From NCBI RefSeq assembly GCF_932294415.1, contig NC_065536.1, forward strand, positions 16,179,974 to 16,243,973: 64,000 bases of DNA. Direction: 5' to 3'. Positions within the stretch are counted from its first letter, which is position 1. Each line of letters begins with the position of its first letter. The position numbers and the translations under genes are program-made. Under the pieces are notes generated by a model. The model was not told the DNA's origin. It saw only the letters and a list, made by a program, of their open reading frames with translations, and ran no database searches. Positions 1 through 64,000 of this stretch are shown here, one piece after another. Origin of the DNA: Quercus robur (lineage: Eukaryota; Streptophyta; Magnoliopsida; Fagales; Fagaceae).

Positions 1-169
1 CAGCCTTTTGTTTTGCCTTATAAATTATAAACGTATTTTATATCTAAAAATATTAAAAAAATATGCCTAAATATAAAATTTAATTAATTATTTAACCGTT
101 GTGTCCCCGCTGTGTCGTCTCCTTATTTTTCAAAAATTGCCGTATCCCTGTGTCCGTGTCCGTGCAACA

Positions 170-310
170 TAGTCTCTCACAAGCGTTCCAAGGACTTTGC
201 TCAAGGAGGTTATGCTGAGGAAGTATTGTTACTTAGCTTTTGTTGCTGTAGAATTGTCTTGCTTCACATGATTCTCAAAGACCTCAGCGTCTTCCTTCAC
301 ATTGTTCCAC
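170..310 (+). pseudogene. Degenerate fragment resembling the GNAT acetyltransferase gene
   Basis: Short stretches here match the intact acetyltransferase gene at 8197-8730 in the same orientation. The block beginning ctctcacaag and the block tcaagg-agg-tatgctgaggaag (about 206-234) correspond to 8521-8550 and 8623-8655 of the intact gene, but the ~70 bases that separate them there are missing. A later block resembling ttttgttgctgtagaat corresponds to a segment that lies between them in the intact gene, so the order is scrambled. A 108-codon reading frame over 112-438 gives no recognisable protein. I read it as a rearranged, non-coding relic. It could instead be chance similarity over short blocks. 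Confidence 0.4.
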
Positions 311-440
311 GTATTAGTGATAATGTATCAGTTTGTGGTTGTGGGGGAATATTGTTTAAGGGCAATTCAGCCATGACCACCACAAGCATACAACCTCACA
401 AAAATTCGACTAAGGGTCAGCCAAGTTGCAGAAACTAACA

Positions 441-986
441 TTCGTTTGATTATGATAAACACAATTGGTTAAAAAGTGTAACCAAAAAACTAATAGTAGT
501 TGAAGCATTTGAGCACATGTACAATTAACCTCTGGTTAGTAGAATAAATAGAGGTCTGTATAGTTCAAAGATAAGTGAATATAGTTCATGCATGTTCAAT
601 CTGTCACTTTCTCTATTCTCCTCTTGCTCTTTCTGTAATATATGTTAGTCTAGTTTTGTTAAGTGTTTTCAGGCTTAAATCTCTTAATAAAACTCTAAGA
701 GCTTAAGCTTAAGTGGCTTTTTTTTTTGGGTGTTTTCCACATATACATGCAGCCATCCCCTGTGGAAGCTCTCAAATAATTATATATAAATATACCCCTA
801 GACTCTAGTTTAATAGAGACAAAACTTGAGAACAATCCGGTAAAAATATATTTCCAACTCCACGTAAAAATAAAATTTCAATCCACTTTGATATTTTCCT
901 CAAGACCAAGTACACTAGACCAAAAAAAAAAAAAAAAGGCCCCTCATCACATGCACAAAACACATGTGATGAGACTAGTGTGCGTG

Positions 987-1019
<33 letters not shown>

Positions 1020-1400
1020 AGTGCTAGGCGTGGATAAATAGTATTTCAAGTTTTCAACAATGGCCTATTGATGTTATTAATATATTTGCAATGATTAAAA
1101 TATCCCATCGCCATCAAAATTTAATGGGTGTTCTTCCTCCCTTCTTCCTTCCTTTTGGGTCCTTGATTTTGAGTATGAAAGCATAGGCATAGTAAGAGAT
1201 TCAACTACCATGAGGCCCCAGAGTTTTTTTTTTTTAATAGTATATAGTAAATTATTTTATTGTATAAAAAATTAAAATTTAACGTTTAGACTTCTAAAAA
1301 TTACAATGAATTCCCTTTCAAAGAAACCCCAAAAATAGAAATTACTCGCAAGTTTAAAATGTAAGTTTAGAATTATAACATTTTTTTTTTCAAATATAAG
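441..1400. other. AT-rich intergenic DNA with a small hairpin and a TA microsatellite
   Basis: No gene is visible. A perfect 11-bp inverted repeat, CTCATCACATG and CATGTGATGAG with a ~10-base spacer, lies at about 943-974. It is followed by a TG/TA microsatellite at about 980-1018. Several A and T runs are present. Confidence 0.5.
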
Positions 1401-1624
1401 TATAATGTCTATATCATTGAAACCTAAATTTTAAGATAAATTTTTGAATGTTTATTATTTTTATTGGCTTTTTAGGGCCTATCTCTAATTTTTAATGTCT
1501 ATTTTGTTTGTATTTTTTAACCCAAAACTAAAGATTTTGGACCAAAAAATAAAAAAAATAAAAACATACTTTTTAACTCAAAAATTAAGGGGAAAAGTGA
1601 AATTTTGAGCAAAAAACGAAAAAG

Positions 1625-1745
1625 GCAACCTACAGACCAAAATGGACCAAAGTGGACCGACACGGACCAAATAGTCCCAGGTGGATCAAAATGAACCGAA
1701 TGAACCAAAGTGGACTGAATGGATCAAATTGAACCAAAATGCTAT
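1625..1745. repeat. Degenerate decamer repeat tract (TGGACCGAAG-like), locus 1
   Basis: A run of loosely conserved 9-12 base words of the form tggaccaaag, tggaccgac, tgaaccgaa and tggactgaa. Related tracts occur at 5170-5300, 11575-11620 and 12060-12345. Translations of these tracts give spurious FGPF/WSV-type repeats that are not a protein. Confidence 0.6.
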
Positions 1746-1858
1746 GCTGTTGTGGCTTAAAGGGAGCTGCAACAATAAAGGCTAAGTTTTAGTTTTTAGA
1801 TAGTATATAGATAATTAGATATAGATGATTTGAACCTTCAACTTTAACGACAAGCAGG

Positions 1859-1973
1859 TAACAAGAGTTTTATAATTCAACTGATTGACATCTTATATTT
1901 TCAAGGGAGATATCTATGGTTTAAATCTCTCTACAACCCAACTATCGAATTATTGAATAATTAAAAAAAAAAA
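1859..1973 (+). mobile_element. tRNA-derived SINE in duplicated unit, copy 1
   Basis: A Pol III box A-like segment (ttataattcaactgattgac, about 1869-1888) is followed about 30 bases later by a box B-like segment (atggtttaaatctc). The unit ends in an A-rich tail at 1962-1973. The direct repeat CAAGCAGG flanks it at 1851-1858 and 1979-1986, consistent with a target-site duplication. A diverged, internally deleted version is at the same place in copy 2 (about 5415-5530). Confidence 0.6.
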
Positions 1974-2138
1974 TGCAGCAAGCAGGGCAGGGGAAGCATA
2001 GCATATGGGGGCTATTGTGTTTTTTTTTTTTTTTTTTTTTGGAGAATAGGCTATGGTGTTAAAGGTAGTATAATTGTGCTTGCCTAGCCTTTCAATTAAT
2101 ACAATTTAGTTAACTAGACACTTGCGATTAGCCTGAAG

Positions 2139-2191
2139 TTCGCACATCGAACTAACATAAATGAAGAGACAGGCGCAAGGGGGTATAAATA
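2139..2191 (+). promoter_or_regulatory. Plant snRNA-type promoter (degenerate USE plus TATA), U1 copy 1
   Basis: TTCGCACATCG at 2139-2149 matches the plant snRNA upstream sequence element RTCCCACATCG at 9 of 11 positions. TATAAATA is at 2184-2191. The gap is 34 bases, the spacing expected for Pol II-transcribed plant snRNA genes (Pol III types are closer by one helical turn). The TATA box starts 33 bases before the inferred RNA 5' end. Confidence 0.6.
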
Positions 2192-2216
2192 TGTAGCACT
2201 ATTCAAGGTGAAAAAC

Positions 2217-2370
2217 AAACTTACCTGGACGGGGTCTATGTTTGATCATTAAGGATCATGTCCTAGGTTAGTGACCTCCATTGCACATAAAGGAGGGGTG
2301 CAAACCTAAGGTCTTCCCAAGTGGAAGAGCCTACGTCATTATTTGTTGCTATGGGGGCTTCGGCCCCTGC
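2217..2370 (+). ncRNA. U1: U1 spliceosomal snRNA-like gene or pseudogene, copy 1
   Basis: The sequence has U1 snRNA features throughout. The 5' segment contains ACTTACCTG, which pairs with 5' splice sites. It is followed by ggacggggtc, a stem-loop I loop reading gatcattaagg, cctaggttagtgacctccattgcac, cctaaggtcttcccaagtggaagagcctacgtcat, an Sm-type site (atttgt, about 2341-2346) and a terminal GC hairpin with a ttcg loop. The usual U1-70K loop, gatcaugaag in U1 generally, has one change here. The last stem-loop is shorter than in the usual plant U1. The upstream element is degenerate, so expression is uncertain. A second copy lies 3.6 kb downstream. Confidence 0.8.
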
Positions 2371-2372
2371 CC

Positions 2373-3554
2373 AATTTCAGTCTTAAATATTTTGGACATT
2401 TAAATGTTAATGTATTTTCACAATAATTTGTTGAAATTTTTCTGTGACTCATTTGTATTTCTATATTGTTTTATGGTAATTGATGTTATTAGTATATAAG
2501 GAATTAATTTTAATTATACTGATATCAATGACTCCGAGTAGAAGTAGCAAACATAGAAATTTAAGCATCGTATAGTTATTATTATTAATTAAAATGATAA
2601 CAAATTGAATAAAATTATACAAACTAATATATAATTATTATATGTAATTTTTTATAGTAAAAGGTCAAAGGAAAACATCAATGAGAAGCAGGGACCAACA
2701 AAAGAGCACATTTATGTGGGTGCATTAATGGATATGGTTATAAAAATTAGAATTTTACGTAGGATAGTCAGATCAAATCATAGGATTTTATCAAGAATAC
2801 TAATATTATAATTTATGTAAAGAAACAAAGTGAAAATTCACCTATAGTGAAGATATAGTGATAATAAAGGAAAAACTTGGGTCCAGTGTTCATTGCATCG
2901 GACCTATTGTGATAATGACACTTGCCAACTTTTGGTTACATGTTATCATCTTAACGAACTCAACTCAAATATGATAATGAATTTTGTTAATGCTTTCTTA
3001 TCTCCCATGAGTGCAAGTAGAAGAAAAATATAAAATATCATGATTAATTTTTTATTTATAAAAAATAATAAATTGATGTCTTTAATTATCTTAGAAATAT
3101 AATACAAATTTTAATTTGTAATTAAAAATAAAAGATTAATTTCAATCAACTTTGAAGAAAACAAACAAAGAAAATACAGACATTCCTTAACAAAATTATT
3201 GACGATGTCTATCGGAAAGCCAATCAATAGAACCCATAGATTTTAGTATTTTACCGTCAAACATCTCTTGTGAACCACCTAAAGATGGAGTGCATGTCTG
3301 GTATCTATTTTGAAGCAGCACTTTTTCAATAAAACAGTCCATTTTCAAGAGGATGAAAAAATAAGTTATTTGACCTCAATTAAACTTCAAAATCCAATCA
3401 AAAGATTGAAAGAAAGTTTTTCTAAGTAGAAAAGTAGGTGGGATAAGATCAAATATAAATTTGTTTGGGCTTGATGCCTTGATATGAAGTGGAACGCACA
3501 AGTGATCAACTGTCAATAACAAATGGAGGCTAGAGGATGCATGGTTGCACAAGT
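2373..3554. other. AT-rich intergenic DNA, no gene seen
   Basis: Both strands show only short, AT-rich, stop-broken frames. I see no conserved motif or element ends. Confidence 0.5.
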
Positions 3555-3878
3555 AGCCGGAGAACAAACATTAGAAGAAAATCTAAGTAATTTTATCAAG
3601 ACTTTAATAATATAATAGTGTAGAAATCATATGTCCGTGTGTGGATTTGTTCACAAACGTATAAATTTTGAATTGTAATAATGAGAAAATATATTATAAC
3701 ACAAAACTAAGAGAGAGAGAAAAAAAAAAACTACGGGTGTAATGAAAAATTATTTCACTTGCAAACACATAAGCCGGAGAACAAAATTTAGAAGAAAATC
3801 TAAGTAATTTTATCAAGACTTTAATAATATAATAGTGTAGAAATCATATGTCCATGTGTGGATTTGTTCACAAACGTA
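3555..3878. repeat. 217-bp tandem duplication (second copy interrupted by a solo LTR)
   Basis: The 107 bases at 3555-3661 recur almost exactly at 3772-3878. The following ~110 bases of unit 1 (3662-3771) reappear after the LTR at about 4662-4757. The original structure was therefore two 217-bp units in tandem, the second later split by the 781-bp solo LTR. This gives an independent check on the LTR boundaries. Confidence 0.8.
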
Positions 3879-3880
3879 TT

Positions 3881-4661
3881 TGTGGGGCCCAATAATTTAT
3901 GGGCCAGGCCCACTTGCTCAAGGGGAGTCCAAAGGCCCAAGCCGAAGAAGGCTATGGCCCAAGCTCAAAAATATAAAGCACAAAATGGCCCGGAGATGCA
4001 GCCGAGGACAGTTCAGTCCTCGGCAGACCCAAAATTCCATTGAGAAGAGGGGTAAAAAAGGTATAGGAACAAACTTGAAAGAAGATCTAAAATATCTCGG
4101 GAAAGTTGCCCTTACTACCCCTCCCAGATAAGACTCTGCACCTAACAGAACCGGATTCTTCGGCTTTATCAACCACCCCCAACGATTTTGGGATTAGACT
4201 GACGGGACAAATATCAGTCTTAGAAAGGTTGACCCTACACGTGGACGAAGGACAGCGAACGTAGGCTAGTATAAAAGAAAATGTAAAGTAATCAGGAAGG
4301 AGAGGATGGCCAAAAAGTAGAGCCTCCCATCCTACCTCCGGGGAAAGACTCCAGGGGTGAAAACACTTTAACAATGTATGCACACCGCAAAAAAACCCAC
4401 CGCCGGGTAACCGGGGGAAGAGCCTAATGCTCCTCGGACAAAGTCCGAGGAGTCCAATCCCTCAGGTTACGAAGCTGTAGAGCTTGGATGTTCAGGTTGA
4501 ACTCTTTTTCTACATGAGTTCGCCTAAAATCAAGTCCGGACCATCGCCCCGTAATCAAAGGCAAGCCTTTTAAGCCCACTCTCTACAAATCATATTGTGA
4601 GGGATCTTTCATGTGCGAGCCCAACATCATTCTTGGGCCGTTAAATAATCGTGTCCCTAAA
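3881..4661 (+). mobile_element. Solo LTR (781 bp) with 5-bp target duplication
   Basis: The element begins TGTGGGGCCC and is bounded by the direct repeat GTATT (3876-3880 and 4662-4666). Removing it with one GTATT restores the tandem duplication it interrupts. It carries a TATA-like tataaaag at about 4270 and a strong hairpin ctcctcggac...gtccgaggag near 4432-4453, and it is rich in GGCCCA motifs. The 3' end (cctaaa) is not a canonical CA. No internal retrotransposon region is present. Superfamily cannot be assigned from the LTR alone. Confidence 0.65.
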
Positions 4662-5414
4662 GTATTAATCTCAAATTGTAATAATGAGAAAATTATAACA
4701 CAACAAAAAAAAAAAAACTACAAGTATGATGAAAAATTATTTCACCTGCAAACACATTATACTCATCACACCCTAGGTATTTTGCGATTGGAAAATGTAG
4801 TAATCTCAAATTATAATAGATGCAAATTATTAACTTTTTGTAAAAAAAAAAAAATAGAAGAGCCTCTAACCACACGCTTACATGTGTGCTCTGAGGCTAT
4901 TTTGTGTGTGTGTATATATATTTTTAAAAATATATGCATAATGCCTATATCATTGAAACCTAAATTTTAAGATAAAATTTTGAATGTTTTAACATTTTTA
5001 TTGCTTTTTGAGGGCCCATATATCTAATTTTTAATGTCTTTTTTGTTTGTATTTTAAAGCCAAAATCTAAAGATTTTGGCCCAAATAAAATAAAATAAAA
5101 TTTCATACTTTTTAAATCAAAAAGGGAAAAATGAAATTTTGAGCAAAAAAAGAAAAAGGCAACCTATAAATCAAAATGGACCGAAGTAAACCAAAGTGGA
5201 CTGAATAGACCAAACAAAAAGTGGATCGAGATAGACTGAATAGGCCGAAGCGGACCAAAATAAACCTAATGAACCGAAGTGGATTGAATTGAACCGAAAT
5301 CCTACGCTTATGTGGCTCAAAGAGGGAGTAATAACAATAAATACTAGACTTTAACTTTTAAATAATATATAAATATAGTTGATTTGAACCTTCAACTTTA
5401 ACACGGAAAATAGG

Positions 5415-5530
5415 TAACAAGTATTTTATAACTCAATTGGTTGCCCATGGTTGAAATCCTCTCATCACAACTATCGAATTATCAAATAATTTTTTTTAAA
5501 AAAAAGAAAAAAGAAAAAAAGAGAAGAAGA
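5415..5530 (+). mobile_element. SINE remnant in duplicated unit, copy 2
   Basis: Matches the SINE at 1859-1973: taacaag start, ttataactcaattggttgc box A-like segment, ccatggttgaaatcc box B-like segment, caactatcgaattat and an A-rich tail. The region between the boxes is shorter than in copy 1, indicating an internal deletion. Confidence 0.5.
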
Positions 5531-5779
5531 TGCAGCAAGCAGGGCAGGGGATGCATAGCATATGGGGGCTATAGTGTTAAAGGTAGTATAATTGAGCCTG
5601 CCTGCTTTCAATTAATACAATTTTTTTTTTTATGCATTTCAATTAATACAATTTAGTTTAACTAGACACTTGCGACTAAAAACACTGATAGATGTTAACC
5701 AGTTGAACTATAAGAATTTTAACAAGTTTTTATAAGGTACATAACCACGACAACTTACCTCTTCCCCAGTCAGCTTTGA

Positions 5780-5831
5780 ATCCCACATAGGTTAAACATG
5801 ACATAAGAGAGACAAACAAGATGTATAAATA
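5780..5831 (+). promoter_or_regulatory. Plant snRNA promoter (USE plus TATA), U1 copy 2
   Basis: ATCCCACATAG at 5780-5790 matches the plant USE RTCCCACATCG at 10 of 11 positions. TATAAATA is at 5824-5831, 33 bases after the USE, which is Pol II-type snRNA spacing. The TATA box starts 31 bases before the inferred RNA start. Confidence 0.7.
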
Positions 5832-5854
5832 ACCAGTAAGCAGCAATTAACAAT

Positions 5855-6009
5855 ACACTTACCTGGACGGCGTTTATGGGAAACCAAGAATGCCCATGAC
5901 CTAGGTCGGTGACCTCCATTGCACTTATAGGAGGGGCTCACTCCTAAGGTCTCGCCAAGTGGGAGAGCCTACGTCATTATTTGTTGCACTGGGGGCCTTC
6001 GCCCCCTGC
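5855..6009 (+). ncRNA. U1: U1 spliceosomal snRNA-like gene or variant, copy 2
   Basis: Retains ACTTACCTG for 5' splice-site pairing, cctaggtcggtgacctccattgcactt, cctaaggtctcgccaagtgggagagcctacgtcat, an Sm-type site (atttgt, about 5979-5984) and a perfect terminal stem gggggc-cttc-gccccc. The promoter elements are close to consensus. AGTTTAA at 6018-6024 matches the plant snRNA 3' box AGTNNAA just downstream. Stem-loop I is altered: the loop reads roughly aaaccaagaa instead of the gatca-gaag U1-70K site. It could be an expressed variant that no longer binds U1-70K normally, or a pseudogene with a preserved promoter. Confidence 0.8.
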
Positions 6010-6071
6010 CAAGTACTAGTTTAAGAATTTTGCTTTGACACGGTTAAATACTAATTTTATATCATCCAAAC

Positions 6072-7084
6072 GGCGAAAATGGGTAATTACCCATAAAAAG
6101 CAAACTATATAGTTAAGAGGACCGGTTTACAAACTATATAGATTTTTAGCAACTCGAGCCTTAAAGGCTCGATTTTGGGCCCCTAAATCGAGCCTCTGAT
6201 GCTCGATTTTCATGGGTTGTTCGTCTCTGATTTGGCACTTCTCCCAGGTGGCGTCTACATGGAAATCGAGTCTCTAAGACTCGATTTACATTTAAAAAGA
6301 AAACAAAAAAAAACCACAAGGGCAGCACCAACGTGTTCATCAGAGAAGAGAAAAAAAAAAAAAAAAAAAAAAACCCAGAGAAGAAGAAGGTGTTCATCAG
6401 AGAAGAAAGAAAAAAAAAAAACTCGTGCGACCTGGGTTCGCCGCGCGACCTGGGTCGCGGTGCGACCTGGGTTCGCCGCGCGACCTGGGTCGCGGTGCGA
6501 CCTGGGTTCGCCGCGCGACCTGGGTCGCGGTGCGACCTGGGTTCGCCGCGCGACCTGGGTTCGCCGCGCGACCTGGGTTCGCCGCGCGACCCAGGTCGCA
6601 CCGCGACCCAGTTCGCGCGGCGACCCAGGTCGCACCGCGCGACCCAGGTCGCACCGCGACCCAGGTCGCGCGGCGACCTGGATCTATCGCGCGCGGCCTG
6701 TGTCGCCGGCCTGGATCTGGTGCGGCCTGGGTCAGCTTGAGCTGATCTCCAATTCTTCTTCTTCTTCTTCTCTTTCTTTTTTTTTTTTTCTTTCTTTCTG
6801 CGTTTTTTTCCGCTGTTTCTGCATTTTGGGTTGCATTTTGGGTCATTAATATTTTATTTTTGGGTTAGAAATCGAGTCTTAGAGACTCGATTTCCATGTA
6901 GACGCCACCTGGAAAAAGTGCCAAATCAGAGACGAACAACCCATGAAAATCGAGCATCAGAGGCTCGATTTAGGGGCCCAAAATCGAGCCTTTAAGGCTC
7001 GAGTTGCTAAAAATCTATATAGTTTGTAAACCGGTACTCTTAACTATATAGTTTGCTTTTGATGGGTAATTACCCATTTTCGCC
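6072..7084. mobile_element. Mutator-like foldback element (1,013 bp) with ~220-bp inverted arms
   Basis: The left arm (6072-about 6290) begins GGCGAAAATGGGTAATTACC. The right arm (about 6866-7084) is its reverse complement, ending at ttttcgcc. The 10-bp repeat TCATCCAAAC flanks the element at 6062-6071 and 7085-7094, a target duplication of the size made by Mutator-like elements. The arms contain nested smaller palindromes (ctcgagcc...ggctcgag, aaatcgagtct...agactcgattt). No transposase is encoded, so it is non-autonomous. The core is a CpG-dense minisatellite. Open frames here come from the repeat, not from a gene. Confidence 0.85.
6423..6700. repeat. CpG-rich minisatellite inside the foldback element
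   Basis: About nine units carrying gacctggg, alternating ~18-bp (gacctgggttcgccgcgc) and ~17-bp (gacctgggtcgcggtgc) forms, run to about 6590. About five units in the opposite orientation (gcgacccaggtcgc) follow to about 6680. The switch in direction means that even the core can fold on itself. Base composition is unlike the AT-rich surroundings. Confidence 0.85.
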
Positions 7085-7094
7085 TCATCCAAAC

Positions 7095-8196
7095 TGCTCA
7101 TAACTCATGCCACTTGAATTGCATGGTTTGTGGGGTACAGTCTCCGAGAGGACTAGTTACAATTGAGATTCCTTATAGTTGTTAATAAAGTTTAGATCTA
7201 TCCAGTAAATACCCGATGTTGGACTCATCACATACCCACACACATCACACAATTAATCAAATTGGGGTATCACAATAAGTTGAACATGAAATTCAAATAT
7301 AACTTTATGAGAGAATGTCATGTAATTGTGGTGCATGGTCTTTCAGATCATATATTAAGTTGAGCAATTTTGGACCTAACAAGTATTTTGCCTTCTTTTT
7401 TATTCTTTTGGGAATACACATGCTCAAATATTGGTGCCAAATATGGCCAAAACATAATTTCATGCACCAAATAGAGTCCAACTCAATGGAAAAATTATTT
7501 AATACTCTGAAATTAGTACTTCTTCCTCTCAAATGAATGATATATTCTATCAAGAATTTTATTAATAAGACCCTTTATTATATGAAAAGAGAATTTATAT
7601 CATAGTACTAATTACTCCAAAATAAATGAATAAATAAATAATCCAATTGTAGTAATTAATATGTTTATATTTTGAGTTTTTGAATAAATTGATTTTGACA
7701 AGGACATAGATGAAATTTCAACCCATCCTATATATAAGTTTATTGACATTTTCATGGCATTAGACTAAAGAGTGAAGACAGAAGACTCATGGCATATGTG
7801 CAGCTTCCTATATATATTTAACCAAGTAAAATAGTGTGTAATAACTCTTTCAAATCTTTTTGTTTGGAATGCTTAGAAGTTGGATGCTTATTTTTTGACA
7901 GTTGAATGAGAGTTCTCTTTATCAAAAAGATTTACTAAGTGAATTGAAGTTAGAATTTTTTTTTTGGTGGGTGGGTGGAGGGGTTGGTTCCAATAATATA
8001 TTCTTGGTGATGGAATCTTAGCAAACAATAATCAATATTATAAACTAAAATATACTTTCCATGCTCTTAAATAATGCGTAACACAACTACCCAAGCCTAG
8101 TTCTCCCTTCAAAAAGAGAAGCCAAGTTCTAATTTACAATAATAGCATTTTGGTTACAAACCCTGTGGCACCATTGTTGCCATTACTGTCACTGTT
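7095..8196. other. Intergenic DNA upstream of the GNAT gene
   Basis: No coding or element signature is recognised. A TATA-like tatatatattt at about 7812 lies some 380 bases before the GNAT start, but is not a convincing core promoter in AT-rich DNA. A t-rich/ggtgggtgg tract lies near 7958. Confidence 0.4.
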
Positions 8197-8730
8197 ATGG
8201 CCATTGATCTATCAAGAATTTCTCTCCGTCCCTTTAAGCTAACAGACGTGGATGATTTCATGTTATGGGCAGGTGATGATCAAGTTACACGGTTCCTCCG
8301 ATGGAAGACTTTTACATCTAAGGAGGAGGCTTTGACTTTCATCAATGATGTTTGCATACCCCATCCATGGCGTCGATCCATATGCATCGATGACCGTTCG
8401 ATCGGCTTCATCTCCATTTTCCCAGGATCGGGTGATGACAGGTGTAGGGCTGATATGGGGTATGGTATAGCCACAAAGTACTGGGGCCAGGGAATAACTA
8501 CCAAGGCAGTGAAGACTGCTCTCTCACAAGTGTTCAAGGACTTGCCTAATTTGGTAAGGTTGCAATCTTTTGTTGTTGTAGAGAATATAGCATCTCAAAG
8601 GGTCCTAGAAAAAGCTGGGTTCCTCAAGGAGGGTATGCTGAGGAAGTATACCTATCTTAAGGGGAATTTAGAGGACTTGTTTGTCTACAGCTTTTTAGCC
8701 ACAGACTCCTTCCCAGTTGTTGACCCTTAG
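8197..8730 (+). CDS. GNAT-family N-acetyltransferase (plant RimJ/RimL-like)
   Basis: Single-exon gene for a 177-residue protein, about the usual length of small plant GNAT proteins. These enzymes move an acetyl group from acetyl-CoA to an amine; the substrate cannot be read from sequence. The N-terminus (ISLRPFKLTDVDDFMLWAGD, residues 8-27) is typical of the RimJ/RimL-like subgroup. IPHPWRRSI is at 54-62. The acetyl-CoA loop is within GYGIATKYWGQGITTKA (88-104, Q/RxxGxG/A-type motif YWGQGIT). VENIASQRVLEKAGF (128-142) is the conserved C-terminal acetyl-CoA binding segment. No signal peptide or membrane segment is seen, so a cytosolic or nuclear location is expected. The start is the first ATG of the frame and aligns with the family start. 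A scrambled relative lies at 170-310. Confidence 0.9.
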   Translation: MAIDLSRISLRPFKLTDVDDFMLWAGDDQVTRFLRWKTFTSKEEALTFINDVCIPHPWRRSICIDDRSIGFISIFPGSGDDRCRADMGYGIATKYWGQGITTKAVKTALSQVFKDLPNLVRLQSFVVVENIASQRVLEKAGFLKEGMLRKYTYLKGNLEDLFVYSFLATDSFPVVDP

Positions 8731-9402
8731 ATTGTTGTGGAAGAAGTATTGCTATTGGTATGATGATTAAGTGGAAAATTCTACCCTGCAGTCATTACAA
8801 TGACTTCTACAAAATTTGGAAAGTAATGCATGTAGCACTCAACCTATAAGGTTGCACTATTCAAATTTTAATGGTTTGTAGGTCAATAGAATAACTTTGC
8901 GTATAATGATGTATGTGATGTAATGTATACATTTTCTTTGATGTATTGTGTTTATGGTATTTTGTGTGATTTTTATTGCCAATGATTTCATCAAGATGAT
9001 TTGGCTATGGAAATACAGAGTTGAAATGTCCAATTATTTTTTATAATTGACGGGGATCCAAAACATACATTATTTTTCCTTACTAGTCGCAAACCCATTT
9101 GATGCGCAAAATTTTCTGAGAATTTGTATTTTTGTTAAGTAAAAAATGAAAATAGTAGATGAGACTAATAAATGTTTGTTCCAAACCATTTTTTAAATAA
9201 TGTGATTATTTTCTAATAAAGTATCGTTAATAGTAATACAATAGATTTTCTAAATTAATTAAACTATATATATTTTTTATTTGAAAGTGTTTTAAATTTA
9301 GTAAGATTTTTTTTTTTAAATTTTTTTTGGTGAAGGAAACCTATTGCAATTTACATCTAATCATTATATAAGGTGAGATATTTTGTAAGTAAAGTAATGT
9401 AT
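8731..9402. other. GNAT 3' flank with a Helitron-like 3' terminus
   Basis: AT-rich. Read on the minus strand, gcgcatcaaatgggtttgcgactag ending at 9083 resembles the hairpin-plus-CTAG end also seen at 45879 and 53666. The hairpin is degraded and no matching 5' end was found. The rest has no recognised feature. Confidence 0.35.
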
Positions 9403-9407
9403 GATTG

Positions 9408-11329
9408 TGTTGATGATCATTTTCGGAAACCCAATAGAAAGAAGAAGCCCAACAACATGGGCAGAAAAGAGTTAGTAAGTGGATAGAAAAAAAACCATTA
9501 AGTCCAAATGGCAGGAATAATGGATTGCAGGCCCATGAAATAAACAAATGGGCCTTGAGGAAATAAACGGGCCTAAAGGAGCCTGGAAAGAGAGAACAAG
9601 CAAACTCATGGGCAGTATATGATGTAGAAAAGTGAGAATGGGCCATAGTAGGCCCGAAGTAATGAAAATAAGGAAAGTAAGGGGTTGATGGAAAGTCCAT
9701 GAGCCTCAAGGATGAAGGATAAGGTAATTGGGCCAGGGAAGCCCAAAGGAGTTAGTAAAAGCCCATGAGAATGCAAAACTAGGAAAAGGGCCAAAAGGGC
9801 CCAAGGAAAGTAAATGGGCCAAGGATGCCCAACGTAAGCAAAATAGCCCAAATGACTATACTGAGTCATTGAGGGAAGAATAAGCAACAAGCCCAAAGAG
9901 GCCCAACATGCTTGGTTCAAATAACGCTACAGCAAGAATAGCAAAGCAGTACAGCAGGATACGCAAAGACTGCAGAAAAGAGCAAGAGAGTGGGCTCAAG
10001 GAGGAAAAGCCCATGACCAAGCAAAAGCCTAGCCCCGAAAGGAGCAGGCTTTAAAGAATGAGAGGCCAGAAAATGGTTCATGCCATAAGAAGCCAAGTAT
10101 GGGTGGCAGGTTGTGCAGACAAGTCTCTAGACCATGACGGACGCGTAAGTAGTAGGCAGATTTCGGATATACATGGAAGTGAAGCACGTGAAAGGCCCAG
10201 ACATCACCAGCCTATACCCAACCAATACAGGAGGTGGTGAGGTCATGGGTCAGAGGTAAGAGGGCATGGTTTGACGGTGGGGAGAGGGGAAAACCTATTT
10301 TGGGGTTCCTACTCTGGCTCTTTTGGGGGAAATGTTCTGCTGAGATGACATACCACCAAAGGAAGCAAGGACGAGCTGGGACCACTAGGTGCATGCCATG
10401 AGGGATAGGAAGAGAGAGAGAGAGCACTCACACTGTAGCACGGCAGGTAAACAAACAAAATAGCCTTCTTTGTTTGGTGTCACGGTTAGCACAGGTAAGT
10501 GGTGGTGGCTGAGCGACTGGTGAACCAGTAAGTGGTTGGCAAGGACACTCAGATCAGACAAAGGTTGTTAAAGGCTAAAATAGTAAAATCCAGTCATAGC
10601 GGGCACTATAAAAAGGGGCCTTGCCGTGCACAGCAGGAAGGGAGGACAATCACAATCACAAATACTGTAATAGCAACCTCTAGGAGAGAATCTCAACAAA
10701 GTGAGTAAACACTGAGAAAGAAAAGGAAAAAAAGAAGAAGAAAGAAATGAAAAACTAGGAAGGATAGAGAATAGGGAGTATAGAATGGCAGGCATGCACC
10801 AATAGGTTGATCTCTTCTCTCCCTTTAAAGCCTTGCTCTCTATCAAAAAAGACAGAGGATCCTCATTAAACATAAACCATTCAGGCCCATTCCCTCAAAG
10901 CAATTAATTTCTTTCCCCTGGGAGATTAGTCGCATTGAGGAAGTGGTTTATCTTCTTGGTTTCAGCTTCGCAGCATTACTTGGCATGGAAAACTGATTTT
11001 TTCCTCTTTAATTCAATAACCCCATTATCATTATTACTCATTTATTTCTCTACTTTCAGCCTACGGGGTGCCTCTTGTCGCTCCCTTTTATTCATTTTGT
11101 CTACTATTTCTTGTATTGTCTTTATTATATTTGTTTGCCATAACTTACCTACAACAGCTTTGCTTGCCATGGGTCTGTGATCAAAGCTTGGCAAACGGGG
11201 CATAGTTTGTGCACAAGCCGGATCAAAGTGAGTTGCAGTTGGACCGGTCCCGACTCTCTTACTCAGAACATTTGGGCCTAATACTGTAGGAGACAGCCCA
11301 GCCCAACATTGTAAAAAAGGCCCACTACA
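9408..11329 (+). mobile_element. Solo LTR, 1,922 bp, with 5-bp target duplication
   Basis: Begins TGTTGATGATC and ends CCCACTACA, giving canonical TG...CA ends. The repeat GATTG flanks it at 9403-9407 and 11330-11334. Inside are many gggcc/gcccaa motifs, a TATA-like actataaaaagg at about 10605 followed by an A-rich leader region, and T-rich sequence in the last third, the layout of a promoter-bearing LTR in plus orientation. No gag or pol lies beside it, so it is a recombined solo LTR. Its length fits Ty3/gypsy LTRs but superfamily is inferred. Confidence 0.8.
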
Positions 11330-11334
11330 GATTG

Positions 11335-13117
11335 AAATTTGTTTCTAATGCTCCTTACAAACAGTCCATACTCTATACGTCTTGAATAACCTAAAGACGA
11401 AGCAAATCTATCATTTATATAGAAAAAAAAAATACTAAACTTTAATAATATAACAAAAATGTAATTTTATCAATAACCTACCAGCATTATGATGAGAAGG
11501 TGACATAATTGTTAATGAAGAAACTCCTCTTCCTACTCAAATCTTTCCTCCCAAAGCACCATCAAACTGGAACGAATGAACTTAAGTGGACAAAAATGGA
11601 CGGAAGTGAACTAAAATGATACATAGATATCGCTCAACAGGAATGTGGGAATAATAAATATTATACTTCAGCTTGTTGAGATTACTAGTCGTAGGCCCAC
11701 GTAATATGTTTATTTTTTGTGCCGATTTTTTTAAAAAGTTTATCATTATTATTCTTTTGTTTAGTAAAAAGATTGGTGCTTCTTCCAACCACAACATCAA
11801 TATAAAGAACTTGCTTCATGTAGTTTTGTTTTGTCATATTAACTATTTTGAGTGCTTGCATAAACATATATATATACACACACACACACTAAATTGGTCT
11901 TCAAATTTAAATTATATTATTTCACTAAAATTGTGTAATTCACTTAAAAACTAAAATAATAATATCAGCTAAGGGAAGAAAAAAACATAAAGAAAGATAA
12001 TATTGAATTATTAAATTAAACAATTAAAAATAATAATATTACTTTTTGTCATCTTGGAATGAAGTGGACCAAAATGGGCAAGAAGGATCGAAATGGACAC
12101 CTTTTTTTTTAGAAGAAAAAAAAAGGTGATTAAAATGGACCGAAGTTGAATAAAATGGGCCAAAGTGGACCAAAATGAATGAAATGGACCGAATTTGACC
12201 CAATTGGACTGAATAAACCGAAGAGGGCCGAAGTGGACCTAGTTGGACCGAATGGACTGAAGTGGACTAATAAGTACGAAAATGGACTGAAGTGCACTAA
12301 ATGAACCAAATTAGACCAAAATGACCGTAGTGGATCATATTTGAAGGCAAGTATCAGTAACAATCCTAGATATTAATTTAGTTACAGGCATATTACATGT
12401 GTTGATGATGTGCACATAATATTTTTTTTTAAAGTGATAGAAATTTATTTATGGATTGTAAAAAGGATTATCAGGCGTACAATAAAGATAAATATATTTT
12501 AAAAATTAGGAACGTAATTTTTCATATTTTTAGTTGTCATTACAAAGCATTGAAAGTACTACAATGTTTCCCATTAAAGCTTTGCCTTGCATGCAATTTT
12601 TTTTTGTCTGGAGTATGCCAACAGCTTCATGGCCAAGTCATTAATTCTAGTAAAATGGAGTTATGTGGGTTCATATATCAGCATATTTTAAGCACCCCAT
12701 ATATCAGCATATTTCAAGCACCCGATATAGGCCGAGTAACCATTTATAGCCTATTTTTCATTCTCCTCGCTGGTTTTTGCGGCCATACACGTTGCGAAAG
12801 TGAGAAGCAATAAATTGAGTAAAAGTAACGAAGAAAAAGGAAAGTGTGAAAGAAGTTATTTCTAAATTAAAGTAGATGGATGTATAAAGGAAAAATATAT
12901 GTAAAGTTAAAACTATCCAATATATTATTATGGAAAAAAAAAAGTTCAAGATGAATGGGTAAAGTTAATTGGTCAATATATTTAATATTATAAAAAAAAA
13001 TTAGAGGAACAAATCAATAAAAAAAATGGTGACATAGTTGATGTTGCTCAATAAGAGTATTAATATTAAATGCTACCATTTGACTTTAAGATATTATATA
13101 AATATAGATAATATTGG
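11335..13117. other. Intergenic DNA with decamer repeat loci 3 and 4
   Basis: Degenerate TGGAC-type decamers occur at about 11575-11620 and, much more extensively, at 12060-12345 (tggaccgaa, tggactgaa, tgggccaaag and similar). The remainder is AT-rich. A local direct repeat of tatatcagcatatttcaagcaccc occurs around 12675-12725. No gene is recognised. Confidence 0.5.
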
Positions 13118-13126
13118 CATACTTTG

Positions 13127-13329
13127 AAGAAATTATAAGATCCCCATGGTGGACAAGTGTTGTGGTCCACCATTCCACTAAAAATCTTCTACTTGTTTAA
13201 AATTGCTGAGTTAAAATTTTTTTTTTAAACAAAAACTAATTATTAACTCAACAATTTTAAACAAATGGGAATCTTTTAGTGGAATGGTAAACAAGTGACG
13301 TGGTTCACTAGAAAACTATATAATTTCTC
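13127..13329. mobile_element. Mutator-like MITE, 203 bp
   Basis: Near-palindromic element. The left end aagaaattataagatcc pairs with the right end tataatttctc. Longer inverted arms contain accattccactaaaa/ttttagtggaatggt and tgtttaaaattg-tgagtta/taactca-caattttaaaca. The 9-bp repeat CATACTTTG flanks it at 13118-13126 and 13330-13338, as expected for a Mutator-type target duplication. No coding capacity. Confidence 0.75.
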
Positions 13330-13389
13330 CATACTTTGGGCCCTAGCAAGCACCTAAATTACACTTTATCAAAATTTCTAACGATAAAC

Positions 13390-14402
13390 TAGGGATGGCA
13401 ATTTAGATCCGACCTGCGGATACTCGGCCCGGCCCGACCCAAATGGGCCGGATTTTACCCAGCCCGATAAAGAATAGGGTTGGGTCTGGGTTTTAAAAAA
13501 AAAACCAAAGCAGGTCCGAGTTTTATCAAAAAAACCCGAAACCCGACCTGGATAAGACCCGATTATATATATAATTACTAAATTACCCTCACATATATAT
13601 AGTTAAAAACCCTAAACTTTTCTACTCTCCTCATTTCAGGCTTTCAACTCACACCTCCGCCTCTCCCTCTTCATCTCTCAACTCTCTCACACACACGGCC
13701 ACAAGCCCACAACACACACGGCCACAAGCAAACTGAGTCCTCTGCCCCTCTCATCTTCCTCACGTCGTCGCCACACAGGCTTTACTCCACGCCGCCGCCA
13801 CACAGGCTCTCTACTCTCTCAACTCCATTTCGTCCTCGTCGTCGCCGATCTCGCACTGTCACAGACAGCACAGTCCTCTGCCCCTCTCATCTTCCTCGCC
13901 CATGGCCATAAGCGTGACATGGCCTCACTCCACCTCATTCTCCATTTTTTTTTTCCTAGGTTCAGTTCGCCTCAATCATGTGAGTTTGTGTTTGTGTTTA
14001 TGATTTTTGAAAGGGAAAAATGAAAATCATAGACTTGAAATTTGTGTTTGGTTTGTGATTTTGAAAGGGAAAATCGTAGATCTGAAATCTGTGTTTGTGA
14101 TTTCTGTGTTTATGTTTGGATTTGTGTTTGTGTTTGTAATTTTGGGCTGAAAAATCATAAATCAAAATTTTTGTTTCTGATTTTCTCTCTCAAAAAAAAT
14201 TTTGTTTTTGATTTTGGGTTGGACTGGTCATGAGGGACGAGGCCCGCGGGGCCTATGGGGCCCGTGGGGGCGGGTCCAGGTCCCGGAAAAAAAATCCGTT
14301 TAGTAAACGAGCCTGGGCCGGGTCCAGGCCACGGGCCAGGGCCCGCAGGTCAGGTCCAGGTATGAAAAAACCCGGCCCGAACCTGACCCGTTGCCATTCC
14401 TA
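13390..14402. mobile_element. Non-autonomous hAT-type element, 1,013 bp
   Basis: Terminal inverted repeats TAGGGATGGCAA and TTGCCATTCCTA match at 11 of 12 positions. They are flanked by an 8-bp duplication with one mismatch (CGATAAAC at 13382-13389, CTATAAAC at 14403-14410), the hAT target size. Subterminal regions are packed with GC-rich words (cccggcccgaccc on the left, gggccgggtccagg on the right), a typical hAT transposase-binding arrangement. The middle has a CT-rich stretch and a gtttgtgattt-type tract. No transposase frame is present. Confidence 0.75.
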
Positions 14403-14410
14403 CTATAAAC

Positions 14411-15230
14411 GAGGAACACATTGAACCCTTTGAAATCACTCACCGGCCATTCTCTTTTTTCTTATTTTGGGCTGGCTCTGCGGTCATTCAAAATTTTTAA
14501 GTGCGTGGATGATTTTAGTAGATGGGTAGTCAGCAATGATAATGCAAGTATAGTGTCATTATCTTGTAGTTTCCGGTTCATATCATACAGACCAAAAAGA
14601 AACAAGATCCTGGTAACACCTTTAAATTTGTAATATTAAATTTGAACAACGAAATTGATCAATTACAAATTCCTGAAGTTTGACATTATGCAAGATTTTC
14701 ATTGTAAAATGGCAGATTTGGGTATGGCATTGTTGGTAGTTATGGTGTTTGTCTTTCTATGTAGCTAGTCAACAATGTCACCATGTTTTCCTACTCAAAT
14801 TTAGCATAATTTGATTGCCAGATAATAGAAAACAATTGGTAAGTTTCAAATTATAATTAGAAAAATGGCCAAAGGAAACCTGACATTAAGGGGGCATCAA
14901 AATGGAACAGTTTGTAACAGCAGAATGTAATTTTACTTTCATTATGACAATGTGCCTTTTGTCTTACAAAAGGTATGAACACATATATTACACAGTTCCA
15001 GTTCTTGTTGGAACAAACGATGTACACCAAGCTGTACAAAAAGAGCTGCTGCAGTCTTTTTGGCTGCAGCAGAAATACATACAGAACTTTAACACAAATT
15101 ACAAACCTACAAGCCTTCTAATCAAATGTTCCTTTTCTTTTCTGTGTTTTTCCTTTTAAATTTTCATATACTACTCTCATGGCAAAGAAGTAAAATGTCT
15201 CCTTATTCACATTTGAGAAAATGAAACAAT
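14411..15230. other. Downstream flank of EDR1, probably including its 3' UTR
   Basis: The part adjoining 15231 should carry the EDR1 3' untranslated region. A hairpin gctgctgcag-tctttttgg-ctgcagcag lies near 15045-15070. No other gene is recognised. Confidence 0.4.
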
Positions 15231-31736
<16,506 letters not shown>

Positions 31737-31965
31737 CTCTCTCTCACACACAGTAAAATTTTCCCACGCTTTCCCTCGCTTTCTCGTTCTTTCTCTCTCA
31801 CTCTCTCTCTGTATTTACTTTCTCACTGTTTCAATGTTTTTTACTTCTCTCTCTCTCTCTCTAATTTTTCCCTCACTTTTCTTTGGTTTTTTTGGGAGTC
31901 AAGGCCCTCGAGAGAGAGGAAAGTGTTATAGGAGGGAAAACTTAGCGCAGTGGTATTATATATCG
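31737..31965 (-). promoter_or_regulatory. EDR1 core promoter and GA-rich leader
   Basis: On the minus strand a TATA-like atatataata (31954-31963) lies about 220 bases before the EDR1 start codon. The presumed 5' leader between about 31740 and 31925 is a GA-repeat tract (CT on the plus strand), as is common in plant leaders. No transcription start can be fixed from sequence. Confidence 0.5.
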
Positions 31966-32117
31966 GGCGGTAACTAAAGGGTCACGTTCTTTCTCTAATT
32001 TACGAAAATGCCATTCTCGCTTTCACTATTCACATACGCGTGGGGTCGACAGAGAATAAAAAGTTAAATGCGCCAATCAGAATGCCACAGCTTCGTGTAC
32101 GGGAAAGAACCGGATTG

Positions 32118-32147
32118 GATGACGTGGAGGTGTTTGTCCACGTCATC
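32118..32147. promoter_or_regulatory. Mirrored pair of TGACGTGG (bZIP-type) sites upstream of EDR1
   Basis: GATGACGTGGA at 32118-32128 and its exact reverse complement TCCACGTCATC at 32137-32147 are separated by 8 bases, about 385-410 bases upstream of the EDR1 start. Each arm holds TGACGTGG, which combines the TGACG core bound by TGA-type bZIPs with the ACGTGG core of G-box bZIPs. Regulation of EDR1 through it is inference. Confidence 0.55.
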
Positions 32148-32149
32148 AA

Positions 32150-34880
32150 GGTAATTTTTATACATTTTTAGTCTTTGACTTAGACCAACCAATTTTACTA
32201 ACAAAAATTTTCATTAACTTTATCTACAATTGCTAAGTAATAGTAATAAATATTATTTTAATAATAAGTTCATTTGAAAATGATAATACCTTCATTATAA
32301 ATTACAAGCTACAATTTCCTTTTATTAAATTATATTTGTGACATTACGATTGTGCGTGTTAATCGAGGTTTCAACATGAAAAACACGTGTAATGATACTT
32401 GAGATTTTAAACTTTGAGTTGTTTGCTCAAGTTATACCTGGATTTGTTAGTTGACGTGTGTGTCAGCGTGTGATTAAAACCGAGCTTTAAGTGTTTCATT
32501 ATGAGTAAAGTAATTAATAATGGTGAATAACTATAAACTCACCCAAATTAAGTTAGTTTAATCATTTCATTTTTTGTCAAATTAAGTTGGTTCATAAGTT
32601 CGTGAGGTTTTTTCATTGTGTTGTCGTTAAACTATTAACTTTAGATTTATCATAATGCCCACTAGTTGAAGTTATTGAAACTTTGGTGGAATAGAGATTA
32701 AGTTCTGGCTAAACTTAATTGAGGGAGTGTCTATAATATCCCTATCTCCCAGCCTTCCATTTCTTGTCTAGAACTTTCAAAGTATTGGCTTTCTAACAAG
32801 TAGGTATAGTTATGGTCAAATCCAAACATGGTCTTTTGCATACTGAATTACTGAGATAGCCCCTACCTATTCTTTACGTAACAACAAAAAATATAACATC
32901 ACCCAAGCACGTTAAAATTTGCAGTGTAGTAAGGGAGCAAAAGGATGTGGAAAGGTGCGACTATAAAATTTAAAAATTTAAAAGTTTGACTGCTACTATA
33001 TTTTCACATTACTTTTATAACAAATCATAGATGATTATTTGTTATTGATTCTAATTTGATCTTATTATTAAAATTACATTTTTGTCTACTAATAACAACT
33101 CATAAAAACTTACCACTTAAAATTTATTGTAAAAGTATTATGAAAATATTGTGAATATAATATTTATCTAAAATTTACAAACTCATTTTTTTCTCTCTCT
33201 TATATTAGGAGGCAGGGATTTGAAGCTCACATCTTATCTAGGAGAACAAAACTTTATAATTTTTGTTTGATAGTTTGGATGGATTCTATTCCATCATACA
33301 TTTCTTTTTTTGTCACTTCTAATCTTTCAGTTATTTGAATAAAATTTCCAGTATTGATTCTTAAAAAATAAAAAATAAATTCTAACTTTATTATGACAGT
33401 CAAATTACTTGTCAATAGTCCTTTTTTTTGGAGTCTAAAGTTACTTATCCAAACTCTATGGTTACTTTCTACCTTTTACCGTAAATAAAAAAGTAATAAA
33501 TAATAAAGACCAACTCTATGATTATTATTATATTTTTTTGAGGTGGAACAATATGATTTTTGCTCTATGATTACTTACTAGTTACTACAACTTAGGAATA
33601 TCACCTCAGATGCTAACATCAAGCCTTAGTTGTTAATAATTAAACTTGAGACTAATCTTTTTTAAATAGGTGGCTAGGCTAATTAATCAATCAAGACAGT
33701 GTCTATACCAACCACTTTCATTTAAATAAGTTAATTATCAATGAGTGATTTACTTTGTTCTCTCTCTCTCTCTTTTCTTTTTTTTTCTTTTTTTTTTTTT
33801 GGTATTACCATTCGACCCGGTTTAATCTAATCCAAATTCCAAAATGGTCACATTCAAAAGAAAACTCAATTAACAATGGGTTTAAAAGGTACAAAAACTG
33901 ATTACATCAAGTCAGGTTGTCAGGTTTCCATCAAATAAATCTGTTAAACCCAACTCATCTAATTATATTTTCTAAGTAGATGTCTTATACTTGTCAGCAT
34001 GTATGTGTCACTGTCAGTAAGAAAATTATGAGAAGAAAAAGTTTAGGAACACAAATTGTTTACAATTTTTTGCAAGGCATGGCAGAGCGTGATTAGTGAA
34101 TAAAAAAATTGTGGGTTCATATTTAAGTAATGGTTAATTGCTCATAGTTTATCACATTAAAATTGTAACAAAGTAATTGTGAAATAATTTGTGGCCCTAA
34201 GACTATTCTCACGAGATTTGTAAAATTATTTGATAATTTGTTTTTCTTTTTCTTTTTCTAACCTCATGGCTTGGCTGAGAACCTACCCCGCATCCACCCA
34301 AAGTAAATGGTTTTCACCCAATCTAGTGGTTGATAGCAGGTTCAAAAATTGTTATCTGACATAATCGAGTCAAGTGACAAGCTCACCCCAAACTCGAGCT
34401 TTACTAACCCTTGAACAACCATAGTACATATATGTATTAAAAGCAAAAACTGAGATAAAATCTAATTAATTAGAATCTAAAATAGATTTCAGTTGTAGTC
34501 TAATTTTGTATTATGTCTCATCTAAAATTTTTAATTTTTGTGTTAAGTAAATTAATTTAGTACAAAATACAACGAATCCAATAAGTGGAGTAGCCACTTA
34601 AAGGCCGAGGAATTTTTGAAAAAAATTAAAATTTATTTTTTGGAAATATCCTATATAGTTTGAAAATTATTAAGTAACCTTATCATTTTGGTCCCCTATA
34701 CTTGAAAATATACATATATATTTAAGAAAGTCTAAAAATAAACATAATTTTTATTTAAATAAAATAGAAGCAATTTTTTTTTCTTCATTCCAATATATTT
34801 AGGGCTTATTTGTACATAGCAGCAGAAAAATTGAAAAGTTAGAAACTTTGTTGATGTGCTGCACCACCAAGTCTCCACAC
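32150..34880. other. AT-rich intergenic DNA with a second MITE of the intron 9 family
   Basis: About 32991-33160 is an AT-decayed inverted-repeat element matching the MITE at 18401-18580 (tgctactatat start, acaaatcatag, ttattgattctaa, aatttattgtaaaagtattatgaaaatattgtg). A CT/T-rich tract lies at 33758-33805. No gene is recognised. Confidence 0.5.
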
Positions 34881-34884
34881 AAGT

Positions 34885-35493
34885 CTCTCTCTGAGTCTCT
34901 GTGTGTGTTTGCCTCTTTTTTTTTTTTTTTTTTTTTGTACACAGGTCATAGGTGAAAGATTGAGAGGCTGTTTGGCCAACCAAATTTGATAACTCAATTC
35001 TCAGTTTCCATAACTCATAACTCAAAAATAGTGGGACCCATAGCAAAAAAGTTGTTTGACCAAACGATAACTCTGTTTCCATAACTCTGTTTTCATCACT
35101 CAATTCTCTGATTTTTGAGTTATGAGTTATGGAAACTGAAAACAACCAAAGACTGTTTTCAGTTTCCATAACTCATAACTCAATGACATTTTCGTAAATA
35201 AACACACATGGAGGGACCCACAACCGCAACTTTTGACCACCTTTTGACTTTTTTTTTTTTTTTTTTTTTCACTTGTTCGGTCTTCAATTCTGGGTTTTTT
35301 ATTTTTTTATTTATTTTTTTTTTAGCTTTGGTGAGTTTGGGTACTAAAAAAAATAAAAAAAAAAAAAGAAGAAGAAGAGAAAAAGCTACACCGGCTGACA
35401 GGTATGGGCCCACAAACAGGCTCTCTCTCTCTCTCTGTGTGTGTGTTTGCCTCATCTTTTTTTTTTGTACACAAGTCACAGGTAAAAGATTAA
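34885..35493. repeat. Direct repeats flanking a foldback segment
   Basis: About 34885-34962 and 35421-35492 are diverged direct copies (ctctgtgtgtgtttgcctc, T run, gtacacaggtca-aggt-aaagatt). Between them, cagtttccataactcataac at about 34999 pairs with its reverse complement at about 35112-35139 and recurs in direct orientation at 35160-35182. The gaggctgtttggccaacc start at about 34963 resembles PIF/Harbinger-type ends, but a matching right end is not clear. Confidence 0.5.
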
Positions 35494-37030
35494 AGCTTTT
35501 GTTTGTACCGTGGGCCCCTCATCCTTATCCCCAGGTCCCCTAACTGCGCAGCAATGCTCTCTATCTATGCCCCATAGTTGACCGACTCTATCTATACCCT
35601 GATACCCATTGTTTTTAACTCTTTCCAAGTACAATTTGCTTTGTTTTGATTTTTTTTTTTTAAATTTACTTTTCATTGCTTTCTTTTTTATTTTTCTTAT
35701 AATATATTATTTATTATTATAATAATCAATATATTATACACAGTATATACTACTATATTAGCATATATTTAGTTGTTGTTTATTATATATATTTTTTTAT
35801 GAATTGACCTTTGAATGAATGTTTGTCTTTTATTTAACAATCGTTGGACTATTAGTAATTTTTTAGTATATTTTTTAAAATCTCAGTCATTTCATTTAAT
35901 GGGTGATAATTTAATTTGTTAAATCTAGGTTCATGGGCTACTTTAGGACTATTGACTCAATTGTAAAAAAAAATGAAAACGATAATTTAGAAAATAGTAC
36001 ACTTTTAGGTTCTAATGTTGAAGCGTCAACTTCTAATGAGTCAGAAAATAGTAATATATTTTTGTTTATAGTACATATTGAGTTATGAAGTATTGTACAT
36101 TATTATTTTATATTTTATACACACAAAAAAAAAAAATTTATATATAGCCCTCCCAAAGATAAATTCCTGGCTCTGCCACTGAATCCAATATAAATGATCT
36201 TGTCTAGTTAAAAATAATTCGAATTTATCAACTTTTTACATAATATTATGAACAATCGTTATTTATTAGGTAATTAGAAACCTTTATATATATATATATA
36301 TATATAGTGTACTTGTATTTTTTTTTTAAATTATACCTGTGCATATTCACTCAACTAATTAGCAGATAGGCTAGTATAAATAATTGAATCCAAAGTTGTT
36401 TCACCAATTTTTTTTTTTTTTTGATGGTGTTGTTGTTTCACCATGTTAAAGCAAGGTTGACAAGTTCACCAAATTATATTCCCTCTCGTATCTTCCTTAT
36501 CAGGGTATACGGTGCGGACTTTTCTTCTTCTTTTTTAATATATAGGAGGAAATGAAGGTTTTATAAGAGTGAGCCCCAAATCCAACCGAAATGAATAATC
36601 AACCAAGGTACTTAATAAATAATAATCAATATAGACTTTATCGTTAATTCACAACTAACTGGATAAGTTTACGTTTATAATCATTGGGGTTTTTTTTTTT
36701 TTTTTCACATGTTTTAGAATTCCACACGCTTTTGACAATAAAGTAGGATTTTTCACTTTTCACTTGTCCAATGAATTGGACGAAAGTAAAGCATTTGGCC
36801 TTTGATTTTGTCACGCATGAATAACGAGTTATTCTTATGATTTTTGACATCATAGATTATACATGTTAATCAAAGTTTTGGCTTGACAAACACGTATAAT
36901 AGTGATCAATTTTTGAGTTTAGGATAAGTTTACTCGAGTTACACTCAGCTTAATTAGTTAAAATGCTCTTGTATAGCTAAAATTGATCGAAATATCGAAT
37001 TCAAAGTTGATATATATATATATATATATA
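35494..37030. other. AT-rich intergenic DNA with one short poly-T insertion
   Basis: GTTGTTTCACCA at 36395-36406 is repeated at 36432-36443 around a T run plus gatggtgtt, the same form as the tail-only LINE insertions but with a different adapter sequence. A TA microsatellite lies at 36285-36306. No gene is seen. Confidence 0.45.
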
Positions 37031-37482
37031 TGGACAAAATGGGCTTCTGCCCTTTTCCACAAAACTAATTAGCCTTTTGCCCTTCTTTTCAAACTAAATA
37101 GGGAAATGCCCCTCTTTTGAAACTCGACTTTTTCAAAATCGAGTTAAACCCTATAGTGACGTTTTTAAGGACCTATAGTGACGTTTTTAAAGACCTATAG
37201 TGGCGTTTCGTAACTTGATATCCATGAAATCGAGTTATAGGCAATTTTATTGCCTATAACTCGATTTCATGGATATCAAGTTATAAAACGTCACTATAGG
37301 TTCTTAAAACGTCACTATAGGTCCTTAAAAACGTCACTATAGGGCTTTAGAATTTTTTTTTTTTTTTAACTCGATTTTGAGAAAGTCGAGTTTCAAAAGA
37401 GGGGCATTTCCCTATTTAGTTTGGAAAGAAGGGCAAAAGGCTAATTAGTTTTGTGGAAAAGGGCAGAAGCCCATTTTGTCCA
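37031..37482. mobile_element. Near-perfect foldback element, 452 bp, in a TA microsatellite
   Basis: The whole element is an inverted repeat. The left arm starts tggacaaaatgggcttctgc and the right arm ends gcagaagcccattttgtcca. The centre is at about 37250 (aggcaa-tttta-ttgcct), so there is almost no loop. The arms hold short direct repeats of cctatagtgacgtttttaa. It sits between two TA runs, so the target duplication cannot be measured. No coding capacity. Confidence 0.8.
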
Positions 37483-40400
37483 TATATATATATATAGGAT
37501 AAACGACAAAATTTCATTCAAAAACAAAAGCTATATATACAATTGGATCCATACTATTCGAGCTAGAGGAGAGGAGACACCATTTGCCTCTGCCATATTT
37601 CTCTAATTCCCTTAACAACAAACAAAGACAAAAAGAAATACTTCCTATACATAACAACTAAACTTTTAGAAAACCTCAAGTACAAAACTACCAAAATTAG
37701 CTTCTAAATCTTCTAAAGCATCGGCAGTAGCAGATCTGGATAGGGAGACAGGGTTAGGCCATGTTGTGCCTTGTCGAGCTTCATTACGATTGTACCAAAT
37801 CATTTAAATAGTTGTAAAAAATATTGTAATCTTGGGGTATTTTAATCTATTTATCATTTGGTCTACAACATCAACAAAAGATATAGATTTAAGCATATTT
37901 AAGTTTGTCAAGTTTACCAAATTATAAGTGTAGGCCTTTTTGTTACTTTTTTTTTTTTTTTTTAAGTAGTTAATTGCAAGGGAGGAGCACAAACTAGCTA
38001 CTTAATTAATATAAATCAAGATTGAGTTGATCACAACCAATTCCATTAATTATAAAAGACCTTTATACATGTTTTACAATACATGTTTTCACGCGTTTTG
38101 AAAAAAAGAAAAGAAAAAGGTAGGGTTATATATATATACCTGTCAGATAATTCAACTGACCAGATCACCAAAATATACTTTGTCTTTTCTATATAAGAAA
38201 AGCATGTGTAATGATTTCCAAACTTTGAGCTTAGAAGCTTCCCAAGTTCCTTTCAGCTTAGCTATAATTGGCTTGTATATATGGCTAAAATCAAATCTAA
38301 AGTCGTTTCATAGTGTGAATTTAATTAAGGTTGAAATTCACTAAGTTAGATTCCCTCTAAGGTCTTCCTCCTGAGGTTAATTATGAGGACAGGTTTGGTT
38401 TTTTATTCTTCAAAGAAATCATGTGGAAGTTACTAAAATTTTTTACTACACATTTAATGGTTATTGAAATTTGGACTTAACGTTAGATTACTCAAGTTTC
38501 ACTTAGCATAGTTATCTTCTATGACTTATAATTCAGCTTAAATTGTTTCATTTCTGTAATTTAGTGATCAGTAAGGATGGCAAATTCACATGATAAAACA
38601 GGACCACCATATGTTTGTCCAAATTGGAGCAGATTAATTTTGAGATTTCTTGAAAAAGCCACAAGGCTAGGATAGCAGACTATATATTACAAAATTTAAC
38701 ATACAATAAAAGAAATAAAATCCTTAATTAAACGAACCAAACACAAAGTTATGACCTTAACTGGGGAAGGTAAAATAAACAGGTCGCTTTTAGAATTTCA
38801 TAATTCGTTTTGATAGACTTTTTCCTTTGAAAACAAAGAGATTTTTTCAACACGATCTTGATGACATGAATGTGAAAGTTGGTTTTACAGCTAATCCATA
38901 TGAAATTTTGATTTTTTTTATTTTATTTTAAAGATTTTACAAATTAACAGTTTCGGTAATACAGATCAAGGAAGTCTCATACTATGAAATTGGGTACCTT
39001 GCTTGACCGAAAGAGGGAAGGTTCCAAAAGACTAGAGAAAACGAGGTAGGTGTTATAGATAAACAAATTGTATACGACTTTTTTAAAGCTTGACTAGTTA
39101 TATAGGAAACAGCCATATATCTTGGAAGCCATTAAAGAAGTTGGAGACAAAATACGTAATATTCTATGAGCCAAAACGTTACCAGCCGTATTAATTTGAA
39201 GGTCAAGGTCTCTCATTATATGCAGTTTTTTTTTTTTTTTTTTTTTTTTTTTGTTTTTTTTTTTGGGTAGGTAAAAGAGAGAATATATCTTTTAAAAAGT
39301 TTTAAATTGTTAGATTTAATTAGTTAATCCGTAGTGTCTACTCTATAAGTCTATATCGTAATTGATGTTTTCTTTAACAGCATGATGCGCCAATTATTGG
39401 ATGTTATACATTAGGAATTTCATGCCAGAGTCATAACCTTTTTTTATTTTTTTTATTTAATTTTAAAATTTAGTCATTTATTACTTTCATACCATATTAA
39501 ATTGAAAATATTGACCAATTTAGTTATTTTTATTTTTTAAATTGAGAAATTTGATATCATCTAGCTAGGTGTAGGTACGTATTGCCACCATCACATAATC
39601 TTACAAAGAATATTATTTGTGTTACGTACCTTGGTCTTTATGGAATTTGCATGAATTGCATGAGTATTTCTAGGGTGTATAATAATTTCACTTTTTTACC
39701 TCTTTCGAGTAATAATTTCATTTTTTGATGTATAATAGAATCAAATTTACAAATCAAATTTTCAGTTTTTAAATACAAAACAAATGGAGTAATGCTATGG
39801 ATATTTCACCTTTAATTTATAGGCTTTACAAATAGATGTGTCAAATTTTAAACACAACACAAAAAAATATAGAAATTTATTTATTATGTTATTGATATGT
39901 TACTATGACATTCTTTGTCATGCAAACTTGTAATAATTTTTGTAGTAAAATTAGTAAAACTTTTAGCTTTTTTCAAAAAAATACAAGTGATGCTACACTA
40001 AAAATAGATTTGCACCAACCATTATAAATCGCCACTACAACATCCAAAAATGGCCGGTATAGAACCAATGGGGCTATGCCTATTACTAGGGTCGGCTCAT
40101 AAGTGACAAAACACTACATATCTTACTTGTATAGAATTTTGATCTCAAGAGTTTGATATTAAACTTGAGTTTGAGCTCGAGCTTGACTTGACTAATGAAT
40201 CAAGCCAAACTAAGTTGAGCTCAAGCTATTAGACTCTCTAACAAGCTCAAGCTCATACATTGTTTGTAGACTTGATTAGTCAAACTTGAACATGTTAAAT
40301 TTATTGTCGAGCCAAAATTAAACATTTAATATTGGACAAAGCTTGACTCATTTATAACCTTAACCCCAAATAGTGTTTTTGGGGCCATAATTTCCTCAAC

Positions 40401-40724
40401 AATCCCTTTGAATCTATATTGTTTATATACACCATGTAATACGTGTGGACATATGGAAAAGAAAAGAAAAAAGACACTTGGTTTGAAATAGAAGCCATTA
40501 TATGTATACAGTGCATTGGATTTTTTTTTTTTTTTTTTTTCAACTACTATTGCTTTATTTAAAGCAAAAGTTCAAAACACACCATTCAACTTTGATAAAA
40601 CTAAATTCTAACTATAATTAAGTAATCACACACCTTCCTTCCAACCCCTTTTTCTGAAGTACATAAATAATGGAGCAAGCATGCATTAAGCTAAAGTGCA
40701 AAACTAAACATTTTTAGGATAAGA
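37483..40724. other. AT-rich intergenic DNA between the foldback element and the oxidase gene
   Basis: Contains long T runs (39228-39252, 40520-40541) and no supported coding region or element ends. ctcgagcttgac/gagctcaagct motifs at about 40165-40290 form a loosely repeated, partly inverted patch. Confidence 0.4.
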
Positions 40725-40725
40725 G

Positions 40726-40756
40726 AGCGCCGCCGCCGCCACCACCACCACCACAA
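40726..40756. repeat. GCC/ACC trinucleotide repeat just 3' of the oxidase gene
   Basis: gccgccgccgcc runs into accaccaccacc about 15 bases beyond the stop codon of the gene at 40772-42424, so it is probably in its 3' UTR. Confidence 0.8.
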
Positions 40757-40771
40757 CTACATTCCCCTTCA

Positions 40772-42424
40772 TTACTGCACCTTCACCCACACACCAGAAC
40801 TTGGTATCTCAGCATGCACCACAAACAACATATAATACCCCTGCGGCGCAATCTCAGCCGTGGATGGCCCTCTCACTGTCACTTCAAACGTATTTGGTGC
40901 CACAAGCGTTGCCCCAATCAATTTCAACACCACCATTCTCTGATTCATAGAGAATGAATGTGTTGTGAACGATGGAGCAATTAGCCTTACAGACAAAAAC
41001 TTTATTGAAAAGTACTCTGGCACCGTGAAGACCAACGCGGAAAACTCCCCATACCCTAAAACCTCGTTTTGAGTCAGAATTCTCGGCCTAACCACCCCGT
41101 ACTGCTCCGCTAAATAGGGTGGCGAAAAGGCCTCTAAGCTTAGATCAGTGGGGAACTCAACTCCAGTGAAGTTATAATACATATGTGGATTGCTACCGCC
41201 TACTATAACCCGTCCATCGGGTACTAAAACAGCCGAGGAATGGTATAATCTTGGTTTCGGGGAGGCGGCCATGAATGAAAACCGCCCATTGGGGGGTTGA
41301 GAAAGGCGATAGAGGACGGGGGCTCTTACCGGGGCATGACCTTTTTCCCATCCGGCGGTGCCTTGCCTTGCACCATTGATTATAAGGACATCTCCTGTAG
41401 GTAGGAGCAACATGTCACCCATGACTCTTGCTATTGGCATGTCTTCCATCACCCAAGTAGGGTTTTCATCACTAACATTTAGCCTTCCACATGTTGAAAG
41501 TGCTTGTCCATAGCTCCCATGTGCTGCACGACTAAACCCATCTTGTGGTGCACCACCACAGACCATGATTTCAGCTACAACATTGGGCAAGTTTTCATCA
41601 AGAGGGAGCAATAGCGATGAGCCTGAGCTTGGATAGTTACGAGGATCATTGCCGGGGATACGAGGATACTCTTTCAAAACACGGTTGTTGTTGTAATCGA
41701 GTAATATCGACCTTGTATTAGCGAAAATGAATAAGTTTCCGTCTGGTAAAAGGTGTAGAAATGGGTACAAATTGTTTTCACTTTGGTCCGAGGTTTCAGC
41801 TAGAAAACTTAGCCTGAAAAGGCCTAAAGATGAAGAGTACATTTGAGGGTAAAACTCATAATTGAATTGTCTTCTCCCCCCAACAATAATAATACGACCA
41901 TTTGGTAGTATTTGATTACTTGCATACCATCTTCTTTCAATTAAGTAATTTGGAAACTCAATCCAATCACAATATTCATCGATGCAAGGAGTGAATGACC
42001 GAACAACATGGTCACCATCGTTGAAGCCACCGATTTGGATGAAGGTTCCGTTTGGAAGAACAGCCCCAGAAGAGCACCAAGTGTCAGTCTGAACCATAAG
42101 AGGTCGGAAAGTATTGGTGTCAATATCGTAGAGGACAGAGTGAGCAGTGCAATCGATTTCGAGTGCAGTGTCTTGGGAGTCATACCGGCAAAGGCCATTT
42201 GGGAGTGAGAGGTTAGACTGGCCAAAATCGGTGCGATCAAACATGATGAGTTTGTTGTCATGTAAGACTTGCATGTGCATAGCAGATATGCCTATGGATG
42301 CATGCAAAAGATGCCACTCGCCTTGGCGGCCACTACTTGGAGGAAGTGTTTGACAAAAAACTAAGGTGTTAGAGACAATAGATGAGACCAAAGTTAGGAA
42401 GAATGTGATCATGTTGGTGGACAT
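40772..42424 (-). CDS. Secreted glyoxal oxidase-family copper radical oxidase (GLOX-like)
   Basis: Intronless gene for 550 residues, the usual plant GLOX length. Such enzymes oxidise aldehydes or alcohols with O2 and release H2O2, usually in the apoplast or cell wall; plant members act in pollen, anther and defence settings. MSTNMITFFLTLVSSIVSNT begins a signal peptide, probably cut near residue 25. Against galactose oxidase and fungal glyoxal oxidase, the radical pair and copper ligands are all present: Cys117 (WCSSG), Tyr167 (RRWYASN), Tyr394-His395 (RLYHSS) and His489 (TTHSFSMNQR). Repeated PNGR/PDGR turns mark the kelch-like propeller. The C-terminal immunoglobulin-like domain ends QGYYMLFVVHAEIPSSGVWV. 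The frame opens 55 codons upstream, but that stretch lacks family similarity and would bury the signal peptide, so I start at 42424. Confidence 0.93.
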   Translation of the reverse strand: MSTNMITFFLTLVSSIVSNTLVFCQTLPPSSGRQGEWHLLHASIGISAMHMQVLHDNKLIMFDRTDFGQSNLSLPNGLCRYDSQDTALEIDCTAHSVLYDIDTNTFRPLMVQTDTWCSSGAVLPNGTFIQIGGFNDGDHVVRSFTPCIDEYCDWIEFPNYLIERRWYASNQILPNGRIIIVGGRRQFNYEFYPQMYSSSLGLFRLSFLAETSDQSENNLYPFLHLLPDGNLFIFANTRSILLDYNNNRVLKEYPRIPGNDPRNYPSSGSSLLLPLDENLPNVVAEIMVCGGAPQDGFSRAAHGSYGQALSTCGRLNVSDENPTWVMEDMPIARVMGDMLLLPTGDVLIINGARQGTAGWEKGHAPVRAPVLYRLSQPPNGRFSFMAASPKPRLYHSSAVLVPDGRVIVGGSNPHMYYNFTGVEFPTDLSLEAFSPPYLAEQYGVVRPRILTQNEVLGYGEFSALVFTVPEYFSIKFLSVRLIAPSFTTHSFSMNQRMVVLKLIGATLVAPNTFEVTVRGPSTAEIAPQGYYMLFVVHAEIPSSGVWVKVQ

Positions 42425-42944
42425 TGTTAATGTGGTCAGCAAGAGAGAAGAGAAAGTTAAGTGCTGGTGGGCTATGGTTGTAGTTGCTGGTTTGTGAAAG
42501 AGTTGGTGCAGTGAGGTTGATAGACTAGTGAAGGAAATGTGATTATTGATATGTATATAATAAGCATTTAGATACTGAATATATAACAATCAACCGAGGA
42601 AGTAGAGTCAATCTTTTCAGGGGATATATGGCAGCTAAAAAGTTTCAATCAAGAAGTGCATCATAAGCTCAAGAAATATGATATTTAACATATATGCGGC
42701 TGAAATAATGCTCATTTCCTTGGCAAGTTCAGAAACTTTAGGGGCGCATAACAATGGCTAAATGCTTTGGCAGCATTCAATAGAAGTGGGATTTATTCCA
42801 CAAAAGAAAATGAATACTGTTCATCTCCATCATTAACTCCCAATACTGAGAGAAAGTTGGAGGAAATGGAGAGAGCTCCTCTACAATTACAATCACATTC
42901 AATAGTTGTTTACCGTTAATCATATATCTAGTATGATGTTAACC

Positions 42945-42984
<40 letters not shown>

Positions 42985-43184
42985 AGTATAATCTGCATTG
43001 TTTTATTGATTTGCTCCCTTTTTTTTTTTTGTATTAATTTATTTTGGTATGCAAATAGGTTACGGGAGTGATAAGAAATTTACTACAAAATCACGTTATT
43101 CATCATGTCATAGGATCCTCTGCATTTTAAGTTTATCTTACAATTTAGATTTTGTTTGACTCTCATAATGTAAACTACACCTTT
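42425..43184. other. Oxidase promoter region and AT microsatellite
   Basis: On the minus strand a TATA-like ttatatacatat (about 42552-42562) lies ~130 bases before the oxidase start. An AT run is at 42948-42982. No other gene is seen. Confidence 0.4.
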
Positions 43185-43335
43185 AATTTAAAATAATTAT
43201 TTTTTTTTTTTGAGAAATAATTACAACATGCTACTAATCTCGTAACTCGAACTCTTCCCTCCTAAATCCCCAAGCAATTTGTGTATAAGGAGGTACCAAT
43301 TCAGTTACAAAGCCTTTGGCAATTTAAAATAATTA
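43185..43335 (-). mobile_element. tRNA-derived SINE with 15-bp target duplication
   Basis: AATTTAAAATAATTA is repeated perfectly at 43185-43199 and 43321-43335. On the minus strand the insert reads gccaaaggctttgtaactga attggtacc (box A-like), then gagttcgagttac (box B-like), then a run of A at its 3' end. It is related to the SINE at 28686-28819. Confidence 0.8.
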
Positions 43336-45878
43336 ATTTGAACTATAAAATATATCAATTTTAAATTGAGGACTAATGATTAATACAATGTTAATTATAG
43401 CTAGCTAGAACTCTCTTTTTAAATTGGGAGCATAAATAAACTTTGTCAAATATGGGAGGTAAGTTTGCACCAACATACGGAGGTCTGTATATGGTGAAGA
43501 GGGCTTTCTACGGAGAAACACTTATTTTAGGGCATCTCCAATAGATGCTTTATATCTATTTTTTGGAGAGAAAAGTTCACTGTTCACACTCCAATAGATT
43601 CTCTAAACACAAATCTTTTCTAAATATTTTTTTGAAGTTACTATAGTGTTTATCTAGATTTAGAAAACACTGTAGCAACTCCATACCCTTATTTTATCTT
43701 AAAAAATTGCCCACTGGTATTAATTTACTAATCTTTCTCTCTCATCCAAACATTTTCCTTCTCTCTATTGTGCTCTTGGTTTCTCTTCAGAATACATCAA
43801 CGTAGCTCTCTCGCTTCAAAAACTCCTCCCTCACAAAATCAATCCTCGCCGCTGCTCTCTCTCACAAAAAACTCGCACTGTGTCTTTCAATCAAAGTTCA
43901 CTCAACCCCCTGTGACGAAGAATAGAGTTCTGAAAACAATGGCTTAACCTTGAATATTGGTACCCAAAATGTTGATTTAATATGGTTTTTGTCATGTTTG
44001 GATTTATTAGTTTATCACACGAGTTGATGATTTGGTGGTTTTGAATGATTTTCTATTGTTCTTCACCACTATCTGGGTTTAGGTTTTGGGTTTTTGGTTC
44101 TTTTCTCTTTGTCTATCTTTCACTTTGTTTCTTGATCTTTTCTCTATTTTTTCTATTTAATTAATCTTATTAGAGTCGATAAACTAATCTGATTCCTTTA
44201 GAGTTTCTTATTTTCTAATACAAATTTTGGTCTCATCTCTATTGCACACTAACTGTTTGATAAAGAAGGCATGGGTATGTTTAAGAATTGATATGGAAGG
44301 CTTTTTTTTTTTTTATTATTATTATTATTTTTTTTTAAGAACTGATATGGAAGGATTTTGTTTAAGAATTGGTATGTTTAAGACACGGGCAACAAAGTAT
44401 TTTTCTAATGCTCTGTTTTTATCAGTACATGCACACTCACATGCACAGCCTTGCAGCAATACATGCACAGCTCATCATCAGTACACGCACACCCCTGCAT
44501 CAGTACATGCACACCCCTGCACTAACACACACACATACTTGGACCCAAATGCACCTACACAATAGAGATGCCTAACATATTACTACATAAGCTACATTCT
44601 TCTTGATCGATTGGATTGATAATCTGGACATCCTATGTTTAACTTTGGCATTTGTTGATGGTTTTAATTCAAAGCGGTTGTAGCTTTGAATTCTGGTTTC
44701 TTGAGATATTTTCTTACATGTGGGGTATGCTTCTTAGAGTGATTTGCTCTATTTAATCTTTCCATATTTGTGTTTATTCTATAATTTATTGTTCATGCTT
44801 TATAAGTCTAGAGTCCTATAATTTATTGTTCATGCTGTTTGCTTACTTCTTATTGGAAACCAAGTTACTCATGTGTTGACATAATGCAAAGCAAGGACTT
44901 GCAAATATAAGTCCTAGTTGGTTTAGGAATCCTGTAGCCGACCTAACATAGACACTTTTGATGTGTGTTATGGCTTTGTAAATTGTATTGTTTGTGAGTT
45001 GATCCGTTAATGCCCCCCATGACCATGAGTTATTAGGTGTATGGCTGCACATGAAATTCAAGATGGACTTGTAATTGCATGGATTCCCTTTGAAATTGAT
45101 CTGTTAATGCCCCCATGACCATGAGTTATTAAGGGAGCAAGTGTATTATGAGTTTCTTCATAATATATAAGATTATCTTCCACCCTTCTTTCCCCTGTTT
45201 TTGATTCTTGGTGGATACTTGACATTAGTGTGAACAATGGAAATATTTTTGAGATTTTGATGTGAGATGCTTCAGTATTGTAGTTTATAAACACTTCTTT
45301 ATGTCAGGTCTTAGACAAGCTTAACATTTTTTTTCCTATACCTATAAGAGGGACACTAACTTTACAGTGGAAGGATAATTGCATTGCACCAAAGCAATAA
45401 GGTAATAAAGAATTTATAAGACACTGACAGTAGGGAATAAACTTTGAGGAAATAATGGTCCAAAGTTTCAATTAGAGAAAGCTTAACCATTAAGTACTTG
45501 AGCCAATAGATAAGTGATATACCGGGACCTAATTTATCATTGGTTTCTACATGTGTTATGGTTTTTTGAGCTCAATATGTGATTTGCCTGAGGGGTTTCT
45601 GTAGGGTGTGAAATCTGCCTGAGTGCATTTGTTTTAATATTTTCAGGTTGTGAAATCTGCCTGAGGGGTTTCTTTAGTGTCCCACGAGCCTACAGAAGAA
45701 TTTAGTCAATTTACGACATTCATTGCAGCCCATGAAAAAATTAGAAATAGAGAAACTCATTCTGAACTCCAATTGGATCTCGTTGAGCACTTGTGGCAAT
45801 GATATAGCGAGTTGTAGAATCATCTAATTTTAAGTTTTATGCTTGCATTAATTTTTATGTCTTTAGTCTTTATTGTAA
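43336..45878. other. Intergenic DNA, possible decayed element, no supported gene
   Basis: A gggcatctccaatagatgc block at about 43532 resembles a DNA-transposon end, but no partner end was found. 43730-43930 is CT-rich. 44430-44540 is a degenerate gcacac/gtacatgcaca repeat. About 40 bases (gttaatgcccc-catgaccatgagttatta) are repeated at 45008-45040 and 45102-45134. tgaaatctgcctgag repeats near 45610-45665. The frames here have no recognisable protein. Confidence 0.4.
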
Positions 45879-45904
45879 CTAGTCGCTAACCTGTGCGATG
45901 CGTG

Positions 45905-45963
<59 letters not shown>
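45879..45963 (-). mobile_element. Helitron-like 3' terminus next to a 59-base A run
   Basis: On the minus strand, cacgcatcgcacaggttagcgactag ends at 45879 with CTAG followed by T. A small hairpin (gcatcgc region) precedes the CTAG, as at Helitron 3' ends, and the same motif occurs at 53641-53666. Directly inside is an uninterrupted run of 59 A residues (45905-45963). No matching 5' end was identified, so element length is unknown. Confidence 0.45.
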
Positions 45964-45964
<1 letters not shown>

Positions 45965-46529
45965 ATCCAGCACAGGATAATAGCATACAATAGAAAGGAT
46001 TAATACATTGTCAGGTGAAGGTCTCAACACACATAATAGGATTCTTGCCGTTTCAAGTCTACTTTATAGTTAAAAATTTTATTTCTTGTATACGATAACA
46101 TGCATAATGTCATGTGACACTTGTTGCATTTAGTCTGAAAGCAAACCAACTAAGCACTGCCGCTCTATCTTGAACAGTGAAACCACCAGTACCTTGTTCT
46201 GCTCCTTTACCTTAATTCACATGGGTGGGCGGAGAATTCCAAATTGGGATGAAAGAAATCAAAATTAGATAACTTTTGGTTTCAAAACGTGTCAAATAAA
46301 AATAATACCTTGGATTAATACAATGATAATTATGGTTCGCACAAACACTTAAATCACAGGCTCTTCAGCCTTTCAATCTGAACACAACAGCTTATTTTGG
46401 AAAGAAAACTAGGATTGGTAATAAGTTGTCCAACCAGCCTGGTTTATTTTCAAATTGGAAAGCAAAAGAAAAGGGAAGTTGCTTGATTAGGATTTAGGAT
46501 GGCTTCTATAGCAAGGTCCTGAAGTATTA

Positions 46530-46730
46530 GTGTATGTTTGGGTTAGGATGAAAAATAAAAATTATTTTATTATTCAGTTTATTTTTACTACTATTTATGG
46601 GCCCCACTGCATTTTTTAGCACTATTCATGGGCTTTATTGTACTATTTCAACTGACTTTTACATTTATCTACTATACTTTCAGCAATTATTTTTCAGTTT
46701 CAGCAAAATAAGCAGTATCCAAATAAATCC
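46530..46730. mobile_element. PIF/Harbinger-type MITE, 201 bp
   Basis: Ends gtgtatgtttgg and ccaaataaatcc form imperfect terminal inverted repeats, with TTA at 46527-46529 and 46731-46733 as the 3-bp target duplication. Internal words (cagtttcagcaaaataagcag, ctattcatggg, tactatttcaactgac) are typical of a common rosid Tourist-like MITE read on the minus strand. Confidence 0.7.
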
Positions 46731-47041
46731 TTAATAGAGGAGCCAAATTCTATCGATACACGTTACCAGATAATACTCAATCAAAATAGCATACGAGGAT
46801 AATTTGATATATATCGCCTATGGTTTATGGGTTCTTAAAGAGTTCACACAAGGCATCCAAACATGTATGCACAAAGAAAAACCTCATCTAAAATATTCTC
46901 AAGAATTGGAAAACCAAAACTTTTACAATAACACAAGTTTGAAACAGAACAACTTTATACAGTTGGAGGGGAACAAGAAGCAAATGAAAATAAATAGACG
47001 AGATATTATTTGTATTGAAAGAGTACTACCATTGTTTCAAC

Positions 47042-47251
47042 CTAATTTCCTTTACCCCTTCTCCGTCTTCCTGCAACTTGGACCCATCCATCTTCTATTT
47101 CATCTGCCCCCTTTGGCCTAGGGTCATCAACTTGCATATTTACAGGGTTCAAATTTAATTCAGACTCTAGTACATCCACCATCATATCTGACGAATCATC
47201 ATTCTCATTGGCAACATCTTTGCTGACATCGTCATCATCATCATTCACAAC
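47042..47251 (-). CDS. Terminal exon resembling the C-terminus of TSR2 (partial gene)
   Basis: A 3' exon with a good acceptor (ctatgccag before 47251) encoding 69 residues and a stop. It starts VVNDDDDDVSKDVANENDDS, has the acidic stretch MMVDVLES-LNLNPV-MQVDDPRP, and ends EDGWVQVAGRRRRGKGN. As I recall the family, plant TSR2 (pre-rRNA-processing protein, a chaperone for eS26 in 40S ribosome assembly) has this acidic stretch, a DGW motif and a basic tail. The conserved helical domain should lie upstream (higher coordinates), but I found no exon for it. LINE, gypsy and Helitron insertions occupy that side. It may be a gene split by insertions with a very long intron, or an orphan fragment. Confidence 0.5.
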   Translation of the reverse strand, partial: VVNDDDDDVSKDVANENDDSSDMMVDVLESELNLNPVNMQVDDPRPKGADEIEDGWVQVAGRRRRGKGN

Positions 47252-47383
47252 CTGGCATAGAGTAGGTAAAAAAGAGGAGATAATTATTAGCATTTCAACT
47301 TCTAAATTCTTGTAAACTGCATTATTGATTCATGGCCTTAGGGCACTAACTTGTGAGAAAAAAAAATGATAAAATCCTAAGGT

Positions 47384-48096
47384 CCTATCTAATTTTTTTT
47401 TTGATAGATAATAAGAGTTTTATTGATAAAAAAGAACAATGTGTTTACGATTGTAAACTCACTGCTCTTGAAACAAATACAATCAAATCATAAGGAAAGT
47501 CTAATAGAGATAAGGAAATCAGACAAGGAACTATAATGCGTAAGACCCCAAATACGAGACCACTCAAACAAAGTCCTAGCAAGCAAGTTCTTCAATGTAT
47601 CTATAGGTCTTTCAATGTCCTCAAAAGTTCGGGCATTGCGATCCTTCCATACTAACCACATAAGGCATACTAGTACCATATTCCAAACCTTTGAAGAGTA
47701 AGTTCCCAACCAATTCCTCCAAGCAAAAAGAAGAGAAACAATAGTATCCGGCATCACCCACTGAACCCCAAACATAATAAGGACCTCACTCCACAAAGCA
47801 GATGCAAACTTACAATGAAGCAAAAGGTGATCCACAATTTCCTCATCACACCTACATAGACAACACCAATTAACAAGGGGCAAGTTCTTCTTAACAAGGT
47901 TATCTATTGTAAAAATCCCACCCCTAGCAGCAGTCCATAAAAAGAAAGATATCCTTTTAGGTACCTTTACACACCAAATGCTCTGCCAAGGGAAAGAAAC
48001 AAAAGGGGCTTTCAATAAAGCAATATAAAAGGATCGCACATCAAAAATACCATTGCGATTTAACTGCCAAATCAAGGTATCCTCACCCTATCTAAT
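47384..48096 (-). mobile_element. 5'-truncated LINE with 195-codon open frame
   Basis: The 10-bp repeat CCTATCTAAT (47384-47393 and 48087-48096) flanks 47394-48086. On the minus strand the insert encodes, without a break over 47488-48075, the LINE C-terminal region: FPWQSIWCVKVPKRISFFLW, CCLCRCDEE, HLLLHCKFASALW and RTFED, i.e. the zf-RVT domain. It then ends in a poly-A tail (T run at 47393). It is related to the LINE in EDR1 intron 11 but has no frameshift. The reverse transcriptase and endonuclease parts are missing, so it cannot move by itself. Confidence 0.88.
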
Positions 48097-48578
48097 AAAA
48101 TGTCAATAATACATACACACAAAAATTGTAGGAAGGAACGTTAGTTGTGGTTCATCTTATCAAGGAAGATCCAACAAAATTGACTGATTGAGTCTATGAA
48201 ACTCTAATCATCATGGTTCTTTGCTGCAACAGTTAATAGAAAGATGGGCTTCTATCATCAAGAATTAGATATTAAGATAAGAACTTCCCTCAGAAAAAGG
48301 TAAAGTAACTTAGGTGTTTTCCTCCCCTCTGCCTCTTTTGTTTGTGTGGAAAACTCACCAGCAACATAGTCCATGCATCATTCACTACACCATTTGCAAC
48401 ATAATGGCACACACCACCATAAATAAAAAATTTCTTTTCCTGATTTTTTGTTTTTTTAAAACTTAACAAAGCTTAGGTTTCTATTGAGTCTCTCTGATAT
48501 TGACTGGAAACACAGTACTAATATGGGACTCACTGTTAAATGTTAATTGAACATTAGACAAGTTTTTTTTGATAAAGT
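48097..48578. other. Spacer between LINE and gypsy element
   Basis: No coding or repeat structure recognised. This is where upstream exons of the TSR2-like gene would first be expected, and none is seen. Confidence 0.4.
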
Positions 48579-48941
48579 TGTTGAGGTACAAATTTTCGGG
48601 CCTTGATTTTATTAGCCCACTCACAAAATACCCACATGAGCCCACACATTATTCTAAACCCACATAAATATTCCCATATATATTACTCAAATATTCGCTA
48701 CACTATTGGGTCTTCACAAATACTCCGTGCACAAGCCCATAAATTGCCTTGGGCCCTCTCACAAATATTACCCATTATATCCCACATATTACCCAACTAG
48801 AATTTTTCACAAGAATACTCATCATGTTACTACCAAAATCGGACCACAAAATTATGCTATCCCCACAAAAAAAATCCCAAGCTTATTTACCTTGTGGGCA
48901 AAGCCCAAAAAAGGCCCAACAATGTCACTTACTAAGCTAGT

Positions 48942-49110
48942 TGCTACACGGCACCTCTAAAACCCGTTGCTACATGACACCTTAAAGCCCGTTGCTACAC
49001 AGCATCTCTAAAAGCCCATTGCTACACGACACCTCTAAAACCCGTTGCTACACGTCACCTCTTAAAGCCCGTGGCTACACGGCACCTTAAAGCCCGTTGC
49101 TACACGGCAA
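48942..49110. repeat. ~28-bp tandem array in the gypsy LTR
   Basis: Six to seven units around the core gcccgttgctacacggcacc with tctaaaa or ttaaa spacers. Variation is mainly in the spacer. Confidence 0.8.
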
Positions 49111-49124
49111 TACTTTACAAAATC

Positions 49125-49570
49125 TCAAAATCATTTTCACAAAGCCCAAATACTAATTTGACATCTATTTTTACAAAGCCCAAATACTAATTTGACACTA
49201 TTTCACAAAGCCCAAATACTAATTTAGCACTACTTTACAAAGTCCAAATACTAATTTGGTACTATTTTTACAAAACCCAAATACTAATTTGGCACTATTT
49301 TATAAAGCCCAAATATTATTTTGGCAACTCTTTTATAAAGCCCAAGTTCTAATTTGACAATTATTTTTTTACTATTTTTATAAAAGCCCAAATCCATTTT
49401 AGCAATTATCTTACAAAGCCCAAAATAATATTTTGGCAAAAACAATTACTTTATACTCAAAGCCCAAATGTTAATTTGACACTTATTTTGCAAAGCCTGA
49501 ATAATCTTTTGGCAACTATTTCATAAAGCCCAAATGCTACTTTGGCACATATTTACTAAATTCAAATATT
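49125..49570. repeat. ~33-bp degenerate tandem array in the gypsy LTR
   Basis: About a dozen units built on aaagcccaaatactaatttg followed by acactatttca or similar. Units become more diverged toward 49570. Confidence 0.8.
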
Positions 49571-51135
49571 ATTTTAACATTTGTTAAATCCCTAACTCAT
49601 GGGAAATACACATTACTCATCTCTCAAAAGAATATCTCTTTTACAAAATTTTATGGGAATTATGTATATTATTTCCATAATCAACTAACTATAAAGCCCA
49701 TGAATATCACCCATGGCAAAACTACTCATCTTGTAGGGATAACCAAGCCCAAGCAAGCTTATCTACAAAGCCCAGTTGGGTCAGGCCAGCCCACACACAA
49801 ATCTTAGCAATTGGAAAACACATGAACTGGTCAGCCAAATTTCAACAACAATTGAACAGCTAGAGCCCCTTCCCATTAGGTCCCAACTTGTCTAATCAGA
49901 TCAAAAAACAGATACTTGTCCACCAGGGGATGAATCCTTTCTCCATAAGCTGAAACCCCATCATTTCTCAAGTGACATAAAGCTGAAGGTGATGTGACAG
50001 AAAGCTGGGAAAGTTTCAGCCAGCTCTTACTTCTTTCTCCTTCTACTTATTCAGTCAAAAATCCAAAACTGCCATGACCAGATTAGTGAAGCTCTTGAAG
50101 CGACACAAAATCAGCTCTTTTTCATACTAAAAATATGTATTCTTTGGTTCATGAACCAAGCACATGAACTCCAAATGGGAAAACTTATGGAAATGTGGTT
50201 TGGAGGGCACCAAGGGGATCCCAGCAGAGTTCCCAACAAGGGCTCCAAGGTTGACACCTGGCTTAGGGTGGTCCAATCTGCCCTAGGGAACTCTAATTCT
50301 AGTTGCAGCATAACTAAGATCATTAGCCTAAAGCATGCTCTAATCCCATCAGCCAAGACTAATCAACATTCAATGCTAAAACCAGAAACCCAGCTGTTAT
50401 TACTCAAAACAGCAAAAACCTTCTAAAGTTGAGCTTGCTACTCTTAGTTAAAAATCTTAAGAATGATTCTCTAAAGATTTTCTAGAGATTGAGGAAGATT
50501 TAGCAAAGATTATTTGCTAATTACCCCCTGAAAACCCTAATATAAATATAACTCTCTATTAATGCTTAACCAACAAACAATATACTAAGACATACACCAG
50601 AGAGATTCTTCCTTAACCTCTCTGCTTAAGCTTTCTCCAAGCTTTGAAAAAGTCCCTAAGTTCTTAGTTTCAAGCCTAGAAACTAAGTTCCCTAGCTCCT
50701 AACTCACAAATACTTTCTCATCGCCCTATTCTTATACACTTACTTGCCCCAACAGAACATTCCAGTAGTACTACTATACACTCTCACTCCTTACTCATAC
50801 TACTCACAAATGATTTTCTCTACTCACTACATACACTATATTCACGAGCATGCTATGGCATCATAATGATCTTGCTGCGCTAGTTGGGATCTCTCTCTCT
50901 CCCTTCATCTCACACTAAGTCTTCTCCATTATTTGTCATTATGGAACCCATGATATTTACTTATTCATTTACTATCAATGGTTATGATGTAACTGTTACT
51001 ATAGAGTTTTTCCCTCATATTGTTGTACTAGAAGACTCCTCTCCAGAGTTAACGGATAATGAGTCTAAAGACGTAGATATTTCCCTTAGTCTGTAAAGTA
51101 ACTAACGGCTGGAGACCTATCATGTTTTGTTTTAC

Positions 51136-51285
51136 TGTTGGGTTATTTTCTGTAGGAACACCTTACCATTGGGCCATTTTCTGCAGAAACATTTCACTGC
51201 TAGGTTATTTTCCTGCAGAAACACTTTACCGCTGGGCTGTTTTCTGCAGAAATACTTTACCGCTGGGCTATTTCTTGCAGTATGT
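51136..51285. repeat. ~32-bp tandem array near the LTR 3' end
   Basis: Four to five units of the form ctgcagaaacactttaccgc followed by tgggctattttc. An open frame of repeated LQK-TA-L residues over it is an artefact of the array. Confidence 0.8.
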
Positions 51286-51546
51286 TTTTCAACCATGCTA
51301 ACGTGTTCGCTGTAGGGATTGTTCATGGGCCACTCTTGTTAGTTCCAATCTAAGCCCAAGGCATAAAATAAAGTGGATTTCTTGGACCTACACCGATAGC
51401 CTTTGGGCTGTGCATCGCAGCCCATCGTCGAGTTTCAATTTAGACCCCTCGACCCAACATAAATCTTATTTGTTGGGAAGAAAGCTTTTTCGCCCCCGAC
51501 ATTTTGGTAACTCCACTAGGGAGTCTACTGAAGCTAAGAGTTCACC

Positions 51547-52830
51547 ATGCCTTCTAGATTGCGGAACAGCAGGCAAGAGGGGACTAGAAACACCAGTCTC
51601 CCAGCAGTACAAAGCCATCACAGTCAAGCTTTGCAAGGGGAGCAAGCTGTCCAACATGAGGTCAACCAAGAAAATTCTGATCGTCGATTCTCTTTCCTCT
51701 TAGAGACATTACAAGGAATGCAGCAAGCTCAATTCGAACTTACTGAATCTTTAAGGGTTTTGAGAGAGACTCAAGGGCTAATGCCCCGACCATTACATGA
51801 AGAACTGGATCCTAGAACCCAGCAGGAGAAGGGATCAGCTACTGGGAATCCCCAATCTGGTGAGCAAAATGCCTCTCTTCCTCAGTTTGTTACATTATCT
51901 GATCTCACTGCTTTGCTGGGAAGGGAAAGGCTTAGCTAGCCAAAAGAACCAAGGCACTTCGTTCGTAGGCCACCCTACCCAGCTGAGCTACTAAGCAAGC
52001 CATATCCAGAGAAATATGAAACTCCTACCTTCTCTCTTTATAATGGGAGGAAAGGAAATGCGATTGAGCATGTCAACAAGTTTCTTGATTCTATGGGTCC
52101 TTTTGCTGGAAATTGTGATATTTGCTTAAGGGAATTCTCAAAATCTTTTATCGATCGTTCTTACACATAGTACTTCACTCTACAGCTAGGTTCCATTGCC
52201 ACATGGGATGACATGGTTGAAAGTTTCTGCTCAAAGTATTTTCATGGGGAGGAAAAGGTTACCATCCTCACTCTTCACAACACTAAGCAAAAGTCTTCCG
52301 AAGGACTCCTTGATTTTATCCGACGGTTTTGAGATACTGCTCTTGATTGTTATAGGCAGTTCAAAGAAAAAGAGCTTGTTGAGATTTGTATTGATAACAT
52401 GTCTCATGAGTACCGAGCCTATTTTGAGAATCTTGATATAATTCAGTTTGCCCACCTGCTCCAGAAGGCTCGTAAGATAGCTATATCAGTCAAAACTTTC
52501 ACAGCTAAAAAACCCAAGTCAGAAAAGAAAAATGCCCCTCTAGCTCTTGCAGTCTCCACCAATGAACCAATAGTTGGGGAAAGGCGGAAAAGGAAAGAGG
52601 AGGAAGAGTACCCTCCATTCTATGCACCGATAAAGAAATGAGTGCTGTCATTGACAAATGGGTGGCTGATGGAATACTGAGGCCCTTCAAGCCTATCCGT
52701 GAGCCTACTCAGGAAGATATGCGAAAACCCCTTTATTGTTGGTATCATCGATATGTGGGTCATGGAACTAGAAATTGTAGAAAAGTCCGGGGAACATGGG
52801 GGAAGAATATTGTCTAAAGAATGATGGAAA
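51547..52830 (+). pseudogene. Decayed Ty3/gypsy gag
   Basis: From the ATG at 51547 one frame can be followed to 52641 through in-frame stops at 51937-51939, 52168-52170 and 52330-52332. A one-base shift near 52636 moves it to the next frame. Visible parts are an N-terminal Q/E-rich region (residues 1-130), a conserved core with EKYETPTFSLYNGRKGN and FLDSMG, WDDMVESFCSKYFHGEEKVT, GLLDFIRRF and DTALDCY (plant retrotransposon gag domain), and a zinc-knuckle-like C-X2-H-X4-H-X4-C at about 52735-52776 (CWYHRYVGHGTRNC). It is capsid/nucleocapsid of a Tat-like gypsy element by resemblance. No pol follows, because a Helitron interrupts the element about 90 bases later. Confidence 0.8.
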
Positions 52831-52864
52831 ACTAGTAGTTTATTCATGTGATTTCAAATCAATA

Positions 52865-53666
52865 TCTAATCTAATACTATATATGTTAAAGCAGAAGCTA
52901 AGAGAAAGTAAGGCCTTACAATTAAGGATGTTGGGAAAGGCAGAGATAGAGTTATTTTCTGTTTTTTGCTCTCATGCCTTACTGCTTGCTTTGTTGTATA
53001 TGTTCTTGCTGTTGGTTGTGCAGGGTGAATGGGAAAAAGAGCTGCCTTTGCTGGGTTTCTTGGTTCAATAAGAAAAAGGAGGAAGCTTTATATGCTTTTG
53101 GTCGTGCTTTCCTTGGGTTTCTTTGAGAGGTTGGTATGACTGCTGTGGAGAGTTGTTAGTGGTCTTAGCCCTCTCAAGTTTGTGGGAAAGGAGGGAACTT
53201 TTTGTATTTTTGGGCTAGGAAAGGGTTCTGTTTATGGAGTTTTGGAGGGCTGGAACAGTGGTACTTTTTGTATCAAGATAGAGTTACAAAAATTGCCCCC
53301 TTTTGTAAAATATGGCTTATCAAACTTTGAATATATGTAGTTTGTTTTAAATCTAACCTACATATGTAAAGGGTTTGTAATGTTTCCTTCCTTAGAGGTA
53401 TAGAGTATGGGTGTGTACACTTTACATGAAACTGTAATTTGTCTTTACACAAATTTTATTATTAATAGAAAATTTTCTGCTACGATTATTTAAATATGAG
53501 CTATGAAAACAAGTTTGAGTAAAAAGTGAAGAAGAGGATTAATTTTTTTAATAATTTGATAATTCAAGAAGAGGGTGTTTGAACCTAACAAATATATGTA
53601 TAATGTTATATAGATTTTGTAGATATTCTTTGTGCTTTCCCGTACATCGCACATATTAGCGACTAG
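52865..53666 (+). mobile_element. Non-autonomous Helitron-like element, ~800 bp
   Basis: The 5' end tctaatctaatactatatat followed by gttaaagcagaag resembles plant Helitron 5' ends, and TC is preceded by A at 52864. The start could equally be the TC at 52870. The 3' end cccgtacatcgcacatattagcgactag finishes with CTAG at 53663-53666 followed by T. That fits insertion between A and T without target duplication. The hairpin before CTAG is weak. No Rep/helicase is encoded. Internal sequence includes a T-rich tract ending gttgtgcag (about 53015-53025) that looks like a splice acceptor, so captured gene sequence is possible. Confidence 0.6.
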
Positions 53667-54915
53667 TATTAATGGAATTTTGTGCAAGGACAATAGCAAT
53701 AAGGCTATATAATTGCTTTCGAATGGTCTATTGCAATAAAATTATTTTATTCTAAATCTAATATCTTATATCTAATAATAGTGGGGTTTTGTGCACGCTC
53801 CACTAACTCTTTCTTTTACTTTAACTAAACTCCTCAATTATCTATTGAGATTAATTTGTAATTTGATCTTATTTTTATGGATCAACAATTATAATCAATC
53901 TTCCACTTGACTTTAGTCTTGAATTTTCAATCTTAGACTGCATTTATTTCCAAAAAAAAATTATTTCAAATTTCGGTAATTTAATCCCTTTTTATATTTT
54001 GGTGTTGGGAATCTGCGGGTATCATGAATTTGTGTTATTTTGTTAAATTTTGTGAAACTATTCTCAATTAAATGTTGGAATGATGAATTTTGTGTTCGTA
54101 ATATTATATCTTGTGAAATTTATAGTAGATTTTGGTATTGCGGATTTGTTGGTACCATGTATTTGTGTTTTTTATGTTAAATTTTGTGAAATTATTCTTT
54201 GTTAAATGTTGGATTGGTGAATTTTGTTTCCAAGAATAAAAAATGTTATTTTAGTTTGAATATAAAAATATGATTTTTTTAAAAAAAAGCTCCATACAAA
54301 CCAATCACCTGAAAATGTTTTTTTAGAACATTTTCAAGAATGTAATTAATCAGTAAAAAATTATTTCCTTGAAAATATCTTTTATAAAAAAATTTACTTT
54401 GAAATAAATGCAATCTCAATAAAAGTTTGAAAGGTTGTTGCTTTATTTTTTTTCCTTAAAAGCTTTTGAAACAATTGGTAACTTAACATAGTATCAAATC
54501 GAGAGGCAGGAGATGCGTTGCTCTTGAATTAACTAAGAACCTTTTACAGCCCATGTAATTTTTTATATATATGTGTGTGTGTTTTTTATTTTATTTTATT
54601 TTATTTTTTTTAAGCTCAAGAACTATAACAAGTTATATAATAGATGTTTGCTATAACTCAAAAATAAAAATAAAAATGGTATGAAACACATGGCTAGACT
54701 TGGGCAAGCTATCAATACACAAACCTAAATGCCCTGGCTTTTTATTTATTTATGAAATTGTCAAAATATTTCTTTTGTCAAAAAAATTATTTTTATCATT
54801 TTTATCGTAGAATTTGGATAATATAATTTTAGTTGTGTAGAAATCTCACTTAACTACCTAACAGCTAGCAACATTTTGTTAAGCTACAAAAGGATTTCAA
54901 GAAAAAAAAAGAAGT
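53667..54915. other. AT-rich DNA, no gene recognised
   Basis: Two copies of a gttaaattttgtgaaa-tattct-tt-aaatgttgga block (about 54040-54080 and 54175-54212) form a local ~130-bp duplication. Remnants of the interrupted gypsy element are not identifiable here. Confidence 0.4.
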
Positions 54916-54919
54916 TAAT

Positions 54920-56060
54920 CCCAACTTTTGTAAGGTTGAATGTATTCAACTATGTATTGGCTTTATTCCGTGCCAAATTTGCTTGTAATTCAGTAATAAG
55001 AAATCCTGTATTTAGGTGGGAATTATGTAAGGGTTGTGTGTGAGAGAGTGTGAAGATTTGATTAGTGTGTGCAATCAAAGAGCATCTCGCGATTGGATCT
55101 TGCGACTGACTCGGGAGTGGTGACTCACCAGAAGTGTCACATGTGTGGAGCATGCAAGAAGTTGAAGGGTCATGATAGCTGGATCACTATAGGACAAAAA
55201 GTACAGTATGACCATTATGTTATTTGGCAACTAGAACTCGCGACTCATCCTAGTCGCAAGTCACTCACCAAAGCCTCTCGTTTTGCAGAAAAATGACTTT
55301 CACATTCCTTCTCATACCCTACTATAAATACTCTTATACCCACGAAATGTAGAGAGTTTCTAGAGAGAATTTTGAGAGATAAACTCTAGAGAACAACAAG
55401 ATTGATTCATCCACAATCTTATACATTTGATTCTCCAAATTACTCTATTGTCACCCTCTCCATTGACATACCCTTGAGAGGATCTTTAGCCAAATCCTTA
55501 TCTCACCATACCCATATCAGTGAGAAGGTTATTTGGTGCTTGGAAAGTAGTTTAGAGAGGACCAATTCATTTGGTTGATGCAATGGGCTTATTACGGGAT
55601 CCGGAAAGCTAGAGAAGACATGGTTAGGCTTAACCTTGTTGGAACAAGAAGCTTGGAGGTCTTAGGTGTATCGGGTAGATTAGGCTTGGAGGGTCTATAA
55701 CTATTCATGTATCCCAACTGATTTTCTAGTGGGTCGTTTTATTGTTTGGAGGGCGGCGGAGAGGTTTTTCACCAAGTTCTTTGGTTTCCTCTTCGATAAC
55801 ACGTGTCGGTGTTATCTTGCGTTTGCTTCTCTCTATCCTTTACTCTTTGCATTTAATTACTACTGTGTTGTGATTAAATTATGGCTTAGAGTAGTTTGAT
55901 TGTTTGGGTATAGCTTATATTTATCATTCCGTACATATATTGTTTGAATATAAGCTTGTGTTGGTATTCTTTGAAATTTGGGGTCTAAACATTCACTAGT
56001 GTTTTCCACACCAAGTGAACATTCAACTTTAAATGTAAATCTTTTACTTCTATCAATACC
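54920..56060 (+). repeat. LTR-like ~1.1 kb repeat, copy A (inverted relative to B and C)
   Basis: Starts near tgtaaggttgaatgtattca. It contains ttggctttattccgtgccaa, tgtatttaggtgggaattat, a TATA-like ctataaatactctta (about 55322), the gagggcggcggagaggttttt block and gaggaaac/ttatcg motifs in reverse, and ends near ggggtctaaacattcac. The same sequence in the opposite orientation is found at about 60340-61400 and 62300-63390. The structure fits a long terminal repeat of a plant retrotransposon. Exact ends are uncertain. Confidence 0.6.
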
Positions 56061-56598
56061 AGCCATGAGATTGTAGCCAAAATTTTATTCTAGGTTTGGG
56101 GTTAAGACTTCAATAGGATTTAAATATATATATATATATATATATTGGTTTTGGTCAAATGGTTTCTTGCTTATGTCCTCAAGAAGAGTTAATGGTAAAT
56201 TGGTTATTTGCTTTTGTGGAGGTGATCATAGCTTTTTTAAAGACGATTTTGAAGCTAGGATTAGAATAAGAGGATGATATCCTAGGAGAAGAGGTAGATA
56301 CTGAAGAAACCATAAGTCCAAAATCAATAAGTACGAAAGCATATTAAGAAGCTAGAACTATTGTGTTTGAGCATAATTAGATGCATTTTGCATGTATTGG
56401 CGTATTCGGAGTTTGCTTGAGATTATATGCATTTTGTTCATTTTTTTTGGCCTCTATTTAACGCCATCTTTGGATGCATTTGATGCATATTGGCATATTT
56501 GAAATAACTTGAGATAATTTGCACTTGGATCTTTTGATTGGGCTTAGTTTTGATTTGGCATTTGAAACATTCAAGGCTTGAAAAAATCTTTACACCAC

Positions 56599-56775
56599 AT
56601 GAGGGTGTGGCTTGATGGTAGGAGTCCTTATTCTACACCCAGAGAGGAGCGGTTCGAGTGATAGCCTTAGCAAAGCCCGTGTGGTACACGTGTATTATCC
56701 ATTGCCGTCACGTGGCGGGAGGTCGATGACCCCACACCAGAGACCCCTTTTTTATTCAGAAAAAAAGAAAAGAAA
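56599..56775 (+). mobile_element. tRNA-derived SINE
   Basis: gtgtggcttgatggtaggag is box A-like, and gagcggttcgagtgatag, about 35 bases on, is box B-like. The body continues with gcaaagcccgtgtggtacac and cacgtggcgggaggtcgatg and ends in an A-rich tail at 56760-56780. This differs from the SINE family at 28686 and 43185. Target duplications were not resolved. Confidence 0.65.
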
Positions 56776-57292
56776 AAAAAAAGTAAAGAAAGAAATCTCT
56801 GCTAGGTGGAGAGGAATTTGATTAAATTTGATGATCTACAAATTTTTGAGAATGGTTTTTAGAGTTTGAAATGACTTGGAATTCTTGTTTTCAAATGAAG
56901 GGGAAATTCTTTAACTGACTTATTTAAAAGGTTTCTCGGTGTAATTTGAATTAGGATATGGTGAAAATTTGTTGGATTTTGTTTCATATTCATATTTTAA
57001 ATTGATAATGTTTTGTATTTGAGATAGAAAAAGTTTAGAGGTATAAAAAATTTGATATTTGTTGATGTGATAGATTATTAATAGCATGTAAAAAAAAGAC
57101 GTCAATAATAGGCCAAAATAAAAATCAATGAAAAATTATCAACTCAACGTGTGTAAAAAATATTGTCAAATTTTTTGTGTGTATGGCATTATCCTTTGAG
57201 TAAATCCATGGAAGCTTTGAGCCTTTGACGATGGTGACAAGGGATTTTCTTTTTTGTGGTTGTTAAATGATATTATTATTAGCAACGTGATG

Positions 57293-57579
57293 TGTTATAC
57301 CATGTTGTATGTGCTAGAGTGAATGAGGAAGAGGAAGCATAGAATAGGAACACCGAGAACACGAGGGTTACGTGGTTCAGCCTTGACGGCCTACATCCAT
57401 GGAGGAATCCCTTAAGGGCTACATCTTTATTATGAATAAGAGTGTAGTACAATAACCTATATTACAATGAACCCTAACATGAGTATATATAGGCGACTAA
57501 ACCCTAGACCACTAGTACAATTAGGACTGGGCTTGGGCCTATTACATTGGGCTAATATGTCTAATATATATTTTTAACA
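57293..57579 (-). mobile_element. Short solo LTR, ~287 bp
   Basis: On the minus strand it starts TGTTAAAAATATATATTAGA and ends accatg-gtataaca, with TG...CA ends. It carries a TATA-like cctatatatactc and the ggctgaaccacgtaacc block common in copia-type LTRs. Convincing 5-bp target duplications are not visible. Confidence 0.6.
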
Positions 57580-58339
57580 GTGGTTTGATTGAATTCAGGT
57601 TTAAGTGGAGTTTTGTCAGATTTTGGCTTGACTTTCATGCCTTCACCAAATGCATGAATTTTTAGGCATGGGTTTTGTTTCACGCTTACATTAAATGCAT
57701 GTACTTCACTGAATCACTTTGGTTTCCTTTTGATCAAATATAGATCGATGCTCTCTTATTTGGTTTGTGTGGCTAGTCTCACAGTGTGGGTGCAGTAGAA
57801 ATTATAGAGGAGTGGTGTGGCATGGCAAAATGTGAGAGTGAGAGACCTCTTTAAAGAGGGATGCGTGAAGGAGGCGTTGCGTGAGAAAACTTCTTATTTT
57901 AGGTGCAGCCTTGAACTTTGTATTCAGCCCTAAACTTCGTATCGTGAGAAAGAGAACTGCGTACTTGTATGAGAGAATAATTTTGGGTGTATTAGAATTG
58001 AGTTTTGTGAATACCTCTACGTTATTTTGTTTTCTTTATATTTTTTAGTGAAATTTTTTCTTCTTGCTACCCGTGGACGTAGGCTAAAAGCCAAACTACA
58101 TAAATTCTTACTGTTCTCTTTTGTCTTTGTATGTATTTTTCTTTTTAGTACTTTTTGTTAATATTGTTTAATTTAGATGTTTTTCTAAAACCTATATTCT
58201 ACAGTCATGGCAGTTTCTTATGACAAATTGATAATAGAACTCAGTTATTACAATTAATTGATATATGTGCTCCGTATTTTACAACATTGCTCAAGTTTTT
58301 GTATAACTTTTTGCAAAGCATTTTGATTACAATTTACCT

Positions 58340-58383
<44 letters not shown>

Positions 58384-60335
58384 TAATTGAGATACTTATA
58401 CCTTTTGAATTATAGTTTCTTTTTTAAATAATAATAATAAATTTGACTTTTTTTTCTTCCATTTTTAGTCATAGAAATATTAATGTTGTAAAGGCTTAGT
58501 CAAAAATTGAAACACAAATTTTACATGATTTTACTATTGACCATCATTGTGGTTTATACAAATAACAATTTTACAATATTGTAATGTACACAGGAATATG
58601 CACAAGAATTGTCATTTGAGTGCATACTAAGTGCCAAGAGCTTTATAACTCAACTAAGAGGCACTTCCCAGTTGAACTTAATGGATAATTTTCATAATAA
58701 AAGGACTTGAACATTAATTATTAAAAAAAAAAAGGTTTTTGTGTATCAGGAATTCCAGGGATGCATAAACATCTAAAAATGTTTGATACATGCAACTTAA
58801 TGAAATAATAAAGCTAGAAAAATAGATTGATGTTAAAAATTTAATTATAAAAATTCTAAACCATTTCATGCCTTTAAGGAGTTTTATGGGGGCAGAACCC
58901 ATTTTGGCAACAAGCATTCTGGCATATATCAAGCAATTATTATTTTTAACTAATGCTTCCTTCATATATAAGGGGTTCCATTGAAATAACAACAGCAGAG
59001 GTTGCACTATGTAATCGTTCCTCAACTGGACCAATTTGCAGTGTCATTTTTAAACCTTGTTTGAAAGTGGAAAATGTTCTATTTCCATTCGCATTTGCTT
59101 TCAAGTTCTTATTCTAAATAAAATAACGTATCCCTAAAATGAATAATATTGCTTTTAGATAAAAATGAAAAATATTACAAATTTTTTTCTTCTTAATTAG
59201 TCATGGAGAAAGATTTTGAAGTTCAATGACATGAACAAAAAAAAAAAAAAAACAAAAAACAAGAAACAAAAAACAAAACAATCAAAAATTCAACATTAGA
59301 TTGGAGATGGTAGAAATGCTAATGGGCCTGGTGTGACTGAACCATATACAGATCAAGCCCATTCCATGACTGCTTAATTAAAGACTAAACCACCTAATGG
59401 GCCTGAATCCAATGGCGTGGGCCAGCCCAGTCACGGTTCTGCTATGATCAGGTAAGAATCTCAGAAACACAGACTGCATTCCTTCCTTCCAGATAGACTC
59501 ATCAAGATTAATGCTTTAATCGCTCTTGAAATCCTGCAGTACCACAAAGACTCGTTATGCTCTTGTGTCACTGCTATTGTTGTTTGTAATTGCTAGGACA
59601 CTCAGCTTCCAAAAAACTGTGCAAGATATCAAGCTGATTTACCCACTTTTTTATTCGTAAGCATAATATTCTGCAGAAACTGGTGGTGGTTGCAGATCTA
59701 GAAGGCTTTGTTGTTACGGCCTGCTACATTTGGCATCAACTATAGTTTTAAACCTGCGTTTTTGAACTCAAGGGCTTGTTTGCTATGATTTGACTTATGG
59801 TTTTATGATTCTTCAAAATGTTTCATTGATAGAAGGGAGGATCCACGGACACTGACACTGACATGGATACAGACTGGTATGAGTACAATATAATAACACG
59901 GGCAATTTTTATAAAATTATAACATGATATGACATATAGGACACCGTTACGACATAGGAGTACGGCACCCTAATAATTTCAAACTTCCAAGTACAAAATT
60001 GTACATATTTAAGAGGTAATCTGAATTCAATATATGTATAAATAAAAAAAACTACCCAAAAAAAAAAAAAAACACGTTTATTCATCACATTTTCTCTATC
60101 TATCCATTAGTTTTTGTCAAAAAGGTGACATTTTTCAGTTTCATCCAAAGTACAGTTCAAAGATACAGTTTATCACAAGTTGTATCTTGTCGAGTTGGAA
60201 AATTTTAGTTAAATACTAATGTTGCTTGCTATTGTTCACTACTGACCTTTGGGCCTAATACCACTTTGGTCTTCTATAAATATGAATTTGTGGGTGATAC
60301 CATCATTTCAAATTTCATTTTGAAAGTTCAAATAA
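57580..60335. other. AT-rich intergenic DNA, no supported gene
   Basis: TA microsatellite at 58346-58380. A SINE-like scrap (gtgccaagagctttataact, about 58630-58672) lacks its box B and tail. An A-rich low-complexity stretch is at 59238-59285. Short frames have no recognisable protein. Confidence 0.4.
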
Positions 60336-60339
60336 CGTA

Positions 60340-61400
60340 TAAAATACCAATGAACGTTTAGACCCCTAAATACAAAATTACCAACACAAGCTTATAATCA
60401 AACAGTATATGTGCGGAAAGATGAATATAAGCTAAACCCAAATAGGTAAAACACTCTAAACCGAAATTAATCACAACCATAGCAGTAATTAAAAGGTAAA
60501 GAGTAAGGGAAGAGAGATGCAAACACAAAGATAACACGGCGATGTGTTATCGAAGAGGAAACCGAAGTACTCAGCGAAAAACCTCTTCGACGCCCTCCAA
60601 GTGGTCAATAATCCACTAGAGAATAAAGTTGGGATACATGAATAGCAGAAGACCCTCCAAGCCTAATCTACCCAGTGCACCTAAGTCCTTCAAGCTTTTT
60701 GCTCCAACAGGGTTACGCAAAACCTTGTCTTCTCTAGCTTACTGGATCCCACAATTGCCCATTGCATAAACCAAAATGAATTGGTCCCTTTTGAACTGCT
60801 TCCCAAGCACCAAAATAACTTCTCATTGATATGGGTATGGTGAAATAAGGATTTGGCTAAATGTACATCTTAAGGATATGTCAATGGAGAGGGTGAGAGT
60901 AGAGGAATTTGGAGAATCAAAGGATGAAGATTGTGGATGAGTCAATCTTGTTTTTCTCTAGGGTTTCTCTCTTAAAATTCTCTCTGGAAGCTCTCTACAT
61001 TTCGTGAGCATAAGGGTATTTATAGTAGGGTGTATGAGGAATGTGAAGAGTCAGTTACAACCAAACAGGGCATTTTGGTGACTCGAGCTCGCGATTGGAA
61101 CAAGTCGTGAGTTTGAGTCGCGAGTAAACTGCTTGGTCAGATTGGAAATTTTGTCTTGTAGTGCTCTAGCTGTTATGACCCTTCAACTCCCCTGCATGCT
61201 TCACACGTGTGCCATCTTTGGCGACTTGTCAATTGCAAGGCTCTTCTTGAGTGCACACATCTTGAGCTTTCTTCACACTCTCTCACACACTATCCTTACA
61301 TAATTCCCACCTAAATACAGGGTATCTAATTACTAAATTACAAGCAAATTCAGTACAGAATAAAGCTAACACATGATTGAATAAATTCAACATTATAATC
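60340..61400 (-). repeat. LTR-like ~1.1 kb repeat, copy B
   Basis: Matches copy C (62300-63390) in the same orientation and copy A (54920-56060) in reverse. Shared blocks include gaacgtttagacccc at the left, cgatgtgttatcgaagagga, the cgccctccaag block, gcctaatctacccagtg, gatatgggtatggtga, tatttatagtagggtg (TATA on the minus strand) and aattcccacctaaatacagg at the right. Confidence 0.65.
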
Positions 61401-62299
61401 TCCCCTTTTGTGTATTCCGTGACAAAACCCTAAAACAAAATCTAGACTTAACATGTGAGTTGGGAACAGTTGCCAAAACTCACTCACACCTAACTCTAGA
61501 ACCTGTGAAGCTCTTGAACCATACGAACAAGTATTTCCTAAAAACAACAACACAAGACGATCATTGTAAGCAGAAATCTTGAAATGCATATGAAACAAGC
61601 ACAATGCGATCAAGTAGTAAAGACTAAAGCAATAAAGAATAACTTGACTAAACAAGAAAAATCACTATAAATAGTGATCACAATGAACATTCACATGGGG
61701 AATGAACATCTAGACATGCAAGCTAATAGGCTCAATGCAAAGTATCATTTGCATGTCCAACACTCAATCGATACAAGAACCTAAAGTAATTGCATCAAGG
61801 ATAAAAAATCCAACAAAGGCACAAGAGTGAAGTACTAAATAAAATGCATAAAATTAATTAAAAGTACTGAGCTACAAAGCAAAGGTACAAATCCAAAATA
61901 CTGAATATTAATTGAAATATTTAAACCAATGTACCAAAATCTTTAAAAAGAAGTAATGTAACCATCCAAGAGATAAAAGGAACTATAAACAAATAAGCTG
62001 TAAAATAGACTAGCCAATCAATGGTTAGACTATTCAAAAGTGTGTGTGTGTGTGTATTAACTTCCTCCTTTTGAGCTCACACAACTCCCCCTTTCAATAT
62101 GCACACTTCCTTTCTTGTGTTGCTCTTCCCCTTATTGTATGCTATCGACCAATTTGTACAATGAGTTGCTCTCCCCCTTTTTGGCACGAATAACTAAAGG
62201 CTCTTCTCTAGTTTTTGTTGAATAGCATCTAACTGTGTCTCAATGGTGGTGAGATGCATTTGAACTTGATTGTGGGTGGAGTAGAGAATGAAAGTTCAA
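61401..62299. other. Sequence between LTR-like copies B and C
   Basis: About 0.9 kb separates the two direct copies. Next to copy B the minus strand reads acaaaaggggagattataatg, a purine-rich stretch. At 62195-62290 the minus strand encodes a short coiled-coil-like segment (QVQMHLTTIETQLDAIQQKL). If B and C are the two LTRs of one element, this is a much reduced interior. Confidence 0.4.
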
Positions 62300-63390
62300 T
62301 ATGTGTATAAAACACTATGAACATTTAGACCCCCAATTTCCAAATTATCAATTCAAGCTTATTATCAAATAATTAAAGTGCGGAATATGAATATAAGCAT
62401 ATAACAGAATTGATTAACAATCTAAACCAAATAAAATCACATCCACAGTAGAAATTAAATGGCAAAGATTAAGGAAAGAGAGATGCAAATACAAGAACAA
62501 CACAACGATGTGTTATCGAAGAGGAAACCAAAGTCCTCGACGTAAAACCTCTCCGCCGCCCTCCAAGCGGTAAATAATCCACTAAAGAATGTAGTTGGGA
62601 TACATGAACAGCAGAAGACCTTCCAAGCCTAATCTACCCAGTGTACCTAAGCCCCCCAAGCTTCTTGCTCCAACGAGGTTACGCCGAACCTTTGTCTTCT
62701 TTAGCTTACCGGATTCCGCTATAACCCATAGCATCAACCAATATCAATTGGTCCCTTCCTAACTACTTCCCAAGCACCAAATAGCCTTCTCAGTGATATG
62801 GGTATGGTGAGAAAAGGTTTTGGCTAATGTACCTCTCAAGGATGTAAAAATGGAGAGGGTGAGAGTTGAGGAATTTGAAGAGTCACTATGTGAAGATTGT
62901 GGATGAGTCAATCTTGTTTTTCTCTAGGGTTTCTCTCTCAACATTCTCTCTGAAAGCTCTCAATATTTCGTGGGTATAAGGGGTATTTATGCTGGAGTGA
63001 GAAAGGAATGCAAAGAGTCAGTTTTTCCATAACATAGTGGACTGGCGACTTGGCCTCGCAACTTGACTGAGTCGCGAGTCCAAGTCGTAAGCTAACTGAA
63101 TGGCCAATCTGGACTTTTTGTCCTGTAGTGCTACAGTTGGCATGATGGTTTAGCTTCTCTGTATGCTTCACTTGTGTGCATCTTCTAGTGACTTGCAAGT
63201 CGCCACCCGCGAGATCTAGCCGCGAGTCCCTGCTTCACTGCACAGTCTTGAGCATTTCTTCATACTTTCTCACACACTACCTTATATGATTCCCACCTAA
63301 ATACAGGGTTACTAATTGCTAAATTACAAGCAAATTTGGCACGAAATAAAGCCAACAAGATGGTTGATTAAATTCAACCTTACAGAAAAC
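62300..63390 (-). repeat. LTR-like ~1.1 kb repeat, copy C
   Basis: Same order of blocks as copy B, and generally closer to an intact form: gaacatttagaccccc, cgatgtgttatcgaagagga, ctctccgccgccctccaag, gtatttatgctggagtg and cacgaaataaagccaacaag. The minus-strand end ctgtaaggttgaatttaatc contains an internal palindrome (ggttgaattt-aatcaacc). Confidence 0.65.
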
Positions 63391-63588
63391 ATTTTCAAAT
63401 CTGGAAATACGCTGATGCAAACCCTCAATCAAAATATTCAACCTATCAACTTGAGAGTTAGATTGTACATGCTGAGTGCTAGTCGTCTGTAACTCAGAAG
63501 TGTTAAGGAGATGCAGTCTCGGTCTGCCCAGACGAAGTGTGAGTAGCTGAGCCATGACTGAAAGGAGTGGCATGAGGAAAAGATTCAC
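63391..63588 (-). pseudogene. Retroelement-type coding remnant
   Basis: The minus strand encodes a segment with HVQSNSQVDRLNILIEGLHQ and RISRFE, resembling the amphipathic segment at 62195-62290 beyond copy C. This suggests copy C lies within or beside related transposon coding sequence. The protein family is not identified. Confidence 0.3.
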
Positions 63589-63774
63589 TCTAGGTACTTT
63601 GGAAGAGTGACTTTTGCTTGCTTAAAGGGACACCATGGATATTGGTTGAAGACAAACAAGTATTTTTCCATCTTTTGGTGGATGAACGCCTTTATGAGCC
63701 ATGATTTTCATGATCAAACTACAAAAAAGAAGACATGTTCGTGCTACCGTTCGTGTTGCTATTTTCCCTGTTGT

Positions 63775-64000
63775 CTAGAAAATGTGAGCACAAATATCAA
63801 TCGGAACTCTAGTGATGAGATCACATAAGAACTGGGCTCTTCCAAGGTTGATGAATCCAGTGTTAGACAGTGGATACAGGTTGAAGAACATGATCAAAGT
63901 GAGAGTTTTCGGTTCAGGTGCAAACTTTGTAGTTCCAATAGACGTTCCTTTGGATGAAATCTCATGATCTGGCCCAATAATTTGAAGAATATCTTGCACT
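63775..64000 (-). pseudogene. Fragment resembling a plant transposon protein, cut by the window edge
   Basis: The minus-strand frame 63775-63999 carries PEPKTLTLIMFFNLYPLSNT, then GFINLGRAQFLCDLIT and IDICAHIF. From memory this resembles a protein segment repeated in tree genomes and annotated as a putative plant transposon protein. It continues past the window. It could be part of the same element family as the LTR-like copies. Confidence 0.35.

What the first reader, a model, noticed from the sequence alone, without database searches (positions are those of the whole stretch)
1400..6024. Pair of variant U1 snRNA genes in a duplicated 1-kb unit
Two U1-like genes 3.6 kb apart each keep ACTTACCTG, the middle stem-loop sequence and an Sm-type site. 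Each also has a plant snRNA promoter with USE-TATA spacing of 33-34 bases (Pol II type). The copies share upstream sequence including an old SINE, so they arose by duplication. Variant U1 genes can alter splice-site choice, and such genes are often missed in plant annotation.
Basis: partly seen in the sequence, partly recalled or inferred. Interest (0 to 1): 0.7.

Follow-up and report, generated by a model that had tools for sequence, protein, structure and literature searches.

The report
Two decaying U1 snRNA gene copies
These look like two extra, worn copies of a plant gene for U1, the RNA that marks where introns start; they keep their start signals but have lost the usual hairpin that holds a key protein, so they are probably relics or weak variants rather than new splicing regulators.

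Summary
RF00003 hits 2217-2369 (W1, 110.7 bits) and 5855-6007 (W2, 88.0 bits), gathering score 69.5; no other family passes in the window. Each has a USE and TATA box 34 or 33 bases apart, the only two such arrangements on either strand, and a 3' box (W2 exact, W1 one mismatch). The genome holds at least 34 U1-like loci, 15 in a cluster about 1.05-1.27 Mb away. The functional reading is weak. Both copies lose 3 of 11 stem-loop I pairs (the U1-70K site), tied worst of 34. Their Sm-like site is off that of the best copies, and stem-loop IV is short. The 5' end that reads splice sites is unchanged, so altered 5' splice-site pairing is not expected. The gene body differs as much as the upstream block (28/153 against 88/657), though control pairs are mixed. 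Against plain decay, key motifs are spared and, on one of two alignments, the gene differs less than its promoter. The shared upstream is mostly two dispersed repeats. Best reading: transcribable but probably unstable or non-functional U1 paralogues. Ordinary.

The parts
2217..2369 (+). U1 snRNA-like gene W1
   Evidence: RF00003 110.7 bits, model 1-166
5855..6007 (+). U1 snRNA-like gene W2
   Evidence: RF00003 88.0 bits, model 1-166
2139..2149 (+). W1 upstream sequence element (TTCGCACATCG, 2 mismatches to RTCCCACATCG)
2184..2191 (+). W1 TATA box (TATAAATA), 34 bases after the USE
5780..5790 (+). W2 upstream sequence element (ATCCCACATAG, 1 mismatch)
5824..5831 (+). W2 TATA box (TATAAATA), 33 bases after the USE
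2232..2264 (+). W1 stem-loop I: 8 of 11 pairs, loop GATCATTAAG
5870..5902 (+). W2 stem-loop I: 8 of 11 pairs, loop AACCAAGAAT
2338..2348 (+). W1 Sm-like site ATTATTTGTTG
5976..5986 (+). W2 Sm-like site ATTATTTGTTG
2372..2385 (+). W1 3' box (1 mismatch to CA(N)3-10AGTNNAA)
   Evidence: consensus from a passage of PMC5079582
6010..6024 (+). W2 3' box (exact match)
1397..1812 (+). Dispersed repeat, left part of the shared upstream block (W2 counterpart begins at about 4930-4938)
1862..1973 (+). SINE-like dispersed repeat in the shared block
   Evidence: one search shows that it is dispersed; the name SINE is a reading
1974..2130 (+). Proximal shared sequence, found only at W1 and W2 apart from one 53-base match elsewhere (counterpart about 5529-5678)
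5676..5779 (+). Extra sequence between shared block and USE in W2, absent in W1

Best explanation
W1 and W2 are two DNA-duplicated, promoter-bearing paralogues of the plant U1 snRNA gene family that are probably past their functional life. If transcribed (Pol II, USE plus TATA, ending at the 3' box), the RNA would keep the 5' end that pairs with 5' splice sites and the U1A loop. It is predicted not to form the standard stem-loop I that holds U1-70K, and it carries an off-consensus Sm-like site, so I expect poor snRNP assembly, failed 3' maturation and decay. Shown: homology, promoter and 3'-box matches, lost stem-loop I pairs, altered Sm letters, divergence counts. Inferred: transcription, loss of U1-70K binding, instability.
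For: Stem-loop I keeps 8 of 11 pairs in each copy; 20 of 34 loci keep 11, ten keep 10, one keeps 9, and only L026, W1 and W2 have 8. The standard stem-loop I would be worth -1.6 (W1) and -3.2 (W2) kcal/mol against -15.2 in L001, and both prefer other hairpins. W2 also breaks 2 of 12 pairs in stem II and 1 of 8 in stem III. The gene body differs at 28/153 sites and the upstream block at 88/657; for contrast L001/L002 gene 1/161 with promoter 15/76, and L005/L007 gene 2/161 with flanks 97/1480. Bit scores are 22nd and 32nd of 34. In human cells Sm-motif variants of U1v15 suffice for a 3'-end processing defect, and a section title of the same paper names mutations in the Sm and U1-70K motifs (PMC10801842, passages).
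Against: Promoter parts survive at the right spacing and W2's 3' box is exact. On the stricter alignment USE plus TATA differ at 3/19 sites and the rest of the promoter at 28/57, p 0.014, and the gene (27/135) differs less than the promoter (31/76), p 0.002. No difference between W1 and W2 falls in 28 motif sites (5' nt 3-11, U1A loop, Sm), p 0.0008, although the pair was noticed by these motifs. W1 breaks fewer pairs (3) than random placement of its changes gives (7.0-7.5), p 0.016-0.027; W2 does not (6 against 7.3-7.4, p 0.33-0.36). The rate yardstick is not clean: a high-scoring pair (L006/L012, 143 and 140 bits) shows no constraint (gene 11/160, flanks 22/326, p 1), and a variant-Sm pair (L014/L019) does (gene 9/163, downstream 8/33, p 0.0023). 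Lone stem-loop I folds of L021 and L026, and whole-molecule folds of L019, L021, L026 and L027, also depart from the standard fold. No RNA data could be examined.
Confidence: 0.6

Rival explanations
1. W1 and/or W2 are expressed, stable minor U1 isoforms working as ordinary or tissue-restricted U1, tolerant of a weak stem-loop I.
For: Promoter architecture and 3' box; motif conservation, and slower change than the promoter on the stricter alignment; W1 stems II, III and the four-way helix intact. [quoted passage not shown]
Against: Stem-loop I is tied worst in the family; the gene body does not change more slowly than the upstream block; the Sm-like site is off that of the best copies.
Confidence: 0.27
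2. A specialised, U1-70K-free U1 variant: the RNA pairs with 5' splice sites without recruiting U1-70K and acts as a competitor or in 3'-end control, by analogy with human variant U1 RNAs.
For: Both copies changed stem-loop I by largely different substitutions while 5' end and U1A loop stayed intact; changes are somewhat enriched in stem-loop I, p 0.08-0.11 (W1) and 0.02-0.04 (W2). Some human vU1 snRNPs are said not to contain U1-70K (PMC5159530, passage).
Against: The enrichment is marginal and is equally expected from relaxed constraint; no conservation across species could be tested; the Sm-like site is weak.
Confidence: 0.1
3. Retroposed U1 pseudogenes.
For: The genome has copies of that look: L029 and L031 end at the Sm site with GTATTTAACAATC on both sides; L016 and L032 are followed by A-runs.
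Against: W1 and W2 carry promoters alignable with those of other U1 loci, and 3' boxes, have no A-tail, and share the upstream block, so they were copied as DNA.
Confidence: 0.02

Closest known systems
Plant U1 snRNA gene families (Arabidopsis: 14 copies, 10 judged likely active)
   Same: Multi-copy, divergent family; USE plus TATA promoter; some copies called pseudogenes (PMC545797, passages)
   Different: Here at least 34 U1-like loci, 15 in one stretch of about 222 kb; no U4 passed the gathering score in the window or in 20 other sources scanned, unlike the seven U1-U4 pairs of Arabidopsis
Human variant U1 (vU1) snRNA genes
   Same: U1 paralogues; some vU1 snRNPs are said not to contain U1-70K (PMC5159530, passage)
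   Different: Expression and function are reported there (abstract start in the listing), not shown here; here the 5' end nt 3-11 is unchanged
Human U1v15
   Same: U1 variant with altered Sm motif (PMC10801842, passages)
   Different: Instability is reported there, only predicted here; W1/W2 also have a broken stem-loop I
Tomato U1 gene candidates of 1989 (recalled; a search for them found nothing)
   Same: Recalled as several plant U1 genes with variants in similar stem regions
   Different: No detail could be compared

Membership tests
U1 snRNA (RF00003) | Covariance score at or over the curated gathering score | tested here: met
   110.7 and 88.0 against 69.5 bits
U1 snRNA (RF00003) | 5' end ACUUACCUG pairing with 5' splice sites | tested here: met
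   Intact in both; in 29 of 34 loci overall
U1 snRNA (RF00003) | Stem-loop I with U1-70K loop | tested here: not met
   8 of 11 pairs in each, loops GATCATTAAG and AACCAAGAAT, standard fold no longer preferred; protein binding itself not tested
U1 snRNA (RF00003) | Stem-loop II with U1A loop AUUGCAC | tested here: met
   Loop intact in both; 12 of 12 pairs W1, 10 of 12 W2
U1 snRNA (RF00003) | Sm site | tested here: inconclusive
   ATTATTTGTTG against ATAATTTGTGG in the best copies; binding not testable
U1 snRNA (RF00003) | 3' stem-loop IV | tested here: met
   A six-pair hairpin is predicted in each, weaker: -12.0 and -13.3 against -18.8 kcal/mol in L001 and L011
Plant Pol II snRNA gene | USE and TATA box, 33-34 bases apart | tested here: met
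Plant Pol II snRNA gene | 3' box CA(N)3-10AGTNNAA | tested here: inconclusive
   W2 exact; W1 one mismatch
Functional U1 gene | Gene body changes more slowly than flanks | tested here: inconclusive
   Not slower than the upstream block; slower than the promoter on one alignment, equal on a looser one
Functional U1 gene | Expressed, Sm-bound RNA | not testable with these tools
   No RNA data available

The most novel reading that the evidence does not exclude
W1 and W2 belong to a plant U1 class that has given up U1-70K binding but keeps splice-site pairing and its promoter, and so works as a U1 competitor or a 70K-free U1 snRNP.
Probability: 0.08. Interest if true: 0.6.

Novelty: new member of a known kind. 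Interest (0 to 1): 0.2.

Why it matters
Multi-copy plant U1 families with divergent members are already described (PMC545797, passages), so two more are mainly of annotation value: they pass a standard Rfam threshold and would be annotated as U1 genes although the standard U1-70K hairpin is no longer predicted to form. The within-genome set of 34 loci is a usable panel for asking which sequence features predict U1 expression in a plant.

Tried and rejected
Retroposition of the pair: rejected (promoters, 3' boxes, no A-tail). Altered splice-site specificity: not supported, nt 3-11 canonical; nt 2 does differ (A in W1, C in W2, U in the consensus). A U1-U4 pair as in Arabidopsis: no U4 in the window. 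The shared upstream as one unique 1-kb segment: rejected, two dispersed repeats make up most of it. Sisterhood of W1 and W2: the gene-only tree supports it weakly (78/87), promoter plus gene puts W1 with L027 and L030 (96/87) but does not reject the pair (AU p 0.361). Four loci (L025, L029, L031, L032) were left out of the gene tree, and L016 as well from the second. The sequence-only alignment misplaced stems II and III against the Rfam structure; those counts were discarded and redone on the Rfam alignment for W1, W2 and ten other copies laid on W1's columns. One search left eight minus-strand loci unreversed and was redone. One paper search listed only irrelevant items. A passage look-up in PMC11489095 gave nothing used here. 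Transversion excess in the gene (9 transitions, 18 transversions, against 46 and 32 in the upstream block, p 0.026) is unexplained. Cross-species conservation could not be tested: the tool states that this genome has no relatives there.
Full report
Observation. Rfam RF00003 matches the whole model at 2217-2369 (W1, 110.7 bits) and 5855-6007 (W2, 88.0 bits); the gathering score is 69.5 and no other family passes in the 64 kb. Of 122 TATAAA words on both strands, only these two have a USE with 2 or fewer mismatches 23-35 bases upstream. The 3' box CA(N)3-10AGTNNAA, described as necessary for plant snRNA processing (PMC5079582, passage), is exact in W2 and one letter off in W1.

Genome context. 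The window lies at C3:16179974-16243973 of a 785.7-Mb genome in 42 contigs. The same family search gives 34 matches there, 33 over the gathering score; 42 of 11774 first-look candidates were scored, so 34 is a lower bound. Fifteen lie at C3:17.23-17.46 Mb, about 1.05-1.27 Mb from the pair. The best three scores are 153-151 bits; W1 is 22nd and W2 32nd. The family holds canonical copies, copies with the Sm-like sequence ATTATTTGTTG (L014, L021, L023, L024, L025, L026, L033 besides W1 and W2), and copies that look retroposed (L016, L029, L031, L032). That the host is a plant is inferred from the promoters, not looked up.

Anatomy. The 5' end (nt 3-11) is canonical in W1 and W2, as in 29 of 34 loci in all, so no change in splice-site pairing is expected. 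Stem-loop I is the striking difference: 8 of 11 pairs in each, by largely different substitutions, with loops GATCATTAAG (W1) and AACCAAGAAT (W2). Twenty of 34 loci keep all 11, ten keep 10, L017 keeps 9, and L026 also keeps 8. The standard stem-loop I would be worth only -1.6 and -3.2 kcal/mol, against -15.2 in L001, and other hairpins are preferred. A caution: of the other copies folded, L021 and L026 also prefer another lone stem-loop I, and whole-molecule folds of L019, L021, L026 and L027 depart from the standard shape. On the Rfam alignment, 3 of 35 pairs are broken in W1 (all in stem I) and 6 in W2 (three in stem I, two in II, one in III). Stem-loop IV is shortened in both, to a predicted six-pair hairpin, but the shortened sequences differ, so one shared event is not shown.

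Constraint, results against function. W1 and W2 differ at 28/153 gene sites and 88/657 upstream sites (Fisher p 0.17 with the short downstream piece included). In the same analysis some canonical pairs show strong constraint: L001/L002 gene 1/161 with promoter 15/76; L005/L007 gene 2/161 with flanks 97/1480 (p 0.0045). Several variant pairs do not: L021/L026 gene 10/162 with flanks 95/1310; L014/L024 gene 6/146 with flanks 57/1544. The contrast is not clean: L006/L012, both high-scoring, show none (11/160 against 22/326, p 1), L010/L017 little (10/161 against 19/189, p 0.24), and the variant-Sm pair L014/L019 does show it (9/163 against 8/33 downstream, p 0.0023). Twenty-two pairs chosen by me were compared, not all possible pairs.

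Constraint, results for function. In a near-gapless alignment the promoters of W1 and W2 differ at 31/76 sites (27/80) and the gene at 27/135 (p 0.002), and within the promoter the USE and TATA are spared (3/19 against 28/57, p 0.014). With looser gap costs the promoter figure falls to 13/67 with 23 gap columns and this contrast vanishes. No difference falls in 28 sites of the 5' end, U1A loop and Sm region (p 0.0008; p 0.017 for 17 sites without Sm); since the pair was noticed by these motifs this is biased. Counted from L011 or L014 the same sparing gives p 0.08-0.09 (W1) and 0.03-0.04 (W2). Placing W1's changes at random breaks 7.0-7.5 pairs against 3 seen (p 0.027 from L011, 0.016 from L014); W2 shows no such effect (p 0.33 and 0.36). 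Other variants (L019, L020, L021) give values like W1's, so this may reflect constraint before the recent past.

The duplicated unit. The upstream block is shared, but 1397-1812 is a dispersed repeat: 38 further places among 40 candidates scored of 776, none of the other rows reaching past query position 436. The stretch 1862-1973 is a second dispersed repeat, SINE-like, with 37 further places among 40 candidates scored of 71; one more match covers only 2013-2062. So about 157 bases next to the promoters are nearly particular to the pair. On the stricter alignment, divergence is 5/89 in two aligned pieces of that proximal stretch and 78/513 in the rest of the block, then jumps to 31/76 in the promoter (p 3e-8 and 9e-7); the proximal pieces also differ less than the gene (p 0.003). 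W2 also has about 100 extra bases before its USE; a search with 5676-5854 found only itself, though that search also missed the other U1 promoters. Either the upstream blocks were homogenised or copied later than the U1 genes split, or the promoters changed unusually fast. This decides which yardstick of constraint is right: against the block the genes look unconstrained, against the promoters moderately constrained. I could not settle it.

Mechanism and verdict. I put 0.60 on transcribable but unstable or non-functional paralogues, 0.27 on minor expressed ordinary isoforms and 0.10 on a specialised 70K-free variant. The instability step rests on human work: Sm-motif variants of U1v15 suffice for a 3'-end processing defect (PMC10801842, passages), and a U1-70K-dependent pathway is described that enhances Sm assembly on U1 (PMC5159530, passage); its transfer to plants is inference. 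Arabidopsis has 14 U1 copies, 10 judged likely active, the active ones averaging 87% identity, with others thought to be pseudogenes (PMC545797, passages). The pair is therefore a new member of a known kind. I make no claim that this pair is absent from print beyond the searches, none of which named the organism.

Noticed in passing
3881-4661: Solo-LTR-like stretch between the two U1 genes, flanked by a 5-base repeat GTATT; 39 further copies at 90-98% identity among 40 candidates scored of 4649, several in pairs about 3.5-6 kb apart. Located and counted only.
   Followed up: partly
6062-7094: Element with 260-base terminal inverted repeats (90% complementary) and 10-base flanking repeats TCATCCAAAC, Mutator-like in form (family recalled), with an internal tandem array of CGCGACCTGGGT-type repeats; it begins about 60 bases after W2. 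The genome search for it did not complete.
   Followed up: partly
3555-3662 and 3772-3879: 108-base direct repeat, 97% identical, 217 bases apart, the second copy next to the solo-LTR-like stretch.
   Followed up: no
L029 1501-1632, L031 1001-1132: Two U1 copies cut off at the Sm site, with GTATTTAACAATC on both sides and similar flanks: one retroposed and truncated copy that was later duplicated would explain both.
   Followed up: partly
L020, L021, L023, L026, L028: A U1 subgroup with loop GATCCATAAG (or close) in stem-loop I and a GCAA-type loop in stem-loop IV; four compared pairs among L021, L023, L026 and L028 differ about as much in gene as in flanks (p 0.16-0.85), so perhaps recent non-functional duplicates.
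   Followed up: partly
L024 and L025: Two U1 loci 73.5 kb apart on C2, identical in gene, promoter and downstream sequence (1 difference in 1541 aligned sites): very recent duplication, both cut short in stem-loop IV.
   Followed up: no
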